Source: an uncultured Desulfovibrionaceae bacterium (GTDB lineage: Bacteria > Desulfobacterota > Desulfovibrionia > Desulfovibrionales > Desulfovibrionaceae). Taken from it: a stretch of 64,000 bases of DNA. Shown here one piece after another: positions 1 through 64,000 of this stretch. The number at the start of each line of letters is the position of its first letter. The stretch's first letter is position 1. The stretch spans positions 1 through 64,000 of the forward strand of contig CATJOY010000041.1 of the NCBI GenBank assembly GCA_949741925.1, read 5' to 3'. A program made the translations under genes and the position numbers. A model generated the notes under the pieces. That model saw only the letters and a program-made list of their open reading frames with translations. It was not told the DNA's origin and did no database searches.

Positions 1-1617
1 ATGGTTGAGCAGCCAATCTTTTAAAAATTGTAGCAGTTCACTATCTGCCTTAGATTTACCGGAGGCCAGTCTTTTTTCGATGTCATCCACCTGACTGACA
101 AAATGCTGGTGAATTTTTACGTGTTTGTCCTTCTCCGGATAATCGCTGTGGCAGAAATACTGCTCCTCTGTACTAAAGTGCGTCGCCGCATAAGCCTTGA
201 GACAACCGACAAGATCCATGATGGTAGCCTGGTTGCCTTCCAGTGAAGCACGATGCAACGCATTGATATAAATGCACAGCATTTTGTGCTGGCTGTCGAT
301 AAGTTCGATGCCCGTGGGCAGATCCGGCGTCCATTCCACCAACCTCGGGACGTTTTCCGCTTCCAAGCTGCCACTTTGCAGCGCGATGGCCATACTGTGC
401 ATATCATCCATGGCCTCGGCAATACCGACGAGCCCCGCGGTAAAACTGTGCATCACCCTGATGCTCGATTCCATAACCGAATTAATGGCCTCAATGGCCG
501 TACGGGTTCTGTGACTGGAATCCCTCTGGGTATTTGCGGCTGCGCCGATGGTAACCAGCGCCGAAGCGGATTCATCCATGGCCCTGGTGATGGATTCCAT
601 CAACCCGTCCGCCTGCTCGGCGGAGGCCACGCTCTGTGCAATCTGCCTTTGCGATGCCTCCATATCACGGACACCGGCGGAAGCAGTGACCCGCATATCC
701 CCAACCAATTGCACGATCTCCTTGCTGGCTTGCATCGTATTTTGCGAAAGCTTTTGCACCTCTTCAGCCACAACGGCAAACCCCTTGCCGGCTTCCCCGG
801 CCCGGGCCGCCTCAATAGCCGCATTTAAAGCCAACAGGTTGGAGTGATCCGCCACCTCGCCAATGGCATCCATAACCTTGGCAATGTTTTCCAGTTGGCT
901 GTCAAGACTGGCCAGGTCATTTTGAAGATTCGAGGTCACTTCTTGAACGCCACGAACAGCCGAAGCCGCATCCCGCACCTCTTTTTGCCCGGCGTAGGCC
1001 AACTCTCGCGAGGATTCCGCATTGCCCGATGCAGAGGCCACCCCGCTAAAGACTTCGTCAACACTCTGCGCCGCAGCAGCCACAGCATCGGTTGTTTGGA
1101 GGAGACCGTATTTCTGCACTTCCACGCCGTTGTTCACATCCGCCACCATCTGGGCCATGGAGCGCCACTCTTTGGAAATATTATCTGAAGCCTGAATACA
1201 CATGACGGCCAGGCCGCGCAGCCGATCCGTCATAGTGGTCTTGTACCCTTCAAACTCCTGCTCCATCTGTTCATGTTTCTGTATCGTTTCCTCCAGCCGT
1301 TCCGCATGCTCTTCCGCCTCGCAAACCTTTCCCTTCAATGCCTCCAACTGCGTCCGCACGGAATTAAGAACCGACGAAGCCCAGGCATCGATCATACCGG
1401 CAGAATCAGGGGCCGGCGCTCCTGCTCCCGCTGCAACAAGCGCCCGCAATGTCTCCAGGCGACGCTTCTGCCGCCCGGCCAACCATAGAGCAAGGCCTAC
1501 ACCAAAAGCAAAGCCCATAACGAGCAGCCCCCAGCGTAGCAGTGTTTCAGGAACAGCAAATAATTCGACGAGCAGAGTCCAAAAGCCAAAAAAAACTACG
1601 GGGCATATAAACATCAT
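1..1617 (-). CDS. methyl-accepting chemotaxis protein with C-terminal hemerythrin domain (partial, 3' end outside window)
   Basis: The frame is open from an ATG at 1617 to the window edge (539 codons visible), so the stop lies outside. Residues 5-22 and 26-47 are two hydrophobic segments with almost no periplasmic loop, so there is no extracytoplasmic sensor domain. A helical region follows, then the MCP signalling hairpin near residues 250-300 ([20 protein letters not shown], then [15 protein letters not shown]). From about residue 424 there is a bacteriohemerythrin domain: IELIDSQHK, a second His in [14 protein letters not shown], then [10 protein letters not shown]. It should sense O2 or redox state through its diiron site and signal to CheA/CheW. 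DcrH of Desulfovibrio has the same MCP-hemerythrin order but carries a periplasmic domain. A second ATG directly follows the first, and either could be used. Confidence 0.93.
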
Positions 1618-1671
1618 TTCGCCTTTTTATTACGGGTGTGCCCGGAGATCCAGAATCTTTACGCATCCCTC

Positions 1672-1721
1672 AAAAGGCATATCCGCTCGCAAGGCCATAG
1701 CGTTGCTGGCGGTAGCCTTTT
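1672..1721 (-). other. nested stem-loop in chemoreceptor leader
   Basis: Read on the minus strand, a 7-bp outer stem AAAAGGC/GCCTTTT encloses CCGC/GCGG and then GCAA/TTGC, with small internal loops and a 10-nt apical loop. It lies 55 to 104 nt upstream of the chemoreceptor start and directly abuts the dyad at 1722-1755. It matches no riboswitch class I can recognise. An RNA regulatory role is inference. Confidence 0.5.
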
Positions 1722-1755
1722 ATCCACTTAATAGTAATTATTCCTATTAATGGAT
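1722..1755. promoter_or_regulatory. interrupted inverted repeat upstream of chemoreceptor
   Basis: The arms are ATCCACTTAATAG (1722-1734) and CTATTAATGGAT (1744-1755). They pair over 12 bp with one bulged base around a 9-nt AT-rich spacer. The repeat overlaps the proposed -10 element (1753-1758), so it could be a repressor operator or the first hairpin of the leader. Confidence 0.5.
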
Positions 1756-1782
1756 ATATCACGAAAAATAAAGGCACGTCAA
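1753..1782 (-). promoter_or_regulatory. candidate sigma-70 promoter for chemoreceptor
   Basis: Minus strand TTGACG (1777-1782), an 18-nt spacer, then TATATC (1753-1758). It would give a leader of about 130 nt. The -35 element sits in the loop of the upstream operon's terminator, which makes a tight terminator-promoter arrangement. Called by eye only. Confidence 0.35.
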
Positions 1783-1791
1783 GAGAGTGCC
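1761..1791 (-). terminator. intrinsic terminator of the GlpA-like/DUF1667 operon
   Basis: Minus strand: stem GGCAC/GTGCC (1787-1791 with 1773-1777) around a 9-nt loop, followed by a T-rich run TTTATTTTT. It starts 16 nt after the DUF1667 stop codon, as expected for the operon end. Confidence 0.7.
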
Positions 1792-1806
1792 ACAAAAGCC
1801 CAGGCC

Positions 1807-2187
1807 CTAGCGCGGTCCGTACTTTTCAGCCGCGAACACCTGGTGGGTAGCAATCAGGTCGCAGCCGAGCCTGAGCAGGTCAGGCAAAAGCACCTCGCCA
1901 AGAGAGACAGGAGCCACGACACGCAGCCTGCGAATGGCCTCCATGACCGCAAAAATTTGGTTCTTGGGAACCGGTGCTGAAAGGCGGACACTAACCAGGG
2001 GGCTCTCCCCTCCCTCCACCAGGACGGTACTTGTAATGGTGCGCCTGGGATCCCGCAGTTCTTGTGCCAGATATTCTCGGCCGCGCGGGCATGATGCGCC
2101 TTCCAAGGAAAGTATCTCCTGTCCGTCCGTTTCGCCCTCAAGCTCGCAGCCCTTGGGGCAGATGATGCAAACACAGGATGTTTTCAT
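1807..2187 (-). CDS. DUF1667 small cysteine-rich subunit of a glycerol-3-phosphate-dehydrogenase-like complex
   Basis: 126 residues. The N-terminus carries CVCIICPKGC and a further Cys in GASCPRG, the conserved cysteine pattern of DUF1667, suggesting an Fe-S or zinc site. The rest (TVLVEGGESPLVSVRLSAPV, then VPKNQIFAVM) fits the family. DUF1667 genes commonly follow two flavoprotein genes of the anaerobic GlpA/GlpB kind in fermenters and anaerobes, and that is the arrangement here. The start codon overlaps the stop of the upstream flavoprotein by 4 bp, so it is last in a coupled three-gene operon, followed by the terminator at 1761-1791. Its biochemical role is not established; an electron-transfer or assembly subunit is inference. 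Confidence 0.85.
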   Translation of the reverse strand: MKTSCVCIICPKGCELEGETDGQEILSLEGASCPRGREYLAQELRDPRRTITSTVLVEGGESPLVSVRLSAPVPKNQIFAVMEAIRRLRVVAPVSLGEVLLPDLLRLGCDLIATHQVFAAEKYGPR

Positions 2188-3425
2188 ACGGCCGTTACCT
2201 CTAACGGCGTTCTGCCGTTCACAATTTCAGCCTCCAACGGCAGGTGGATCATCTCTGCCGGGAGTGCTTTGGCAAAACGCCGGGAAAGCACCGTGCCGCC
2301 AGCCTGGCGCACGGTAATCAGACAAGGTTTCAGAGGCTCGCGTACACGGAGCGAAAGCGTCACCTCTCTGGTTCCGCTAATTGTATGCGGTAAAACATAA
2401 CTGACTCCGGAACCGGCTTTCAAAGCTATAGGGCAGCTCTCCAGGCACCCGTTTTTCAGAAACACCGCCACCGATTCGGCCAAGGTTTCTGCTTCCAGGG
2501 AAACAAAATCCACAAGATCATGGACATGCAGCACGTTCCCGGCGCTGAAAATACCGGGCACGCTGGTCTGGTAATGCTCGTCCACTATAGCACCGCCGGT
2601 ACGCGGGTCCAGCTCGATTCCCGCGGTAAGGCTCAGTTCGTTTTCAGGAATCAGGCCTACGGAGAGGATCAGCGTATCACAGCGAAACTCCCGTTCCGAA
2701 CCGGGAACAGGATTGCGGTTGGCATCCACTTTTGCAGCAAGTATGCTTTCCAGACGGCCCGTGCCGCGGATATCCACCACCGTATGCTCAAGCAGCAACG
2801 GAATGCCGTAGTCATCCAGGCATTGCCTGATATTGCGCGGCAGGCCCCCGGCGTGGGGCTGAATCTCTAAAACCGCATGAACCCGTGCCCCCTCTAGGGT
2901 CAGCCGCCGGGCCATGATCAACCCGATATCCCCGGAACCAAGAATAACTGCATCCCGACCGATCATCAGGTTATGTATATTGATGTAGCTCTGAGCCACT
3001 CCGGCAGTCAACACGCCTGCCGGACGGGTTCCCGGCAGGCCTATAGCTCCTCGGGTCCGTTCCCGGCAACCCATAGCTAAAACCACCGCCCGGGCCCGCA
3101 GGCGCAGCCAGCCGTGGCGGCGAGATACGGCGATAACGGTTTTATCCGGGCACACCTTCAGAGCTGTCGTCTCTGTAAGGAGAGGAATATTCAGATCGAC
3201 CGCTTTCTCCAGAAAGCGCCAGGCATATTCCGGCCCGCTAAGGGATTCCTGAAAACGGGTCAGCCCGAAACCGTCGTGGATGCATTGACGCAGTATTCCG
3301 CCAGCCTGCCGTTCCCGCTCGATAACGACAATATCCCGCACACCGGCCTCGCGCAACCTGATGGCCGCGGCCAGCCCGGCAGGACCGCCGCCGATAATAA
3401 TGCAATCCTTTTCCATCAGATTCAT
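2184..3425 (-). CDS. FAD/NAD(P)-dependent oxidoreductase, second subunit of GlpA-like complex
   Basis: 413 residues. A dinucleotide-binding motif is at the N-terminus (CIIIGGGPAGLAAAIRLRE), a second near residue 160 (DAVILGSGDIGLIMARRL), and a C-terminal FAD motif (GIFSAGNVLHVHDLVDFVS). This is the two-Rossmann layout of pyridine-nucleotide-disulphide oxidoreductases. It most resembles the flavoprotein that sits between GlpA-like and DUF1667 genes. The redox-active CxxC of thioredoxin reductases is absent, so it probably passes electrons between the partner FAD dehydrogenase and NAD(P) or a carrier. It overlaps both neighbours by 4 bp (ATGA), indicating translational coupling and fixed stoichiometry. 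The substrate of the complex cannot be fixed from sequence alone. Confidence 0.85.
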   Translation of the reverse strand: MNLMEKDCIIIGGGPAGLAAAIRLREAGVRDIVVIERERQAGGILRQCIHDGFGLTRFQESLSGPEYAWRFLEKAVDLNIPLLTETTALKVCPDKTVIAVSRRHGWLRLRARAVVLAMGCRERTRGAIGLPGTRPAGVLTAGVAQSYINIHNLMIGRDAVILGSGDIGLIMARRLTLEGARVHAVLEIQPHAGGLPRNIRQCLDDYGIPLLLEHTVVDIRGTGRLESILAAKVDANRNPVPGSEREFRCDTLILSVGLIPENELSLTAGIELDPRTGGAIVDEHYQTSVPGIFSAGNVLHVHDLVDFVSLEAETLAESVAVFLKNGCLESCPIALKAGSGVSYVLPHTISGTREVTLSLRVREPLKPCLITVRQAGGTVLSRRFAKALPAEMIHLPLEAEIVNGRTPLEVTAV

Positions 3426-4873
3426 GGACGCACCCTCCCTGTAAACAGGGTGGAACCGGGTTTTCCCAACAGCACCTCAGTCGGCGCTTTGCCGCATTCC
3501 TCCATAATCATCTCGGTAATCCTGGTCTGGCAGTAGCCACCCTGGCAGCGTCCCATCATAGCCCGAGTCCGGTTCTTCACCCCGTTTACGGTGGCAACTT
3601 CGAGCGGATTCCGAATAGCCGCCAGAATCTCCGCTCGGGTGACGCACTCGCAACGGCAGATGATTTCCCCATAATCGGGATTTTCTTCAATCAGCCGCCT
3701 CCGGGTCGTTTCATCCTGATCGGCAAAACGAAGAATACCCTTGCGGAGCGGAGTAAATAACGGATTTTTCTCCAGCGGCTCTCGGGTCGCCAGCAACCGG
3801 ACAGCCATACGGGCCACGGCCAGAGCGCTGGTCAAGCCCGGGGATTCAATGCCGACCAGGTTGACGATGCCCGGGGCATCGTCCCTGGTTTCAATGAGAA
3901 AGTCCAGGGGGCGGCGCGTGGCCGGGTCCATCCGCTTAGGCCGGATGCCGGCGAAGTTTCTGATAAAATATTCCGGCTTCATCCGGGAAAACATTTTCCC
4001 CCCGTCTTCAATCAATTCAGCGAGAGAAGCCCGGGTTACCGTGTAGTCCGTCAGGTCATCGGTCCAAAGACTATTAGGGCCAACCAGCATGTTGCCGTCG
4101 ATGGTCGGGGTGGCATGGGTCGGAAAACCGCCGTCAGGCCGCGGGGGAGGGTAAATAGGGATGTTTACCCCCTCTCCGGCCCGCTTATCCAGAACGAAAT
4201 ACTCGCCCTTGAACCCGCCGATGGTGTGCCCGGGCAGGCCAAGCATGGCCGAAACCCGGCCGGAATGCAGACCGGCGCAGTTGATCACCCAACGTGCCAG
4301 AAAATCCCCCCGCGTGGTAACCACCCGGCGGACGCGCCCTTCATGACGCGAATCCAAAACTTCATGTTCCAAAAAATACTCCGCCCCGTTGGCATGGGCA
4401 TTTTCAGCCAGGGCAATGGTGTAGAGAAAGGGGTTAAGGATGCCGCTGCTCGGCGAATACATGGCGAAATTGCCGCCCGCGGCGGGTTCGATTGCATCCA
4501 TGCGTTTACGGTCGATCATCTCCAGGCCAGGAACGCCGTTTTGCTCCCCTATGGCCTTATAATGCAACAATCGCGCCCGGTCTTCTTCCGTGAACCCCAC
4601 AACCAGCTTGCCGGTACGTCGGAAAGGAACATCCAGTTCCCGGGCAACGCGGTCGAATTCGGCGTTGGCTTCCACGCAAAGCTTTGCCCGAAGCGAACCG
4701 GGCGCGTAGCTGAATCCCGCGTGCAGCATACCGGTATTTCTGCCGCTCGCCCCGGTTCCCACATCCGGCTCTTTCTCAAGCAGCCCCAAGCGCAACTTGT
4801 AGCGCATCAGCTCCCTGGCCACGGCGTTGCCGATAACGCCGCCGCCGATAATCAACACATCAAAACACTCCAT
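3422..4873 (-). CDS. GlpA-like FAD-dependent glycerol-3-phosphate dehydrogenase with BFD [2Fe-2S] domain
   Basis: 483 residues. The N-terminal FAD motif is DVLIIGGGVIGNAVAREL. The DAO fold runs to about residue 370 and includes WVINCAGLHS and GIESPGLTSALAVA. The C-terminus is a BFD-type [2Fe-2S] domain with CRCECV, then GRCQGGYC (four Cys). This DAO plus BFD fusion is the architecture of anaerobic G3P dehydrogenase GlpA and relatives. With the second flavoprotein and DUF1667 it should oxidise glycerol-3-phosphate (or a related 2-hydroxyacid) and feed electrons to the membrane or to NAD. It is first in the operon; the start has GGAG 8 nt upstream (about 4882-4885). No glpK or glpF is in the window, so the substrate assignment rests on family likeness. 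Confidence 0.83.
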   Translation of the reverse strand: MECFDVLIIGGGVIGNAVARELMRYKLRLGLLEKEPDVGTGASGRNTGMLHAGFSYAPGSLRAKLCVEANAEFDRVARELDVPFRRTGKLVVGFTEEDRARLLHYKAIGEQNGVPGLEMIDRKRMDAIEPAAGGNFAMYSPSSGILNPFLYTIALAENAHANGAEYFLEHEVLDSRHEGRVRRVVTTRGDFLARWVINCAGLHSGRVSAMLGLPGHTIGGFKGEYFVLDKRAGEGVNIPIYPPPRPDGGFPTHATPTIDGNMLVGPNSLWTDDLTDYTVTRASLAELIEDGGKMFSRMKPEYFIRNFAGIRPKRMDPATRRPLDFLIETRDDAPGIVNLVGIESPGLTSALAVARMAVRLLATREPLEKNPLFTPLRKGILRFADQDETTRRRLIEENPDYGEIICRCECVTRAEILAAIRNPLEVATVNGVKNRTRAMMGRCQGGYCQTRITEMIMEECGKAPTEVLLGKPGSTLFTGRVRP

Positions 4874-5401
4874 GCGCCAGTCTCCGGTTTGGAGGAGTAA
4901 TCAAAGCGAATTTCCGAACAAATTTTAAAGAAGCCCCTACCCTGGCAAGGCGGGCCCCCACCCTCTACGAACGACCTTGCCGGCCAAGGCCTCGGCTGCA
5001 GACCAACAGAAAAAACGCCCCGAACAAACGTCCAGGGAGCATGGATAACCAGAACCGTAAACGCAGTTGCTGTCAACCACTATGAGCGCAGGACCGCGGT
5101 CCGGCGTGAAAATTTTGGGCTGCGCCCTCTCCGGTAACCATATAATCTCCCTAGGCCCTAATACAACGGCAGCGGTATCTGCAGAACCGCCGCATGGCGG
5201 CGGAGAGTCCTGGCGGAATCCAGAGGGCGTTATCCCCCCTACCGGCCGGGTCCGGGGCAATGCTTCACATCCTGCGATGCCCCATGCTAAGGGGCCTGCT
5301 CCCAAAAGGACCTCCCCCCCACTATGCCGCAGCCCTCTTTTTTCCGTCTTCCTTTCCGGAAAAAATCGTTTTTACACAAAAAAATTCCTTTTGAAACAGC
5401 C
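4874..5401. other. long non-coding divergent spacer
   Basis: About 530 bp between the GlpA-like operon (minus) and the two-component operon (plus). I found no supported gene. It contains a perfect 12-bp palindrome GGACCGCGGTCC (5091-5102), a short hairpin CCGCC/GGCGG near 5189-5202, and a poly-A/T-rich stretch at 5350-5395. Short open frames here have no ribosome binding sites or recognisable domains. Confidence 0.55.
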
Positions 5402-5418
5402 CCTAAGCTTTTCTTAAG
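5402..5418 (+). promoter_or_regulatory. PmrA/QseB-like box upstream of the two-component operon
   Basis: CCTAAG (5402-5407), five-nucleotide spacer, CTTAAG (5413-5418). This fits the direct-repeat YTTAAK-N5-YTTAAK box of PmrA/QseB-type regulators, with one mismatch in the first half. It lies 157 bp upstream of a QseB/PmrA-like regulator, suggesting autoregulation. A TTGAAA (5391-5396) sits just upstream. Not verified beyond pattern match. Confidence 0.45.
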
Positions 5419-5574
5419 CCTGCCATGATCAGATGACTAAAAAGACATTCTACGCGGGAAATCGCTGAGACGCAGCCGTTCCACCAGCCCGAAGGGGGTT
5501 TATCGTCTGGTTGCTCCTCTGCTATTCTGGCGTGCACATATTCAGAAAAGCGGCAAACCTCCAAGGAGGTATAT

Positions 5575-6237
5575 ATGCGTATTTTATTAATTGAAGATGA
5601 TCTCATGATCGGCGACGGCATCCAGGTCGGCCTGGGGCGGCAGGGATTTGCCGTGGATTGGTTCAAGGAGGGCACTTTGGGCCTGGAAGCCGTGGCATCG
5701 GCTGCCTATGACGCCGCAGTGCTGGATCTCACCCTGCCCGGGTTGGATGGTCTGAACATTCTCCAGCGTTGGCGCAAGAGCGGCCACGATCTCCCTGTGC
5801 TGGTGCTCACCGCACGAGGCGGCCTGGAACAGCGCGTTGAGGGGCTGAACCTCGGCGCTGACGATTACCTCGGCAAACCCTTTGCCCTAGAGGAACTGAC
5901 CGCACGCCTGCGAGCCCTGATCCGGCGCAGACACGGCAGAACCTCCGCTCTGCTTGAACACGGCAGCATCTGCCTGAATTCAGATAAACGCAGCGTCAGC
6001 CTGAACGGTCAGGATATCCCCATGAGTCCCCGGGAAATCGCCTTGGTGGAACTCTTTCTGCTGCACCGAAACAGCGTTCTCTCTAAAAGCGCCATTGAAG
6101 AAAAACTGTACACCTGGGGAGAAGACATCAGCAGCAACGCCGTGGAGGTGCATGTGCACCATATCCGTCGTAAACTCGGCAACGCATTCATCAAAACAGT
6201 ACACGGAGCAGGATACACCTTAGGAGAGGCCCCATGA
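5575..6237 (+). CDS. OmpR-family response regulator (QseB/PmrA-like)
   Basis: 220 residues. The receiver domain (1-115) has the acidic pocket IEDD (residues 6-9), phospho-acceptor Asp51 in VLDLTLPG, Thr in VLTARG and Lys in DDYLGKPF. A winged-helix Trans_reg_C domain follows ([20 protein letters not shown] to [10 protein letters not shown]), the standard OmpR architecture and length. The start has a strong site AAGGAGG 6 nt upstream. The stop overlaps the next gene's start by 4 bp, so it is coupled to its kinase. The closest known types are QseB, PmrA and TctD, usually responding to metals, cationic peptides or organic acids. The signal here is unknown. A PmrA-like box upstream suggests autoregulation. 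Confidence 0.95.
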
Positions 6238-7676
6238 AACGCTGGAGTCTTAAACGACGTCTGATTCTGTATTTCAGCTTGCTGCTGATCACAGTCTGGC
6301 TGGCTTCCGCCCTCCTTTCCTGGATCGAGGGGCGCAAGTTCATGAATGAATTTTTTGATACCCAGCAAATGCTCTTTGCTAAGCGGCTGGCTTCGGCCAA
6401 CCTAACCAGCCTGACCCGCCGCCTGCCTGAAAGCAAAGATATGCTCCGGGGAACCCCAAAACATCAACGCGGCGAAGAGGAGGATGACGCCCTGGGCTTC
6501 GCTGTTTTTGACAGCCACGGAACTCTGGTGCTCAGTGATGGTGAAAACGGCGATGATTTCATCTTTACTTCCGATTCCCGGGGCTTTGTAAACGGCCCTA
6601 TTGATGATTCCGACGACGAATGGCGTATTGTCTGGGTTCCCTCCCTTGACGGCAAGTATCTGGTCGCCGTGGGGCAAGAACTGGATTTCCGCCGGGATAT
6701 AGTCTTTGAGATGACCTTCCAGCAGTTGGCCCCTTGGCTCTACTCCCTGCCCCTGTTGCTCCCGGGTATGCTTTGGTTGGTTAGCCGGGCCCTGGCTCCG
6801 TTGCGGCAGGTGCAACAGGATCTTGAAGCAAGGCGTCCCGGGGATACCACCACCATTGAAGCCCTTCAAGCGCCCGATGAAGTGCGCCCCTTGATTAACG
6901 CTCTGAACAGCCTGTTCGGGCGCATGGCCTCGCTCTTGGCCCGGGAACGAGCCTTTATTTCCGATGCCGCGCATGAGCTGCGCACCCCCCTCTCGGCCTT
7001 ACGGGTCCAAGCCGAGGTAGCCGCCATGGCCGATGATGAACCGGCTGTCCAAAAAAAGGCCTTAACCTCCCTTATCGGCGGTATCGACCGCAGCAACCGT
7101 CTGGTAGAACAATTGCTGACCCTCTCCCGTCTGGAAGCCATACAGGCTGGAGGAACTGTAAAAACCACTCCCGGCCTGGAAACCGCCGCCCTGGATTGGC
7201 CCGCCTTAATCGCTGACGCCCTGACCGAATACCGCCCCGCCATGGAGAAAAAAAACCTCCGGGTGAATGTGGCCCTTGAGCCCTCGCTGCCCGCGCGGCA
7301 GGGATACCCGGGCTTGGTGGCGGTGCTCTTGCGCAATCTTGTAAATAACGCCGTCAGCTATACGGAGCCGGAAGGCTGGATCACCATTCGTTCCGAAAGG
7401 GATAAGCACGGGCTTTGCAGCCTGGTGATCGCCAACAGCGGCCCCGGGGTAAGCCCTGACCTTCTCCCGCGCCTCACCGAGCGCTTTTTCAGGCCTCCCG
7501 GGCAGGAACAACCCGGCAGCGGGCTGGGGCTTGCCATCGCCGGACGGGTAGCCGAACTGCACGCTATGCGGCTGACTATTACCAGCAAAAACGGCGGGGA
7601 AAATCAGCCGGGCAAGGATGAGGGGAAAAATGACGGAAATGACGCGGGCTTTAGCGTCGGCCTGACGCCGTTGTAA
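6234..7676 (+). CDS. sensor histidine kinase (QseC/PmrB-like)
   Basis: 480 residues. Transmembrane segment 1 is at 10-29, followed by a periplasmic domain of about 130 residues rich in Asp/Glu (for example [10 protein letters not shown] and DDSDDEW). Transmembrane segment 2 is near 165-185, then a HAMP-like linker. The H-box is [17 protein letters not shown] with phospho-accepting His247. The N-box is [17 protein letters not shown] and the G2 box is [16 protein letters not shown]. The G1 motif reads NSGPG with Asn in place of Asp, a variant seen in other active kinases. An acidic periplasmic patch is typical of kinases sensing divalent or trivalent cations, so metal sensing is plausible but inferred. 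It is co-translated with the upstream regulator. Confidence 0.93.
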
Positions 7677-7939
7677 TCTCTTGGGGTATGCTTGCCGTCA
7701 CCATATTCTTGCATATGCCTCCAGTAACCGGGGCGTTGCGAAGTAATCCTCCCAACGCCCGCAAGAATAGTGGAGCGGCAACTTTTACGTTCCCCAGGAG
7801 GTAACGGCAAAACACGGGCTGATGCGGCACATCCTGTACCTTGCCCTTTCGGGGCGTAGTCCTCTCCCTTCTATCCCAGTTGTTCTGCCCGCAAAAACAG
7901 CGCCTAGGGGATCGGGAGGTGCTTTGTGCCGCCGGAGCG

Positions 7940-7953
7940 TTTCACGCGTGAAA
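7940..7953. repeat. perfect 14-bp palindrome after metQ
   Basis: TTTCACGCGTGAAA lies 4 bp beyond the metQ stop codon. It could be the stem of a factor-assisted terminator, but there is no T-run directly after it on either strand. The rest of the spacer (7677-7957) shows nothing else. Confidence 0.5.
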
Positions 7954-7957
7954 GAGA

Positions 7958-8740
7958 CTAAAAAGCAGGCACAATGCCGCGGGGGATCAGGTCCTTTTCA
8001 ATAAAGGCCTTGACCTCCGGCGATTGGACAGCCCTGATCAGGGCCTTGACGGCCGGGCTATCCGCATCGCTTCCGCGGACCACAACGACATTGGCATACG
8101 GGGAGTCGGCCCCTTCGATGATGACGGCATCGCGTGAGGGCACCAGACCCGCCTCGGCTGCAAAATTGGTGTTAATAACGGCGGCGCGCACATCGCCCAA
8201 GGTCCGGGGGAGTTGTGCTGCTTCCAGCTCAATGAACTCAAGTGCCCGGGGGTTCTCCGTGATATCCAAAACGGTCACCAGTTCGCCGGGTTTGACGCTG
8301 ATCAGCTTGTGGGCTTCCAGCAGGCGCAGGGCACGGGCTTCGTTGGTGGGATCGTTGGGCAGGGCGATACGATCACCCTTTTTCAGCTCGTCCAGCGATT
8401 TGACCTTCCGGGAATACAGCCCCAGCGGCTCGATATGAACTTTAGCCACCCAAGCCAGATTCAGCTTTTTCTCGGCGTTCATATTTTCAAGATAGGGAAT
8501 GTGCTGGAAAAAGTTGGCGTCCAGATGGCCGCCGGCCAGGGCTAAGTTAGGCTGGACATAGTCGTTGAACTCCTTGAGTTCCAACGCGTAGCCCTCCTTA
8601 GCCAGCACAGGCTCGGCCGCCTTCATGATATCCGCATGAGGGAAAGGAGTAACCCCCACGGTAAGAGTTTTCTTTTCTGCGGCCAGGGCGGAAGCACACA
8701 AGCCGAACACCAGGAAACAGACGGTCAACAGGCGTTTCAT
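7958..8740 (-). CDS. metQ: methionine ABC transporter substrate-binding protein MetQ
   Basis: 260 residues. Signal peptide at 1-20 (MKRLLTVCFLVFGLCASALA, then AEKK). The cleavage site looks like signal peptidase I (ALA-A); a Cys at residue 15 is not in a good lipobox, so it may be periplasmic rather than a lipoprotein. The mature protein is of the NlpA/MetQ family: LTVGVTPFPHADIMKAAEP, YVQPNLALAGGHLDANFFQH, then GDRIALPNDPTNEARALRLL. It captures methionine (possibly also D-Met or small Met peptides) for MetNI. It is last in the metNIQ operon, separated from metI by 74 bp containing a stem-loop. Confidence 0.95.
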   Translation of the reverse strand: MKRLLTVCFLVFGLCASALAAEKKTLTVGVTPFPHADIMKAAEPVLAKEGYALELKEFNDYVQPNLALAGGHLDANFFQHIPYLENMNAEKKLNLAWVAKVHIEPLGLYSRKVKSLDELKKGDRIALPNDPTNEARALRLLEAHKLISVKPGELVTVLDITENPRALEFIELEAAQLPRTLGDVRAAVINTNFAAEAGLVPSRDAVIIEGADSPYANVVVVRGSDADSPAVKALIRAVQSPEVKAFIEKDLIPRGIVPAF

Positions 8741-8770
8741 GACGATACCTCGTATCCTTTAATTGTTATT

Positions 8771-8785
8771 CGCTCCTGCGGAGCG
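8771..8785. other. intercistronic stem-loop between metI and metQ
   Basis: CGCTCC TGC GGAGCG: a 6-bp perfect stem with a 3-nt loop in the metI-metQ gap. Without a T-run it is more likely a processing or stability element allowing higher metQ expression than a terminator. Function inferred. Confidence 0.5.
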
Positions 8786-8814
8786 TATTACACCGGGGAT
8801 TCCCGGCCTCCCCC

Positions 8815-9450
8815 TCACCGCAACTTCCTGTACAGATAATTGCCCAGCGACTGTACCCCCTGAACGATGACGATCAGCAGGATCACGGCGTACAGCATCA
8901 TATCTGTTTTAAATCGCAAATAACCGTAGTTATAGGCGAAGGCCCCCAGACCGCCGCCGCCGATGGCGCCGGCCATGGCGGAATAGCCGATTAGCGCGAT
9001 AGCCAGAACCGCGGTGTTCAATATAATAGCAGGCAAGGCCTCTTTGAGCAGCACCCGGAAAATGATTTGGGCGTCCGAGGCCCCAAAAGACCGGGCCGCC
9101 TCCACGACATCAGGATCTACCTCCAGTAGGCTCCCTTCGATAAGCCGGGCCATGAAAGGCGCGGCGGCCACAGTCAGCGGCACCATAGCCGCCGTACTGC
9201 CGATGGGCGTTCCCACAAGCAGGCTGGTCAAGGGAATCAACGCGATCATTAAAATAATAAAAGGGAAGGAACGCAGCAGATTTACAACCACGTCCAAAAC
9301 CCGGTATACCGGGGCATTGGGCCGTAGTCCCCGGGGGCCCGTAATGATCAGAACCACAGCGATACCGAAGCCGATGACCATGGAAAAAAAGGTGGAGAGC
9401 CCGACCATGTACAAGGTTTCCAGAGTCGCCTTGAGCAATTCACGCGCCAT
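8815..9450 (-). CDS. metI: methionine ABC transporter permease MetI
   Basis: 211 residues, the usual MetI length. About five hydrophobic helices are visible (LYMVGLSTFFSMVIGFGIAV; FPFIILMIALIPLTSLLVG; AVLAIALIGYSAMAGAIGGG; MMLYAVILLIVIVQGVQ). The EAA coupling motif is VEAARSFGASDAQIIFRVLL. It forms the membrane channel with MetN as ATPase. The start has GGAGG 9 nt upstream and overlaps the end of metN by 11 bp, indicating coupling. Confidence 0.96.
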   Translation of the reverse strand: MARELLKATLETLYMVGLSTFFSMVIGFGIAVVLIITGPRGLRPNAPVYRVLDVVVNLLRSFPFIILMIALIPLTSLLVGTPIGSTAAMVPLTVAAAPFMARLIEGSLLEVDPDVVEAARSFGASDAQIIFRVLLKEALPAIILNTAVLAIALIGYSAMAGAIGGGGLGAFAYNYGYLRFKTDMMLYAVILLIVIVQGVQSLGNYLYRKLR

Positions 9451-10444
9451 CGTTCAAAACCTCCCACAACATATGATTCGCCTTCAGGTAGTTGACGACA
9501 TTATCAAAATCCGCGTGCCTGACGTTGATGATCAGAAAGCCGAGCACATCGTCGCGGTAGCGGTCCAGCCTGCCCCCAACAATGGAAAAATCGATATCCA
9601 ACTTCCGGACCATGCCGGTGATAACCGCCTGCTGGGAAATTTCTCTGGGGAAAACCAAGCGGATATTGACGCCGCCGGGGATCAAAGTAAAATCTTCCTC
9701 CACAAAGCGTTTCAGGCTGGGCGGCGGCGAGAGGAACAGCTCCTCGGCGAGACCGAGGGCCTGGGCCCTGCCGTTATCCAAAAGCAACATGCGATGGCAA
9801 ATCCGTTTGACCACCTCCATCTGGTGGGTCACCACAACAACGGTAATGCCCAAACGCTGGTTGATATCCCGCAGCAGTTCAAGAATGGAGATGGTCGTAT
9901 TGGGATCAAGAGCCGAGGTGGCCTCGTCGCAGAGCAGAATTTTCGGGTTGAGCGCCATGGCCCGGGCAATGCCGATGCGCTGCTTTTGACCGCCCGAAAG
10001 ATTCTGAATGCGCTCTTGCGCCCGATCCGCCAGGCCGACCATATCCAGGAGTTCCATAACCCGCTCCCGGATGGCCTCCGGCGGCATTTTCCACACCCGC
10101 AGCGGAAAAGCCACGTTTTCAAAAACATTCTTACGGGACATCAGGCTAAAATTCTGGAAAATCATGCCCAATTCCCGGCGCAGTTCCTTGATGCCCGCTT
10201 CCGAAAGGGTTCCCACCTCCCGCCCCATAACCCTGACCGAGCCGCCTTGGTAGGTTTCCAGGCCGTTGAAACAGCGTAGCAGCGTCGATTTGCCAGCGCC
10301 TGAATGGCCAACAATACCAAAGACTTCGCCCGGCTCTATGGCAAAGCTGAGGTCATACAGTACAGGAACTCCCGGGCTGTAATATTTCTCCAGATCCCTA
10401 ACCTGGATGATGGCCGAAGAGGCCTGTGCGAGCGATGCTTTCAT
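9440..10444 (-). CDS. metN: methionine ABC transporter ATP-binding protein MetN
   Basis: 334 residues from the ATG at 10444. Walker A GHSGAGKSTL, Q-loop region MIFQNFSLMS, signature LSGGQKQRIGIARAMA, Walker B ILLCDEATSALDP and the switch His in VVVTHQ. The C-terminal ~90 residues (after FTLIPGGVNIRLVF) are the NIL regulatory domain that binds methionine and inhibits transport. The frame stays open upstream to an ATG at 10561, but that extension is Arg/Pro/Gly-rich with no family match. The start at 10444 gives a normal MetN length (E. coli 343). First gene of metNIQ. Confidence 0.95.
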   Translation of the reverse strand: MKASLAQASSAIIQVRDLEKYYSPGVPVLYDLSFAIEPGEVFGIVGHSGAGKSTLLRCFNGLETYQGGSVRVMGREVGTLSEAGIKELRRELGMIFQNFSLMSRKNVFENVAFPLRVWKMPPEAIRERVMELLDMVGLADRAQERIQNLSGGQKQRIGIARAMALNPKILLCDEATSALDPNTTISILELLRDINQRLGITVVVVTHQMEVVKRICHRMLLLDNGRAQALGLAEELFLSPPPSLKRFVEEDFTLIPGGVNIRLVFPREISQQAVITGMVRKLDIDFSIVGGRLDRYRDDVLGFLIINVRHADFDNVVNYLKANHMLWEVLNDGA

Positions 10445-10887
10445 ATCCGTATCCGAAAGGTAACGAAGAGGGTGGTCATGTGGCGGCCCGCGGCCTTCGG
10501 AAAGCCTTGTTCCCCACCAACGCGCCGGCGTCTGCCCTACCGAACAGCATGCCCGCCGCATAAGCCGGAAGCCAAGCGCTCCAATCCGCCGTACAATCGC
10601 GGCAAAGCCACGCCAGCCCCGCGCAGGCCCTCCTCATCCACGTGAAAAGAGGATCAACGCCCACAGGGGATCCGCCGCGCCGGGGTATCTACCCGCCTGA
10701 AGCCTATTGCAATAGCCAAGCACTTACCAAAAGTGAAAAAAGGAGGCAACAAAAAAATCAGGATATCCGAAAACATTGATATAATAAATAATCAAATAAG
10801 TTACATCCAACAGCCTGTCTTAAAGGCCGCCAGAGCTATCTCTACGGCGATCGTAAGGAATTCAATGGTATAGTGGTAGTGTTCCTT
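10445..10887. other. metN leader region, partly AT-rich
   Basis: About 440 bp between metN and the terminator of the flagellin-like gene. The part next to metN is GC-rich and unremarkable. 10730-10805 is strikingly AT-rich for this window and probably holds the metN promoter, but I cannot fix -10/-35 elements. I do not see a SAM-riboswitch core. Confidence 0.4.
10704..10715. promoter_or_regulatory. palindrome upstream of metN, possible operator
   Basis: CTATTGCAATAG is a perfect 12-bp dyad about 260 bp upstream of the metN start and next to the AT-rich block. It could be the site of a methionine-pathway repressor. It does not match the MetJ met-box; assignment is inference. Confidence 0.3.
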
Positions 10888-10921
10888 AAAAAAAACTCCC
10901 CTCGTGCAGACGCAACGGGGA
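10888..10921 (-). terminator. intrinsic terminator of flagellin-like gene
   Basis: Minus strand: TCCCC (10917-10921) pairs with GGGGA (10897-10901) around a loop that also pairs TGC/GCA, followed by G and eight T residues (10888-10895). It lies about 100 bp after the stop at 11017. Confidence 0.7.
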
Positions 10922-11016
10922 AGGAGGGAGAAACAGAAATACGCCCTCCAGCGCTTTCCGCTTGGGCATAAAAGATTCTTTCCCCGCCAGGAACTTTTTG
11001 GATAGCAATGGACGAG

Positions 11017-11829
11017 TTACGATGATGTATCAATAACCTTGCCATGCAACGCAAGCAGGTAGTAGAGAACCTTGCCCGCGGCATCGTCACGGGCGCCAAG
11101 TATATGGCGGGCAGCTGCAAGCTCCGCAATTTTGGATTGGCGGCTCATGGCCTTAGCCTCCGCGTCAAATCCGGCATCTAACGCGGTGAAGCCCGACGCC
11201 AACGTGGCTGCATTTTCCGCCAGATGTTCCAGGGTATCCCTGGCGGCAACAGCCTCAGCACTTCCCGCCGTTTCCAGATCTGCCGCCCCGGGCAGGCTCC
11301 CGGCAACATCCGAATAATCGTGCAGGGTGATATCACGGACAGCCTTGCCCAACTGAATGCTCAATCGGGCCGTATTGCCGTTGACCGTAAGCCGTTCGTC
11401 ATCCGTCCAGTGGGTTTTATCCAGCAGGTTGATGCCGTTGTACTTGGCGTTCGCCACCAGGGAGACAATGCTCGCGGCAGCCTCATCATAGGCTTCGAGT
11501 TCCTCCGGCGTGGCCGTCGTGCCTCCGGCCACCTTGGCCGCAAGGTCGCGCATGGTGGTCAGCGCGTCACGAATACCCTGCGATGTTTCCTTAAGATAGG
11601 AGGCAATATCCTTGCCTTCAAGGGCGTTTTTCTCGGCCTGCCGGAACATAGCTGCATCCGCGCGCATGCGCCCGGTAAGGGCCGCGGCCATGATCTCCCG
11701 GCCGCTCTTGGCTCTCGGCTTCAGGAGGCGTTCGAGGGATGATCCCTCCCCGCCTTCGACTATCTGTCCCAGCAACTGCCGCTGAAGGGCAAACAGCGTG
11801 TGCAGATTCAACGCGGAATTCTCGCTCAT
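11017..11829 (-). CDS. divergent flagellin-like protein
   Basis: 270 residues. Residues ~35-145 align by eye with the flagellin D0/D1 region: SGREIMAAALTGRM, then IRDALTTMRDLAAKVAGG, then NAKYNGINLLD (compare FNGKNLLDG of flagellins). The C-terminal helix (ENAATLASGFTALDAGFDAE to the end) corresponds to the C-terminal D1/D0 strand. The variable middle is under 60 residues. The first 30 residues (LNLHTLFALQRQLL) have lost the usual NTN-ALNAQ opening and the C-terminus lacks the usual LL-Q-ANQ ending, so this is not a standard filament flagellin. A sigma-28 promoter precedes it, GAGG lies 7 nt before the ATG, and a terminator follows: a single-gene flagellar-regulon unit. It may be a minor filament, junction or secreted paralogue. 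Confidence 0.78.
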   Translation of the reverse strand: MSENSALNLHTLFALQRQLLGQIVEGGEGSSLERLLKPRAKSGREIMAAALTGRMRADAAMFRQAEKNALEGKDIASYLKETSQGIRDALTTMRDLAAKVAGGTTATPEELEAYDEAAASIVSLVANAKYNGINLLDKTHWTDDERLTVNGNTARLSIQLGKAVRDITLHDYSDVAGSLPGAADLETAGSAEAVAARDTLEHLAENAATLASGFTALDAGFDAEAKAMSRQSKIAELAAARHILGARDDAAGKVLYYLLALHGKVIDTSS

Positions 11830-11875
11830 AGCGCACCTCTCTTCCCGGTCTTTGGATACTCTTCCGGATATCTTT

Positions 11876-11902
11876 ATATCGACTGCTCCCGGAAATACTT
11901 TA
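11876..11902 (-). promoter_or_regulatory. sigma-28 (FliA) promoter of flagellin-like gene
   Basis: Minus strand TAAAGTAT (11895-11902), exactly 11 nt spacer, then GTCGATAT (11876-11883). The consensus is TAAAGTTT-N11-GCCGATAA, so 7/8 and 6/8 bases match with ideal spacing. It lies 46 bp upstream of the start codon, giving a leader of roughly 40 nt. Confidence 0.75.
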
Positions 11903-12259
11903 GGGCCTATTCAACAAAGATGTCTCTGCCCCGATAGCGACCCACCCCGGCTGTCCGGAAACCGCTTCGCCTGCTGTGGGCATCCTCGTAAATACTCCAA
12001 GCCGACCCTCACCCGGCTTTGCAGCCTCGCCCGCAAAGCCGGAAGATCGCCGTACTCCGGAATTTTCTTGATTGGTTTCCGTATCTCGATATACACCAAG
12101 CCGACGCTGTGGCGACTGCCGCTTGTGGTGGTGGTCTGCGGCTGTTCCGCACGGTGCGCGAGCCGCAACCACCTCATGGCGAACCACGAAAAAATCGCGG
12201 CGCCCCAGCCGGGGCAGGCCGTCTTGCCCACACACCTGTAAAATAGTGAAGGATTATTC
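11903..12259. other. non-coding divergent spacer
   Basis: About 360 bp between the flagellin-like gene and the CoA-transferase. Open frames exist on both strands (for example 11798-12241 plus) but none has a ribosome binding site or recognisable domain. A GAAGGAT ribosome binding site for the downstream gene lies near 12247-12253. Nothing else supported. Confidence 0.5.
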
Positions 12260-13558
12260 ATGGGCTGGAAAGAGGAATACCGCAAAAAACTGACTACGGC
12301 AGAAGAAGCCGTCAAACTGATCAAGCCGGGGGATAGAATATCAATCAGCCACGCAGCGGCCGAACCGACCCATTTAGTGGATGCCCTGATGGCCAACAAG
12401 GATGCCTACCACAATGTAGAGATCGTACACATGGTGCCTATGGGAACCTGTGCCTACGCCCGGCCCGGCATGGAAAACCATTTCCGGCATAACGCCATCT
12501 TCGTCGGCGCTCCTACCCGGGAAACCATAAAAAACGGTCATGGGGATTATACCCCCTGCCATTTTTCCCAGATTCCTAATCTTTTTTATCGCACCTTGCC
12601 CCTCAATGCGGCGCTTATCCACGTTTCGCCGCCGGATGCACACGGTTTTTGCTCCTTGGGGTTGAGCGTGGATTACTCCAAACACGCTGCGGCCCAAGCG
12701 CCCGTTGTTATCGCCCAGGTCAACAGGCTGATGCCCCGAACTCTGGGAGACAGCTTCGTCCATGTTTCCGCAATGACCGCCATTGTCGAACACGACGCGC
12801 CGCTTTTGGAGCTCGCCCCGCCTGTGCTGACCGAGGTTGAAAAAGCCATTGCCCACAACTGCGCGTCGCTGATCAACGATGGCGACTGCATGCAGCTCGG
12901 CATCGGGGCCATACCGGATGCCGTGCTGTTAAGCCTGATGGATAAAAACGATCTGGGCATTCACTCGGAGCTGATCTCCGACGGCGTGGCCGATCTGGCC
13001 AAGGCCGGAGTGATCACCCACAAACGTAAAAACTTCCACCAGGGCACGGCCATTGTCACGTTCATCATGGGCACAAAGAAGCTGTATGACTATGTGGACA
13101 ACAACCCCTCCCTGAACATCTATCCGGCCACCTACGTCAACGACCCCTATGTGGCCGGGAAAAACGACAACCTGGTCTCCATCAACTCCTGTCTGCAGGT
13201 GGATTTTCTCGGCCAGGTCTGCGCGGAAACGATCAACGGCGTCCAGATCAGCGGCGTCGGCGGACAAACGGATTTTGTGCGGGCGGCGGCTATCAGCAAA
13301 GGAGGGCGTTCAATCATCGCCTTTCCCTCCACGGCGGCTGGCGGCTCCATTTCCAGAATCGTACCCTTTCTGGATCCGGGCGCCGCGGTGACAACTTCAC
13401 GTAACGACGTGGAGTATGTCATCACCGAATACGGCGTGGCCAATCTGCGTTACCGCACAACCCGGGATCGAGCTCGTATGCTCATTGAACTCGCCCACCC
13501 AAAGTTCAGGGACGCTTTAAAGGAAGCTTTCAAACGCCGCTTTAATACGGCTTTTTGA
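12260..13558 (+). CDS. acetyl-CoA hydrolase/transferase family protein (4-hydroxybutyrate/acetate CoA-transferase-like)
   Basis: 432 residues, the size of Cat1/Cat2/AbfT CoA-transferases. It opens with MGWKEEYRKKLTTAEEAVKLIKPGDRI. Then come ISHAAAEPTHLVDALM, HVSPPDAHGFCSLGLSVDYS, GIGAIPDAVLLSL, and the C-terminal VEYVITEYGVANLRYRTTRD with HPKFRDALKEAF. The glutamate expected to form the CoA-thioester intermediate lies in the central SELISDGV or the later GVGGQTDF region. It should move CoA between short-chain acids (acetate, butyrate, 4-hydroxybutyrate), allowing acid activation or fermentation. No pathway partner is adjacent, so the acid is unknown. The RBS is GAAGGAT. Confidence 0.9.
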   Translation: MGWKEEYRKKLTTAEEAVKLIKPGDRISISHAAAEPTHLVDALMANKDAYHNVEIVHMVPMGTCAYARPGMENHFRHNAIFVGAPTRETIKNGHGDYTPCHFSQIPNLFYRTLPLNAALIHVSPPDAHGFCSLGLSVDYSKHAAAQAPVVIAQVNRLMPRTLGDSFVHVSAMTAIVEHDAPLLELAPPVLTEVEKAIAHNCASLINDGDCMQLGIGAIPDAVLLSLMDKNDLGIHSELISDGVADLAKAGVITHKRKNFHQGTAIVTFIMGTKKLYDYVDNNPSLNIYPATYVNDPYVAGKNDNLVSINSCLQVDFLGQVCAETINGVQISGVGGQTDFVRAAAISKGGRSIIAFPSTAAGGSISRIVPFLDPGAAVTTSRNDVEYVITEYGVANLRYRTTRDRARMLIELAHPKFRDALKEAFKRRFNTAF

Positions 13559-14007
13559 CCAAAAACCTCCCGGAACTCCTGAGGAACGATGCACACTCTA
13601 CGGCACAAGAGACACTTTCCGATAACCATCCGGATATCTGCCACATCCGCCGAAAGAAGCCTCCCGGTGCGTCCTCGCTCCGGATTGTTGCGAGGCTTCA
13701 CGGCGTTTATACCGCCAGCGGCAATCTTACCCCGGTATGGCAAGGCCTCGCTCCCGAAATCAGGGCGCGTCTTTTCCCCGTCGTTCCCGGAGTTCAAAGA
13801 CGACACTTTGGACAACAGCCCCGGCCTCCGGCGGTCTGTTGCCGGAGAACATCGTTATCACCCCCCCCCAGCCTGCGCGCCAGGGCATGAAGCGACGCTC
13901 TAAGTCCACCTTGACATGCTCCGGCCGCAAGGCTACTTTTCAAATTTTTCCATGACCCTCCGCCGGGCGGATCTCCCGCCCCGGCCTGTATCCGGAATAA
14001 CACACGC
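13559..14007. other. non-coding spacer
   Basis: About 450 bp between the CoA-transferase and the M23 peptidase. No gene, promoter or clear terminator can be supported. Overlapping short frames lack ribosome binding sites. Confidence 0.45.
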
Positions 14008-14913
14008 ATGCTGTTCAAAAAATACCACATCGTCATCTTTAAAGATAGGGAAGGGTCCTTTCGGCACCTGCGCCTGCCCGCCTGGATCGGCATTTTTCTG
14101 CTGCTGCTTCTGGCCGGATTAACCGCTGCCGTCATCTATCTTTGGGAATTTTATCCCCGTTCCCTCAATTTGCAGCACCAGCTTGAAGAAGCCCAGAAAA
14201 CCGCCCAGGTTCAAAGCGCCCAAATTATCAGCATGGCGGGCACGCTCCATGAATTGCAGCAGGATCTGCGGCGTATCCAGCAGTTCGACGCCAAGCTCCG
14301 GATCATGATGAATGTAGATAAAGAATCCACTGCCGTGGCCGACAACCGGGATGAACCCCAAGACAACAGCCAGGGCATGATTCTCTTGCCGCTGCACCGT
14401 CAGGATCTGCTCGCCCGGCGCATGCACTCCCTGGCGGAACAGATCGGGGATGATATCTATACCGAAGAAGTCCAACAACAGGATCTGCTGCTGGCCTTGC
14501 GCGAAAACCGCGAGCTCATGAGCGTTACCCCCTCCATTTGGCCTACCGAAGGGCATCTCTCGTCCCGCTTCGGCTACCGCACCAACCCGGTTACCGGCAA
14601 AAGCCAACTGCACGCGGGGCTGGATATTGCCAACCGCCCCGGCACCCCGATCATCGCCCCGGGCAAGGGCGTGGTCACCTTTGCCGCCTGGGATGGAGCC
14701 TACGGCAACTCCGTTGTCATCAACCACGGCAACAACACCGCTACCCGTTACGCCCACATGCAAAAATTCGTGGTCAAGGAAGGCCAAACAGTCAACCGGG
14801 GCGATCTCATCGGCTACGTGGGCAGCACCGGCCGCAGCACCGGCCCCCACCTGCACTATGAAGTCCGCATCGGCGGCGTTCCCGTTGACCCGATGCGCTA
14901 CATCTTGAACTAA
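14008..14913 (+). CDS. M23-family murein endopeptidase, membrane-anchored
   Basis: 301 residues. One N-terminal transmembrane helix (WIGIFLLLLLAGLTAAVIYL, residues ~30-49), then a coiled-coil (LQHQLEEAQKTAQVQSAQII, continuing with ELQQDLRRIQQFDAK, about 56-100). The C-terminal LytM/peptidase_M23 domain (about 180-300) has zinc ligands in LHAGLDIA (HxxxD) and HLHYEV, plus YGNSVVINHGN and VGSTGRSTGPHLHY. It cleaves peptidoglycan cross-links in the periplasm or, through the coiled coil, acts like a cell-division regulator of the MepM/NlpD kind. All zinc ligands are present, so it is probably active. It is followed 8 bp later by the PAP2 gene. Confidence 0.9.
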   Translation: MLFKKYHIVIFKDREGSFRHLRLPAWIGIFLLLLLAGLTAAVIYLWEFYPRSLNLQHQLEEAQKTAQVQSAQIISMAGTLHELQQDLRRIQQFDAKLRIMMNVDKESTAVADNRDEPQDNSQGMILLPLHRQDLLARRMHSLAEQIGDDIYTEEVQQQDLLLALRENRELMSVTPSIWPTEGHLSSRFGYRTNPVTGKSQLHAGLDIANRPGTPIIAPGKGVVTFAAWDGAYGNSVVINHGNNTATRYAHMQKFVVKEGQTVNRGDLIGYVGSTGRSTGPHLHYEVRIGGVPVDPMRYILN

Positions 14914-14920
14914 CGCCACC

Positions 14921-15523
14921 ATGCTGGATACGCTCCATGCTTGGGATACTGCGATCCTGGAAACCGTCAACGGCGCATGGCGCTCTTCGCTGCTTGATAT
15001 ACTGCTGCCCATAGTTTCCTATACTCCCCTTCTCTGGCTCCTTGTCGGCCTGGCCTGTCTTCTCTCCTTCCGGCACATGCAGCGAAACGACAAGGATGCT
15101 TCATCCATCCTCCGCACCCTGGCATCCGCCCTGCTGCTCATTACCCTATGTCTCGGAATGAACAACCTGGCCACTGAAGCGGTCAAACAAGCGGCAGGCA
15201 GGCTCAGGCCTTACCAAGCCCTGGCCGGGATTCATTATCTGGACGACGGAGTATGGAAAATAACGCCCTCCCCTTTCACCCCCACCAAAAAACACGGCTC
15301 CTCATTTTTCTCCGGCCACGCTTCCAATACTATGGCTCTGGCCGTAGCCACGGCCGCTGTCTTTCCGCCGGCAGCTCCGGCCGTTTTCGCCCTGCCCGCC
15401 GTGGTCGGGTACTCCCGAATCTACCTCGGCCGCCACTATCCTTCCGATGTCGTCGCCGGCTGGCTGGCCGGTTTTCTGATCGCCAGCCTGACGATCCGCG
15501 TTGTTCGCACAATCCGCCGCTAA
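14921..15523 (+). CDS. PAP2-superfamily membrane phosphatase
   Basis: 200 residues with about five hydrophobic helices. The three phosphatase signature motifs are in order: KQAAGRLRPYQ (KxxxxxxRP), SFFSGHASN (the PSGH-like motif, here FSGH), and SRIYLGRHYPSDVVAGW (SRxxxxxHxxxD). It dephosphorylates a lipid phosphate such as undecaprenyl pyrophosphate or phosphatidylglycerol-phosphate at the outer face of the inner membrane. Placement directly after a murein endopeptidase favours undecaprenyl-PP recycling (PgpB/BacA-like role), but the substrate is inferred. There is no strong Shine-Dalgarno, so it may be translated by read-through from the upstream gene. Confidence 0.9.
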   Translation: MLDTLHAWDTAILETVNGAWRSSLLDILLPIVSYTPLLWLLVGLACLLSFRHMQRNDKDASSILRTLASALLLITLCLGMNNLATEAVKQAAGRLRPYQALAGIHYLDDGVWKITPSPFTPTKKHGSSFFSGHASNTMALAVATAAVFPPAAPAVFALPAVVGYSRIYLGRHYPSDVVAGWLAGFLIASLTIRVVRTIRR

Positions 15524-15553
15524 GCAAGCGGGCTGCCTCGTGCGGCCTGGGTA

Positions 15554-15581
15554 TTGACGTTATCCGACGCTTTTGTAACAA
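15554..15581 (+). promoter_or_regulatory. candidate sigma-70 promoter for 1011-residue protein gene
   Basis: TTGACG (15554-15559), 16-nt spacer, TAACAA (15576-15581), about 100 bp before the ATG at 15678. The -10 match is only fair. Confidence 0.3.
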
Positions 15582-15677
15582 ATGTGAAGGGACTCTCAGA
15601 CTAGAAAACGGCATGAAAACGCACACCGCATCCCGGCAGGAGGCCGGGCTGAGGGAAGTGCCGCCCCAAGGCAGGCT

Positions 15678-18600
15678 ATGAAATCTTCTCCCTTCTTTTT
15701 TGACAGGCAGGACCATGAGTTACTGCATATGGTCAACAGAATCCTGGAACGCGGCAGAGGACGGGATCAAGAGCATGAAACCTTCTCGCCCGAGCTGCAC
15801 CCTCACGGCATCAAAGAACTGGCCTCCTCCAACGTGCTGCGCATCGCCTATGCGGTCATCAACTTATTGAATTCCCTGGAAGAAGGCGGCGCCTCAGAAC
15901 GTATTCTAGCCTTACGCTCCCTGCATTCCGAGGTCGTTTTCGCGGCGGATTCCACCTTTCGCCGCAACACCGGGCGGGTGCTTATTCAAATTATGAAAGA
16001 CCTTGTCCGCGCCTGGGGCGATCCCGCACGCCAGCTGATGCTGGCCCGGGATTTTCGCAAGGCCGCCACGGGCAAACGCCGCACGGTCCGGAGCATGCTC
16101 CGTCGTTACCATCTTCTGGAAATGCCTGAATCCTGGGACCAGGAAACCTTCGATAACCATGTTCACGACGCCAATACCAAAGGGCGGAAGACCCCAACCC
16201 ACCTCATCATGGATGCCTGGATCAAGGGCATTCGTTCGCTCACGGTCATCTACTACAACTACACAGAAGCCCATGCTGTGGATGAACTCTTCCGAGCGGC
16301 TTCGATCATGGGCATCACCATCCGTTTGGGTATTGAGTTTCGGGCCCAGTTCCGGGGCCGCTTCATCGAATTCATCTGGGAACCCGGAGGCCTCAAAGAC
16401 CGCCAGGCCGTCAACGACTTCATGCATGAAGAAGCCGTGTGCAAGCTTTTTGAAGAAGGCCGGGCCGCCTCGGCCTACACCAGCCGCCACGTCTTTGCTA
16501 TGCTGGATCGCTACAATGAAGTCCACCGTCACGCACTATCCACAACCTTCGGCATCAGCCTGCCAGAGATCAGCCGCAAAGAATTCCTGGCCTTTGTCGG
16601 CACAGGCCAGCCCTCCCTACTGCACCTGGGAGAACTGGCCTACAAACATACCTTTCCCCTGCTTCTGCAAAAGCTGCCGGAGCTGCGAAATCAATACGAA
16701 CAGGCCGAAGGGGAGGAAAAAGAAACTCTCGGCAAACGTCTTGAAGACATGCAGTCGCTGCATCCCGAAGTTATTATGGAAACCTGGTTCGGCAGCAAAA
16801 AAAATCCGGAACTCCCTGATCCCGAAATCGTCCACAACGACCCGGATTTGCCGCCGATCTTGCGGCTCAGCGCCAGAGAGCTTGTCTCCCGGCTCAGTGA
16901 CGTACGATCTTACAGCCGCGTAACCCTGACTCTCTCGGGTCTCGGGCCGGAAGATGTTCTGGAGCTTCTCTATCAGGCCGAGGGACGCATCAGCCATCTC
17001 GAACTTTTCAACCTCAAGGACTACGCCGCAGGGAAAATGCCCCACTGCCGGGCCATCAACGCCCTGCAACTGGCCATTAACCAGGGCAACGGCGTTACCT
17101 TAAAACGCCTTATCCGGGGAATCATTCGCGATTACGGCGATTGCGGCGAGCCGGATGCGGACGAGCGCTGCGCAACCTTTATGGAAATTCTGCACAGCAT
17201 ACCGAAACTCCTGAGTTTCTATAAACACCGTCCGCTCAAGGTCCGCATCGGTTCGGATTCTACCAGCCGCTCCTACAGGCTCTATGGCATGGGGTTCGCT
17301 TTTGTGGATACCCTGCCTGCGTCATCGCGCCGGAGTATCCGCGACCCCAAGGATTTTCTGCGCCAAGTCATCCCGCTGACCTGCGATATAGATTCACGCT
17401 ACACCTATTCCCCACCGCGACAGCAGGAATTAGATACCGAAGGCTTTCGCAAAATCATGCGCCGTATCCCCGGCCTGCACCGCTTGGGCTTCCATAAAAC
17501 GCACGATTGGCTGGTTCGTACGGCCACCACTCGCTATACCAAACGGCACGGCAGTATTGCTACCCTTGGCGGTTTTCAGCGAGCCGAAGCCGAGTTGATC
17601 AGGCAAAAGCTCACGGCGAGCGATGCCGCTCCCGGGCCCGGCCTCAAGTACCTGAATACCACGCTCTCCAACCTGCTCAAGGTGGTTATTGGCTTCGCCC
17701 TGGCCACCGCCACCTTCCTCTATACCCAGGAATGGTGGTTCCTGGCCTGGTTCGGCCCGCTGATCTGGTTTGCCATTACCGGCCTGCGAAACATTCTCCA
17801 GGCCGTCCTCGGCGGCGGCGGCATCAGCAGAACGCCCCTGCTGCGCTGGAATGACTACGTCAACTGGTCCCGGATCTGTGATTCGCTTCTCTTTACCGGC
17901 ATCTCGGTACCGCTGCTGGAACTCTTTTTGCGTTGGTTTTTATTGGGCAACGTCTTCGGCATTACGGCCACCACCGACCCTGTTCTTTTTTTCTCCATCA
18001 TTTCGGCGGCCAACGGCCTCTACCTCTCCTCCCACAACATTTACCGGGGCCTGCCCAAGGAATCCATTATCGGCAACCTGTTGCGCAGCGTGCTGTCCGT
18101 GCCCGTTTCGTTGGTCTACACATGGCTTTTCATCCGGATCGGTTCGCTATTCGAGGGGGTTGCAATCCTTCTGATAACCCAACAGGCCTCGGCCGTCATT
18201 TCCAAATCTGCTTCTGATACCGTTGCCGGCATAATTGAAGGGATCAGCGACCGTCTCCAAAACATGCGCGTCCGCTATCTGGATTACAGAGCCAAGCTTA
18301 AAGATCTGTTCGCCTGTTTTTCCCGTCTGGAGGTTCTGTTGCCGGAACAGGATGTTCTGGATCTGCTGCAGAAACCCAGAGAACTGATGCGCGTCCGGGG
18401 GCCGGAGGTCAACGAATTGAACCAAGCGATGCTCATCCATGCTTTAGATCTGATGTATTTTTGGATGTACAAGCCAAGAGCCCGGACTATGCTGGCCCGC
18501 ATAGTCCGCCGCATGAGCGCCGAGGAAAAAATTGTCCTCTTCCGCTCCCAGCTCGTGTTGACGCGCGAGAAAGAGATCAGCCAACTCCTGGTAGATGGTC

Positions 18601-18713
18601 TTGTCGGCCAAAACTTCGCCCGGCCTCTGGCGTTCTTTCTGGATTGTTACCGGGATTACCTTGAGGATATGGGCACGCTTACCGGTGAAAAAAGGGCTAA
18701 GAACGCCTTCTAA
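15678..18713 (+). CDS. large conserved-looking membrane protein of unknown function (1011 residues)
   Basis: I do not recognise the family. Residues 1 to ~660 appear soluble and mostly helical. A segment around 180-250 (IKGIRSLTVIYYNYTEAHAV, then ELFRAASIMGITIRLGIEF, then GRFIEFIW) alternates strands and helices like a PHP/TIM-barrel fold but without the metal-binding His/Asp residues. Residues ~668-840 hold five or six transmembrane helices (for example LLKVVIGFALATATFLY, WFGPLIWFAITGL, LLFTGISVPLLELFLRWFLL, LFFSIISAANGLYLSSHNIY). A charged soluble tail (~845-1011) follows. No signal peptide, so the big N-terminal domain is likely cytoplasmic. AAGGCAGG precedes the ATG. It follows the M23-PAP2 pair but has its own promoter candidate and terminator. 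Cell-envelope function is only guilt by association. Confidence 0.8.
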   Translation: MKSSPFFFDRQDHELLHMVNRILERGRGRDQEHETFSPELHPHGIKELASSNVLRIAYAVINLLNSLEEGGASERILALRSLHSEVVFAADSTFRRNTGRVLIQIMKDLVRAWGDPARQLMLARDFRKAATGKRRTVRSMLRRYHLLEMPESWDQETFDNHVHDANTKGRKTPTHLIMDAWIKGIRSLTVIYYNYTEAHAVDELFRAASIMGITIRLGIEFRAQFRGRFIEFIWEPGGLKDRQAVNDFMHEEAVCKLFEEGRAASAYTSRHVFAMLDRYNEVHRHALSTTFGISLPEISRKEFLAFVGTGQPSLLHLGELAYKHTFPLLLQKLPELRNQYEQAEGEEKETLGKRLEDMQSLHPEVIMETWFGSKKNPELPDPEIVHNDPDLPPILRLSARELVSRLSDVRSYSRVTLTLSGLGPEDVLELLYQAEGRISHLELFNLKDYAAGKMPHCRAINALQLAINQGNGVTLKRLIRGIIRDYGDCGEPDADERCATFMEILHSIPKLLSFYKHRPLKVRIGSDSTSRSYRLYGMGFAFVDTLPASSRRSIRDPKDFLRQVIPLTCDIDSRYTYSPPRQQELDTEGFRKIMRRIPGLHRLGFHKTHDWLVRTATTRYTKRHGSIATLGGFQRAEAELIRQKLTASDAAPGPGLKYLNTTLSNLLKVVIGFALATATFLYTQEWWFLAWFGPLIWFAITGLRNILQAVLGGGGISRTPLLRWNDYVNWSRICDSLLFTGISVPLLELFLRWFLLGNVFGITATTDPVLFFSIISAANGLYLSSHNIYRGLPKESIIGNLLRSVLSVPVSLVYTWLFIRIGSLFEGVAILLITQQASAVISKSASDTVAGIIEGISDRLQNMRVRYLDYRAKLKDLFACFSRLEVLLPEQDVLDLLQKPRELMRVRGPEVNELNQAMLIHALDLMYFWMYKPRARTMLARIVRRMSAEEKIVLFRSQLVLTREKEISQLLVDGLVGQNFARPLAFFLDCYRDYLEDMGTLTGEKRAKNAF

Positions 18714-18763
18714 GGCCGTGTGCCCTGGCCTTGTGATGCCTTAACGGCGGGCGTTGCCCCAAA

Positions 18764-18806
18764 CCCCGCCGGGGAAATGCTTCCGGGCTTTCCGGAGGAA
18801 GCTTTT
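18764..18806 (+). terminator. terminator after the 1011-residue protein gene
   Basis: A small hairpin CCCC-GCC-GGGG (18764-18774) is followed by GCTTCC (18779-18784) pairing with GGAAGC (18797-18802), with inner pairing, and then TTTT (18803-18806). It lies about 50-90 bp after the stop. The rest of the spacer to 18990 is featureless. Confidence 0.6.
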
Positions 18807-18990
18807 GCAGAAAAACAAAGGGGTGTAGGAACGACGTTCCCGTACCCGAGGGGAAGCACCAGATACCGACTCCGCACCAAAGTGCTACGTCGTAGCGCAG
18901 GCGCTCAGGGCTCGGGATTATTCCTCCAAAGAGCCCTCGCGCAAACAGCTTTTACCCGTTCTTCAGGCTAACGGCAAAACCCGGCCCTAC

Positions 18991-20058
18991 TCAATCCTTT
19001 CTGCTGAACTTCCGGTAAATCCGCTCCACAGCATCCAGGCGCACTTCCTCATCAAACAGTGGGCCTTGCTCTCGGGCAGCCCGAGCCATGGCCTCGCGGG
19101 CAGCGTCATGCTTGAGCATACGCTCCAGAGCAGCCCCCAGGGCAGCGGTATCTCCCGGAGGCACCAACAGGCCGCTTTCGCCCAATACTTCAGGAACGCC
19201 TCCAACCTCGCTGCAAATGGAAGGCAGCCCGAAACGGATCGCCTCCAAGAGGGTGTTAGGCATGGATTCCGAACGCGAAGGCAAGATAAAGGCGTTGAAA
19301 AGCTGGAGGTAATCGGCCACGGCGTTGGCGTGGGGAACACAGAGAACCCGATCCGCAATGCCCAGAGCCGTCAGCAGCGGAGCCCAGCGGAGCGGCTCAA
19401 CCCCCAGGACCAGCAAACGGCTTTCCGGAAGATGGGCTCTGGCATAAGCCTTAAAAAGGACATCCACCCCCTTGACTTCACTCTCTCCAGCTACGCAGCC
19501 GAAAACAAACCCCGGCCCCAACCCGAGTTCCTCTCTGACAGCAGCAGCGGGGCGCCCCGGCGTGACGCGTTCTGTGGGTACAGCATTGTAGACCACCTCA
19601 AGACGCTTCCGGCTCACCCCGATGCCGTGCAGCACCGCGGCGCAAGCCTGTGAATTGGCAATAAAACAATCTATGCCCGGAGACCAATACGGTAAAGGGT
19701 TGCCCGGCCGGAACACTACGCCGCGATGGGCGAAAACCGCCACGCCGCGAGGACGCCAAAAGAGCCCCCACCAAGCCAGGGCCTTAACTGCGGCGTTATG
19801 AAAGGCGTGAACGACAGTGGCTTCCCGGGCGCTTTTTCCTTCCGGAAAAAGGACTTTTTCCAAGGCGGCGCGCCAGTTCTTTTTCGGCCCTAGGTCACGC
19901 CAGTAAGAAGCCTCCGGGTGCAACAGACGCAAACTAGCCTGTTCCCTGAGGAGAAAATACACCTCATGCCCGCGCCGCGAAAGCCCTTCGGCAAGATAGA
20001 AGGCCTGGCGGGAGCCGCCGCTGCGGTTGGTGGAAGAAGTGAAAAAAACGATGCGCAT
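18991..20058 (-). CDS. glycosyltransferase, GT4-like (GT-B fold)
   Basis: 355 residues. The N-terminal domain opens MRIVFFTSSTNRSGGSRQAF with a glycine-rich loop. The C-terminal donor-binding domain has the GT4 signature region: FNAFILPSRSESMPNTLLEA, then GLPSICSEVGGVPEVL and SGLLVPPGDTAALGAAL (the E-x7-E motif: E in SRSE and E in LLEA). It transfers a sugar from a nucleotide-sugar donor, probably onto lipopolysaccharide, capsule or another glycoconjugate. It is third in the larB-GT-GT operon, 12 bp after the preceding transferase. Acceptor and sugar cannot be told. Confidence 0.9.
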   Translation of the reverse strand: MRIVFFTSSTNRSGGSRQAFYLAEGLSRRGHEVYFLLREQASLRLLHPEASYWRDLGPKKNWRAALEKVLFPEGKSAREATVVHAFHNAAVKALAWWGLFWRPRGVAVFAHRGVVFRPGNPLPYWSPGIDCFIANSQACAAVLHGIGVSRKRLEVVYNAVPTERVTPGRPAAAVREELGLGPGFVFGCVAGESEVKGVDVLFKAYARAHLPESRLLVLGVEPLRWAPLLTALGIADRVLCVPHANAVADYLQLFNAFILPSRSESMPNTLLEAIRFGLPSICSEVGGVPEVLGESGLLVPPGDTAALGAALERMLKHDAAREAMARAAREQGPLFDEEVRLDAVERIYRKFSRKD

Positions 20059-20070
20059 GGCTACCCCCGC

Positions 20071-21174
20071 TCAAAGCCTGTTGCCGCGCCCGGCCTCATC
20101 CAGACGCTGCCGGAAAAATTCCTCCAGACGGTGGGCCTGGACAGCTAAGGAAAAATGCTCCCGGCACTGCTCCCAAGCGATCCGCTTCCAGGCCAAGAGG
20201 GTAGCCTCATCCGCCGCGAAGACCCGCCCCAACGCAGCCGTCAGCCCCGAACCGTCATGCGGGCCGTCCGGAGCCAAAAGGGCAGCCAGCGCTTCCGGCC
20301 AAACCTCGCCGCTGCCGCCCGCGTTCCGGGCCACGGGAACCAAGCCGTGGGCCATAGCTTCCAGCAACGTGTTGGGCAGGCCCTCGGTGTAAGAAGGCAG
20401 AACAAAGACATCCGCTTCCCGCAGCAGCGAACCGATATCAGAACAAAACCCGTGCCAGCGGACCCTTTCAGCCAATCCCAGCTCCCGGCTGAGGCCCCGC
20501 AGAAAATCCAGGCTCTCCCCTGTTCCCGCCACATCCCAGGTGAACTCCTGTCCGGCATCCCGATACCGCGCCAGAACGCGCAAAAGTTCCTCATGGCCCT
20601 TGTTGGGGTTAACCTGGCTGGTGGTCACCAGACGCAAAGGCCGGGCCAGGGTCGTGGGCGGCGCAGGAAGCGGCTGCTTGGCGGAATAGACCACACTCGT
20701 GGCCTTTGCGGCAATAAAGGGGAGGTTATCCAGCAGCCCGTCACGGATGTAGCGGCAGGGGCAAAGATAATGGGGCCTAAGCCAAGCGTTCAGCAGCCGC
20801 ACCTTAAGGCTGTTCTTCATATCTCCCGGCAGGCCGATACGCTGCACCAAGGGCAGCCCAGAGAGTTTTGCCGCAACCCCGGCGGTGCGCAGATCCCGGC
20901 CCACATTGACCAAAACGGCTTCCGTCCCATACTCCCTGAATTCCCGGCGGAAAAAAGCAATGGCCCGGGGGTTGAAATCCGGTCCAAAGGCTACGGCCGT
21001 GGCCGGCAACCCTAAAGCAGCCGCTTTTTCCAGAAAAACCCCAGCCCGGCCGTAAAGACGCACCTGATGCCCCAAGTCCGCCAAGGCCCTGGCGAACTCC
21101 AACGTCCAGGTTTTTACGCCCCCCCAAGTGCGGGTGGCGTTGCAAAAGGCCAAACGCATGCCGCCCCCACTCAT
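20071..21174 (-). CDS. glycosyltransferase, GT4-like (GT-B fold)
   Basis: 367 residues from the ATG at 21174, which overlaps the larB stop by 4 bp (ATGA). The frame is open upstream to 21234, but the coupled start is the better choice. N-terminus MRLAFCNATRTWGGVKTWTL shows the GGVKTW acceptor-side loop typical of GT4 enzymes. The C-terminal domain has LVTTSQVNPNKGHEELLRVL, VFVLPSYTEGLPNTLLEAMA and GLVPVARNAGGSGEVWPEAL. Like its neighbour it probably decorates a surface polysaccharide or lipid. Two consecutive GT4 genes suggest successive steps in one glycan. Confidence 0.9.
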   Translation of the reverse strand: MSGGGMRLAFCNATRTWGGVKTWTLEFARALADLGHQVRLYGRAGVFLEKAAALGLPATAVAFGPDFNPRAIAFFRREFREYGTEAVLVNVGRDLRTAGVAAKLSGLPLVQRIGLPGDMKNSLKVRLLNAWLRPHYLCPCRYIRDGLLDNLPFIAAKATSVVYSAKQPLPAPPTTLARPLRLVTTSQVNPNKGHEELLRVLARYRDAGQEFTWDVAGTGESLDFLRGLSRELGLAERVRWHGFCSDIGSLLREADVFVLPSYTEGLPNTLLEAMAHGLVPVARNAGGSGEVWPEALAALLAPDGPHDGSGLTAALGRVFAADEATLLAWKRIAWEQCREHFSLAVQAHRLEEFFRQRLDEAGRGNRL

Positions 21175-22082
21175 GCTGTTTCGCCGGAGCAGGGTTCCTG
21201 GGTCTTGGGGCGATCCGGGGAACTTTCCGAACAACTCGTTGCACAGCCGGCCGGAGCGTTATCCAGCCGAAAGATTCGGGAAGGGAGTTGGGCCAGCATG
21301 CGGGCCGCAAACATAGCGGCGCCGTAGCCGTTGTCGATATTCATAACGGCGATGCCCGGCGCGCAGGCAGAAAGCATGCCCGCAAGGGCCGCAAAGCCTC
21401 CAGCGCCGACACCGTAGCCCACGGAGGTGGGCACCGCAACCACCGGTTTGGCCGTCAGTCCGGCCACAACGCTGGGCAGCGCGCCTTCCATGCCCGCAAT
21501 AACGATCAAGAGCCTGGCCCTATCCAGAGTTTGCAGCCAAGGCCGCAACCTGTGCAGGCCGCAGACTCCGGTATCCGGAGCCAGCCCGGCCTCCAGGCCA
21601 TGGAAAGAGGCTGTGCCCAGGGCCTCCAAGGCGACCGGCATATCCGAGGCTCCGGCGCAAAGAATCATAACCTCCCCCCGGTCCGGCCAGGGGGGCCCTT
21701 GGGGAAAGCCGCGGCCTAAGGCGAAGAGCCCGGCTTCGGGGAAGGAATATCCTTCCGGGAAGGCCGCGCGCAAGGCCTGATCTTGTTCCGGAGAAACCCG
21801 GCTGGCCAACACCGGGCGGGCCTGCCGTTCCTTCCCGGCAGGGTCGGAGAAGCCCGCCAGGCCGCGCATGGCGCTGATCAGGCGTTCCGTACTCTTGCCC
21901 TGGGCCAGAACAGTTTCCGGCGCGCCCGTGCGCAAGGCCCGGTGCGTATCCAAAGAGATCCCATCCAAAAGCTGTTCAAAGGGAGCAAAACGAAAAGAGC
22001 GCAAGGCCTCTTCGGGGGACACCGCGCCGGAGGCCACTTGCTGCAGCAACCGGGTCATGTCAAAGGGGTCAAGAGTGCTCAT
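21171..22082 (-). CDS. larB: LarB-type nickel-pincer cofactor biosynthesis (AIR-carboxylase-like) protein
   Basis: 303 residues. The N-terminal part (LLQQVASGAVSPEEALRSFR) and C-terminal AIR-carboxylase-like fold (VMILCAGASDMPVALEALGT, then ARLLIVIAGMEGALPSVVAG, PVVAVPTSVGYGVGAGGFAA, MNIDNGYGAAMFAARML) are characteristic of LarB. LarB carboxylates and hydrolyses nicotinic-acid adenine dinucleotide to make the pyridinium dicarboxylate precursor of the nickel-pincer cofactor used by lactate racemase and relatives. The unexpected part is the setting: it heads an operon with two glycosyltransferases, and larA, larC and larE are not in the window. A Cys-rich, Ser/Pro-rich tail (about 30 residues) extends the usual end. 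Confidence 0.9.
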   Translation of the reverse strand: MSTLDPFDMTRLLQQVASGAVSPEEALRSFRFAPFEQLLDGISLDTHRALRTGAPETVLAQGKSTERLISAMRGLAGFSDPAGKERQARPVLASRVSPEQDQALRAAFPEGYSFPEAGLFALGRGFPQGPPWPDRGEVMILCAGASDMPVALEALGTASFHGLEAGLAPDTGVCGLHRLRPWLQTLDRARLLIVIAGMEGALPSVVAGLTAKPVVAVPTSVGYGVGAGGFAALAGMLSACAPGIAVMNIDNGYGAAMFAARMLAQLPSRIFRLDNAPAGCATSCSESSPDRPKTQEPCSGETA

Positions 22083-22154
22083 AAGCGTTCATTCCTTAAA
22101 GGCATTATCTGCTTGCAATCGTCGCCTGCGGCGGTGCGCTCCCTGCGGCGATAC

Positions 22155-22198
22155 AGCATCGGTGGCGTAGCGGGAGAGTACGCTGTTTCACCGACGCT
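22155..22198. promoter_or_regulatory. imperfect inverted repeat in larB/sigma-54-activator divergent region
   Basis: AGC-A-TCGGTG (22155-22164) pairs with CACCGA-C-GCT (22189-22198) with one mismatch, and an inner stem AGCG/CGCT (22169-22172 with 22181-22184) closes an 8-nt loop. It sits in the 231-bp spacer between the two divergent genes. It could be an operator or a structured leader; no known motif recognised. Confidence 0.45.
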
Positions 22199-22313
22199 CA
22201 CAAGCCGATTTATCATCCTGACCGTTCAAAAGGCAGGCCCTGCGCGGCGGCGCGGCGAAGAAAAGTGCATCAATTCTGCCCTGATGTGGTTGATTAAGAG
22301 CCCGGTAAAGGAT

Positions 22314-23768
22314 ATGAGCAAGGGCATGTCCACACGGCGCATCCTTTTTCTGGCTCCGGCCCAATCCATTACCCGCATCTTTCCGGAGCTGCGGGATTCA
22401 GGGTTTGAAGTAGGCATTGCCGAAAACCTCAAGGGCGCTTCCTCCTTTATCCGCAAAACTGCTCCGGATATGATTTTTTCCCGCCCCCAGCTTCCCGGCT
22501 ACAAAGTAGAGGATCTTCTGGCGGTGGGGCAGGAGGACCCCGCCTTCCCGCCGGTGGTGGTTTTTACCGACAAAGCCTCTCCGGATGAAGCCATCCGACT
22601 GATGGAAGCCGGAGCCAAAGATTATTGGTCCGAACCACTGAGCTTTGAAAAAATCGCAGCGGTTATGCCCGTGCCCAAGGCCTCCGCACCGGTTCTTCCC
22701 TCCTCCACCCTCGGCGGCAGGAAGCCGGAACCCGGTCCGCGCATTGTAGGCAACAATCCAACTATTGCCAGGGTGCTGGCCTTGGCCCGCCAAGTGGCTA
22801 AATCCAAAGCCACAGTGCTGATTTCCGGGGAATCCGGCACAGGCAAAGAAATGTTCGCCCGCTATCTGCACGCTCAGAGCGATAGATCCGGCGGTCCGTT
22901 CATCGCCGTCAACTGCGCAGCCCTCCCGGAGCATCTCCTGGAAAGCGAACTTTTCGGTCACGAAAAAGGGGCCTTTACCGGGGCCATCGCCCGCAAACCG
23001 GGCAAGTTTGAACTGGCCACAGGCGGCACCATCCTGCTGGATGAAATCTCCGAAATGGAGTTAGCGCTCCAGGCAAAACTTTTACGGGTGCTCCAGGAAA
23101 GCGAAGTAGACCGGGTAGGCGGCACGGAAACCATTAAAGTGGATGTGCGCGTGTTGGCTACCACCAACCGTAACCTGGAGGAATGGGTCAAGGAGGGGAA
23201 ATTCCGTCAGGATCTTTTTTTCCGGCTGAACGTCATTCCGTTGCGCTTGCCCTCCCTTAAGGAACGCGGCGAGGATATCCTCATCTTGGCGCAATTTTTC
23301 ATTGATCTCTATGTCCGTGAATACCACCTGCCCCCGGTGACCCTGAGCCGCCAGGCCATGGATTGGCTGATGCAGTATGATTGGCCGGGCAACGTCCGTG
23401 AATTACAAAACCTCATGGAACGGGCCGTACTGCTTTCAGGCGGTCAGCCGGTCACCCCGGCCCATTTCCTGTTGGATGGCGATACCTGGCCCATCTTCGA
23501 GGAAGAGGCCCCGCCCTCTGACGAGACCTGCAGCCGAGAGGAAAACCTTGAGCCCGATGCTTCCGGAGGCCCCGCCCCCGAACTCCCGGAGAGCGCCTTC
23601 CCCGGAGCGCTTATTCCCCTCCACGAGATGGAGCGCCTGATGATTATCAAGGGTCTGGAACACACCGGCGGCAACCGGACGCAGGCAGCGGATCTTCTGG
23701 GCATCTCCGTGCGTACGCTGCGCAACAAGCTCAATGAGTACCGTCTCCAAGGCATGGCAATCGAGTAA
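22314..23768 (+). CDS. sigma-54-dependent transcriptional activator with degenerate receiver domain
   Basis: 484 residues from the ATG at 22314 (a second ATG at 22326 is as likely; the frame is open to 21783 but that part is antisense to larB). Residues 5-125 fold like a receiver, but the acidic pocket is absent (ILFLAPAQ), the phospho-acceptor position is Arg57 (MIFSRPQLPG) and the Lys is Glu107 (DYWSEPLS). The AAA+ domain is intact: Walker A GESGTGKE, the sigma-54-contacting GAFTGA, Walker B GGTILLDEI and the R-finger region FRQDLFFRLNVIP. The C-terminal Fis-type HTH is GGNRTQAADLLGISVRTLRN. It should activate sigma-54 promoters without phosphorylation, as FlrA-like or other atypical regulators do. 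Targets unknown. Confidence 0.9.
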   Translation: MSKGMSTRRILFLAPAQSITRIFPELRDSGFEVGIAENLKGASSFIRKTAPDMIFSRPQLPGYKVEDLLAVGQEDPAFPPVVVFTDKASPDEAIRLMEAGAKDYWSEPLSFEKIAAVMPVPKASAPVLPSSTLGGRKPEPGPRIVGNNPTIARVLALARQVAKSKATVLISGESGTGKEMFARYLHAQSDRSGGPFIAVNCAALPEHLLESELFGHEKGAFTGAIARKPGKFELATGGTILLDEISEMELALQAKLLRVLQESEVDRVGGTETIKVDVRVLATTNRNLEEWVKEGKFRQDLFFRLNVIPLRLPSLKERGEDILILAQFFIDLYVREYHLPPVTLSRQAMDWLMQYDWPGNVRELQNLMERAVLLSGGQPVTPAHFLLDGDTWPIFEEEAPPSDETCSREENLEPDASGGPAPELPESAFPGALIPLHEMERLMIIKGLEHTGGNRTQAADLLGISVRTLRNKLNEYRLQGMAIE

Positions 23769-23811
23769 CGCTCCCCCAGTCGGCCCGATCTAAAATTCCG
23801 GCCCCCGCGCA

Positions 23812-23840
23812 TTGACTTAGCGCGGCTGTTCCTCTAAATT
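23812..23840 (+). promoter_or_regulatory. sigma-70 promoter for ppiD
   Basis: TTGACT (23812-23817), 17-nt spacer, TAAATT (23835-23840), 34 bp before the ppiD start codon. Good -35 and ideal spacing. Confidence 0.55.
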
Positions 23841-23873
23841 TCCTTCCTTATATTACGCAGCCAGGGAGATCAC

Positions 23874-25742
23874 ATGCTTGATTCCATCCGCAACCGCGCC
23901 CAATCGTGGGGCGTGAAGATCATCTTCGGCATCATTATTATTGTCTTTGTCTTCTGGGGCATGGGTAGCGTTAACCAGCCCAGCCGAGGAGCGGCGGCCG
24001 TGGTCAACGGTAAATCGCTGAGCATGGAAGATTACCGCAAAGCCTATCAGGCCGAGGTGGATCAATTCCGCGCCCAGTTCCCCGGCGTGGATATTGAATC
24101 TCTGGAAAAAATGGGGCTCCGCGCCCAAGTCATGCACCAGATGATTTCCCAAGAAATGTTGCGTCAGGAGGCGGATCGCCTGAACATCGTATTTTCTCCC
24201 GCCGAACTGCGCGCTATGATCCTCTCTTTACCCTACCTGCAAAAGAACGGCGTGTTCAGTAAGGAGGCCTACGAACACATGCTGGCCTCCGTGGGCAAAA
24301 GCGCTGCCGCCTTTGAAGCGGACCTTGCCCGGGAGATGCGGGAACAGAAAATCCAGGGCTACATTACCGCAGCCACGGGGCTCGTTCCCGGTGAAGCTCG
24401 GCGGATCATGAATTTTCAAATGCAGCGCCGCACTGCCTCCTATGTGCTTTTTGCCACCGCGGATTATATGGATCAGGTCAATCCTGATGAAGAAACGCTG
24501 AAACAGTTTTATCAAGCCAATATCCAGCGGTACAGCAACCCGGATAGAACGTCTCTGCGGTACCTCGAACTGAGCCCGGCCTCTCTGGCCCCGCTGGAAA
24601 ATGTGCCTGAAGAAAAAGTTGACGCCCTGTATGCCGAAGGCCCCCAACGCTTTGAACTGCGTAGTTTGATTGTGCCGTTGCCCGAAAAAAGCGATGAGGC
24701 CGCCGAGAAGACAGCCCGCGAGCAGCTCCAAAGCATGGTTGCAAAAGTGCGCGGCGGCGAGGTGTTGGAGACCGTGCTGTTGGAAGAACAAAAGCGCAAC
24801 GACCAAATCCAGGGCGGCTACATGGGCTGGTTGAACCGTTCGCAACTCGGCCCGGAACTGATCCAGGCCGTGCTGCAGCTCAAGAAGAATGAGATCAGCG
24901 ATCCGGTGCGCCTGCCCCAGGGGTTTGCCGCCGTGCAGTTGATTGCTTCCGATCCGGATTGGAGCCTGCCCGAAGCGGAAATCAAGGGCATTCTGCGCCG
25001 GAACCTGGCCGAAGAACAAGCTTCCTATAAGTTCCGGGATATCCAGGAAGAGGTGGAAGATTCCCTCGCCCTTGGCAAAACCTTGGATGAACTTGCCTCC
25101 CATTACGGCTTGCATCTCAGAGTGCTTCCTCTGGGGCCGCGCGAGGGCATCCCTGCGGCCATGGGGCTGACTAAAGATGTTCCGGCCGATACGTTTTCCG
25201 GCCCTGAGGGCAGCGTTATCCACACCCTCCTGGAAACCGACAAAGGTTTTCTGGCAGCCGCCATTCAAACCCAAGTTCCGGCAGGCCCAATGCCCTTTGA
25301 GGAAATACGCGAAAGCATTTTGCAAGATTATAAAACCACCGAAGCGGGCAAACTGGCCGAAGCCGCCGCCAACGAAGCCGTCAAGGAATTCAAAGATGGC
25401 CTGCCCGCCGCCTACAACGATAAGGTTATGGTCAGCGCCGCTTTCACCCGCAACGAAAATATTGAAGGGTTCGGGCCATCCGGAGCCCTTGTCGCCGCCT
25501 TGTTCGATTCAGCCCCCGGCGTGTGGCTGGATAGGCCCTATGCGGTTGCAAGCGGCGTTGTTCTGGCGGCTACCGCCGAGATTCTGCCCCTCTCCGACGA
25601 TGAGTGGGCGGCAATGGAAGGTCGCGTGACGGTGGATATGCTGAACAACAAAAAAAGCAAGCTTTACAGCGCCTTTATGCTTGCCTTAGGCAAAAAGACA
25701 AAATTGGAAATTCCCGATACCTCCATTCTGGAGCCTCGGTAA
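23874..25742 (+). CDS. ppiD: PpiD-like membrane-anchored periplasmic folding factor (SurA_N / parvulin-type)
   Basis: 622 residues, the PpiD length (E. coli 623). The start is typical: MLDSIRNRAQSWGVKIIFGI with one transmembrane helix at about 14-34. Then come the N-terminal chaperone domain (VVNGKSLSMEDYRKAYQAEV; QMISQEMLRQEADRLNI), a central parvulin-like domain (residues ~250-370, containing GGYMGWLNRSQLGPELIQAV and VRLPQGFAAVQL), and a C-terminal chaperone domain. PpiD sits at the SecYEG exit and helps periplasmic and outer-membrane proteins fold. It has its own promoter, GGGAG before the ATG and a strong terminator, so it is monocistronic. Confidence 0.92.
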   Translation: MLDSIRNRAQSWGVKIIFGIIIIVFVFWGMGSVNQPSRGAAAVVNGKSLSMEDYRKAYQAEVDQFRAQFPGVDIESLEKMGLRAQVMHQMISQEMLRQEADRLNIVFSPAELRAMILSLPYLQKNGVFSKEAYEHMLASVGKSAAAFEADLAREMREQKIQGYITAATGLVPGEARRIMNFQMQRRTASYVLFATADYMDQVNPDEETLKQFYQANIQRYSNPDRTSLRYLELSPASLAPLENVPEEKVDALYAEGPQRFELRSLIVPLPEKSDEAAEKTAREQLQSMVAKVRGGEVLETVLLEEQKRNDQIQGGYMGWLNRSQLGPELIQAVLQLKKNEISDPVRLPQGFAAVQLIASDPDWSLPEAEIKGILRRNLAEEQASYKFRDIQEEVEDSLALGKTLDELASHYGLHLRVLPLGPREGIPAAMGLTKDVPADTFSGPEGSVIHTLLETDKGFLAAAIQTQVPAGPMPFEEIRESILQDYKTTEAGKLAEAAANEAVKEFKDGLPAAYNDKVMVSAAFTRNENIEGFGPSGALVAALFDSAPGVWLDRPYAVASGVVLAATAEILPLSDDEWAAMEGRVTVDMLNNKKSKLYSAFMLALGKKTKLEIPDTSILEPR

Positions 25743-25773
25743 GGGCGGTCAGCTCGATTCTCGCGTGTTCCTG

Positions 25774-25813
25774 CGCCGTCCGTTCCACAAGGCTCGGACG
25801 GCGTTTGTCGTTT
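25774..25813 (+). terminator. intrinsic terminator of ppiD
   Basis: A perfect 9-bp stem CGCCGTCCG (25774-25782) / CGGACGGCG (25795-25803) with a 12-nt loop, followed by TTTGTCGTTT. It lies 31 bp after the stop. Confidence 0.8.
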
Positions 25814-25863
25814 ACAGCAGGGCCCTCTCTTCAGGCCCGCTCAAAAAAGAACCAGGAGACGGC

Positions 25864-27972
25864 ATGGCTCCTTCCAAACCATACTCGCCGGATGGCGAGG
25901 AACACTCTGAGCACGAACAGCCTGAAGCCCTTTTGTCTGTAACCGGAACCGAAAACAGTAAGACCGGAAACAGCCTGCCGTGCCGCGTCCCCCGCGCTCT
26001 GCCGGGGTTTACCAAACTTTTTCTGATCCAGCTCTATCTGACGCTCTCGGCCCTTGCTGTTCTGGTCGCCTTTTTTCTCTACGAGTATTGTACCCGTTGG
26101 GATTCTCCCATGCTGCTGCTCGTGTTAAGCATTGTCTGCATCGCTATGGCCATCCCGATATTCCGGGCCGTTGTGGCGGTACACGCTCGCGCCCCGAAAG
26201 CCCCTGCCCGATGCATTTTTCTGACCAATCTCTCTATGGCGTTTGCGCTCTTGGGAGCGCTGTTATTTCTCTGGGCAGCATTCTACCAACCTCTCAATTC
26301 CATAGGGAGCCTGACCCTGCTTGCCGCCCTGCCCTCCACAAGCCTCATCTTCTGTTCCGCCTGGGCCTGGCGGCGCTATTTCCTGCGTTCACGTTTGGTC
26401 CGGCAGGCCTTTCCCCCCGCTTCCCCTCCTTTGCCTCCCCTCCCCCCTGAGCCGATTCCCGGCGGGCTCGGCGTATACCAGACCTTCTGCCTCCTCAACG
26501 TGGCAGGGAGCAGCGCCTGCGTCTTGAGCCTGGCTCTTGTGGGCGGCACAGTGTTTTTCCTTTCAATTTTGGCCTCTCTCATTACCGCAGCCACGGCCGC
26601 TTGGGTTCTCCAAGCTACGACCGGTGCCAGAATCAGCCGTGAATCACTTATCGCCCGAAGTCTGATCTGGCTCGCCTCCCTGATCTTTCTGGAACAACTC
26701 TTCAATAGCCCTCTCTGGTTCAGCGCGCATGACTACAATATTCGTTTTCTTGTTGTCCTGTGGAACGCGCGTCCTTTCCCGCCTCTGCCCATGCTCTTTG
26801 TCATAGGCGCCTTTCTCTGGCATCTGGCCCGCTCAGAGGAACTACAGGCTGTTGCCGGAAGCGCTCCCGGCCACAAAATGCAGTTTCTCGCCCGCGCCTT
26901 CCTGCCGGTATGGCCGCCCATGCCCGCCCTGAATTCCGCCTCCGGTCCGGCTTTCCCTGAACAACCAAGCACGATTTCCACAGAAAAGAAGAAGGAGGAA
27001 TCCGGCAAAGGCAGCCCGTGGCTCCGAAAGACAGCAGCGGCCTCGCCAAGACCGGAAAACTGCTTGCTCCCCCTGCCGTCCTTGCTGTTTTTTCTGGTCT
27101 TCTTTCTGGTTACCGGCTCCGGCCTGGTCAAAAATATCCTCATTACTCTGCACCCGGGGGATATGGAGGGCCTCCTTTTCTGGAACATGAGCCCGTTTCT
27201 GCTTCCGGATGCTTTGCTTTTCTGTCTGGGGCTGTGGGCCGCCATGGATTTCGCCAAGGCCACGAGCATAGCCTTTGCCAAAGCCGCAGCCGCGGCCTTT
27301 GCCGGCGCAACCCTCAGCCTGTACAGCCTCGTACAAATCTTTTTGCTCGGGAAGCGCACTGATTTCTTCGCCGGATTCCTGGCTCTGTACGCGGCGGCTT
27401 CCCTGGCCTGGTTCATCTATTTCTTGAAAGGGGCCCGAGGCGCCGCCCTCCCCCCTTCGGTCCTCCGCGATAAAGGCCTTTTGTGCCCGGCTCCGAAAAT
27501 TCCCGCCGAAATCTTTTGTTTCCGGATCTTCTGCCTGCTGCTTCCAGCCTATCTTAGCGGTATCCTGGCAACCGGCCTGTTCACCGGAACCATCACCTAC
27601 GGCGTCGTAGCCAAAACCCTTGGTCTTGTTGCCTCTGATGTGGCTGCCCCAAGCCTTCCCCTCTTCGCCTTTTATGAACCGCTCATACTGCCCCTGCTTT
27701 TTTTTCCCCTACTCTGTTACTCGGTTCTGGGTAAATTCCCAATCCGCATCAATGCCTGGTTAACCGCCTGGATTATCTGTATCCTTGTTGTCGAAGGGAT
27801 CTCTTACGGGCTTCTCCTCTTTTGGGGAATATCCTTTGATCTCAACAAGACGGCTTTTCTGCGGGCAGATAGTTTCCTACTGCTCTGCATTCTGGCCGCC
27901 TTCCGCTGGTATTGCGAAGTTTCTCCCGAGGCCCGCCGCTATTTCGGGGAGTTTGAAAAGGCTGCGGTCTGA
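25864..27972 (+). CDS. polytopic membrane protein of unknown function, about 16 helices
   Basis: 702 residues from the ATG at 25864, chosen because AGGAG lies 5 nt upstream; the open frame reaches 25765 but overlaps the ppiD terminator. A hydrophilic N-terminus (~50 residues) is followed by about eight hydrophobic helices (to ~residue 325). A Pro/Lys-rich loop of about 90 residues comes next, containing STEKKKEESGKGS, then another eight helices. The 8+8 layout suggests duplication or fusion. The segment VVAVHARAPKAPARCIFLTN faintly recalls the His-x-x-Pro-x-x-Ala region of DmsC-type anchor subunits, but no redox partner is adjacent and I do not assign it. The gene starts 50 bp after the ppiD terminator and ends 39 bp before the HD-domain gene. 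Confidence 0.8.
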   Translation: MAPSKPYSPDGEEHSEHEQPEALLSVTGTENSKTGNSLPCRVPRALPGFTKLFLIQLYLTLSALAVLVAFFLYEYCTRWDSPMLLLVLSIVCIAMAIPIFRAVVAVHARAPKAPARCIFLTNLSMAFALLGALLFLWAAFYQPLNSIGSLTLLAALPSTSLIFCSAWAWRRYFLRSRLVRQAFPPASPPLPPLPPEPIPGGLGVYQTFCLLNVAGSSACVLSLALVGGTVFFLSILASLITAATAAWVLQATTGARISRESLIARSLIWLASLIFLEQLFNSPLWFSAHDYNIRFLVVLWNARPFPPLPMLFVIGAFLWHLARSEELQAVAGSAPGHKMQFLARAFLPVWPPMPALNSASGPAFPEQPSTISTEKKKEESGKGSPWLRKTAAASPRPENCLLPLPSLLFFLVFFLVTGSGLVKNILITLHPGDMEGLLFWNMSPFLLPDALLFCLGLWAAMDFAKATSIAFAKAAAAAFAGATLSLYSLVQIFLLGKRTDFFAGFLALYAAASLAWFIYFLKGARGAALPPSVLRDKGLLCPAPKIPAEIFCFRIFCLLLPAYLSGILATGLFTGTITYGVVAKTLGLVASDVAAPSLPLFAFYEPLILPLLFFPLLCYSVLGKFPIRINAWLTAWIICILVVEGISYGLLLFWGISFDLNKTAFLRADSFLLLCILAAFRWYCEVSPEARRYFGEFEKAAV

Positions 27973-28011
27973 AGGCTTTCCTTTCCTGCCGTTTCGCAGT
28001 ACTTTCTAACC

Positions 28012-28611
28012 ATGTGTACCGCCTCTCCCGATAGCCTGGCCGAAAAAAACGCTCGCCTGAATCGTCTATGCGACTTCATCTTTGAAGCGGGCATGCTCCG
28101 CCGTACCCCACGCAGCGGCTACCAGTTTCTCGGCTCAGGCCGGGAAAACGTAGCCGAACACTCCTTTCGTTGTGCCCTCATCGGCCTGGTGCTGGCAGAA
28201 CTGGCGGAACTCGCCGAACCCTCCCGCAACCGGCTGGTCGCGCTGTGCCTGATCCACGATTTCCACGAGGCCCGCACAGGGGATCTCAACTATGTCAATA
28301 AGGTTTACGCCTCGCTCAATGTACCCCAGGCATTGCAGGATGCCCTTGCCGGCACCGGGCTTGAAGGCGTAATCCTGCCGCTTCAAAACGAACTGGATGC
28401 GGTGGAAAGCCCGGAATCGAGGTTGGCCCATGACGCGGACCAGCTCGACCTGATCTTCAACCTCCGGGAGGAAGAAGCCTTGGGTAACCCTCAGGCCGCG
28501 CTCTGGCTGGATGCCGTGGAAAAACGGTTACGTACGCCTGAAGCGCGCGCATTGGCCGCCGCCGCCAGAAAAAGAGACCACACCCGCTGGTGGAAAGGGA
28601 CCCAAATGTAA
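28012..28611 (+). CDS. HD-domain hydrolase, YfbR/HDDC2-like 5'-deoxynucleotidase
   Basis: 199 residues. Family marks: FIFEAGMLRRTPRSGYQF (N-terminal helix), NVAEHSFRCALIG (first metal His), LCLIHDFHEARTGD (the HD pair plus E-x4-D), and ESRLAHDADQLDLIFNLREE (distal metal Asp). This is the HD_3/HDDC2 layout and length; E. coli YfbR is a 5'-deoxynucleotidase of the same kind acting on dNMPs in the cytoplasm. All metal ligands are present. Substrate is inferred from the family. It lies 39 bp after the membrane-protein gene and may share its transcript. Confidence 0.88.
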   Translation: MCTASPDSLAEKNARLNRLCDFIFEAGMLRRTPRSGYQFLGSGRENVAEHSFRCALIGLVLAELAELAEPSRNRLVALCLIHDFHEARTGDLNYVNKVYASLNVPQALQDALAGTGLEGVILPLQNELDAVESPESRLAHDADQLDLIFNLREEEALGNPQAALWLDAVEKRLRTPEARALAAAARKRDHTRWWKGTQM

Positions 28612-28833
28612 TGGAATGCCTAACCCCCGTCCTCTTGCCCGAAGCATTCCCTCATCGCCCCCTTTTTCCCGAAGCTCCGGCAACAGCAAACAAAGCGGAA
28701 CAGCGTCCGCGCATGTTCCTCAGCCAGGATATACCGACATTGCACGGAAAACCAAGGCACCCGGCTCACCGGCCTCACAAAGCTTTTGTATAGGCAACCA
28801 TTTTCCTATACCCGCAACCCTGAGGAGGTTCCC

Positions 28834-30144
28834 ATGGCGGCAGGTCAGAAAATTCATGAGTTTGTCGAAACACTTACCCCCCAGCTCATTGCCTGGCGAA
28901 GAGATTTCCACAAGTACCCGGAGAGCGGCTGGACTGAATTCCGCACGGCTTCCCTCGCGGCCAGAAAACTGATGCAGCTCGGTTTTACTGTAGTTATGGG
29001 CCGGGATGCCGTAGTCGCTGAAGACCGTATGGGCCTGCCCCCGGCCGAAGAACTGGCCCGGCACGAGCTGCGGGCTGTCAGCCAGGGCGGCGATGAAGAA
29101 CTTATCAAGATGATGCACGGCGGCTTTACCGCGTTCTGGGCTGATATGGTCTGCGGCAGCGGCCAAGGGCCGACCATCGCCATTCGTTTTGACATGGATG
29201 CCAACGACTGTTCGGAATCCACAGCAGCGGAGCATCTGCCCACAGCCGCAGGCTTTGTTTCGGAAAACCCGGTAGTCATGCACGCCTGCGCTCACGACGG
29301 ACACACAGCCATCGGACTGGGCGTGGCCGAAGTGATCGCCAAATTCAAAGATGATCTCAATGGCACCGTGCGCCTGATGTTTCAGCCCGCTGAAGAAGGA
29401 GTGCGCGGAGCCTACCCCATGGTAACCAAAGGGGTGACCAAGGGGGTTGATGTTGTCCTGGGCATCCATATCGGGGTCAGTGCTAAAACCCTGAGTTCCC
29501 TGGTCTGCGGCATCTCCGGCTTCCTGGCCACAACCAAAATGGATGTGGATTTCACCGGTAAATCAGCCCATGCAGGCTCCCACCCCCACGAAGGCAAAAA
29601 CGCCTTAATGGCGGCCTGCGCCGCAGCCACCAACCTGCATGGCATTGCCCGCCATGGCGGAGGCGATACCCGCATCACCGTGGGCAAGCTCATTGCAGGC
29701 CAAGGGCGCAACGTTGTCCCGCCCAATGCCAGGTTGGTTATGGAAACCCGCGGAGAAACGACGGAGATCAATGAATTCATGGAAAGTGAAGCCCTCCGCA
29801 TTATCAAAGGCGCGGCGGAAATGTGGGGCTGCACCTATGCCGTCACCAAAATGGGCGCGGCCGCCAGTGCGCCGAGTGATCCGGAAGTTGCGGCAATGCT
29901 TGCCGAAACCGGCCGGGAAATGGGCTGCTACGATACCATTGTGCTTGATGAGACTCTGGCCGGCTCAGATGACTTCACCTACATGCTGGAAGCCGTGCAA
30001 AAGGCCGGCGGCAAGGGAACCTACGCTCTTCTCGGCTCGCCCCTTAAGGCCCCTCACCACAACGACCGCTTCGATTTTGAAGAGACCGTCCTCTCCCGCG
30101 GCGTGGAACTGGTTTCCAGGATGATTTGGAAGGTGCTCGGCTAA
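28834..30144 (+). CDS. M20 amidohydrolase, AbgA-like (p-aminobenzoyl-glutamate hydrolase family)
   Basis: 436 residues from the ATG at 28834 with GAGGAGG 6 nt upstream. M20D metal ligands: FDMDAND, VMHACAHDGHTAIGLG, FQPAEEGVRGAYPM and the C-terminal LKAPHHNDRFDFEE. The lid/dimerisation domain has FTGKSAHAGSHPHEGKNAL. A longer insert around residues 55-105 (MGLPPAEELARHELRAVSQG) is typical of AbgA-type subunits rather than plain hippurate hydrolases. It probably removes an acyl or aminobenzoyl group from an amino acid such as glutamate. AbgA normally pairs with AbgB, which is not adjacent. The second M20 gene at 58247 is of the shorter type. Confidence 0.88.
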   Translation: MAAGQKIHEFVETLTPQLIAWRRDFHKYPESGWTEFRTASLAARKLMQLGFTVVMGRDAVVAEDRMGLPPAEELARHELRAVSQGGDEELIKMMHGGFTAFWADMVCGSGQGPTIAIRFDMDANDCSESTAAEHLPTAAGFVSENPVVMHACAHDGHTAIGLGVAEVIAKFKDDLNGTVRLMFQPAEEGVRGAYPMVTKGVTKGVDVVLGIHIGVSAKTLSSLVCGISGFLATTKMDVDFTGKSAHAGSHPHEGKNALMAACAAATNLHGIARHGGGDTRITVGKLIAGQGRNVVPPNARLVMETRGETTEINEFMESEALRIIKGAAEMWGCTYAVTKMGAAASAPSDPEVAAMLAETGREMGCYDTIVLDETLAGSDDFTYMLEAVQKAGGKGTYALLGSPLKAPHHNDRFDFEETVLSRGVELVSRMIWKVLG

Positions 30145-30172
30145 AAGCTGCTCCGGAAAAAATTCTGCCCTT

Positions 30173-30213
30173 CCCCCCTGTCGCCCCGGCGTGTGGCCGG
30201 GCTGGCAGGGGGG
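30173..30213 (+). terminator. strong hairpin after the AbgA-like gene
   Basis: CCCCCCTG (30173-30180) pairs with CAGGGGGG (30206-30213), and inside GCC(C)CGGC pairs with GCCGGGC around GTGTG: about 15 bp in all with small bulges. It starts 29 bp after the stop. No T-run follows, so it may need Rho or act as a 3'-end stabiliser. Confidence 0.6.
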
Positions 30214-30642
30214 CGTTCCGGTTCACATCGCCAGAACCGCTGCCGGAACGCAACAACAGCGCTTTCCAACGCTCTGCTCCAAAGAACTCCGACTCAGCGC
30301 CACCTCCTGCCTTCGGCATGCCCCGCCGGATCATTCCTCATAGCCGCACGGCGACACGGGCCTTGCCTTTTCTCCGAAACCCGATACAAAGAAGAATCGT
30401 ATGTTCAGATGACCGAGGCGTTGCCCGGCCAGCCAAAAAGGAAAAAAGCATTTTTACGCGCTCCATGCACGAACGCATTCCATTGTTGCCATTATTCTTT
30501 GCTGATGCCCTGCCCGGTCTTGATAAACCGGAACAAAACCAGCGAAACTTTCGTAAACGGCTTGAGCCGCCGTTACGCAGAAATCAATGGTATACAATAC
30601 CCTAAGCAAACACTGCAACCAACTCCCGTTCCGGAGGTTATA
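30214..30642. other. non-coding spacer before the double-receiver gene
   Basis: About 430 bp. The frame of the downstream gene stays open to 30193, but the extension is Arg/Cys/Pro-rich and has no domain. The ribosome binding site CCGGAGG at 30631-30637 supports the GTG at 30643. No promoter fixed. Confidence 0.45.
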
Positions 30643-31443
30643 GTGAGTTCCGACGCCAATACCCTGCTTATCGTGGAAGATAGTTTTGTCCAGGCCAAAA
30701 TCATTCGCAAGCAATTTGAAGTGCTGACGCCTTTTACCATCATCACTGCCTCCAGCCTGGCCGAAACCGACGAGGCTTTTGCCGCGAGTGCGGAATCAAT
30801 CTTCGCCGCCGTGGTGGATCTCAATCTGCCGGATGCTCCTCATGGCGAGGTGGTGGATCTCTGCCGCAAGTACAACAAACCTTCAGTGGTTCTCACGGCT
30901 TCCTTCAACGAGGATCTTCGCCGCCAGTTTCTGGAAAAACGCGTGGCCGACTATTTCCTCAAGGGCAGCATAGATGAGATGGATCCTTTGATTACCAGCA
31001 TCGAACGGCTGCATGCCAACAGCAAGGTCAAGGCCCTGGTGGTGGATGATTCCGCTACTCAGCGAGCCGTGGTCCGCCGGATGCTCGAAGTGCAATGCAT
31101 CCGTTCGTGCGATGCCCCCGACGGCTTGGCCGCCCTGGATATTTTGGCCAACGATCCGGAAATTCAGCTGGTCATCACCGATTTCCAAATGCCCCGCATG
31201 GACGGTATTGAGCTGGTCCGGGAAATCCGCGCCAAACACAAGGTCAACCGCATGGCCGTCATCGGCCTCTCTTCCTCAGGCTCAGGCCCGCTGACCGCTC
31301 AGTTCCTCAAATACGGAGCCAATGACTTTCTGACCAAACCCTTTGAAGCCGAAGAGTTTTACTGGCGGGTCAACCAGACCCTCAATATCCTCGATGTGAT
31401 GGAAGAACTCAGGGATTGCCGTAAGCTGACGGCCGGGCGCTGA
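30643..31443 (+). CDS. stand-alone double-receiver response regulator (REC-REC)
   Basis: 266 residues from a GTG with CCGGAGG 5 nt upstream. REC1 (about 6-125): IVEDS, phospho-acceptor Asp59 in VVDLNLPD, Thr in VVLTASF and Lys in YFLKGS. REC2 (about 128-255): LVVDDS, Asp180 in VITDFQMPRMDG, Ser in IGLSSSG and Lys in FLTKPF. Both pockets are complete. The sequence closely resembles the tandem receivers of PleD-like diguanylate cyclases (LNLPDAPHGEVVDL; FLKYGANDFLTKPF), but the GGDEF domain that normally follows is missing: the protein stops 12 residues after LNILDVM and addA begins 22 bp later. It may relay phosphate or act by protein contact. Confidence 0.9.
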   Translation: MSSDANTLLIVEDSFVQAKIIRKQFEVLTPFTIITASSLAETDEAFAASAESIFAAVVDLNLPDAPHGEVVDLCRKYNKPSVVLTASFNEDLRRQFLEKRVADYFLKGSIDEMDPLITSIERLHANSKVKALVVDDSATQRAVVRRMLEVQCIRSCDAPDGLAALDILANDPEIQLVITDFQMPRMDGIELVREIRAKHKVNRMAVIGLSSSGSGPLTAQFLKYGANDFLTKPFEAEEFYWRVNQTLNILDVMEELRDCRKLTAGR

Positions 31444-31465
31444 GTTCCCGGCGGCACTTTTCGTC

Positions 31466-34400
31466 GTGCCCCCCTATCCTGTGAAAACACATAAAGGACT
31501 CAGTCAGATCAAGGCCTCGGCAGGGTCGGGCAAGACCTACACCTTGACGAGGCACTTTCTCGGTCTGTTGTCCGGGGCCAACCCGGATGCGGCAAGTCCG
31601 GTCTGCGCCCTTTCCCTGGAGTATGAACAGCAATATGGCCTGGGCGGTATTTTGGCGGCCACATTCACCAACAAGGCCGCCTCCGAAATGAAAGCCCGGG
31701 TCCTGCGCGACCTCAAGTTGGCCGCCCTGGGCCTGGAGAAAGAGCTGCCGTTGGGTAAAGAAGAAGCCGGGCGTTGGATTGCGAGCATCCTCCGCCGCTA
31801 TGACGCCCTCAATATCCGAACTATCGATAGCCTGCTCACCCTGCTTGCCCGCAGTAGCGCCCTGACCCTGGGCCTGCCTCCGGATTTTTCCCCGGTCTTC
31901 TCCGATGAAGAGTACTTCCCGGCCCTCTATGACGAACTTATGGATCTGGCTACATCGGTCCGGTCTACGGAGCCGGGTTCCGCTGCGCATGAGGTACGTT
32001 CCATGCTCCGTGTTGTCTGCCGGGGGCTGCTCCATCACGGCAGGCATAAGGGCTTTCTGGCCGGAAAAACCCTGCGTGACCAAGTACGGGAATGCGTCGC
32101 CCTAGCCTTGCAGTGTCGGATCGAGGGCAGAAGCGAGGCATTCTACCGGGCCGGAACACAAGAAAATCTGGACCGCATTGCCGCCCGGCTCCGGGATCTG
32201 CACGCGGATCTGGTCCGCCGGGCTACGGAAATGGCCGCTCTGGTGGAACGCGAACGCCTGGCCTGCCACGCCAATTTTCGCAAGTGGGTCGAAGGCTGCA
32301 TCAGCATGCCGACCTGGCCCGTGCCCGTCAGAGCCTCCTCCTTTGCCGCCAAGGCCAGCCTGGACGCATGCCTTAACAAGGCCTCTCAGGGTAAGACGAC
32401 AGACATTCTGGAAAAGGCCTACAAGGATCTCTGCCACGCCTACGCCCGCTTTCTCAGCTTGACGCCGCTGCTGCGTTCGGGCCTAGAACTCTCCCCTCTG
32501 GTCAGGTTGGCCGCTCCCCTGGCCGAAAAATTGGAGCGCATGCAACGGGAGGAAGGCCAGGTGCCTGCAATGCTGATTCCGGGCCTGGCTCGGCAAGCGC
32601 TCAGCGGCGAGCACGGCGTCAGCGACGCCTTTTGCCGCCTGGGTAACCGCTTGCTGCACCTGCTCATCGACGAATTCCAGGATACCAGCCGCGAGCAGTG
32701 GGCCTCCATTGCCCCTCTGGCCGTCGAATGCCTCGCTAAAGGCGGCAGCCTGACCTATGTCGGCGATGTTAAGCAGGCTATTTATGGCTGGCGTGGCGGC
32801 GATGCCGCGCTTTTTGACGAAATTCCCCGCGAGCAGCGCCTGACCGTCATGCTTGAGGAGGGCCCTTCCAGCCACACGCTGCATTACAACTGGCGCAGCG
32901 CGCCGGAGATCATCGCCCACAACAACCGGGTTTTCGCGCCCCTGGCTGAAGAGGCCCGAGCCGCCGCGGTTCTGGAGGCCATGCTGCCCAAAGAGACGCC
33001 GGAGCATATTCTGGCGGCCGGGGCTCGTCGCCTGGCCGCAGACTTTGCCGGGTCCGCCCAAAATCTCCCTGAAAAACGGCCCTTGCCCCAAAAAAGACCC
33101 GGTCTGGTCAGCCTGCGTCGGGTGGAAGCCGAAACCGGCCCGGCCCTTCATGAACAGCTCAAAGAGGCGCTGCTCGGCCTACTGCGCGAGGAGATCCTCC
33201 CCCGCCGCCGGCCCGGCGATATAGCCGTTCTGGTGCGCCGCAATGCTGAAGCCGCCATGGCGGCCGCCTGGCTGGCGGCGGAACATATCCCGGTGGTCAC
33301 CGACCATAGCTTTCTGCTCGACGCCCATCCCCTAATACAGCGTCTGGTCTCTTTCCTGGCCTTTTTAGACTACCCGCCGCACGATGGGGCCTTCTGGGCC
33401 TTTATTTCCGGACCTGAACTTTTTCTTCCCGCGGCCGGCATCAGCGAAGAAGAACTGATCGACTGGCTGGCCCGAACGGCCGGGGAGAAAAACCGAAAAA
33501 AGAACCGCCCTCTGTACCTCCTGTTCCGCCGAGATTTTCCCGAGGCCTGGCAACGCTGGATCGCCCCCTTTCATGATCAAGCCGGATTGATGAGCGCCTA
33601 TGATACCGTGCGCGAAATCATGCGCCGCTTTGCCCCGGAAGAACGTCTGCCCGGCCAGGCGCCCTTTCTCAAGCGCCTGCTGGAAGTGGCCGATGCCGCC
33701 GAACGTAAGGGGTTCTCCTCACTTTCGGCGTTCCTGGAATTTTGGGAAGCCGGCGGTAAAAAAGAACAAGTGCCCATGCCCGAAGGCATGAACGCCGTGC
33801 GCATCCTGACCATGCATAAAGCTAAGGGGCTGGAGTTTCCGGTGGTCATCGTGCCGTTCCACCACCAGTTCAGGCAGCCCGGCACAGCCCTGACCCTGAC
33901 CGAGGTGGATGGAATCGGCCTGCTGGCCCGGCGCGGCCGCGGCCTGGGAGATACCTACTACTTGGAAGAACTCCGAACCGCTCTGGAGCAGATCAACTTG
34001 CTCTACGTCACCTGGACCCGGCCGGTAGAGGAACTCCACGCCTTTCTAACGGCTACGCCCAAGGCCTTACAGGACCCGGGTCTGGCCCGGGCGCTCCGGG
34101 TGCTTCTCAAGGATATGGCATGCGACAACGAACGCATCGCCTTTGGCGCGGCTCCCTCGGCTACGCCCGCAAAGGCCGCTACAGCAGGCAGCAAGGCCTC
34201 AGACGCCCCCGCCGCGCCGGAACCCCATTGCCCGCACGCCGGCACTCCCGCCACTGCAGCAGCTATAACGCAAACCCCCGACAAGGGCGCCCTCGAAACC
34301 CCGGAGGATAGGGAAGAAAGCGAACCTGCCGCAATCGGCAAAGCCTCGCCCGGGGAGGGGACCGGCAGGGCCTCCGAAGAGGATACGTTCATTCCCATGG

Positions 34401-34984
34401 GCTGGCTGCCCCGCCTGAAAATCTATCGCAACCCGGTCGGAGAGATCGCTTTTAACGAGCGCCGCCGGGGTCTGCTGGCCCATGCCGCGCTGGAACTGCT
34501 GAAGCCCGCTTCCCCGGAAACCGCCCTCGAGGCCGTGGACCGAGCGGTATACCAGGCTCTGCGGGATTTTCCGCTCCCCCTGCCCGATCCCCAAGCGGCC
34601 GCCGAAACTATCCGCTCCATGCTAGCCTGGTTCATTTCTTGTCCGGGGGTCCTTGATTGGCTCCGCAACGGCCGCGCCGAGCAATCCGTCATGGATGAAC
34701 ACGGGCGGTTGCACCGAATCGACCTGCTGGTGGATCAGGGCGCAAAGGGCTTCTTGACCGTGGAGTACAAAACAGGCCAACCTCGTGAAGCCCATGTCGC
34801 GCAGGTGCGGCGTTACCTGCGCCTAGTCTCTCAGGCTTCGGGGCGTCCGGCCCGAGGCGTGCTGGTCTATTTGGACGGCCGAACCCTGCGGGAAATAGCC
34901 GTTCCCGAACCGTGCCCTACGTCTGTTTCGGCCGCAGTATCCCCCGGTGAATCGCACTCCGCGCCGGTAAGGGAGAACGCATGA
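31466..34984 (+). CDS. addA: AddA-like helicase-nuclease (UvrD/RecB family)
   Basis: 1172 residues from a GTG. Superfamily 1 helicase motifs: Walker A IKASAGSGKTYTL; ATFTNKAASEMKARV (motif Ia); LIDEFQDTSREQW (motif II); YVGDVKQAIYGWRGGD (motif III); LHYNWRSAPEII (motif IV); VRILTMHKAKGLEFPVVIV (motif V); NLLYVTWTRP (motif VI). The C-terminus is a PD-(D/E)XK nuclease: LLAHAALELL, HRIDLLVDQG, FLTVEYKTGQP, with Asp, Glu and Lys present. With AddB it resects double-strand breaks to a Chi-like site and loads RecA. It is coupled to addB by an ATGA overlap. An Ala/Pro-rich low-complexity insert (about residues 900-970) lies before the nuclease domain. Confidence 0.93.
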   Translation: MPPYPVKTHKGLSQIKASAGSGKTYTLTRHFLGLLSGANPDAASPVCALSLEYEQQYGLGGILAATFTNKAASEMKARVLRDLKLAALGLEKELPLGKEEAGRWIASILRRYDALNIRTIDSLLTLLARSSALTLGLPPDFSPVFSDEEYFPALYDELMDLATSVRSTEPGSAAHEVRSMLRVVCRGLLHHGRHKGFLAGKTLRDQVRECVALALQCRIEGRSEAFYRAGTQENLDRIAARLRDLHADLVRRATEMAALVERERLACHANFRKWVEGCISMPTWPVPVRASSFAAKASLDACLNKASQGKTTDILEKAYKDLCHAYARFLSLTPLLRSGLELSPLVRLAAPLAEKLERMQREEGQVPAMLIPGLARQALSGEHGVSDAFCRLGNRLLHLLIDEFQDTSREQWASIAPLAVECLAKGGSLTYVGDVKQAIYGWRGGDAALFDEIPREQRLTVMLEEGPSSHTLHYNWRSAPEIIAHNNRVFAPLAEEARAAAVLEAMLPKETPEHILAAGARRLAADFAGSAQNLPEKRPLPQKRPGLVSLRRVEAETGPALHEQLKEALLGLLREEILPRRRPGDIAVLVRRNAEAAMAAAWLAAEHIPVVTDHSFLLDAHPLIQRLVSFLAFLDYPPHDGAFWAFISGPELFLPAAGISEEELIDWLARTAGEKNRKKNRPLYLLFRRDFPEAWQRWIAPFHDQAGLMSAYDTVREIMRRFAPEERLPGQAPFLKRLLEVADAAERKGFSSLSAFLEFWEAGGKKEQVPMPEGMNAVRILTMHKAKGLEFPVVIVPFHHQFRQPGTALTLTEVDGIGLLARRGRGLGDTYYLEELRTALEQINLLYVTWTRPVEELHAFLTATPKALQDPGLARALRVLLKDMACDNERIAFGAAPSATPAKAATAGSKASDAPAAPEPHCPHAGTPATAAAITQTPDKGALETPEDREESEPAAIGKASPGEGTGRASEEDTFIPMGWLPRLKIYRNPVGEIAFNERRRGLLAHAALELLKPASPETALEAVDRAVYQALRDFPLPLPDPQAAAETIRSMLAWFISCPGVLDWLRNGRAEQSVMDEHGRLHRIDLLVDQGAKGFLTVEYKTGQPREAHVAQVRRYLRLVSQASGRPARGVLVYLDGRTLREIAVPEPCPTSVSAAVSPGESHSAPVRENA

Positions 34985-37900
34985 ATCCTTTTGTGCTGAT
35001 GCCGTGGCAAAAACCCTTTCTTCCGGCCCTTCTCGACTATGCGCTCACGGTCACAGCGGGGGATATCGGCCGGGCCGTCTTCATTTTTCCCCATGCCCGG
35101 CCTGCCCGCTACCTGCAAGATCTTATCGCGGCCGACCCGCGCGTGTCCAAACCCTGCCTGCTCCCCCGAATGCTCCCGGTCAGTTTGCTGTTCCGGGAAC
35201 TGCGCGCCCGTAACGGCATGCCGGCGCCGCATATCGGTCTACTGGACCAAGTCGCCCTGCTGCTGCGCTGCGTCCGGGCAATCAAAAAAGAAGATCCGGA
35301 GTTCGCGTCGGGCCTGCCCCTGGATGAGCCGACCCGCTTTTTCCCCTGGGGCGTCCGCCTGGCCGGCCTGATGGAGGAATTTTTCAGTCAGGCGGTATCC
35401 CCTGCCGATTACGCCCACACCGAGGGCGAGGTTGCGCCGTTTGCGGCAGCCCTGCTCTCTCGGCTGGCTTCCATCCACAGCCGCTATAGCGCCGCCCTGG
35501 AGGAACACGCCTGGAGCACGCCCGGCTATGACGCCTTGCTGGCCGCCGGGAACCCGGAACCCTTCCGGGCAGCGCAGGACGGCGAAGCGGTCTTTCTGTC
35601 CGGCTTCCACAGCCTGAACGGCTGCGAGGAGCGGGTCTTCAAAAGGCTTTGGCAACAGGGCGCCCATGTCTGCCTGCATGCTGACCCGCATCTGGTCGAG
35701 AAGGGGAAAAAACCGCACTGGAGCTGCTCGGCCTTCTCCCAATGGGCCCAACGCTGGGGAACGCGCCTTGTCCTCTTCGATCCGCTCTCCGGGGAATTGG
35801 AACCCCTCGGCTCAGGCCGCGCCGGCGAAGTAAAACGGATGGGCGCATCAGGCAGACCATACGGCCATGCTCCGAACCAACAGAGTGGCCGGAGGCAAGC
35901 AGAAAAACCAGGCGCCCCCGCAGGCACAAACCGGCCCGCCGGGCCGGCGTTGCACTGCGTTGCCGGATTCGATCTGCATTCCCAGTTGGACGCTCTGGCC
36001 GAAGACATGCAACGCCTGAGCGGACCTGCCGGCTCACCGGCTTCCACCGCCGTCATCCTGCCTGACGCCGGGCTGCTGCTGCCCGTGCTCCATCACCTGC
36101 CCGCGGCGGATATCAACATTTCTATGGGCTATCCCTTGGCCCGCTCCTCCCTCTTCCGGCTGCTTGAATCCATCCTGCGCCTGCAGGAAACCCGCAATGC
36201 CGCCGGGCTTTATCACTGGAAGGAAGCTGTTGATCTCTTCCGGCATCCCTATTTGAAAATGCTCGAGCCTGAACCTGCAGCCATACCCGATGGGCCTGAG
36301 GCAGGATCAGCTTCCCCCGCCGGCTCCGGAGCGGAGCAACGGCTTGAAACTCCGGAGCCCGGCAGGAACAAGGAAAAAAGAACCTTGCGGGAAGTCCTGC
36401 AAACCTTTGAACAAGCCCTGCGGCGCGGCCGCCGTTATGTGGATCTCAGGCAGGCGGCGGAAGAACTCTGCGCTTCGTGCCGGGCGGCATCTGCGGCCAC
36501 AAGCGGCCTGCACTCGGGCGAACGATCTCCGGAAGAACCAAGCCTGAACCTGTTTACCAGGGTGCTCCGGGTCGCCGTAACGGCCTGGGAAAAAACAGCA
36601 ACGCCCCAAGAAACGGCAAAAGCCCTGGAAGCCCTGGTCAGCCTGCTTTTGGAGCACGGCGGCGGGCTCTGGAAGCGCTTTCCTATAGACGCCGAATGCC
36701 TCTACCGGCTGATGCAATCCATTATTCCCCAACTGGCTCACAGCATGTTGGGAGAAGAAGGCCTGGACCGGGAAACGCTCTTCAGCGTGCTGCGGCGTCT
36801 TTTAGAAGCCGAACGGGCCCCCTTTGAGGCCGACCCTCTCGTCGGCCTCCAGGTTCTCGGCATGCTGGAAACCAGGCTGCTTAGTTTTGAACGGGTGTTC
36901 ATTTTAGATGCCACTGAAGACGCCCTCCCCGGCAGCTCGTCCCATGACCCCCTGTTGCCGGATTCTCTGCGGCCCGCCACCGGCCTCCCCAACGCGGGCA
37001 GCCGGGAACGGGTGGCCGCCTACAACTTTTTCCGGCTCCTGGCCGGAGCCGACAGTATTTTCCTTTACTGGCAGGAAGGCATTGAGCCTCAAGGACTTGC
37101 CGATGGCAAAAAGCTCCGCAGCCGCTTTATTGAAGAACTTCTCTGGCAGGTAGAGCAGCAGGAAGGATGCCTGCTGCAACCGCGCCGCAGAGAACTCTTC
37201 CGCTCCCGGGTGGAGAAAGAAGAAAAGCCAGACAGCCTCGGCGAACCGGATGGGCCGCGCCCCGGCAACAGCGGCCCGCTGGAAGCTATTGCCTGCACCC
37301 TGCCGCCGCTCTTTCCGGAACGCCGGATCATTCCGGCCACGCCCGCCGTGCGCGCCCGCATGGCCAGCCTGCTCCGAAGCCCCATCTCCCCCTCCCTGCT
37401 GGATGCCTACATGACCTGCCCGGCCCGTTTTTTCCATGAACGTCTTGCCGGGCTGCATGAGGTGGAAAGCGCGCAAGAAGGAGACGATCCCAGAGAAGTA
37501 GGGGCCTTTCTGCATGGCGTTCTGCTGGAATATTTTTCCACCAGGCTCGGCCGCCCCGTCGAAGCGGGCAAGGAGGAGAAAGCCGCTCTTGGCCTGCTGT
37601 TACAGCGCCATCTGGAAACTTCGGAATTGGCGTTCTCTCTGCCGACCGATTCGCGAATCATGCTGGAGGAATCCGGCCCGTTGCGTCTCGGGGCCATGCT
37701 GGAGCGCCAAGCCGAACAAGAATCCATACCGCTGCTGCTGGAGCATCCCTTCAGCGCCCCCCTCGATACGAGCCGGGGCAAACGGGTACTGCACGGCATC
37801 CTCGATCGGCTGGATCAACGCGGTGAAACTGTCTGCATCCTGGATTATAAAACCGGCGCCCTTGCTAAACCCGCCGCCTCCTTCTGGCAGGATGAAGCAC

Positions 37901-38280
37901 TCTGGGAGTTCATTACGGCCTTTGACCCGACCCAAGCCGCTCCGGAAGAATTCCGCGTGTTCCTGGAGACCCTGGCCAAGGCATGCGGCAGCGTGCAATT
38001 GCCCTGTTACCTCTTCTTACAGCGGCAGGCCGCCTCCTCCCTGATTCCCCCGGCCGGAGACGCCGCCTTTGTCGCCTTGGCCGATCAGGGGCAGGAACAC
38101 TTCCTCTTCGACGCCGAAACCTGCCCCCAAGATCGTGCTGCGGCCATGGAGCGCATCCCCCTGCTGCTCACCGGGCTTATCAGCCACATGGAATTTGCCC
38201 CAGCCTTTTTCCCTCGCCCGGACCGTCATTGTGACTGGTGTTCCTGCAAAACTTCATGTAAGATATTTTCCGTTATGTGA
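34981..38280 (+). CDS. addB: AddB-like nuclease subunit with iron-sulfur staple
   Basis: 1099 residues. The N-terminal half is helicase-like but has no Walker A (FIFPHARPARYLQDL), as in the AddB type of many proteobacteria. The C-terminal PD-(D/E)XK nuclease has LHGILDRLDQR and VCILDYKTGAL. Four cysteines suit a [4Fe-4S] cluster stapling the nuclease domain: one in LDAYMTCPARFF and three at the extreme C-terminus (HCDWCSCKTSC contains four Cys, so one is spare). Together with AddA it forms the dual-nuclease, single-motor recombination complex. The stop codon is embedded in a stem-loop at 38276-38296. Two Pro/Gly/Arg-rich inserts (about residues 285-330 and 425-450) look poorly conserved. Confidence 0.9.
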   Translation: MNPFVLMPWQKPFLPALLDYALTVTAGDIGRAVFIFPHARPARYLQDLIAADPRVSKPCLLPRMLPVSLLFRELRARNGMPAPHIGLLDQVALLLRCVRAIKKEDPEFASGLPLDEPTRFFPWGVRLAGLMEEFFSQAVSPADYAHTEGEVAPFAAALLSRLASIHSRYSAALEEHAWSTPGYDALLAAGNPEPFRAAQDGEAVFLSGFHSLNGCEERVFKRLWQQGAHVCLHADPHLVEKGKKPHWSCSAFSQWAQRWGTRLVLFDPLSGELEPLGSGRAGEVKRMGASGRPYGHAPNQQSGRRQAEKPGAPAGTNRPAGPALHCVAGFDLHSQLDALAEDMQRLSGPAGSPASTAVILPDAGLLLPVLHHLPAADINISMGYPLARSSLFRLLESILRLQETRNAAGLYHWKEAVDLFRHPYLKMLEPEPAAIPDGPEAGSASPAGSGAEQRLETPEPGRNKEKRTLREVLQTFEQALRRGRRYVDLRQAAEELCASCRAASAATSGLHSGERSPEEPSLNLFTRVLRVAVTAWEKTATPQETAKALEALVSLLLEHGGGLWKRFPIDAECLYRLMQSIIPQLAHSMLGEEGLDRETLFSVLRRLLEAERAPFEADPLVGLQVLGMLETRLLSFERVFILDATEDALPGSSSHDPLLPDSLRPATGLPNAGSRERVAAYNFFRLLAGADSIFLYWQEGIEPQGLADGKKLRSRFIEELLWQVEQQEGCLLQPRRRELFRSRVEKEEKPDSLGEPDGPRPGNSGPLEAIACTLPPLFPERRIIPATPAVRARMASLLRSPISPSLLDAYMTCPARFFHERLAGLHEVESAQEGDDPREVGAFLHGVLLEYFSTRLGRPVEAGKEEKAALGLLLQRHLETSELAFSLPTDSRIMLEESGPLRLGAMLERQAEQESIPLLLEHPFSAPLDTSRGKRVLHGILDRLDQRGETVCILDYKTGALAKPAASFWQDEALWEFITAFDPTQAAPEEFRVFLETLAKACGSVQLPCYLFLQRQAASSLIPPAGDAAFVALADQGQEHFLFDAETCPQDRAAAMERIPLLLTGLISHMEFAPAFFPRPDRHCDWCSCKTSCKIFSVM

Positions 38281-38296
38281 GAGTGCTGCTCTCACA
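38276..38296 (+). terminator. stem-loop overlapping the addB stop
   Basis: TGTGAGAG (38276-38283) pairs perfectly with CTCTCACA (38289-38296) around TGCTG. The stop TGA lies within the 5' arm. There is no T-run, so partial termination or mRNA end protection is as likely as full termination. Confidence 0.5.
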
Positions 38297-38362
38297 ATGT
38301 CCCGGCCGTCCCCCTTGCGACCTTTGCCGTCAAGAATAACGGCCCTATCCTTTGGAGGATCT

Positions 38363-39481
38363 ATGTCCCTTCCATCTCTCAAGCTGGGCGAGCTTACCGC
38401 CGCAGCCCCCATTGTCCAGGGCGGCATGGGGGTTGGAATTTCCCTGCACCGCCTGGCCTCGGCCGTCGCCAACCAAGGCGGCATCGGCGTTATCGCCGGA
38501 GCCATGATAGGCATGAGAGAGCCTGACGTGGCCCATAACCCCACCGAAGCCAATATGCGCGCTCTGCGCTCCGAAATCCGCAAGGCCAAGGAACTGACCG
38601 ACGGCATTCTCGGCGTCAACATCATGGTCGTGCTCACCGATTTTGCCAACCTGGTGCGTACGGCCGTTGAAGAGCGGGCCAACATCATCTTTGCCGGAGC
38701 GGGTCTGCCCATGGACCTGCCCAAACACTTGCTGGAAACCCGGGAAAAGAACAAAACAGATTACACCACCAAACTAGTGCCTATCGTCTCCTCGGCCAGG
38801 GCGGCAACGCTCATTTGCAAAAAATGGTTATCGCGTTTCGGCATGGTGCCGGATGCCTTTGTGGTGGAAGGCCCCAAGGCCGGCGGGCATCTCGGGTTCA
38901 AGCCCGAAGATATCACCAACCCGGGGCACGACCTGGAAACCGTTGTTCCCGAAACCGTAAACGCGGTGAAAACCTATGAGGATTTGCAGGGCCGGGCTAT
39001 TCCCATCATTGCCGCGGGCGGCATCTATTCCGGGGAAGATATCAAGCGCTGCCTTGATCTCGGCGCGGCAGGCGTCCAAATGGGCACCCGCTTTGTGGCT
39101 ACCCATGAATGCGATGCGGATATTCGCTTCAAGGAAAGCTACATCAACGCCAAGCCCGAAGATATCACCATCATCAAGAGTCCGGTGGGGCTCCCTGGCC
39201 GAGCCATCCGCAACCGCTTCCTGGATGCGCTGGAGGAAGGTAAAAGGAACTTCCGCTGCATCTTCCGTTGCATCACCACCTGCGATCCGCAAAAATCCCC
39301 TTATTGCATTGCTTCGGCCCTGCTTAATGCCATGAAGGGCAACCTTGAGCGTGGCTTTGCTTTTAGCGGCGCCAATGCCTTCAAGATTGACTGTATCATG
39401 TCGGTACGCGAACTGTTTGAAAGCCTCCAGGCCGAGTTTGATACGGCTCTGGCCTCGACCAAAGCCGCCTTTGCCCGTTAA
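38363..39481 (+). CDS. nitronate-monooxygenase-like FMN-dependent enoyl reductase family protein
   Basis: 372 residues from the ATG at 38363 (TTTGGAGG 5 nt upstream); the frame is open to 38069 but overlaps addB. TIM-barrel FMN motifs: IVQGGMGVGISLHRLASAV, GGIGVIAGAM, GVNIMVVLTDF, VPDAFVVEGPKAGGHLGF, IPIIAAGGIYSGEDI, and GAAGVQMGTRFVATHEC. Proteins of this family act as nitronate monooxygenases or FabK-like enoyl-ACP reductases. The insert KRNFRCIFRCITTCDPQKSPYCI has four Cys and is typical of the anaerobe-type subfamily that lacks proven nitronate activity. The natural substrate is unknown. Confidence 0.85.
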   Translation: MSLPSLKLGELTAAAPIVQGGMGVGISLHRLASAVANQGGIGVIAGAMIGMREPDVAHNPTEANMRALRSEIRKAKELTDGILGVNIMVVLTDFANLVRTAVEERANIIFAGAGLPMDLPKHLLETREKNKTDYTTKLVPIVSSARAATLICKKWLSRFGMVPDAFVVEGPKAGGHLGFKPEDITNPGHDLETVVPETVNAVKTYEDLQGRAIPIIAAGGIYSGEDIKRCLDLGAAGVQMGTRFVATHECDADIRFKESYINAKPEDITIIKSPVGLPGRAIRNRFLDALEEGKRNFRCIFRCITTCDPQKSPYCIASALLNAMKGNLERGFAFSGANAFKIDCIMSVRELFESLQAEFDTALASTKAAFAR

Positions 39482-39503
39482 CCCGGCCGGGCGACCAATC
39501 CGC

Positions 39504-39544
39504 CCCTGCACTCGCATGCCGCCTTATGGCGTGGGAGTGCAGGG
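39504..39544 (+). terminator. strong hairpin after the nitronate-monooxygenase-like gene
   Basis: A 10-bp perfect stem CCCTGCACTC (39504-39513) / GAGTGCAGGG (39535-39544), with an inner GCC/GGC hairpin in the 21-nt loop. It starts 22 bp after the stop. No T-run follows. Confidence 0.6.
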
Positions 39545-39860
39545 AAACAGCGTAGGTTCGCCCCCTTTGATCTCAGACCGCCACCACCACAGGGCCCTTG
39601 TGTGCCGACTAAGGCCAAATACCTGCGGAGCTGTTTCCCCTTTTTCGGCGCTTAGCAGCATATTCCACCTGATTTCCCCACCTCTTCGCATATCGACAGC
39701 CGCATAGTTTGATGCTATGGATATCCGTTCTCGCCGTGTACATGGGATCTTTATAAGAGAGGACGGCGGGAGGGGCGGATTGCGCCCGTGGTGATACCGC
39801 ACCGTTGGCTGGGTTTTGATCTATGCATGGGCGACTGCCCGGAAGCACCAAGGAGCACTT
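39545..39860. other. non-coding spacer before asd
   Basis: About 315 bp. It contains a short hairpin CATAG/CTATG near 39704-39720 and the AAGGAG site before asd. No lysine riboswitch core or other gene can be supported. Confidence 0.4.
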
Positions 39861-40916
39861 ATGAGCGAGCGTTCTTCTCAAGGATTAACGGTAGCGGTGG
39901 CCGGCGCAACAGGGGCTGTTGGCCGGGAGATGCTGAAAATACTGGAACAACGCAATTTTCCTTTAAAGGAACTGATTCCCTTGGCCTCGGCGCGTTCGGC
40001 CGGAACTACCGTGCCCTTCCAGGGCCACGATGTGCCGGTAAAAGAGCTGAAAGAAGATTCCTTTGAAGGCGTTGACCTGGCTCTCTTTTCCGCCGGCGGC
40101 GGCACTTCGCAGAAATTCTCTCCCCATGCCGTCAAATCGGGCTGTGTTGTGGTGGATAACTCCAGCGCCTGGCGCATGGATGATCGCTGCCCTCTGGTGG
40201 TTCCCGAGGTCAACGCTGGCGATTTGGAAAAACATCAGGGCATCATTGCCAACCCCAACTGCTCCACCATTCAGATGGTCGTTGCCCTGAAGCCCCTTCA
40301 TGATGCAGCCGCCATCAAACGGGTGGTGGTTTCCACGTACCAGGCTGTATCCGGCACCGGGCACAAAGCCGTGGATGAATTGGAAAAACAGGTTCGCGCC
40401 CTCTTCAATATGCAAGAGCCGGAGATCAACGTCTATCCCTACCAGATCGCCTTCAACTGTCTGCCGCACATCGACAACTTTCTGGAGAACGACTACACCC
40501 GTGAAGAAATGAAGATGGTGCACGAAACGGTAAAGATCATGGGCGATCCGGGCATCAAGGTGACGGCCACCACCGTGCGCGTGCCGGTGTTTTACTCTCA
40601 CTCTGAAGCCGTGAACATTGAAACGGAAAAAAAGCTTACGGCCAAGGAAGCCAGAGTGCTTCTCTCCAGGGCGCCGGGCGTCAAGGTGCTGGATAACCCC
40701 AAGGAAAAAATCTACCCCATGCCCATCGACGCGGCCGGGGAAGATGAAGTCTTCGTGGGCCGCATCCGTGAGGATGAAACCATAGCCAACGGCCTCAACC
40801 TCTGGATTGTGGCGGATAACATCCGTAAGGGAGCCGCCTTGAATGCTATCCAGATCGCGGAAGAGCTGCTGAAGAAAAATCTTTTGAACATCAAGAATCC
40901 CGACGCGTTTCTATGA
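39861..40916 (+). CDS. asd: aspartate-semialdehyde dehydrogenase
   Basis: 351 residues from the ATG at 39861 (AAGGAG 5 nt upstream). NADP-binding motif VAVAGATGAVGREML, SARSAGTTV for cofactor phosphate binding, catalytic Cys in IANPNCSTIQMV, then VVVSTYQAVSGTGHKAVDEL and the acyl-binding KVTATTVRVPVFYSHSEAVN with active-site His. It reduces aspartyl-phosphate to aspartate semialdehyde for lysine, diaminopimelate, threonine and methionine. Closed by the hairpin at 40922-40944; its own transcription unit. Confidence 0.97.
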   Translation: MSERSSQGLTVAVAGATGAVGREMLKILEQRNFPLKELIPLASARSAGTTVPFQGHDVPVKELKEDSFEGVDLALFSAGGGTSQKFSPHAVKSGCVVVDNSSAWRMDDRCPLVVPEVNAGDLEKHQGIIANPNCSTIQMVVALKPLHDAAAIKRVVVSTYQAVSGTGHKAVDELEKQVRALFNMQEPEINVYPYQIAFNCLPHIDNFLENDYTREEMKMVHETVKIMGDPGIKVTATTVRVPVFYSHSEAVNIETEKKLTAKEARVLLSRAPGVKVLDNPKEKIYPMPIDAAGEDEVFVGRIREDETIANGLNLWIVADNIRKGAALNAIQIAEELLKKNLLNIKNPDAFL

Positions 40917-40921
40917 TATAT

Positions 40922-40944
40922 CCGCCGGGGCAGAGCCCCGGCGG
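40922..40944 (+). terminator. terminator hairpin after asd
   Basis: A perfect 10-bp stem CCGCCGGGGC / GCCCCGGCGG with AGA loop, 5 bp after the stop. Very stable; no long T-run follows. Confidence 0.7.
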
Positions 40945-41176
40945 CCTGTTCCCCCGTCCCCCCCCTCGGTTTCCGCGATCCCGCCGAATCTTGGGGGAGG
41001 GGAGTGGGATCCGGGAAAGGGGTTCGTTTCCATGCCATTGCCTGGGAACGCCATCCCATGTCTCCGGCATCGAACTTCGGCGGCAGGTGCTGTATCCGTA
41101 GTTTCGGAATCTCGGCCACTGTACCGGTAGATGCTGGTGCATTTTTTAATAGCCCCTGCTTCAGGGAAAAAGTAGA
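40945..41176. other. non-coding spacer upstream of the aminotransferase promoter
   Basis: About 230 bp between the asd hairpin and the proposed promoter at 41177. A short T-rich run lies at 41141-41147. Nothing else supported. Confidence 0.4.
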
Positions 41177-41206
41177 TTGACAATCAGGGAATTCAGCGCA
41201 TAGCGT
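41177..41206 (+). promoter_or_regulatory. candidate sigma-70 promoter for class IV aminotransferase
   Basis: A consensus -35 TTGACA (41177-41182), 18-nt spacer and weak -10 TAGCGT (41201-41206). It is directly followed by a 16-bp palindrome, consistent with a repressible promoter. Confidence 0.4.
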
Positions 41207-41212
41207 ACCTGT

Positions 41213-41228
41213 TCCCTTCATGAAGGGA
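41213..41228. promoter_or_regulatory. 16-bp perfect palindrome at the predicted start of transcription, candidate operator
   Basis: TCCCTTCATGAAGGGA is fully self-complementary and begins 7 bp after the -10 candidate, so it covers roughly +1 to +16. It would block RNA polymerase if bound by a dimeric repressor. The regulator is unknown. Confidence 0.4.
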
Positions 41229-41324
41229 TGCATGGCTTTTATATCTGGAGCACGGAATCTTTCGGCAGAAGGCCGCTGAAGATTGAACCACTTATTTTGA
41301 GCGCCGCAAGGCAGGAGTACAGGG

Positions 41325-42278
41325 ATGATTCCCATAGCCACCAGCGATGAATATCTCTCGCGCATGCTGGATGTCCCCAGACCCGGTGGGGACAGCGTGT
41401 TGGCCTTTTACGAACACCGTCTTGGCATGATCTGTAGGGATCCGAAACTGATGCTCGCCCCCTTGGATGACCATCTGACCCACCGCGGCGACGGCGTCTT
41501 TGAGACCATCAAATACACCGGCGGCCGCCTCTACCTGTTAGATGAGCACCTCGCCCGCTTGAAACGCTCGGCCGCCGGGCTTTCTCTCGAACCTCCCTGC
41601 AGTTGGGAAGAACTGCGCCAGATCATTATCGAAACCGCCGCCGCAGGCAAGGAGCCGGTGGGCATGATGCGGGTGCTGGTCGGACGAGGCCCCGGCGGCT
41701 TCGGCATAGATCCTTCCGAATGTCCGGTCTCCAGCCTATACATTGCCGCGTACCGCTTTACAGAGAAAACCCCGGCCTGGTACGCTCAAGGACAAACGGG
41801 CTTTCGCAGCAGCGTTCCGGCCAAGCAAGGCTATCTCGCCCGCATCAAAAACGCCAACTATCTGCCCAATGTTCTCATGATCATGGAAGCCCATGAAAAG
41901 GGTGCCGATGTCCCCTTCTGCTTTGACGACGAAAACAACCTCACCGAAAGTTCCGTTGCCAATCTCTGCATTGTGGATTCCCGAGGCGTCATCGTCATCC
42001 CCGAGCTCAACAACGCCCTGGCCGGGACCACGTTGCTGCGTGGTCTGGAGCTTGTGCGCGATGAACTCGCGGCGGAAACGCGGCCTATTCGTGAAGAAGA
42101 TATCTTGAACGCCAAGGAAGTACTCCTCCTGGGCACCGGGCCGGAGTGCGTGGCTATTGTCAGCTATAACGGGCAGAAAATCGGTGACGGCAAGCCCGGC
42201 CCCGTCTCCAAGCTTCTGCTCGAACGTATCGATAACGATATTGCGGCCAGCGGCATCCCGATTCCCGGGCTCAGTTGA
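41325..42278 (+). CDS. class IV PLP aminotransferase (D-amino-acid / branched-chain / aminodeoxychorismate-lyase-like)
   Basis: 317 residues. APLDDHLTHRGDGVFETIKY is the family's N-terminal marker. The PLP Lys is in LARIKNANYLPNVLM. NNLTESSVANLCIVD is the ExxxxN(V/L) segment, and LAGTTLLRGLELVRDE lines the phosphate cup. The sequence alone does not separate D-amino-acid transaminase, ilvE or pabC roles. The absence of the ilvE-type extended N-terminus and the length favour the D-AAT/PabC-like group. AGGAG lies 7 nt before the ATG. It is followed 20 bp later by a glycosyltransferase, probably on the same transcript. Confidence 0.88.
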   Translation: MIPIATSDEYLSRMLDVPRPGGDSVLAFYEHRLGMICRDPKLMLAPLDDHLTHRGDGVFETIKYTGGRLYLLDEHLARLKRSAAGLSLEPPCSWEELRQIIIETAAAGKEPVGMMRVLVGRGPGGFGIDPSECPVSSLYIAAYRFTEKTPAWYAQGQTGFRSSVPAKQGYLARIKNANYLPNVLMIMEAHEKGADVPFCFDDENNLTESSVANLCIVDSRGVIVIPELNNALAGTTLLRGLELVRDELAAETRPIREEDILNAKEVLLLGTGPECVAIVSYNGQKIGDGKPGPVSKLLLERIDNDIAASGIPIPGLS

Positions 42279-42298
42279 ACCGGGGGAGCACTATCCCC

Positions 42299-43435
42299 AT
42301 GGATACGGCGTCACACTTTTCCATCATCCCTGTGGTGCTTGCCGATCTGAGTTCCGTGTTCTTGGGCGGCCAGCGGCAAACCCTGGCTCTGGCTAGGGCT
42401 CTAGCCGCATCACCAACCTTTTCGCCGCTGCTGGCTGGCCTTGGCGGCTCTCCCCTGCTCCGTGCCGCCGGTTCGGAAGGGCTGCCCATTCTGCCGTTGC
42501 GCCCGGGGAGATTTTTCCGGTTTCGGGCCAAAGCGGCCTTGAAGAAACTCCTCAAGGAGGCCGCTCCCTGCATAGCCCACAGTCAGGATGCGCAATCCGC
42601 CGCAATGATAGCGGACATTTCCTCCCACAATCCCGGTGTCGTCCATATCCATACCAAGCGCGAGGCTCTTCCTGTGCCTGGAGGACGCAAGGGCGCGTAT
42701 CTCCGCGGGGCCAGGGCCGTGGCGGCCCTTTCTTCCTCCATGGGCGCTCTGCTCGCCGCCGGGGGCGTTGAAGGCGCGCGCATCCGCATTATTCCTTCGG
42801 GCATTGATTCAGCCGGCTGCACCAAACACCGGCTCCGCGGCGACGGCCGGTTCATCTTCGCGGCAGGCGGAGAACTGACCCCGCAAAACGGCCATGATAT
42901 CCTTATCCATGCCCTACCTTTTTTATACCGCTTCCCGGATATGCCGGATTGGGAGGTCCGTTTTACGGGGCAGGGAGAATTGCTCCAGCCCCTGCTTGAC
43001 CTGGCCCTGACTCTGGGGGTCAAGGGCAGATTGGCTTTTCTGGGGACTCAAGATAACAACCTGATCCTGCCGGATTGCGATGCCATGATTGCTCCGGCTG
43101 TGGCGGACGCCGTCAATGGGGAGGATACCGGGGATCCGCTGCGGGAAGGTTGGGCAACGGGCCTGCCGGTCATCGCCTCCAACCTGCTGAGCCACTGTGA
43201 GATGGTCCGGGATGGCGAAAACTGTTTGATCTACCCTATGGATGATCCGGAAACCCTGGCCCTGCACATGGCCGACGTGGCCCGAAACGCTTCCCTGCGC
43301 GAACGGCTGACCAAGGCGGGCGCGCAAGCCCTTGAATCCTGCTCCGACCAGGATACGGCCGAAGCCTATATGCACCTCTACCTCAACTTTCTCTCTCCTA
43401 AAGGCCGGGAGCGGGCGCTCCTGAGAAACCGCTGA
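42299..43435 (+). CDS. glycosyltransferase, GT4-like
   Basis: 378 residues from the ATG at 42299; the frame is open to a TTG at 42275 but GGGGGAG near 42282-42288 suits the ATG. N-terminal loop LSSVFLGGQRQTLALARAL, and VVHIHTKREALPVPGGRKGA. The C-terminal donor domain has FIFAAGGELTPQNGHDILIH, GVKGRLAFLGTQDNNLILPD, DAMIAPAV, GWATGLPVIASNLLSHCEMV and NCLIYPMDDPETLALHM. It resembles lipopolysaccharide-type GT4 enzymes. The E-x7-E motif is partly altered (VADAVNGEDTGDPLREGWAT), so the fold is clear but the activity is less so. Preceded by an aminotransferase with no known link. Confidence 0.82.
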   Translation: MDTASHFSIIPVVLADLSSVFLGGQRQTLALARALAASPTFSPLLAGLGGSPLLRAAGSEGLPILPLRPGRFFRFRAKAALKKLLKEAAPCIAHSQDAQSAAMIADISSHNPGVVHIHTKREALPVPGGRKGAYLRGARAVAALSSSMGALLAAGGVEGARIRIIPSGIDSAGCTKHRLRGDGRFIFAAGGELTPQNGHDILIHALPFLYRFPDMPDWEVRFTGQGELLQPLLDLALTLGVKGRLAFLGTQDNNLILPDCDAMIAPAVADAVNGEDTGDPLREGWATGLPVIASNLLSHCEMVRDGENCLIYPMDDPETLALHMADVARNASLRERLTKAGAQALESCSDQDTAEAYMHLYLNFLSPKGRERALLRNR

Positions 43436-43467
43436 TCCCGGGGCTTCGTCTGCCGCGCAGCAGCGTA

Positions 43468-43512
43468 CCCTTCGCGCCGCCGGCTCGCGAAATTTCAGCT
43501 TCATGCGAAGGG
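43468..43512. repeat. overlapping inverted repeats after the glycosyltransferase
   Basis: CCCTTCGC (43468-43475) can pair with GCGAAGGG (43505-43512), or TTCGCG (43471-43476) with CGCGAA (43486-43491). The two are mutually exclusive. They lie upstream of the proposed ansB promoter, so they more likely serve the end of the glycosyltransferase transcript than ansB. Confidence 0.4.
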
Positions 43513-43515
43513 GGC

Positions 43516-43544
43516 TTGCCAGAGCATACAGGAAATTATATCGT
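43516..43544 (+). promoter_or_regulatory. candidate sigma-70 promoter for asparaginase gene
   Basis: TTGCCA (43516-43521), 17-nt spacer, TATCGT (43539-43544). 5/6 and 4/6 matches. It would give a leader of about 175 nt. Confidence 0.4.
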
Positions 43545-43726
43545 CAACCCCCATGGGATTCAGGATGGTATTCCTTTCGCCGTCCAACCGCGTCCGAAAA
43601 AAAGCCGCCCATGACAGCGCAGAGAATAGAATACGGGCTTTGCCACCAATCCGGGGCAGAGGATCAGCCGATTGTCGTTTCGGAGGATTCTCCCGCCGGA
43701 GTATAAGAATACCCAAGGAGGTCATG

Positions 43727-44782
43727 ATGAGAAAAACGTTTCTCCGTATCGCCGTCGTATTGTGCCTCACCGTGTTTACCATGCCCGCCATGGCGGTTGC
43801 TCTGCCCAAGGTGGCCATACTTGCCACAGGCGGCACCATAGCCGGTCAGGCCGCTTCCGGCACCCAACTCACCGGGTATAAAGCCGGGGTGCTTACCCCG
43901 GAACAACTGATAGCTGCGGTACCGGCCCTGAGCGAGCATGCCCAGATCAGCGCCGAACAAGTAGCCAGTATCAGCAGCAATAACATGACCACCGAAATAT
44001 GGTTGAAGATGGCCAAGCGCATCAATGAACTGCTGGCCGGGGATATAGACGGCATCGTCATCACTCACGGCACCGATACCATGGAAGAGACCGCCTACTT
44101 CCTGAACTTGGTGGTCAAAAGCGACAAACCTGTGGTTCTGGTGGGGGCTATGCGCCCGGCATCAGCCCTCAGCGCCGATGGTCCGTTGAATCTTCTCCAG
44201 GCTGTGGCCGTGGCGGGCAGCCCGGAAGCCAAGGGAAAAGGCGTGCTGCTCATTCTCAACGGCGAAATTAACGGCGCGCGGGATGTAGCCAAAACCAGCA
44301 CAACCCAGGTAGAAACCTTCCGTTCCCATGATCTTGGCTTTCTCGGCTATGTTGTCAACTATAAACCCGTATTTTACCGTCTTCCCGCCCGCAAGCATAC
44401 CGTTGAAACGGAATTCGACATCAGCAAACTGACCACGCTGCCCAAGGTCGAGATTGTTTACAACTATGTTGATCCCAGCTTGGACGCCCTGAACGGCATT
44501 ATCGCCGGCAAGCCCGCGGGCATTGTTTCTGCCGGTACCGGCAACGGCAGCCTCTTTGATCCCTTTGAAATGGTTCTGGCCGATGCCGCCAAAAACGGCA
44601 TCGCCGTAATCCGCTCCTCCCGCGTGGGCTCCGCCGTCGTTACCGATTTTCCCAAGTATGATGACAAAAACCTCCTTCCCGGCGATAACCTGAGTCCTCA
44701 AAAAGCCCGTATCCTGCTGATGCTGGCCCTGACAAAAACCAAGGATCTTCGAGAAATCGCCCGGATCTTCCAAACGTACTAA
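43727..44782 (+). CDS. ansB: periplasmic type II L-asparaginase
   Basis: 351 residues from the ATG at 43727, 5 nt after AAGGAGG (an ATG 3 nt earlier is too close). Signal peptide MRKTFLRIAVVLCLTVFTMP followed by AMA and VALPK, so exported. Catalytic motifs: AILATGGTIAGQAASG (first Thr) and DGIVITHGTDTMEETAYFL (second Thr with Asp and Lys partner further on in GAMRPASALSADGP). C-terminal IVSAGTGNGSL completes the fold. It hydrolyses asparagine (and some glutamine) to aspartate and ammonia in the periplasm, supplying carbon for fumarate respiration in anaerobes. The exported, high-affinity type is usually induced without oxygen. Confidence 0.95.
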   Translation: MRKTFLRIAVVLCLTVFTMPAMAVALPKVAILATGGTIAGQAASGTQLTGYKAGVLTPEQLIAAVPALSEHAQISAEQVASISSNNMTTEIWLKMAKRINELLAGDIDGIVITHGTDTMEETAYFLNLVVKSDKPVVLVGAMRPASALSADGPLNLLQAVAVAGSPEAKGKGVLLILNGEINGARDVAKTSTTQVETFRSHDLGFLGYVVNYKPVFYRLPARKHTVETEFDISKLTTLPKVEIVYNYVDPSLDALNGIIAGKPAGIVSAGTGNGSLFDPFEMVLADAAKNGIAVIRSSRVGSAVVTDFPKYDDKNLLPGDNLSPQKARILLMLALTKTKDLREIARIFQTY

Positions 44783-45140
44783 ACAACTATCTAACGCCTC
44801 GGTGCAGTACATCCCCTGGCGGTCGAGGCTCTGCCCCTACCGCTGGGGGAATGATTTTCCGGCCCCTTGGTGGGAATGAAACAGGTACCGTGACAACGCT
44901 CTACTACCCTCCAAATGCTGCGCCCTCGCCTTCTCTCTGACGAAAAATTGCTTTTTCTCGGTCGTCCGCAAGGATTTCATGAACCTCCAGATAGCGGTTG
45001 TATCTGCCTCCCCCACTTCGCTTCCCCTGTATCATGCTCCATTTTCCCGCCTCTTGGCTCTTGCCGTCCGGTGAGGGAAAAGGTAAAGTTCTTCGCTCAT
45101 CATCTGCTCTCCGATTTTTGTAACAAGGATACTCCCGGCC
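44783..45140. other. leuS leader/spacer
   Basis: About 360 bp. It contains a small A/T hairpin GAAAAA-TTGC-TTTTTC (44942-44957). A GGTACCG sequence at 44884-44890 superficially recalls a T-box core but lacks the conserved TGGN bulge and the stems. The leuS promoter is not fixed. Confidence 0.4.
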
Positions 45141-47630
45141 ATGAAATACGATCCGCAGGTTATTGAAGCCAAATGGCAAAAAAAATGGGCCCAAAACCAT
45201 AGTTTCCACACGAAATTCCGCAAGGATATGCCCAAGTATTACTGTCTGGAAATGTTCCCCTATCCTTCCGGCAAGATCCATATGGGGCATGTCCGCAACT
45301 ATTCCATCGGGGATGTGGTGGCCCGCTTCAAGCGTATGCAGGGCTTCAACGTGCTGCACCCCATGGGGTGGGATGCCTTCGGTTTGCCTGCGGAAAACGC
45401 GGCTATTCAGCATAACACCCACCCGGCCGAGTGGACCTACGCCAACATCGCCGCTATGCGCGAGCAGCTCCAACGGCTCGGCTACTCCTACGATTGGGAG
45501 CGGGAACTGGCTACCTGCGATCCTTCCTATTACAAATGGGAACAGCTCTTTTTCCTGCGTTTTCTGGAAAAAGGGTTGATGTACCGAAAAAAAGCCGCCC
45601 AGAACTGGTGCCCCAAATGCAACACCGTGCTGGCCAATGAACAGGTCATCGAAGGAAAATGCTGGCGCTGCGACAGCGAAGTTGAACAAAAGGAACTGAC
45701 CCAGTGGTTCGCTCGGATTACCGACTATGCCGACGAACTGTTGGCAGATCTGGAAAAGCTGCGGCAAGGCTGGCCCGAACGGGTGCTGAGCATGCAGCGT
45801 AACTGGATCGGCAAATCCGTGGGGGCGGAAATCCAATTTCCGCTGGAAGGTTCCAACGAGCGCATCACGGTATTTAGCACACGTCCGGATACGGTGTACG
45901 GCGCCACGTTCATGAGCTTGGCGGCCGAACACCCTTTGGTTGAAAAACTCATTGCCGGCAAGCCCGAAGAAGCTGCAGTGCGCGCCTTTGTGGAAAAGAC
46001 CCGCTCGCTGGAAAAACACCTCCGCGGCTCCGACGCCATGGAAAAGGAGGGGGTCTTTACCGGCGCATACTGCCTCAATCCCTTTACCGGAGAGCGCATG
46101 CCCATTTGGGTAGCCAACTTTGTGCTGGCGGATTACGGCACCGGCGCGGTCATGGCCGTTCCGGCTCACGACGAGCGGGATTTTGACTTTGCTCTCAAAT
46201 ATAGCCTCCCCATCCGCGTGGTCATCCTGCCCGAAGGCGAATCGGTTGTTCCGGCCAAACCGGCATCGGCCTACACCGGCCCCGGCCTTATGGTCCAATC
46301 CGGGGAGTTTGACGGCACGCCCAATGAAGACGGCAAGCTCAAAATTGCCGCATGGCTGGAGAAAAACGGCTACGGCAAGCGCACCGTGAATTGGCGCCTC
46401 AGGGATTGGAATATCTCCCGCCAGCGCTACTGGGGCGCTCCTATTCCGGTGATTTACTGCGAAAAATGCGGCCTGGTGCCCGAAAAAGAAGAAAACCTGC
46501 CGGTGGTCCTGCCGCTGGATATCAAAACCCATAGCGACGGCCGTTCCCCCTTGCCGGATTCCCCCTCTTTTTATGAGTGCGTCTGCCCCCAATGCGGCGC
46601 TCCGGCCCGGCGCGAGACGGATACCATGGATACCTTTGTGGAATCCTCCTGGTATTTTTTGCGCTTTGCAGATGCCGTCAATACCGCCGAACCCTTCAGC
46701 GCCGAAGCCGTCCGCCAATGGCTGCCCGTAGATCAATATATCGGCGGCGTCGAGCACGCCATTTTGCACCTGCTTTACTCGCGCTTTTTTGTCAAAGCCC
46801 TGCGCGACTGCGGTTTCCCCTCGCTGGATGAACCCTTCGCCAACCTGCTGACCCAAGGCATGGTCCTGATGGATGGGGCCAAAATGAGCAAATCCAAGGG
46901 CAACACGGTGGACCCCAGCGAGATGATCGCCCGCTACGGCGCGGATACAGTCCGCCTTTTCTGCCTGTTTGCGGCCCCGCCTGAACGGGATTTTGATTGG
47001 ACCGATTCCGGCATTGAAGGCTCTTCCCGTTTCATCGGCCGCATCTGGCGGTTGGCGGAAGAATTGGAAGGCAAGATCCCGGCAGTTCTCCCGGCCTCTT
47101 CCACGGCCGAAGATGCCGCGATTCCTGCGGCCCGAGAGTTGCGGCTCAAGGAGCACGCCACTATCAAGAAGGCCGGAGCGGATATTGCTCAGAAGTTCCA
47201 GTTCAACACGGCCATTGCAGCGGTTATGGAACTGGTCAACGGCATCTATCTCGCCAAAGATGAGCTCCTGGCCGACGAAAAAGGCCGCAAGGTGCTGGGC
47301 TCTTCCCTGGCCACAACCCTGGCTCTGCTCTTCCCGGTAACCCCGCACCTTTGTGAAGAAATCTGGGAACGTATGGGGCAGGAAAACGAACTGGGCAGCC
47401 AAGCATGGCCTGAATACCGAGAGGATGCTCTGGCCCGGGAGACGTTGACTGTGGTAGTCCAGATCAACGGCAAACTGCGCGGTAAAATCAGCGTGGCCGC
47501 GGATGAGGAGAAGGAAGCCGTTGAAAAAGCCGCGCTGGCTGAACCCAATGTCAGCAAACATCTTGAAGGGCTGACCATCCGCAAGGTTGTGGTCATTCCG
47601 GGGAAACTCGTCAATGTTGTGGCATCCTGA
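45141..47630 (+). CDS. leuS: leucyl-tRNA synthetase
   Basis: 829 residues. HIGH motif in YPSGKIHMGHVRNY, CCHC-type zinc knuckle WCPKCNTVLANEQVIEGKCW, editing domain (about 220-400) with FSTRPDTVYGATFMSLAAEH, KMSKS in GAKMSKSKGNTVDP, and the C-terminal anticodon-binding part ending VIPGKLVNVVAS. Length and order are normal for bacterial LeuRS. It charges tRNA-Leu and hydrolyses mischarged norvaline or isoleucine. It overlaps lptE by 17 bp, starting the leuS-lptE-holA cluster found in many proteobacteria. Confidence 0.99.
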   Translation: MKYDPQVIEAKWQKKWAQNHSFHTKFRKDMPKYYCLEMFPYPSGKIHMGHVRNYSIGDVVARFKRMQGFNVLHPMGWDAFGLPAENAAIQHNTHPAEWTYANIAAMREQLQRLGYSYDWERELATCDPSYYKWEQLFFLRFLEKGLMYRKKAAQNWCPKCNTVLANEQVIEGKCWRCDSEVEQKELTQWFARITDYADELLADLEKLRQGWPERVLSMQRNWIGKSVGAEIQFPLEGSNERITVFSTRPDTVYGATFMSLAAEHPLVEKLIAGKPEEAAVRAFVEKTRSLEKHLRGSDAMEKEGVFTGAYCLNPFTGERMPIWVANFVLADYGTGAVMAVPAHDERDFDFALKYSLPIRVVILPEGESVVPAKPASAYTGPGLMVQSGEFDGTPNEDGKLKIAAWLEKNGYGKRTVNWRLRDWNISRQRYWGAPIPVIYCEKCGLVPEKEENLPVVLPLDIKTHSDGRSPLPDSPSFYECVCPQCGAPARRETDTMDTFVESSWYFLRFADAVNTAEPFSAEAVRQWLPVDQYIGGVEHAILHLLYSRFFVKALRDCGFPSLDEPFANLLTQGMVLMDGAKMSKSKGNTVDPSEMIARYGADTVRLFCLFAAPPERDFDWTDSGIEGSSRFIGRIWRLAEELEGKIPAVLPASSTAEDAAIPAARELRLKEHATIKKAGADIAQKFQFNTAIAAVMELVNGIYLAKDELLADEKGRKVLGSSLATTLALLFPVTPHLCEEIWERMGQENELGSQAWPEYREDALARETLTVVVQINGKLRGKISVAADEEKEAVEKAALAEPNVSKHLEGLTIRKVVVIPGKLVNVVAS

Positions 47631-48147
47631 CCGTTCGCGGTCTTTGCTGCCCTGCGGCGTTCTTCTCTGGCTCCTGCTGCTGCCGGTTTTTTCCGGCTGC
47701 GGCTATGGCCTGGGCACACGATCCGCCAGCATTTTTTCCGATGCCGACGGCGCCCTAAAAACGCTAAAGATCAAGAGTGTGGAAAACCCTACTCTTGATA
47801 CCTGGCTGCCCTATGAACTCCGTTCGGCCATCCGCGATGAAATTGCGGCCCGACGGTTGGCGATCTGGGTAGATTCCGGCCGGGCTGACTTTGAGCTGGA
47901 TATTAAGGTAGTTTCCTATACCTACCGTACCTGGGTCTATGATGATCAGGATGTTTCTCTGCTTTTCCTGGCAGATATGATTATCGAGGCCACCGTGTAC
48001 CGGGGGAACTCCAATGACGTAGTGTGGCGTTCCGGCCCGATCCAGTACTCAGATACTTACGAAACACTGGAGGAACGAAAGGCCGCCACCAACCTGCTTC
48101 GGGAGATCGCCCGGCTTCTGGCGGATAGGATGCGCCAGGTTTTTTGA
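47614..48147 (+). CDS. lptE: LPS-assembly lipoprotein LptE
   Basis: 177 residues from the ATG at 47614, inside the end of leuS (17-bp overlap); the frame is open to 47587. Lipoprotein signal with lipobox LLLPVFSGC, Cys lipidated. The mature part (YGLGTRSASIFSDADGALKT, then LRSAIRDEIAARRLAIWVDS) fits the short LptE fold. Context is the strongest evidence: LptE normally follows leuS and precedes holA. LptE plugs the LptD barrel and helps move LPS to the outer leaflet. Sequence is divergent from E. coli LptE, as usual for the family. Confidence 0.85.
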   Translation: MLWHPDRSRSLLPCGVLLWLLLLPVFSGCGYGLGTRSASIFSDADGALKTLKIKSVENPTLDTWLPYELRSAIRDEIAARRLAIWVDSGRADFELDIKVVSYTYRTWVYDDQDVSLLFLADMIIEATVYRGNSNDVVWRSGPIQYSDTYETLEERKAATNLLREIARLLADRMRQVF

Positions 48148-48174
48148 GCCGGTGAGAGAACACGGAGCAGTTCC

Positions 48175-49191
48175 GTGCCGCCGAACGCATGCGTTAAGGA
48201 TATGCCTGTGGCAGCCACCCCCGGGTTCACTTTCTGCGTCTGTCCCGACAGCCGCCTGATCCGCGCTCATATCGAGAGTGCTCTAGCTGCTTGCCCTCCC
48301 GATGGCACGAACCAGAGTCGGGAACAGCTTGCCTTCTGGGGTGACGAAGATCTGCCGCAAAGTTTTTGGGAAACCCTTACTCTCCAGGGGCTTATCCATT
48401 CGCCCAAGGCCCTGATCATCCATAGAGCCCACAACCTGCCCGTTGAAGCCTGGAAGCGGCTTTCTCGGGCACTTGGCGCGGTTGCCAGCGATACTTGGGT
48501 TTTTCTCGAGCTTTCTGTGGCCTTTGAAAAAGGCAAGCCCAAAGTGCCCGCCCACATCCTGAAACTGGCCTGCTGGAAGTTTGCGGAAAAGCACAACTGG
48601 ATCTGGACCTCGCCGGGGCTGGACCAGCGCTCGCTCCCCCGTTTCCTCCAAGCCGAAGCTTCCCGGCTCGGTCTCGTCTTTTCACCCGGCGCCCTGGAAG
48701 CTCTCACTAAACGCCTGCCTCAGGATGCCGCCGCCATCACCATGGAAATGGAAAAACTGTTTCTGGCCGTCGGGAATGATAACCGTATTCTGCCCGAACA
48801 TGCAGATCTTTTAGCTTTTGAGCCCGAACCGGATGTTTTCAGCCTGCTCCGACGCATGCAGCAAGGCGGCTCCGTTACCGCAGTCTGGCACGACGCTTTG
48901 GGCAAAGCCGGTTCGGATAGTATGCTCTTCATGTTCCTCGCCGTGCTGCTGCGTGAGGCAAGAACCCTATGGCAGCTCCTGGCCGGAGAAAAGGTCTGGT
49001 TGCCTCCTCAGGTTCAAGAAAGCAAATTCCGCCTGGCTCAGAGCCTCGGCTATGCCGGGGTATCGAGGCTCTGGCATCTTGCCCTGGAAGCGGAAAAAGC
49101 CGTCAAAAGCGGAGAACGTACTGTGGATCAGGCTATGGAAGGCCTGATCGCCGGGCTTTTTTCCGTATTCAACGCCCGAAAACCCCGCTAA
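48175..49191 (+). CDS. holA: DNA polymerase III delta subunit HolA
   Basis: 338 residues from a GTG at 48175 (GGAG 7 nt upstream); an ATG at 48202 is an alternative, but its AAGGA is only 2-3 nt away. Family features by eye: an N-terminal region (FTFCVCPDSRLIRAHIESAL), then SPGLDQRSLPRFLQAEASRL and GALEALTKRLPQDAAAITME (AAA-lid), and the C-terminal collar domain (FMFLAVLLREARTLWQLLAG). The opening Walker-like region is weak, as usual in delta. It opens the beta clamp within the clamp loader. Position after leuS-lptE is the conserved context. A terminator follows at 49348. Confidence 0.88.
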   Translation: MPPNACVKDMPVAATPGFTFCVCPDSRLIRAHIESALAACPPDGTNQSREQLAFWGDEDLPQSFWETLTLQGLIHSPKALIIHRAHNLPVEAWKRLSRALGAVASDTWVFLELSVAFEKGKPKVPAHILKLACWKFAEKHNWIWTSPGLDQRSLPRFLQAEASRLGLVFSPGALEALTKRLPQDAAAITMEMEKLFLAVGNDNRILPEHADLLAFEPEPDVFSLLRRMQQGGSVTAVWHDALGKAGSDSMLFMFLAVLLREARTLWQLLAGEKVWLPPQVQESKFRLAQSLGYAGVSRLWHLALEAEKAVKSGERTVDQAMEGLIAGLFSVFNARKPR

Positions 49192-49575
49192 GGGCTATTT
49201 CTCAACGTATTTCGTCTATGAAAAGCCGAATTTTTGCTTCCGGCAAGGAAGATGGAAAAAATGGGCGAAGGCGCAAAGGCATACTCCACTCGGTTTTTCC
49301 GGCTGAGGCCGCCAGGACTCACAAGGCGACGCAGCCCCAAGGGAACGGCCCCCTAGGGGCTTTTCTTACTACAACGAGCCCCTTTCCCTCCTATGGAAGC
49401 AACGTCTGAGCGCAAAAGAAATAGGCTTTGTTCCCTTCGCCAGGGAGGCGAGGCTTGCCGCAAAAGCTGAGGGCATAAGGGATAGCATGGCCTCCATCCC
49501 AAGAAACGACTTACGGCTAACGAGAGCAGGGTGAGATAATAAATCCCCTTGCCACCCCGGGAGTACTGCTTATTT
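49192..49575. other. spacer between holA and radC, contains a terminator
   Basis: About 380 bp. Holds the intrinsic terminator at 49348-49367 and a leader region for radC with GGGAG near 49559-49563. No gene supported. Confidence 0.5.
49348..49367 (+). terminator. intrinsic terminator of leuS-lptE-holA
   Basis: Stem GCCCC (49348-49352) / GGGGC (49356-49360) with loop CTA, then TTTTCTT. About 155 bp after the holA stop. Confidence 0.65.
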
Positions 49576-50268
49576 ATGCTGAAGCACACGACAGGACACA
49601 GGAAACGACTGCGTGACAGATTCACGGGAAACCCCGCAGCGGTCCAGGATTATGAGATCCTGGAGCTTCTCCTGGGAACGGTGATTCTGCGGCGGGACAC
49701 AAAGCCTCTGGCCAAGGAACTTCTCTTCCGTTTCCAAACCTTGCGGGGTGTTTTGGAGGCAAAGGAACCGGAGTTGTTAGCGGTTCCCGGGTTCGGTCCC
49801 TCCCTTGCCTCTTACTGGCGTCTTTTGCGTGAGTTGATAGCCCGGTACCTGGAAAGTCCGTTGCGTTCAAGAATGCAGCTGGCTACGCCCGACGCGGTGG
49901 CCTTCGCCGCCCGGCGACGTTTCGCAGGATTGAGCCATGAGGAATTCTGGATCGCCCTTCTGGATACCCAGAACTACCTCCTGGGCTGGGAACAACTCTC
50001 CCGAGGCGGCATAGACAGAGTCACTATGGACCCGCGAACCGTCATGGAACAAGCGCTCAAGTACAAGGCTTCGGGAATCATTTTGGTCCATAACCACCCC
50101 GGCGGCAACCCCAGCCCATCCGGCATGGATCTTACCCTGACCCGGAACATTATGGCCGCCGCGAGCGCATTAGGGATCCGTTTGCTGGATCACGTCATCG
50201 TTACCGATAGCGCGTGCTATAGCCTGGAGCAGGATGGCCTCCTGCCGGAAGTCAACAAAGGCCCCTAG
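49576..50268 (+). CDS. radC: RadC-family JAB-domain protein
   Basis: 230 residues from the ATG at 49576 (an upstream TTG at 49549 lies in frame but lacks support). N-terminal HhH-like region (LEAKEPELLAVPGFGPSLAS). JAB/MPN metal motif: IILVHNHPGGNPSPSGMDLT, and LLDHVIVTDSACYSL (HxH-x10-D). This is the full RadC layout. RadC was named for DNA repair, but its biochemical role is unproven. It ends 23 bp before lon, so the two are probably co-transcribed. Confidence 0.93.
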   Translation: MLKHTTGHRKRLRDRFTGNPAAVQDYEILELLLGTVILRRDTKPLAKELLFRFQTLRGVLEAKEPELLAVPGFGPSLASYWRLLRELIARYLESPLRSRMQLATPDAVAFAARRRFAGLSHEEFWIALLDTQNYLLGWEQLSRGGIDRVTMDPRTVMEQALKYKASGIILVHNHPGGNPSPSGMDLTLTRNIMAAASALGIRLLDHVIVTDSACYSLEQDGLLPEVNKGP

Positions 50269-50291
50269 ATCGTTATACAAAGGAACGTACC

Positions 50292-52790
50292 ATGTCCGAT
50301 CAATATATTATAGAGCTCCCCGCCGATCTCAACGCCGAGCATGAAAACGCCGAGGCCCAGTCTCCTCTCGGGGAAGAGCGCCCCAAGGAGGAGGCTCCGG
50401 ATTTTCCGGCGACGCTGCCGGTTCTGCCCGTGCGTGACGTGGTGCTCTTCAACTATATGATATTGCCTCTCCACGTCGGCCGGGAAGCTTCCGTGCAGGC
50501 CGTGGATGCCGCGCTCAACGGCAGCCGCTACCTCCTGGTTCTGACCCAAAAAAACGAGCAAATCGACGAGCCCACACAGGAAGATCTCTACCACACCGGC
50601 ACCGTGGTTATGATCATGCGCATGCTCAAAATGCCCGACAACCGCTTAAAGCTCCTGGTACAAGGCGTCAGCCGGGCCAAGGTGCGCCATTTCATCGAGG
50701 GCAAGCCATACCTTGAGGCTGAAATCGAAACGCTGCCTGAAAAAGATGACGCGCCCATTCGCCTGGAAGTAGAAGCCATGATGCGCGCCGCGAGAGAACA
50801 ATGCGAAAAGATCCTCTCCATTCGCGGCGTCTCCTCCCCCGAGATCCTGGGGGTGCTGAACAGCCTTGATCACCCCGGTAAGCTGGCCGATCTTATCGCC
50901 TCCAACCTGCGGCTTAAGACTTCGGACGCCCAAGAAGTATTGGAGTGCGTCGACCCTGTCGAACGGCTGCGCCTGGTCAATCGCCACCTGAATAAAGAAG
51001 TGGAACTAACCAGCATGCAGGCCAAAATTCAGGAAAGCGCCCGCGAGGGCATGGACCGCGCCCAACGGGATTACTACCTGCGCGAACAACTTAAGGCCAT
51101 CCGCAAGGAACTCGGCGAGAGCGACAACGATGATAACGACCTCAGCGAGTTGGCCGACGCCCTGGATAATGCCAAGCTTCCCCCGGAAGTGCGCCGGGAA
51201 GCGGATAAGCAGTTAAAACGCCTGGCGGCCATGCACGGGGAATCCTCCGAAGCCGCCGTAGCTCGCACGTATCTTGAATGGCTGGCGGAGCTGCCCTGGG
51301 AAAAACTCTCCAAAGACCGCCTGAACATCAAGAAGGCCAAGGAAATTCTTGAAGAAGACCATTACGGTCTGGAAAAAGTCAAGGAGCGCATCCTGGAATT
51401 TTTGTCCGTCAAAAAACTCAACCCCAAATCTAAAGGCCCCATTCTCTGCTTTGTGGGCCCTCCGGGCGTTGGCAAAACCTCTCTCGGCCGCTCCATTGCC
51501 AGGGCCCTAGGGAGAAAATTCCAGCGCATGTCCCTTGGCGGCATGCGCGATGAGGCGGAAATCCGCGGGCACCGTCGTACCTACGTCGGGGCGCTGCCCG
51601 GCCGCATCATCCAGATACTGAAGCAAGTCGGCACCAGAAATCCGGTAATCATGCTCGACGAAGTGGATAAAATCGGCGCAGATTTCAGGGGAGATCCCTC
51701 CTCCGCTCTGCTGGAGGTGCTTGATCCTGAACAGAACTTCTCCTTCAGCGATCACTACCTGAACGTGCCCTTTGATCTTTCCAAGGTCATGTTCATCTGC
51801 ACCGCCAACAGCCTGGAAACCATCCCCGCGCCTCTCAGAGACCGCATGGAAGTTATCAGGATTCCCGGCTACACGATGCAAGAAAAACTGGCCATTTCCA
51901 AGCGCTACATCCTGCCCCGACAGGCCAAGGAAAACGGTCTTGCCGCCAAGGACGTGCGCATGGATGACGCGGTAATAACTTCTATCATCGAGGGCTATAC
52001 CCGCGAAGCCGGGCTTCGCAATGTGGAACGCGAAGTGGGCTCAATCTGCCGCAAACTGGCCCGCCAGAAAGCCGAAGGAACCAAAGGCCCCTACCAGGTC
52101 ACCGAGGATATGGTTGCTAAATTCTTGGGAGCGCCCCGCTTTACCCGCGAGGAACGCGAAAAGGAACTCCTGCCCGGGGTCGCCATGGGCCTTGCCTGGA
52201 CTCCTGTCGGCGGCGAAGTGCTGAGCGTTGAGGTCTCCACCATGAAGGGCAAGGGCAGGTTGACCCTCACCGGCCAACTCGGCGATGTTATGAAAGAATC
52301 CGCTCAGGCGGCCGTCAGCTACGCCCGCAGCCACGCGGAAGATCTCGGCATCAAGACCGACTTTGCGGAAAAGCTGGATCTGCACATCCATGTTCCCGCC
52401 GGAGCTACCCCTAAGGATGGCCCCTCGGCGGGCGTAACCATGGCCACGGCCCTGATCTCCGCTCTGACCGGCAAATCCGTATCCCCAACCCTGTGCATGA
52501 CCGGGGAAATCACCCTGCGCGGCAGAGTCTTGCCCGTGGGCGGCATCAAAGAAAAAATCCTGGCCGGGGTGACCCGCGGCTTTACCGATGTGACCATTCC
52601 TCGCCAAAATACGAAAGATCTCGAGGATATCCCGGCGGATCTTTTAGAAAAAATCAATGTCCACCCGGCCGATACCCTCGAGGATGTCCTCAAGCTGGCC
52701 TTTTCCGGCAAGAAATCCGCACCCCAAAAGGCAGCGGCCGCGAAAAAGACAACCCGGCGTGCCGGCTCCAGTAAAAGCGCTTCCGTCTAA
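50292..52790 (+). CDS. lon: ATP-dependent Lon protease
   Basis: 832 residues. N-terminal LON substrate domain (VLPVRDVVLFNYMILPLHVG), AAA+ with Walker A GPPGVGKTSLG and Walker B NPVIMLDEVDKIG, and the protease domain with catalytic Ser in PKDGPSAGVTMATALIS and Lys in GRVLPVGGIKEKILAGV. It degrades misfolded and regulatory proteins in the cytoplasm. A Lys/Ala-rich tail (SAPQKAAAAKKTTRRAGSSK) extends the usual end. AAAGGAA precedes the ATG. Confidence 0.98.
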   Translation: MSDQYIIELPADLNAEHENAEAQSPLGEERPKEEAPDFPATLPVLPVRDVVLFNYMILPLHVGREASVQAVDAALNGSRYLLVLTQKNEQIDEPTQEDLYHTGTVVMIMRMLKMPDNRLKLLVQGVSRAKVRHFIEGKPYLEAEIETLPEKDDAPIRLEVEAMMRAAREQCEKILSIRGVSSPEILGVLNSLDHPGKLADLIASNLRLKTSDAQEVLECVDPVERLRLVNRHLNKEVELTSMQAKIQESAREGMDRAQRDYYLREQLKAIRKELGESDNDDNDLSELADALDNAKLPPEVRREADKQLKRLAAMHGESSEAAVARTYLEWLAELPWEKLSKDRLNIKKAKEILEEDHYGLEKVKERILEFLSVKKLNPKSKGPILCFVGPPGVGKTSLGRSIARALGRKFQRMSLGGMRDEAEIRGHRRTYVGALPGRIIQILKQVGTRNPVIMLDEVDKIGADFRGDPSSALLEVLDPEQNFSFSDHYLNVPFDLSKVMFICTANSLETIPAPLRDRMEVIRIPGYTMQEKLAISKRYILPRQAKENGLAAKDVRMDDAVITSIIEGYTREAGLRNVEREVGSICRKLARQKAEGTKGPYQVTEDMVAKFLGAPRFTREEREKELLPGVAMGLAWTPVGGEVLSVEVSTMKGKGRLTLTGQLGDVMKESAQAAVSYARSHAEDLGIKTDFAEKLDLHIHVPAGATPKDGPSAGVTMATALISALTGKSVSPTLCMTGEITLRGRVLPVGGIKEKILAGVTRGFTDVTIPRQNTKDLEDIPADLLEKINVHPADTLEDVLKLAFSGKKSAPQKAAAAKKTTRRAGSSKSASV

Positions 52791-52809
52791 AAGCGGATCA
52801 TAAGGAAAC

Positions 52810-52827
52810 GGGGGGCGCAAGCCCCCC
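52810..52827. terminator. strong hairpin after lon
   Basis: A GC-rich 7-bp stem GGGGGGC-GCAA-GCCCCCC, 19 bp after the lon stop. It is symmetrical enough to act from both sides between convergent lon and the tartrate-dehydratase gene; no T-run. Confidence 0.65.
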
Positions 52828-52960
52828 GACCTCTTACCAACAACGGCGCCTCCTGCACCCGGGAGCAAGCTAGCGCTCCCGCATAGAGAAAGTCAGCCTT
52901 TTGCATCCAGACCGGCAGACTTCCTGCATCTTCGGCTCCGTGCGCAAAAATTCCCCCTTT

Positions 52961-52977
52961 CCGGGCACGCGTGCCGG
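52961..52977 (-). terminator. hairpin downstream of the tartrate-dehydratase-like gene
   Basis: CCGGCAC-GC-GTGCCCGG on the minus strand, about 33 bp after the stop at 53010, with TTTTT a further ~15 nt downstream. Weak but well placed. Confidence 0.4.
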
Positions 52978-53009
52978 AGGCCCAAGAAGCGGGTCCTTTA
53001 CAAAAAGCC

Positions 53010-54170
53010 TCAAATCTCCCTGAGCAGGGTGTAGAGAGCCGCCTTATCCTCAAAGCCGACGCCGGGAATATCCGGCAACCCCACATAGCCGTTCTCCACG
53101 GCGATGCTGTCAGCAAAACCGCCAAAGGGTTGAAAAACATCGGGATAGGATTCGTTCCCGCCAAGATGAAGGCCCGCGGCGATGTTTAACGACATCTGAT
53201 GACCGCCGTGGGGTACGATACGGCGAGAGGACCAGCCGAGTTCCTCCATCACCTTAAGGGTGCGCAGGTATTCAACTAAACCGTAAGAAAGGGCGCAGTC
53301 GAACTGGAGATAATCCCGATCCCGACGCATGCCGCCGTAACGCAGCAGGTTGCGAGCATCCTGGTGGGAAAAAAGGTTTTCACCCGTGGCCATGGGGTGC
53401 TCATACACCTCGCCGAGTTTCGCCTGGATTTCATAATCAAGAGGATCCCCGGCCTCTTCATACCAGAAAAGATTATAAGGACGGAGGGCTTCCGCATAGG
53501 CCAGAGCTGTTTTCAGGTCAAAGCGGCCGTTGGCGTCCACAGCCAGACGGCTGCCGTCGCCCACGACTTTGAGCACGGCTTCGATGCGCGCGATATCCTC
53601 TTCAAGGGAGGCCGCGCCGATCTTCATCTTGACCACGCTGTAGCCCCTATCCAGGTAGCTTTGCATTTCAGCCTGGAGCTTGGAATGATCCTTGCCGGGA
53701 TAGTAGTAACCGCCGGCGGCATAGACAAAAACCCTGTCGTCGGCCTGGCCGCCTGCGTAGCGGTCCGCCAGGAGTCGGTACAAGGGCTTGCCTTCGATCT
53801 TGGCCACGGCGTCCCAAACGGCCATGTCAATGGTGCCCACGGCCACGGAACGCTCACCGTGGCCGCCGGGTTTCTCGTTGCGCATCAAAGTTGCCCAGAT
53901 GGCAAAGGGATCCAGGTTATCATGCTCTTCATCAATGAGCATTTTGGGATCGGCCTCCCGCAGGCGAGGGAAAAAACGCTCGCGCATCAGTGAACCCTGA
54001 CCGTAGCGGCCATTGGAGTTAAAACCGTACCCGACCACGGGCTTGCCATCGCGCACTACATCCGTAACCACAGCCACGGTCGAACAGGTCATTTTGGAAA
54101 AGTCGATGTAGGCGTTGGCGATAGGTGAAGCAATGGAGACGGTTTTTTCGCGGATATCCACAATACGCAT
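53010..54170 (-). CDS. D(-)-tartrate dehydratase-like enolase-superfamily enzyme
   Basis: 386 residues from the ATG at 54170 (GGAGG 9 nt upstream). Family markers of the MR/MLE enolase superfamily: KMKIGAASLEEDI (K-x-K catalytic Lys), RLAVDANGRF (first metal Asp), LFWYEEAGDPLDY (second metal Glu), MATGENLFSHQDARNLLRYG (third Glu), and VPHGGHQMSLNIAAGLHLGG (catalytic His). The N-terminal SPIANAYIDFSKMT and the last motifs match, as I remember it, D-tartrate dehydratase of Bradyrhizobium, which converts D-tartrate to oxaloacetate. All expected catalytic residues are present. No tartrate transporter or regulator is adjacent, so the physiological substrate is an inference. Confidence 0.85.
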   Translation of the reverse strand: MRIVDIREKTVSIASPIANAYIDFSKMTCSTVAVVTDVVRDGKPVVGYGFNSNGRYGQGSLMRERFFPRLREADPKMLIDEEHDNLDPFAIWATLMRNEKPGGHGERSVAVGTIDMAVWDAVAKIEGKPLYRLLADRYAGGQADDRVFVYAAGGYYYPGKDHSKLQAEMQSYLDRGYSVVKMKIGAASLEEDIARIEAVLKVVGDGSRLAVDANGRFDLKTALAYAEALRPYNLFWYEEAGDPLDYEIQAKLGEVYEHPMATGENLFSHQDARNLLRYGGMRRDRDYLQFDCALSYGLVEYLRTLKVMEELGWSSRRIVPHGGHQMSLNIAAGLHLGGNESYPDVFQPFGGFADSIAVENGYVGLPDIPGVGFEDKAALYTLLREI

Positions 54171-54447
54171 CAGCACAATCCTCCGTTCTTCGGCAGGGTT
54201 ATAGTATTTTCCGTAGTCTGAAGCCGGAATGCCGAAAACCTTCAGACCAGCCCGGCCGGAAGCCGCTGCCCTATCGCACAAAACCCGAGCCGTTGCTCAA
54301 GAACTTCCGGCGCTCAAAACCCGCCTGTAACCATCCGTGGCAAGGATTTGCAAGCAAATTCTTGCAGAACAGATATGCGATATGCTGTGTCCCCCCAAAA
54401 ACCAGTCTCCCGGAAAGCCTCAGGCCGGCGCGCCTGAGGCCTCGTTG

Positions 54448-55572
54448 CTACTCCGCTATTTTCTCCCACCAGTGGGGAAAGCTTTGGGAAGGATTCCCCG
54501 GAAATACCGGTTCCCCTATCCGAGGAAACAGCACCCGGAAGGCCGTATCCCCGGCGGCCCGGACAAAGCGGATATACGGATCATCCCAGGCATGGCCGGC
54601 CATAGCAAACTTCCCGTTGTGCCCGGGCATGACGGCTGCAGCCTTTAGATCCGCGGCGGCCTGGGCGCTCTCCTCAGGCGCCATATGAATATACGGCCAG
54701 CGCGGGTCATACTGGCCATCTTCAAGAAGGGCAAGGTCAAAGCCGCCCCAACGTTTCCCGGCTTCGGCAAAATGTGGCCCATAGCCCGTATCGCCGCTGA
54801 TGAAAATCTTACGCTCCGGTGTTATCAAGGCAAACCCGACCCACAGGGTTTTGTTGCGGGCGAGGAGACGCCCTGAAAAGTGGCGGGCAGGAAGCACATG
54901 GACGCGCAGCCCATCGCGGAGCCTTAGCTCATCGTACCAATCCCCCTCGTGAATGATCGTGGCCGGGAAGCCCCAATATCGAAGATGCGATCCCACCCCA
55001 AGGCCACAAACAACCTCTCCGATGCGGGGCAAAAGAGCCCTCAGGGTGGGATAATCAAGGTGGTCCCAATGGTCATGGGTAATGAGCAGATAGTCTATAT
55101 CCGGCATATCCTCGGGGGCGTAGACGTTCGTTCCGGCAAAGGCACGGTTGAACAGGGAAAACGGCGCGGCATAGTCGCTGAAGACCGGGTCAACAAGGAT
55201 GCGCTTGCCCCCGAGAAGCATAAAATAGGAGGAATGCCCAAGCCAGACCACAACATCTTCCTCAGGGGGCAGGGCCTTGAGATCGGTTTTGACCGCGGGC
55301 ACAGCGCATTGCGGGGCGGAGCGCCCGTCACGGCTCGCATTATTGCCGAGCAACACAGAAAAAAAGCTGTGCCCCTCAGCGAACTGCGGTGTTGCAATCA
55401 AATTACGGAATTCACCACCGCCATACTGTGGCGATTGCTCCAGGCGGGCCAGGTCCGCCCCGTGCGGATGCCGGCCAAACTTTGGGGAAGAAAAAGCATA
55501 TCCCACCATCAGCGCAGCCCCTATCGTAAAAACAAAAAACCAACTGCATTTTGCCTTCCCTATGCGGACCAT
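54448..55572 (-). CDS. membrane-anchored or exported metallo-beta-lactamase-fold hydrolase (UlaG/NAPE-PLD-like)
   Basis: 374 residues from the ATG at 55572, chosen because AAGGAG lies 5 nt upstream; a GTG two codons earlier overlaps that site. A hydrophobic segment at about 10-25 (FFVFTIGAALMVGYAF) should be a signal or anchor. MBL motif LLITHDHWDHLDYPTL (HxHxDH), then HVLPARHFSG, FISGDTGYGPHF (metal Asp) and VMPGHNGKFAMAG. VVWLGHSSYFMLLGGKRILV is the usual UlaG-type opening. It probably hydrolyses a phosphodiester or lipid-derived ester in the periplasm, but no substrate is evident. Upstream (minus) is the DUF4405 gene after a 252-bp gap, so linkage is not certain. Confidence 0.87.
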   Translation of the reverse strand: MVRIGKAKCSWFFVFTIGAALMVGYAFSSPKFGRHPHGADLARLEQSPQYGGGEFRNLIATPQFAEGHSFFSVLLGNNASRDGRSAPQCAVPAVKTDLKALPPEEDVVVWLGHSSYFMLLGGKRILVDPVFSDYAAPFSLFNRAFAGTNVYAPEDMPDIDYLLITHDHWDHLDYPTLRALLPRIGEVVCGLGVGSHLRYWGFPATIIHEGDWYDELRLRDGLRVHVLPARHFSGRLLARNKTLWVGFALITPERKIFISGDTGYGPHFAEAGKRWGGFDLALLEDGQYDPRWPYIHMAPEESAQAAADLKAAAVMPGHNGKFAMAGHAWDDPYIRFVRAAGDTAFRVLFPRIGEPVFPGNPSQSFPHWWEKIAE

Positions 55573-55824
55573 CGGCACTCCTTGTTATTGCCGATCACGC
55601 TGCCGGACGGCATCCGCGCAGTTCCAACGCGCAATGAAAAAGACCAGCTCATGCCCTTAGTTCTCCGCCAGCGTAAAGAATTCTCGATTATCATCGGCAT
55701 TCTTAAAAGTTTCCACACCGAAATCAACGCGCCCGATCTTTGGCAGGCGGCTGACGCTTTTCTTTCTACTCATAGTGAACAGAAGACGACAACCGAGCCA
55801 ATAGAAGATGCCGCCAACCGTATT

Positions 55825-56469
55825 TTATCGCCGCTGAGCCCGTTCCAGATAATCCAACAGGACACGAGCCAACAGGCAGAAGGCCAGGGTAACGCTTACA
55901 AAACGCGCCAGGAAAAACGCCGGGGTCTCCGGAAAAATTTTCGGCCACCCCAGCAACACCATGTCGCTCCACAGCCTGCTTTCCACAAAAGCAACGCCGC
56001 CAAAGGCCAGCAGGACCACCACGACCGCAGGCCAAACACGCCCCAAAACCCGCTGCATCCGGCTCCACACCCGCTGACCGTGCAAGCCCAAGTGAAAGGA
56101 TGCCAACACGAAACACCAAGCCGTAGCCGCGGTGTGCACACCGCGCCCCCACCAGGTCATGGGAAAGGGCACAAAGGAAAACACCTCGCCCGCCATAGCC
56201 AGCGAACTGGCAATGAGCGCTGCGCTGCCCAGCATAAGCCCGGCATCCGTGGCCGTAAGCAACACGCGCCTGGCATTCCAGCGGCCTCGGCCCAAAGCGC
56301 GGTACCAGCCCCGGTTCAGGGCATGGTGACCGAGCAAAAGGACCAGAAACGCCGCGCCGCAGACCCCGTGCAGCAGCAACCCCAGGGTGAACGGATACCC
56401 CATAAGGGCGAGCATAAGCCCGTAGAGGGCCACATCCACAGCAATTTTTACAGTGCGGCGGGGATTCAT
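55825..56469 (-). CDS. DUF4405-type six-helix membrane protein, predicted diheme b-type cytochrome
   Basis: 214 residues from the ATG at 56469, overlapping the SUMF1-flavodoxin stop by 4 bp (ATGA). Six hydrophobic helices: about 9-27, 30-50, 67-93, 109-130, 142-160 and 180-205. Histidines are paired: His34 and His48 on helix 2, and His112 and His126 on helix 4, each exactly 13 residues apart, the spacing that ligates two hemes b in cytochromes of the bc and related families. His49 and His130 are extra. I take it to be a quinol-linked membrane cytochrome, partner of the exported flavodoxin domain made just before it. No quinone-site motif is recognisable. Family name from overall likeness. Confidence 0.8.
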   Translation of the reverse strand: MNPRRTVKIAVDVALYGLMLALMGYPFTLGLLLHGVCGAAFLVLLLGHHALNRGWYRALGRGRWNARRVLLTATDAGLMLGSAALIASSLAMAGEVFSFVPFPMTWWGRGVHTAATAWCFVLASFHLGLHGQRVWSRMQRVLGRVWPAVVVVLLAFGGVAFVESRLWSDMVLLGWPKIFPETPAFFLARFVSVTLAFCLLARVLLDYLERAQRR

Positions 56470-57860
56470 CGCACCAGCCCGCTCGCGCGCAACCACTCCT
56501 CTATACCCTCCGCAAGACCGCGCCCGCCTGCATAGTGGAATTCAAACCCCACCCCGATGTACGCTCCGGGGACGCTTTTAGCGAGGTCTGAAACGCTGTC
56601 GCCCCACACAGTGCCGCCGTGGCTGCTGAAAGGAAGGATGATCTTGCCCCGGAAGTCGTGCATTTCCAAAAAGGAAAGAACCGGCATGGGCATGGTGGCC
56701 CACCAAGTAGGATAACCCAACAAAATAACGTCATACTCGGCCATGGTATCCACTCGCGCCGTCAGCGGAGGACGGACGCCCTGGTTCAGATCCGCCTGGG
56801 AGACCTCGTAGATGCTGCCTCGGTAAGGATTCCGCATGGTGATCTCGAAGCGATCGGCGCGCAAACGCTCGCTTATGATGTCGGCGGCGCGACGGGTATT
56901 GCCCGAATAGGAATAGAAGGCCACCAACACCCGGGGCTGCTCCGGCAGGGAGGGACGCCAAGGAGCCGCGGTCTCTACCGCCTCGTCACGAGGAGCGGCG
57001 TTACGGCAGATGCGAAACCCCAAATTCGGATCTGCGTCGGCGGGATTGGTGGCGGAGCGGTAAGCGCTGCGCAGATGCTTGCCAAAATCGTTATACCCGC
57101 CTCCTCGGTTGACACGCAGAGTGCCTGAAACCGGACCTGCGGGGTCGCTCGTCTGGTCCGGGGCGTAGGGGCCGTAGTAATCAAACACCCATTCGGAAAC
57201 GTTGCCATGGGTATGGTGCAGGCCAAAGGCATTGGCAGGCAAGGCATCCACCGGCATGGTTTCACCCCGGTTGTGGCTGGGCCTCACAGTGGGATCACGC
57301 CGGGTCATATAGTTTTCTTCGATCAAGTACGGGTAGGTGGCTTCAAAATTGACGCTATCGCTGTGCACCTGGTTCCCCACGTTAAAAACGGTGTCGCTTC
57401 CCGCACGGGCGGCGTACTCCCATTCCGCTTCGGTCAGCAGACGGTATCCGTTAGCCCTGCGGTTCCAGCGCACGGCCTCCCCATCGATGTCATAGACCGG
57501 TTCCAGGCCTCGATGGTTGCTGAGAGCATTGCAGTAACGCACGGCGTCAAGCCAGGTCACGTTCTCCACGGGCAGGCGGGCCCCCTTGTTTGCGCTGGGA
57601 TTTTCTCCCATTATGGCTTCATAGTCAGCCTGGGCAACCTCGCAGGAATCCACATACAAAGGGCTGATAGTTACCTGATGCCGGGTTTCATCATTGCCGC
57701 GCTGGCGCTCCGTTGCCGGGCTTCCCATAAAAAAGCTGCCGCCGGGCAGGAGAATAAAGCCGTCTTCAGGAGAAGCGGCTTCCGCACCCCGGGCCGTACC
57801 GGTCGCCATGAACAAACAGAACAAGAACATGGCTGCCGCGCTTTTGAAACAAACGCGCAT
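56466..57860 (-). CDS. exported SUMF1 (formylglycine-generating-enzyme-like) and flavodoxin fusion protein
   Basis: 464 residues from the ATG at 57860 (GGAGG 7 nt upstream; the frame is open to 57935 but without an RBS). Signal peptide at about 1-26 (FKSAAAMFLFCLFMATGTAR, then GAEA), so the whole protein is exported. SUMF1 domain at ~33-285: FILLPGGSFFMGSP, VENVTWLDAVRYCNAL, YRLLTEAEWEYAARAGSD, HTHGNVSEWVFDYYG, RVNRGGGYND, NLGFRICR. The two copper-binding Cys of true formylglycine-generating enzymes are absent (RGGGYND at that place), so it is not an FGE. Flavodoxin domain at ~305-464: FMN P-loop VAFYSYSGNTRRAAD, VILLGYPTWWATMPMPVLSF, FSSHGGTVWGDS. A flavodoxin outside the cytoplasm is uncommon. 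Confidence 0.9.
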   Translation of the reverse strand: MRVCFKSAAAMFLFCLFMATGTARGAEAASPEDGFILLPGGSFFMGSPATERQRGNDETRHQVTISPLYVDSCEVAQADYEAIMGENPSANKGARLPVENVTWLDAVRYCNALSNHRGLEPVYDIDGEAVRWNRRANGYRLLTEAEWEYAARAGSDTVFNVGNQVHSDSVNFEATYPYLIEENYMTRRDPTVRPSHNRGETMPVDALPANAFGLHHTHGNVSEWVFDYYGPYAPDQTSDPAGPVSGTLRVNRGGGYNDFGKHLRSAYRSATNPADADPNLGFRICRNAAPRDEAVETAAPWRPSLPEQPRVLVAFYSYSGNTRRAADIISERLRADRFEITMRNPYRGSIYEVSQADLNQGVRPPLTARVDTMAEYDVILLGYPTWWATMPMPVLSFLEMHDFRGKIILPFSSHGGTVWGDSVSDLAKSVPGAYIGVGFEFHYAGGRGLAEGIEEWLRASGLVR

Positions 57861-58246
57861 CGAAAAACCTCCGTCATTTTTACAGTGCGCCTCCCCGCTG
57901 CGGGAGGTTGCCGTTGTCTCTTGCTTTGGCGGCAACTATCGACGCGCGCGGGCCTGGAGACAAGACATGATTCTCTTAAAAAATTGCCTGATACTCCCAA
58001 AGATCCTCAGGACTGCATGCCGTATCGCTGCCCGTCGGCGGGATGCTCACTATTTGCCGTCAGCCGGATGCGCCGGTCTTATTGCTGTTCATTAGCCCGA
58101 TTTTCCCCTATACTCCGAGGGCTATCGTTCGGCTTCCGGCCGACGCCCGCGGTGAGGCGGCCTCACCGCGTTCAAGACCATTGTTCTTCGGAATGCGCCC
58201 GGCAAAAAAATTCCGGGCATCCGTCACCACAACCTTGGAGACAGCT
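57861..58246. other. divergent intergenic region
   Basis: About 385 bp between the SUMF1-flavodoxin gene (minus) and the M20 amidohydrolase (plus). It must hold both promoters; I cannot fix them. GGAG lies 7 nt before the plus-strand ATG. No gene supported. Confidence 0.45.
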
Positions 58247-59416
58247 ATGGATATCGCCCAAAAAACAGCAGAAGTTCTTGATTCCGTTGTTGCGCTGCGC
58301 CGCTACCTGCACGAAAATCCGGAAATCGGCATGCAGACGTTCAAGGGGACCAAACGGATCATCGAAGAACTGCGTCAAATTCCTGGCCTGGAAATCAAAG
58401 ACCTCAACCCCGGCTGCATCGCTCTGCTCAAGGGCAAAGGGCCCGGCAAAACGCTTGCCCTGCGCGCTGATTTCGACGCCCTGCCTATTCAGGAAGAGAG
58501 CGAGCTGGATTTCGCCTCCAAAATCCCTAATGCCTGCCACGCCTGCGGCCACGATATGCACGGCGCCTGGCTGGTGGGGTGTGCCAAAATTCTTGCCTCC
58601 ATGGCCGATCAGTTCAACGGCACCATCAAGTTCTTGTTCCAACCCGGGGAGGAAACCCTGGAGGGCGCCAAACACATGATCGCTAACGGCTGCATGGAAA
58701 ATCCCAAGGTAGATGCGATCATAGCCGCCCATGCCTGGCCTTTTGCCCCGGCAGGTTCCGTGGCCCTCCGCAGCGGCCCGATGATGGCTTCTTCGGACAT
58801 GATCGACATAACCATCCAGGGCCGCGCCGGTCACGCCGCGCAGCCCCACCGCTCCATTGACGCAGTATTCATCGCCTCCCAAGTGGTCACGGCCCTCCAA
58901 GGCATCGTGGCCCGCCAGACGGATGCCCTGGAGCCAGCCGTGGTGACCATCGGCACCATCAACGGCGGCACGGTGCGCAACATTATTGCCCCCGAAGTGA
59001 CCATGACCGGCACAGTGCGCTGTGTTTCCAAGGAGGTCCGAAAAAATATCCAAACACAAATGGAACGCATCGTAACCAACGTGGCCCAAGCCTTTGAGGG
59101 CAAAGGTCTGCTCAACTACGAGCTGGGCACGCCGCCGGTCATCAACGATGAGGCTATGGTCTCCCTGGTACGCGCTGCCGCCATCCAGGCCATCGGTGAA
59201 GAAAATGTGCGGTCTATTCCCAGTCCAGTCATGGGCGGCGAAGATTTCTCTCTCTACATGGAGCATGCTCCGGGCATTTTCTTCCGTATCGGCTCCACCA
59301 ACGATGACCCGCGCACCCATTTGATTGCCCACAATCCCAAGATTCGCTTTGATGAAAAAGCCCTGGAAGTAGCCATGAAGGTACTCTGCCAGGCCGCGCT
59401 CAATTATTTGCAGTAG
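58247..59416 (+). CDS. M20D amidohydrolase (hippurate / N-acyl-amino-acid hydrolase type)
   Basis: 389 residues from the ATG at 58247. Metal motifs: LRADFDALPIQEES, CHACGHDMHGAWLVGC, LFQPGEETLEGAKHMI (Glu catalytic), and MGGEDFSLYMEHAPGIFFRI. Lid domain: GRAGHAAQPHRSIDAVFIAS. Standard size for the group that deacylates N-acyl amino acids such as hippurate or acetyl-amino acids. The second M20 gene of the window (28834) has a longer AbgA-like insert. The stop overlaps a 7-bp stem-loop. Confidence 0.92.
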   Translation: MDIAQKTAEVLDSVVALRRYLHENPEIGMQTFKGTKRIIEELRQIPGLEIKDLNPGCIALLKGKGPGKTLALRADFDALPIQEESELDFASKIPNACHACGHDMHGAWLVGCAKILASMADQFNGTIKFLFQPGEETLEGAKHMIANGCMENPKVDAIIAAHAWPFAPAGSVALRSGPMMASSDMIDITIQGRAGHAAQPHRSIDAVFIASQVVTALQGIVARQTDALEPAVVTIGTINGGTVRNIIAPEVTMTGTVRCVSKEVRKNIQTQMERIVTNVAQAFEGKGLLNYELGTPPVINDEAMVSLVRAAAIQAIGEENVRSIPSPVMGGEDFSLYMEHAPGIFFRIGSTNDDPRTHLIAHNPKIRFDEKALEVAMKVLCQAALNYLQ

Positions 59417-59435
59417 CTTCGGCATTGCCCGAAGC
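59416..59435 (+). terminator. stem-loop at the end of the M20 gene
   Basis: GCTTCGG (59416-59422) / CCGAAGC (59429-59435) with loop CATTGC; the 5' arm begins at the last base of the stop codon. No T-run. Confidence 0.5.
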
Positions 59436-59741
59436 CGCCGGCGCGGGCATCCCGCCCCGGTCCTCCCCACCCAGATGCCCCGCGCCCCTCACATTGTGGC
59501 AGCGGGGCAGGGTGAAACTGGCGAGGGCTACCCCGGCTCCGGACAGGGGAATGGTTCTCCGGCCAGGGATACGCCGGTATGTTGTGCCCCGGGCCGCCCG
59601 TGGGGGCATCCGAGAAAACCCAACAGAGGCGGGGTACTCCTGCCGGAGCACGACCACTACTTTACAGAACGCCTTAGCGGAGCTACATAAGAAGTTCCTA
59701 AAGCCGCCTTGCGCGGCATATATTTTTTATTTGGAGTTTTC
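59436..59741. other. non-coding spacer
   Basis: About 305 bp between the M20 gene and the ArnT-like gene. Contains the TTTGGAG ribosome binding site at 59730-59736 that defines the downstream start. Otherwise featureless. Confidence 0.4.
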
Positions 59742-61514
59742 TTGCGCAGCCTTCTTTCCCTCCCCAGGCGGTACCCGCACCAGGCGGCCCTGTTGTTAAT
59801 CGCCATGACAACGCTGATCCGGTTTTGGTTTATCGGCTCCGGTCAGCTGGATTTGGTCCAGGATGAGGCCCAATACTGGGATTGGTCCCGCCATCTGCAA
59901 TTGGCGTATTATTCCAAAGGTCCGCTGATCGCCTGGATCATTTCGTTTTTTACCGGCATTTTCGGTGATACCGAATTCGGCGTCCGTTGCGGCGCGGTTC
60001 TGGGGAGCCTCCTGGCCCAGTTACTGCTTTACTGGGGCGTAGCCGGGCTGATGCGACGCCCCTTCGCGGCGCTGCTTGCCCTTTTCATCGTCAACACCAC
60101 CCCGCTGTTTTTGGCCTCAGGGGTGCTGATGACTACTGACAACCCGTTAATGGTCTGCTGGCTGGCGGCCATGTTTAGCCTGCACGCCATGATAGAACGG
60201 CCCGAATCGCCCTGGCCGCCGCTGATCCTGGCTCTGGCCATGGCTGTGGGCCTGTTGGCCAAATACATTATGTTGGCCATGGCGGGCGTTGCCTTTATCC
60301 ATGCCCTGTTGCTGCACCGGCAAGGGCTGTTGCCGCGCGGCCACCTGCAACGGCTCCTTCCGGCCCTGATAATCGGCATGGCCGTAGGCCTTGCGCCCAT
60401 ACTCATCTGGAATGGGAACAACGATTGGGCCAGCTTTCGCCATGTGGGCAGGTTGGCCGGCATCGCGCCTGCGGCCTTGGAAAACCCGCCGCTGATCCGC
60501 TTTGACCGCTTCCCGGAATATATCGGTTCGCAAATAGGTCTCCTGCTCCCTTGGTGGTTCGTTTTCATGCTGCTCGGCGGCTGGCGGTCCCTGAAGCGCC
60601 TCTGGGGCCTTGGCTGGTTTTGCGATGCCGGCGGCCTCCGCAACGCCGAGGCTCTGCGCCGGGATAGCTTACTCTGCGCAGCTTTCTGGCCGCTGTGGGG
60701 CTTCTTCCTGCTCTGGAGCTTCCACACCAGAATCTATCCCAACTGGTCCGCCATGAGCTACGCGGCAGGCTTTATTCTGGCGGCTCTGGCACTGGAAGAC
60801 CTGCTCGCCCCCTCCCCGGCGCGCAGCCCGGATGCCGGCCACAATCCGAAGCATCCCCCCGAAAGCTCCCCCCATCCGTTTGCAGCTCCTTCTTTTGAGC
60901 AAACCACCGCGACCTCCGAAACGACCGCTGATTCCGCCCACGGCGGAAACACGGAGGGCTCGCCCCGACCTGAGCCGGGCACGGTCGGCCCTCGGCTCTC
61001 CCAGCGCCTGGTCCCGCTATGGTTCATCCTGAGCCTGGTTATCTACCTGGCCATACATGCCCAAGAACCGCTCTCCCGGTTCCTTCCGCCGCAATACAAC
61101 CCGACGCACCGCCTTAAAGGCTGGTCGGATCTCGGCCGCAGGTTGGAAGAAATCCGCCTTGCCATGCCCGACCCGGAAAAGGTGTTCTTTTTTTCCGATG
61201 CCTATGATGTCACCGCCGCCCTGGCCTTCTATATTCCCGGCCGTCCGGTAGTTTATTGTGCCGATTTCGGACGCCGCCTCAGCCAGTATGACCTCTGGCC
61301 CGGCCCCCAGGAAAAACAAGGCTGGGATGCGGTGTATGTCCGCCGGGTTCCCTTCAAAAAAATTGACGCCTCTCTTGAGGAGATGTTCGCCGAACAAGGA
61401 ACGCCGGAAGCCTTTCATGCCAAGCACCGAGGCAGGCCGGGCCGCAGTTTCGGCATCATGACCCTGCGGGATTTCAATGGCTACTGGCCTCGGATTAGCG
61501 GAGGCATCTACTGA
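59742..61514 (+). CDS. ArnT/GT39-like membrane glycosyltransferase
   Basis: 590 residues from a TTG at 59742, chosen because TTTGGAG lies 5 nt upstream; another TTG at 59709 opens the same frame without an RBS. About 11-12 hydrophobic helices. The catalytic GT39/PMT_2 motif after helix 1 is LVQDEAQYWDWSRHLQLAYY with the two acidic residues. SKGPLIAWI and ASGVLMTTDNPLMVCWL follow. The C-terminal ~230 residues are periplasmic with a Pro/Ser-rich stretch (residues ~370-430). It likely transfers a sugar from an isoprenoid phosphate to lipid A or another envelope acceptor. Coupled to the next gene by a 1-bp overlap of stop and start. Confidence 0.87.
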   Translation: MRSLLSLPRRYPHQAALLLIAMTTLIRFWFIGSGQLDLVQDEAQYWDWSRHLQLAYYSKGPLIAWIISFFTGIFGDTEFGVRCGAVLGSLLAQLLLYWGVAGLMRRPFAALLALFIVNTTPLFLASGVLMTTDNPLMVCWLAAMFSLHAMIERPESPWPPLILALAMAVGLLAKYIMLAMAGVAFIHALLLHRQGLLPRGHLQRLLPALIIGMAVGLAPILIWNGNNDWASFRHVGRLAGIAPAALENPPLIRFDRFPEYIGSQIGLLLPWWFVFMLLGGWRSLKRLWGLGWFCDAGGLRNAEALRRDSLLCAAFWPLWGFFLLWSFHTRIYPNWSAMSYAAGFILAALALEDLLAPSPARSPDAGHNPKHPPESSPHPFAAPSFEQTTATSETTADSAHGGNTEGSPRPEPGTVGPRLSQRLVPLWFILSLVIYLAIHAQEPLSRFLPPQYNPTHRLKGWSDLGRRLEEIRLAMPDPEKVFFFSDAYDVTAALAFYIPGRPVVYCADFGRRLSQYDLWPGPQEKQGWDAVYVRRVPFKKIDASLEEMFAEQGTPEAFHAKHRGRPGRSFGIMTLRDFNGYWPRISGGIY

Positions 61515-62041
61515 TGGATGCTTTTGTCTGCCTTCGCTGCGCGGCAGTGAACCCTACCTGCTGCCGGATGGACCCAACCTGCGCCCACCTCTGTTTCCCT
61601 TTATCCGCCCCGGAAAAAGACCGCCTTTCGCCCCATGCTCGGGCCATGGGCCTGCCTGCCGCCGCCGTTGAAAAAACCAGCGAAGAGTTCCTCCAGGCCA
61701 TGCGTTCCCTCTTTCCGGATCGAAAAAGCCGGATCAATACCTTGTTCCCCATTCCGGGGGAACATCTCCGGCTGCCCACTGCGCCGGACGGCGCCTGCCT
61801 CTTTCTTTCGGAAGAAGGATGCCGCTTGCCCGGCTCGGCCAGGCCGTGGTATTGTCAACTATTCCCAATGTGGATACGGAGGGAAAGGCTCGATATGTTT
61901 CTCCCCGGAGACTGTCTGGTTGCCCGGGAAGCTCGGTCCCTCAAGAACAGCCTGGAACTTTTGGCAATGACCCGAGAAGAGGTCCGCAATCTTTACGCCG
62001 CCCTGTGCCGCGATTGGGGCCTGACTCCCGAAGAGGCCTGA
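61514..62041 (+). CDS. YkgJ-family cysteine-cluster protein
   Basis: 175 residues. Cys pattern CLRC, then TCC, PTC, HLC in the first 28 residues, GACLFLSEEGCRLPGSARPW, then YCQLFP: the YkgJ-type zinc or Fe-S cluster signature (about eight to ten Cys). The rest is helical. The function of YkgJ proteins is not established; demethylase or metal-storage suggestions are unproven. It starts at the last base of the ArnT-like stop (TGATG) and precedes the PBP1A gene by 53 bp. Confidence 0.85.
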   Translation: MDAFVCLRCAAVNPTCCRMDPTCAHLCFPLSAPEKDRLSPHARAMGLPAAAVEKTSEEFLQAMRSLFPDRKSRINTLFPIPGEHLRLPTAPDGACLFLSEEGCRLPGSARPWYCQLFPMWIRRERLDMFLPGDCLVAREARSLKNSLELLAMTREEVRNLYAALCRDWGLTPEEA

Positions 62042-62094
62042 AGGCCTTCTGTTCCCGGAAGCATTCGCCTTGAAACCATTACCCCCAAACGACC

Positions 62095-64000
62095 ATGAAA
62101 CGCATCATACTCTATAGTCTCCTTGTGCTGACAGGACTTTCCGCCATCGGCGCCTCCGCGGCCGCAGCCATGATCTGGTGGGCCTCACGCGACCTGCCCA
62201 GCTTCACCAAGCTGGCAGACTACCGGCTGCCGCTGGTGACCACGGTCTATGCCCGGGATGGCAGTATCATGGGCTATTTTTACAAAGAAAAGCGCTTTCA
62301 GGTGCCCATTGAACAGATGCCCGATCACCTGCGCTATGCCTTTATTGCCGCGGAAGACGCCAATTTTTACGAGCACGCGGGCATCGATCCCATGGCGATT
62401 ACCCGGGCCTTTATCCGCAATCTCCAGGCCGGGCGCAAAACGCAGGGCGCCAGCACCATCACCCAGCAAATCATCAAACGTCTGTTGCTGACGGACGAAC
62501 GTACCTATATCCGCAAACTTAAAGAAGCCATTCTGGCCTACCGCCTGGAAAGGTACCTCTCCAAGGATGAGATACTGACCATCTATCTCAACGAAATCTA
62601 TCTCGGCAGCGGGGCGCACGGGGTTGAAGCCGCGGCCCGAGCCTATTTCGGCAAACACGTCCAAGAGCTGACCTTGGCTGAATCCGCCGTGCTGGCCTCG
62701 CTCCCTAAAGCGCCCACGACCAACAACCCCTATCGGGATCCGGAAGCCACAAAGGGTCGCCAAAGCTACGTACTCGGCCAAATGCAACGCCACGGCTGGA
62801 TCACTCAAGAAGAGCGCGACGCAGCCTATGCCCAGCCCCTGCTCTATCAAAGCATGCCCGAGCCCTTTGAAAATCTTGGCAATTGGTATCGCGAAGAAGT
62901 GCGCCGCCAGCTCCTGGAGATGTTCAGCGAAGAAAACGTCCGGGCCCACAACATTCCCATCGAACTTTACGGCGAGGATGCCGTATACACCGCCGGGCTC
63001 CATGTGTACACCGCTATGGATCCGATCCACCAGTTGGCAGGGGAAACCGCCCTGCGCCGGAGTCTTCTTGAAACCACCAAACGACAAGGCTGGCGCGGCC
63101 CTTTGGAACGGCTGAGCCCGGAAGACTTTGACGCCTGGCTGGCCTCGCACCCGTTCACGCCCGAAGCGCTGGAAAACGCCGGGTGGGTTAAGGCCCTGGT
63201 CACCGAGGTCACCCCTTCGGAGGCCACTGTGCGCCTGGGAGAGTATACCGGTATCATCAGTGTCAAAACCATGGCCTGGTGCCGGGAGCCCAACCCCCGG
63301 CGGGCACCCGACGGCATCGTCATCAAGGATGCGACCAAAGTCCTTTCTCCCGGCAATGTTGTCTGGGTCTCGGCGATAGGCGCCAAGGGCACAGCCAACC
63401 CCGTCGGCTCTCCGGCCAAGGAGCCCGACGCCAAGGATAAAAACGGCGTTCCCGCCTATGATCCCGCGACCGTCACCCGGCAAACCCCCATCCAGCTTTC
63501 CCTGGAACAAAAGCCGGATGTGGAGGGGGCCTTGGTTTCGCTGGCCGTTCCCGGAGGCGATGTCCTGGCGCTGGTCGGCGGATATGACTTTTCCTACGAA
63601 AACCAGTTCAACCGGGCCACCCAAGCCCGCCGCCAGCCCGGTTCCAGTTTCAAGCCCGTGGTCTATTCCGCTGCCCTGGATAACGGCTACACCGCTGCCA
63701 GCCCCTTACAGGATTCCCCATACGTCACCATGGACGGCTCCGGAAAAATGTGGCGGCCTTCCAACTACGACAGCAAGTTCTTAGGATCGATGATTCTCCG
63801 CACGGCCCTGGCTAAATCCCGCAACCTCTGCACTGTTCAGGTGGCCCAGCGTATCGGCATGGAAACCATCACCCGGCGCGCCCGCGATCTCGGCATAGAC
63901 GACAGGATTCCCAATGATCTGGCCGTCAGTCTCGGGGCCTACGATGTTTCCCCGCTGACCATGGCCCAAGTCTACACGGCCTTTGCCAACAAGGGCAAAC
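62095..64000 (+). CDS. mrcA: penicillin-binding protein 1A-type transglycosylase/transpeptidase (partial, 3' end outside window)
   Basis: 635 codons visible from the ATG at 62095, open at the window end. N-terminal membrane anchor (IILYSLLVLTGLSAIGASAA). GT51 domain: RYAFIAAEDANFYEHAGIDP (catalytic Glu), TQGASTITQQIIKRLLL, and YLNEIYLGSGAHGVEAAARA. Transpeptidase domain begins near residue 470: VEGALVSLAVPGGDVLALVG and the catalytic SxxK in QPGSSFKPVVYSAALD. The SxN and KTG motifs lie beyond the window or near its end (AKSRNLCTVQ is the SxN position). PBP1A polymerises glycan strands and cross-links peptides in the periplasm. An OB-like insert (about residues 320-430) is typical of PBP1A and favours it over PBP1C. 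Confidence 0.95.
   Translation, partial: MKRIILYSLLVLTGLSAIGASAAAAMIWWASRDLPSFTKLADYRLPLVTTVYARDGSIMGYFYKEKRFQVPIEQMPDHLRYAFIAAEDANFYEHAGIDPMAITRAFIRNLQAGRKTQGASTITQQIIKRLLLTDERTYIRKLKEAILAYRLERYLSKDEILTIYLNEIYLGSGAHGVEAAARAYFGKHVQELTLAESAVLASLPKAPTTNNPYRDPEATKGRQSYVLGQMQRHGWITQEERDAAYAQPLLYQSMPEPFENLGNWYREEVRRQLLEMFSEENVRAHNIPIELYGEDAVYTAGLHVYTAMDPIHQLAGETALRRSLLETTKRQGWRGPLERLSPEDFDAWLASHPFTPEALENAGWVKALVTEVTPSEATVRLGEYTGIISVKTMAWCREPNPRRAPDGIVIKDATKVLSPGNVVWVSAIGAKGTANPVGSPAKEPDAKDKNGVPAYDPATVTRQTPIQLSLEQKPDVEGALVSLAVPGGDVLALVGGYDFSYENQFNRATQARRQPGSSFKPVVYSAALDNGYTAASPLQDSPYVTMDGSGKMWRPSNYDSKFLGSMILRTALAKSRNLCTVQVAQRIGMETITRRARDLGIDDRIPNDLAVSLGAYDVSPLTMAQVYTAFANKGK

Follow-up and report, generated by a model that had tools for sequence, protein, structure and literature searches.

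A SUMF1-flavodoxin fusion adjoined by a DUF4405-like membrane cytochrome b as a putative extracytoplasmic electron-transfer unit of gut anaerobes

Results

Two overlapping genes on the minus strand of the window (the whole stretch of 64,000 nucleotides analyzed here) encode a SUMF1-flavodoxin fusion protein with a predicted export signal and a DUF4405-like membrane cytochrome b, a unit that probably carries electrons across the inner membrane to a target outside the cytoplasm (Table 1). Its relatives form one widely distributed clade, in which the cytochrome gene with its heme-type histidines is a near-constant neighbor of the fusion, and in which sequence motifs of sulfatase activation and of covalent flavin attachment are missing.

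Table 1 Features of the two-gene unit in the window
Feature	Position	Strand	Basis
SUMF1-flavodoxin fusion gene, 464 aa	56466..57860	minus	ATG 57860, TGA 56468-56466; Pfam, model, fold search
Sec-type signal peptide, predicted, residues 1-28	57777..57860	minus	Hydrophobicity and motif scan; cleavage site placed by eye between 25 and 28
SUMF1 (FGE-sulfatase) domain, residues 33-290	56991..57764	minus	Pfam, alignment, fold match
Linker, residues 291-307, weakly constrained	56940..56990	minus	dN/dS 0.57-0.66
Flavodoxin_4 domain, residues 308-462	56475..56939	minus	Pfam, fold match
FMN phosphate loop YSYSGNT, residues 316-322	56895..56915	minus	Sequence
DUF4405-like membrane cytochrome b, 214 aa from ATG 56469	55825..56469	minus	Profile, alignment, model

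The fusion gene had been delimited correctly in an initial annotation made from the sequence alone, to which its orientation is added here, the plus-strand frame across the same interval being interrupted by stops upon translation. That both domains reside in one protein was borne out by Pfam, by an AlphaFold2 model and by fold searches. Pfam matches FGE-sulfatase at residues 33-285 (E 2e-40, over the cut-off) and Flavodoxin_4 (PF12682) at residues 310-435 (E 9.7e-22, 77.6 bits vs. a cut-off of 24), the latter being matched by all 30 fusion members at E <= 0.001. Structure prediction, proposed earlier as a check, recovered both folds in a model with pLDDT 78 and pTM 0.80, with poor loops at residues 160-197 and 254-266. 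Residues 28-290 match SUMF1 folds (2y3c, Z 26.3; PvdO 5hha, Z 21.8; human FGE, Z ~20.6), and residues 305-463 match Flavodoxin_4 structures (4ici, Z 21.7; 3klb, Z 20.6, solved with FMN). A match of the heme-bound flavodoxin FldH (8g64, Z 15.6, 15% identity) was judged to reflect the common fold. Both domains are under purifying selection, with dN/dS values of 0.06-0.16 where dS was measurable, and separated by a poorly constrained linker of about 17-18 residues. Together with 29 other loci carrying the fusion, this selection rules out the sequencing error joining two genes that had been considered at the outset. Repeat and promoter scans around the fusion gene revealed nothing outstanding, and a tRNA scan found none.

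These 29 further loci, retrieved by a pattern scan of GTDB genomes with 50-77% identity, establish the same two-domain order in other anaerobes, where the initial annotation had suggested looking for it. Carriers belong to Desulfovibrionaceae, Sutterellaceae (Duodenibacillus), Succinivibrionaceae, Lachnospiraceae, Acidaminococcus, Brachyspira, Treponema, Fibrobacter, and Bifidobacterium, covering six phyla and mostly gut anaerobes. Most loci stem from metagenome bins; long contigs of named strains with the fusion come from Acidaminococcus provencensis, three Brachyspira, and Bifidobacterium oedipodis. Within the window's own family the SUMF1-flavodoxin unit is patchy: 10 of 199 genomes contain a strong match, only six of these cover both domains, and two of the six (G186, G203) encode them as separate genes. 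Separate, neighboring SUMF1 and flavodoxin genes occur in some members of the same family (loci L065-L069). In a tree of the joined domains the fusions cluster as a single group (100/100), and the split operons fall outside it; as this tree is rooted at midpoint and contains flagged long branches, the order of split and fused states is a matter of inference. The fusion tree conflicts with species relationships, placing Brachyspira apart from Treponema and Bifidobacterium with Succinivibrionaceae, which points to horizontal transfer. Spread of one fusion over six phyla, including the cultured Brachyspira, Bifidobacterium, and Acidaminococcus, suggests a common selective pressure in the gut. Tandem fusion copies exist at four loci (L033, L037, L039, L034), the second copies of Duodenibacillus bearing clear Tat-type signals, and an Anaerobiospirillum fusion (L052:2089-3521) is split into two frames inside the flavodoxin domain.

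Export of the fusion, predicted before, is upheld by inspection of its N-terminus, MRVCFKSAAAMFLFCLFMATGTARGAEAASPEDG, which comprises an n-region (MRVCFK), a 17-residue hydrophobic core (mean Kyte-Doolittle 2.0) and a cleavage region (TARGAEA). A motif scan of this N-terminus detected neither a Tat RR motif nor a lipobox. Nearly all fusion members possess an N-terminal signal or anchor; the short frame at L032 lacks one. The Tat motif is missing in 25 of 30 aligned fusions, and the five passing the scan are all from Duodenibacillus, among them all three tandem second copies. The window's genome encodes TatC. At the five split loci L065-L069, the signal is of the Sec type on the SUMF1 gene and of the Tat type on the flavodoxin gene (SRRRFL or NRRNFV; 5/5), and RR signals also precede the flavodoxins of more distant pairs from Microvirga and a Klebsiella plasmid. 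Folded protein with FMN in place can be exported through Tat but not through Sec; the fusion therefore appears to have changed its cofactor supply. With Tat serving the split relatives but not most of the fusions, export of FMN with the protein versus loading in the periplasm becomes a real question. Sec export of an FMN protein demands FMN outside the cytoplasm, and no supplier was identified, which counts against the mechanism that we favor below.

The phosphate loop described as intact in the initial annotation is present, and the FMN-site motifs GNT, GYPTWW, and FSS(H/N/Y)G are kept in all intact main-copy fusions, changes being confined to divergent tandem copies. Judged from these motifs, the flavodoxin domain would be occupied by FMN. 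In flavodoxins that ApbE flavinylates, b1 and a1 are separated by an insertion bearing a Ser/Thr flavinylation motif (PMC11334425). None of the 35 sequences contains such a motif, and their P-loop is uninterrupted, without a b1-a1 insertion. Moreover, ApbE was not found in the window's genome (98% complete), in genome G059 or in one Fibrobacter genome. Covalent flavinylation was therefore rejected on the motif scan and the absence of ApbE from the window's genome, and FMN, if bound, should be held non-covalently. ApbE is present in 9 of the 11 other fusion genomes searched, an observation that counts against the mechanism proposed below.

The SUMF1 domain reported initially is present, yet it is not that of a sulfatase-activating enzyme. 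Its Pfam name and E value, and the fold shared with human FGE, could speak for a genuine formylglycine-generating enzyme drawing electrons from the flavodoxin; however, no equivalents of the FGE copper ligands Cys336 and Cys341 occur in any of the 35 aligned sequences, and with both cysteines missing the domain is no sulfatase activator. The segment matching the copper site reads RGGxYxDFxKxLRxAxRS in all 35. A client sulfatase was likewise not found in the window's genome, which encodes a single SUMF1 domain and in which PF00884 is represented solely by a phosphoglycerol-transferase-like membrane protein. Barring a cysteine-free FGE chemistry, we consequently rejected FGE function, to which we assign a vanishingly small probability. 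A loop, YPYxxEENY, with D258 and K261 marks this family and sets it apart from PvdO, TvpA and other cysteine-less proteins of the SUMF1/FGE fold. The SUMF1 loops that would shape a pocket are weak in the AlphaFold2 model, which counts against the mechanism proposed below. A target of a diversity-generating retroelement was considered as well, since the variable protein TvpA is the top fold match and SUMF1 occurs in phages, but here a flavodoxin follows the SUMF1 domain.

The closest folds also include PvdO, a SUMF1-fold protein that takes part in an oxidation in the periplasm, and the NCBIfam name is dihydropyoverdine dehydrogenase. Both are compatible with electron flow in the opposite sense, in which a periplasmic substrate bound by SUMF1 would be oxidized and electrons passed via FMN and the cytochrome to quinone, cytochromes b being reversible in principle. 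Flavodoxins are usually low-potential proteins, however, and the unit has no constant neighbor that would provide a substrate, leaving this direction improbable.

The adjoining cytochrome gene overlaps the fusion gene by four bases (ATGA) in the window. A profile of its relatives placed a DUF4405-like gene next to the fusion in 28 of the 29 testable loci, i.e. those with enough flank (L032 was left out of the count as its contig ends), the sole locus without one being Treponema L049. The gene lies downstream of the fusion in most loci and upstream in four Fibrobacter loci, with a partial match in L041. All 21 aligned partners match PF14358 (DUF4405) at E <= 0.01, the best at 1.3e-10; the window's cytochrome itself reaches 18.4 bits, below the Pfam cut-off of 26.7, which counts against the assignment. 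H43, H57, H121, H135, and H139 (numbered from GTG 56496) are invariant in the aligned partners, and H43/H57 and H121/H135 are each 14 residues apart on two modeled helices, the long helices being predicted at pLDDT 90. In cytochrome b, two stacked b hemes are classically held by histidine pairs spaced 14 residues apart on two helices. With four histidines kept at this spacing, the partner cytochromes would be expected to hold two b hemes. A PDB fold search of the cytochrome returned non-specific helical bundles, in which ion channels (Z 9-10) scored above E. coli hydrogenase cytochrome b (Z 8.8), and was discounted as evidence. DUF4405 genes are known to cluster with those of extracytosolic Flavodoxin_4 proteins, and binding of heme b has been demonstrated for one DUF4405 protein (Huang et al. 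2024, PMC11334425). Both the conservation of this neighbor and the heme binding of another DUF4405 protein (PMC11334425) lend support to the earlier suggestion that the next gene supplies electrons to the flavodoxin. Exported Flavodoxin_4 proteins being already known and common in such clusters, export alone is no surprise.

In relatives, the unit sits among genes for an exported cupin, CMD (AhpD-like), an alpha/beta hydrolase, further flavodoxins, and aldo-keto reductases (AKR), with regulators nearby (response regulator and kinase, MerR, LysR or TetR genes). Another contig of the window's genome (L072) encodes an exported flavodoxin, a cupin, a CMD protein, and two hydrolases; its exported CMD gene (L072:10767-11567) reads as two adjacent frames, perhaps through sequencing error or a frameshift. 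The gene set suggests a role in detoxifying or repairing reactive carbonyls, quinones or oxidants outside the cytoplasm, an idea that is only a lead because no member of the set is constant beside the fusion. A gene set comprising AKR, CMD, cupin, MerR, and LysR fits electrophile stress. It would suit a flavodoxin domain acting itself as an FMN enzyme of the WrbA/azoreductase kind that reduces periplasmic quinones or electrophiles, with SUMF1 as scaffold and the cytochrome re-reducing FMN, a reading in line with a weak resemblance to models of FMN_red and NAD(P)H:quinone oxidoreductase. Nevertheless, the best matches are to Flavodoxin_4, the periplasm offers no NAD(P)H, and SUMF1 is constrained as strongly as the flavodoxin, which argues against a mere scaffold; we regard such an enzyme as unlikely.

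Several neighborhoods were recorded in their own right. A Klebsiella pneumoniae conjugative plasmid (L024, NZ_CP141562.1, 40362-53747), from a strain whose name lists NDM5 and OXA48, carries genes for a regulator, a kinase, a flavodoxin, DUF4405, an exported cupin and an exported CMD protein, as well as a Tat-signal flavodoxin, a SUMF1 protein, a hydrolase, and two aldo-keto reductases. Separate Tat-signal Flavodoxin_4 genes at L028:3970-4530 and L029:4921-5481 immediately precede the fusion and stand behind a TetR-type regulator. In the window, genes for a metallo-beta-lactamase-fold protein with an N-terminal hydrophobic segment (54448-55578, minus) and an enolase-superfamily (MR_MLE) protein (53010-54281, minus) follow downstream on the same strand; neither was seen beside the fusion at the other loci.

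Discussion

We propose that the fusion and the DUF4405-like gene would work as one electron-transfer unit. The membrane protein would carry two b hemes across the inner membrane, take electrons from the quinol pool and pass them to FMN held non-covalently in the flavodoxin domain, which would be placed outside the cytoplasm by the Sec signal, with an N-terminal membrane anchor serving instead in Gram-positive members and those of Brachyspira. SUMF1 would then be the client- or substrate-binding part where the flavin electrons are used, making the unit a periplasmic reductase in the manner of MsrPQ. We hold this chain, from quinol via di-heme b and periplasmic FMN to a client at SUMF1, with moderate confidence and ahead of the alternatives above; the anatomy of the unit is observed, and FMN and heme occupancy, electron direction, SUMF1 role, and substrate are inferred. 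More tentatively, and with rather doubtful odds, the family may represent an undescribed class of periplasmic reductases with SUMF1 as working site, in which a cytochrome-b-fed flavodoxin loaded with non-covalent FMN after Sec export has replaced an ancestral Tat-exported one.

Extracytosolic flavodoxins have been proposed to be flavinylated so that the flavin is not lost (Huang et al., PMC11334425). The fusion family would be a widespread counter-case, as its FMN should sit non-covalently outside the cytoplasm, and a class of SUMF1-bearing, Sec-exported and then FMN-loaded reductases, if true, contradicts the need for covalent flavin in such proteins. Fusions and their Tat-exported split relatives form a natural pair for the question of how FMN reaches an exported protein. 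No earlier description of a SUMF1-flavodoxin fusion was found in the literature searched; SUMF1 and formylglycine go unmentioned in the main text of Huang et al. (PMC11334425).

Each part of the unit has known counterparts. PvdO, TvpA, and other cysteine-less proteins of the SUMF1/FGE fold share the fold of fusion residues 28-290, but no flavodoxin is fused in their solved structures. The stand-alone Flavodoxin_4 proteins 3KLB, 4ICI, and 4J8P have fold, P-loop, WW loop, and GG loop in common with the fusion, yet are single-domain proteins with ~29% identity to its flavodoxin. The proposed unit resembles the periplasmic methionine sulfoxide reductase system MsrPQ, where a redox protein of the periplasm receives its electrons from a heme protein in the membrane; MsrP, however, is a molybdoenzyme, whereas the fusion combines FMN with SUMF1. 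The likeness of MsrQ to DUF4405 is limited to how the transmembrane heme core is arranged (PMC11334425). A further counterpart is the ApbE system of Huang et al. 2024 (PMC11334425), where, as here, an exported Flavodoxin_4 and a DUF4405-type membrane cytochrome are encoded in one cluster and transmembrane electron transfer is presumed. Unlike that system, the fusion has no flavinylation motif or P-loop insertion, resides in a genome without ApbE and bears SUMF1 in front of the flavodoxin. The pairing of DUF4405 with extracytosolic Flavodoxin_4 is already known, and the fusion unit is a variation on it.
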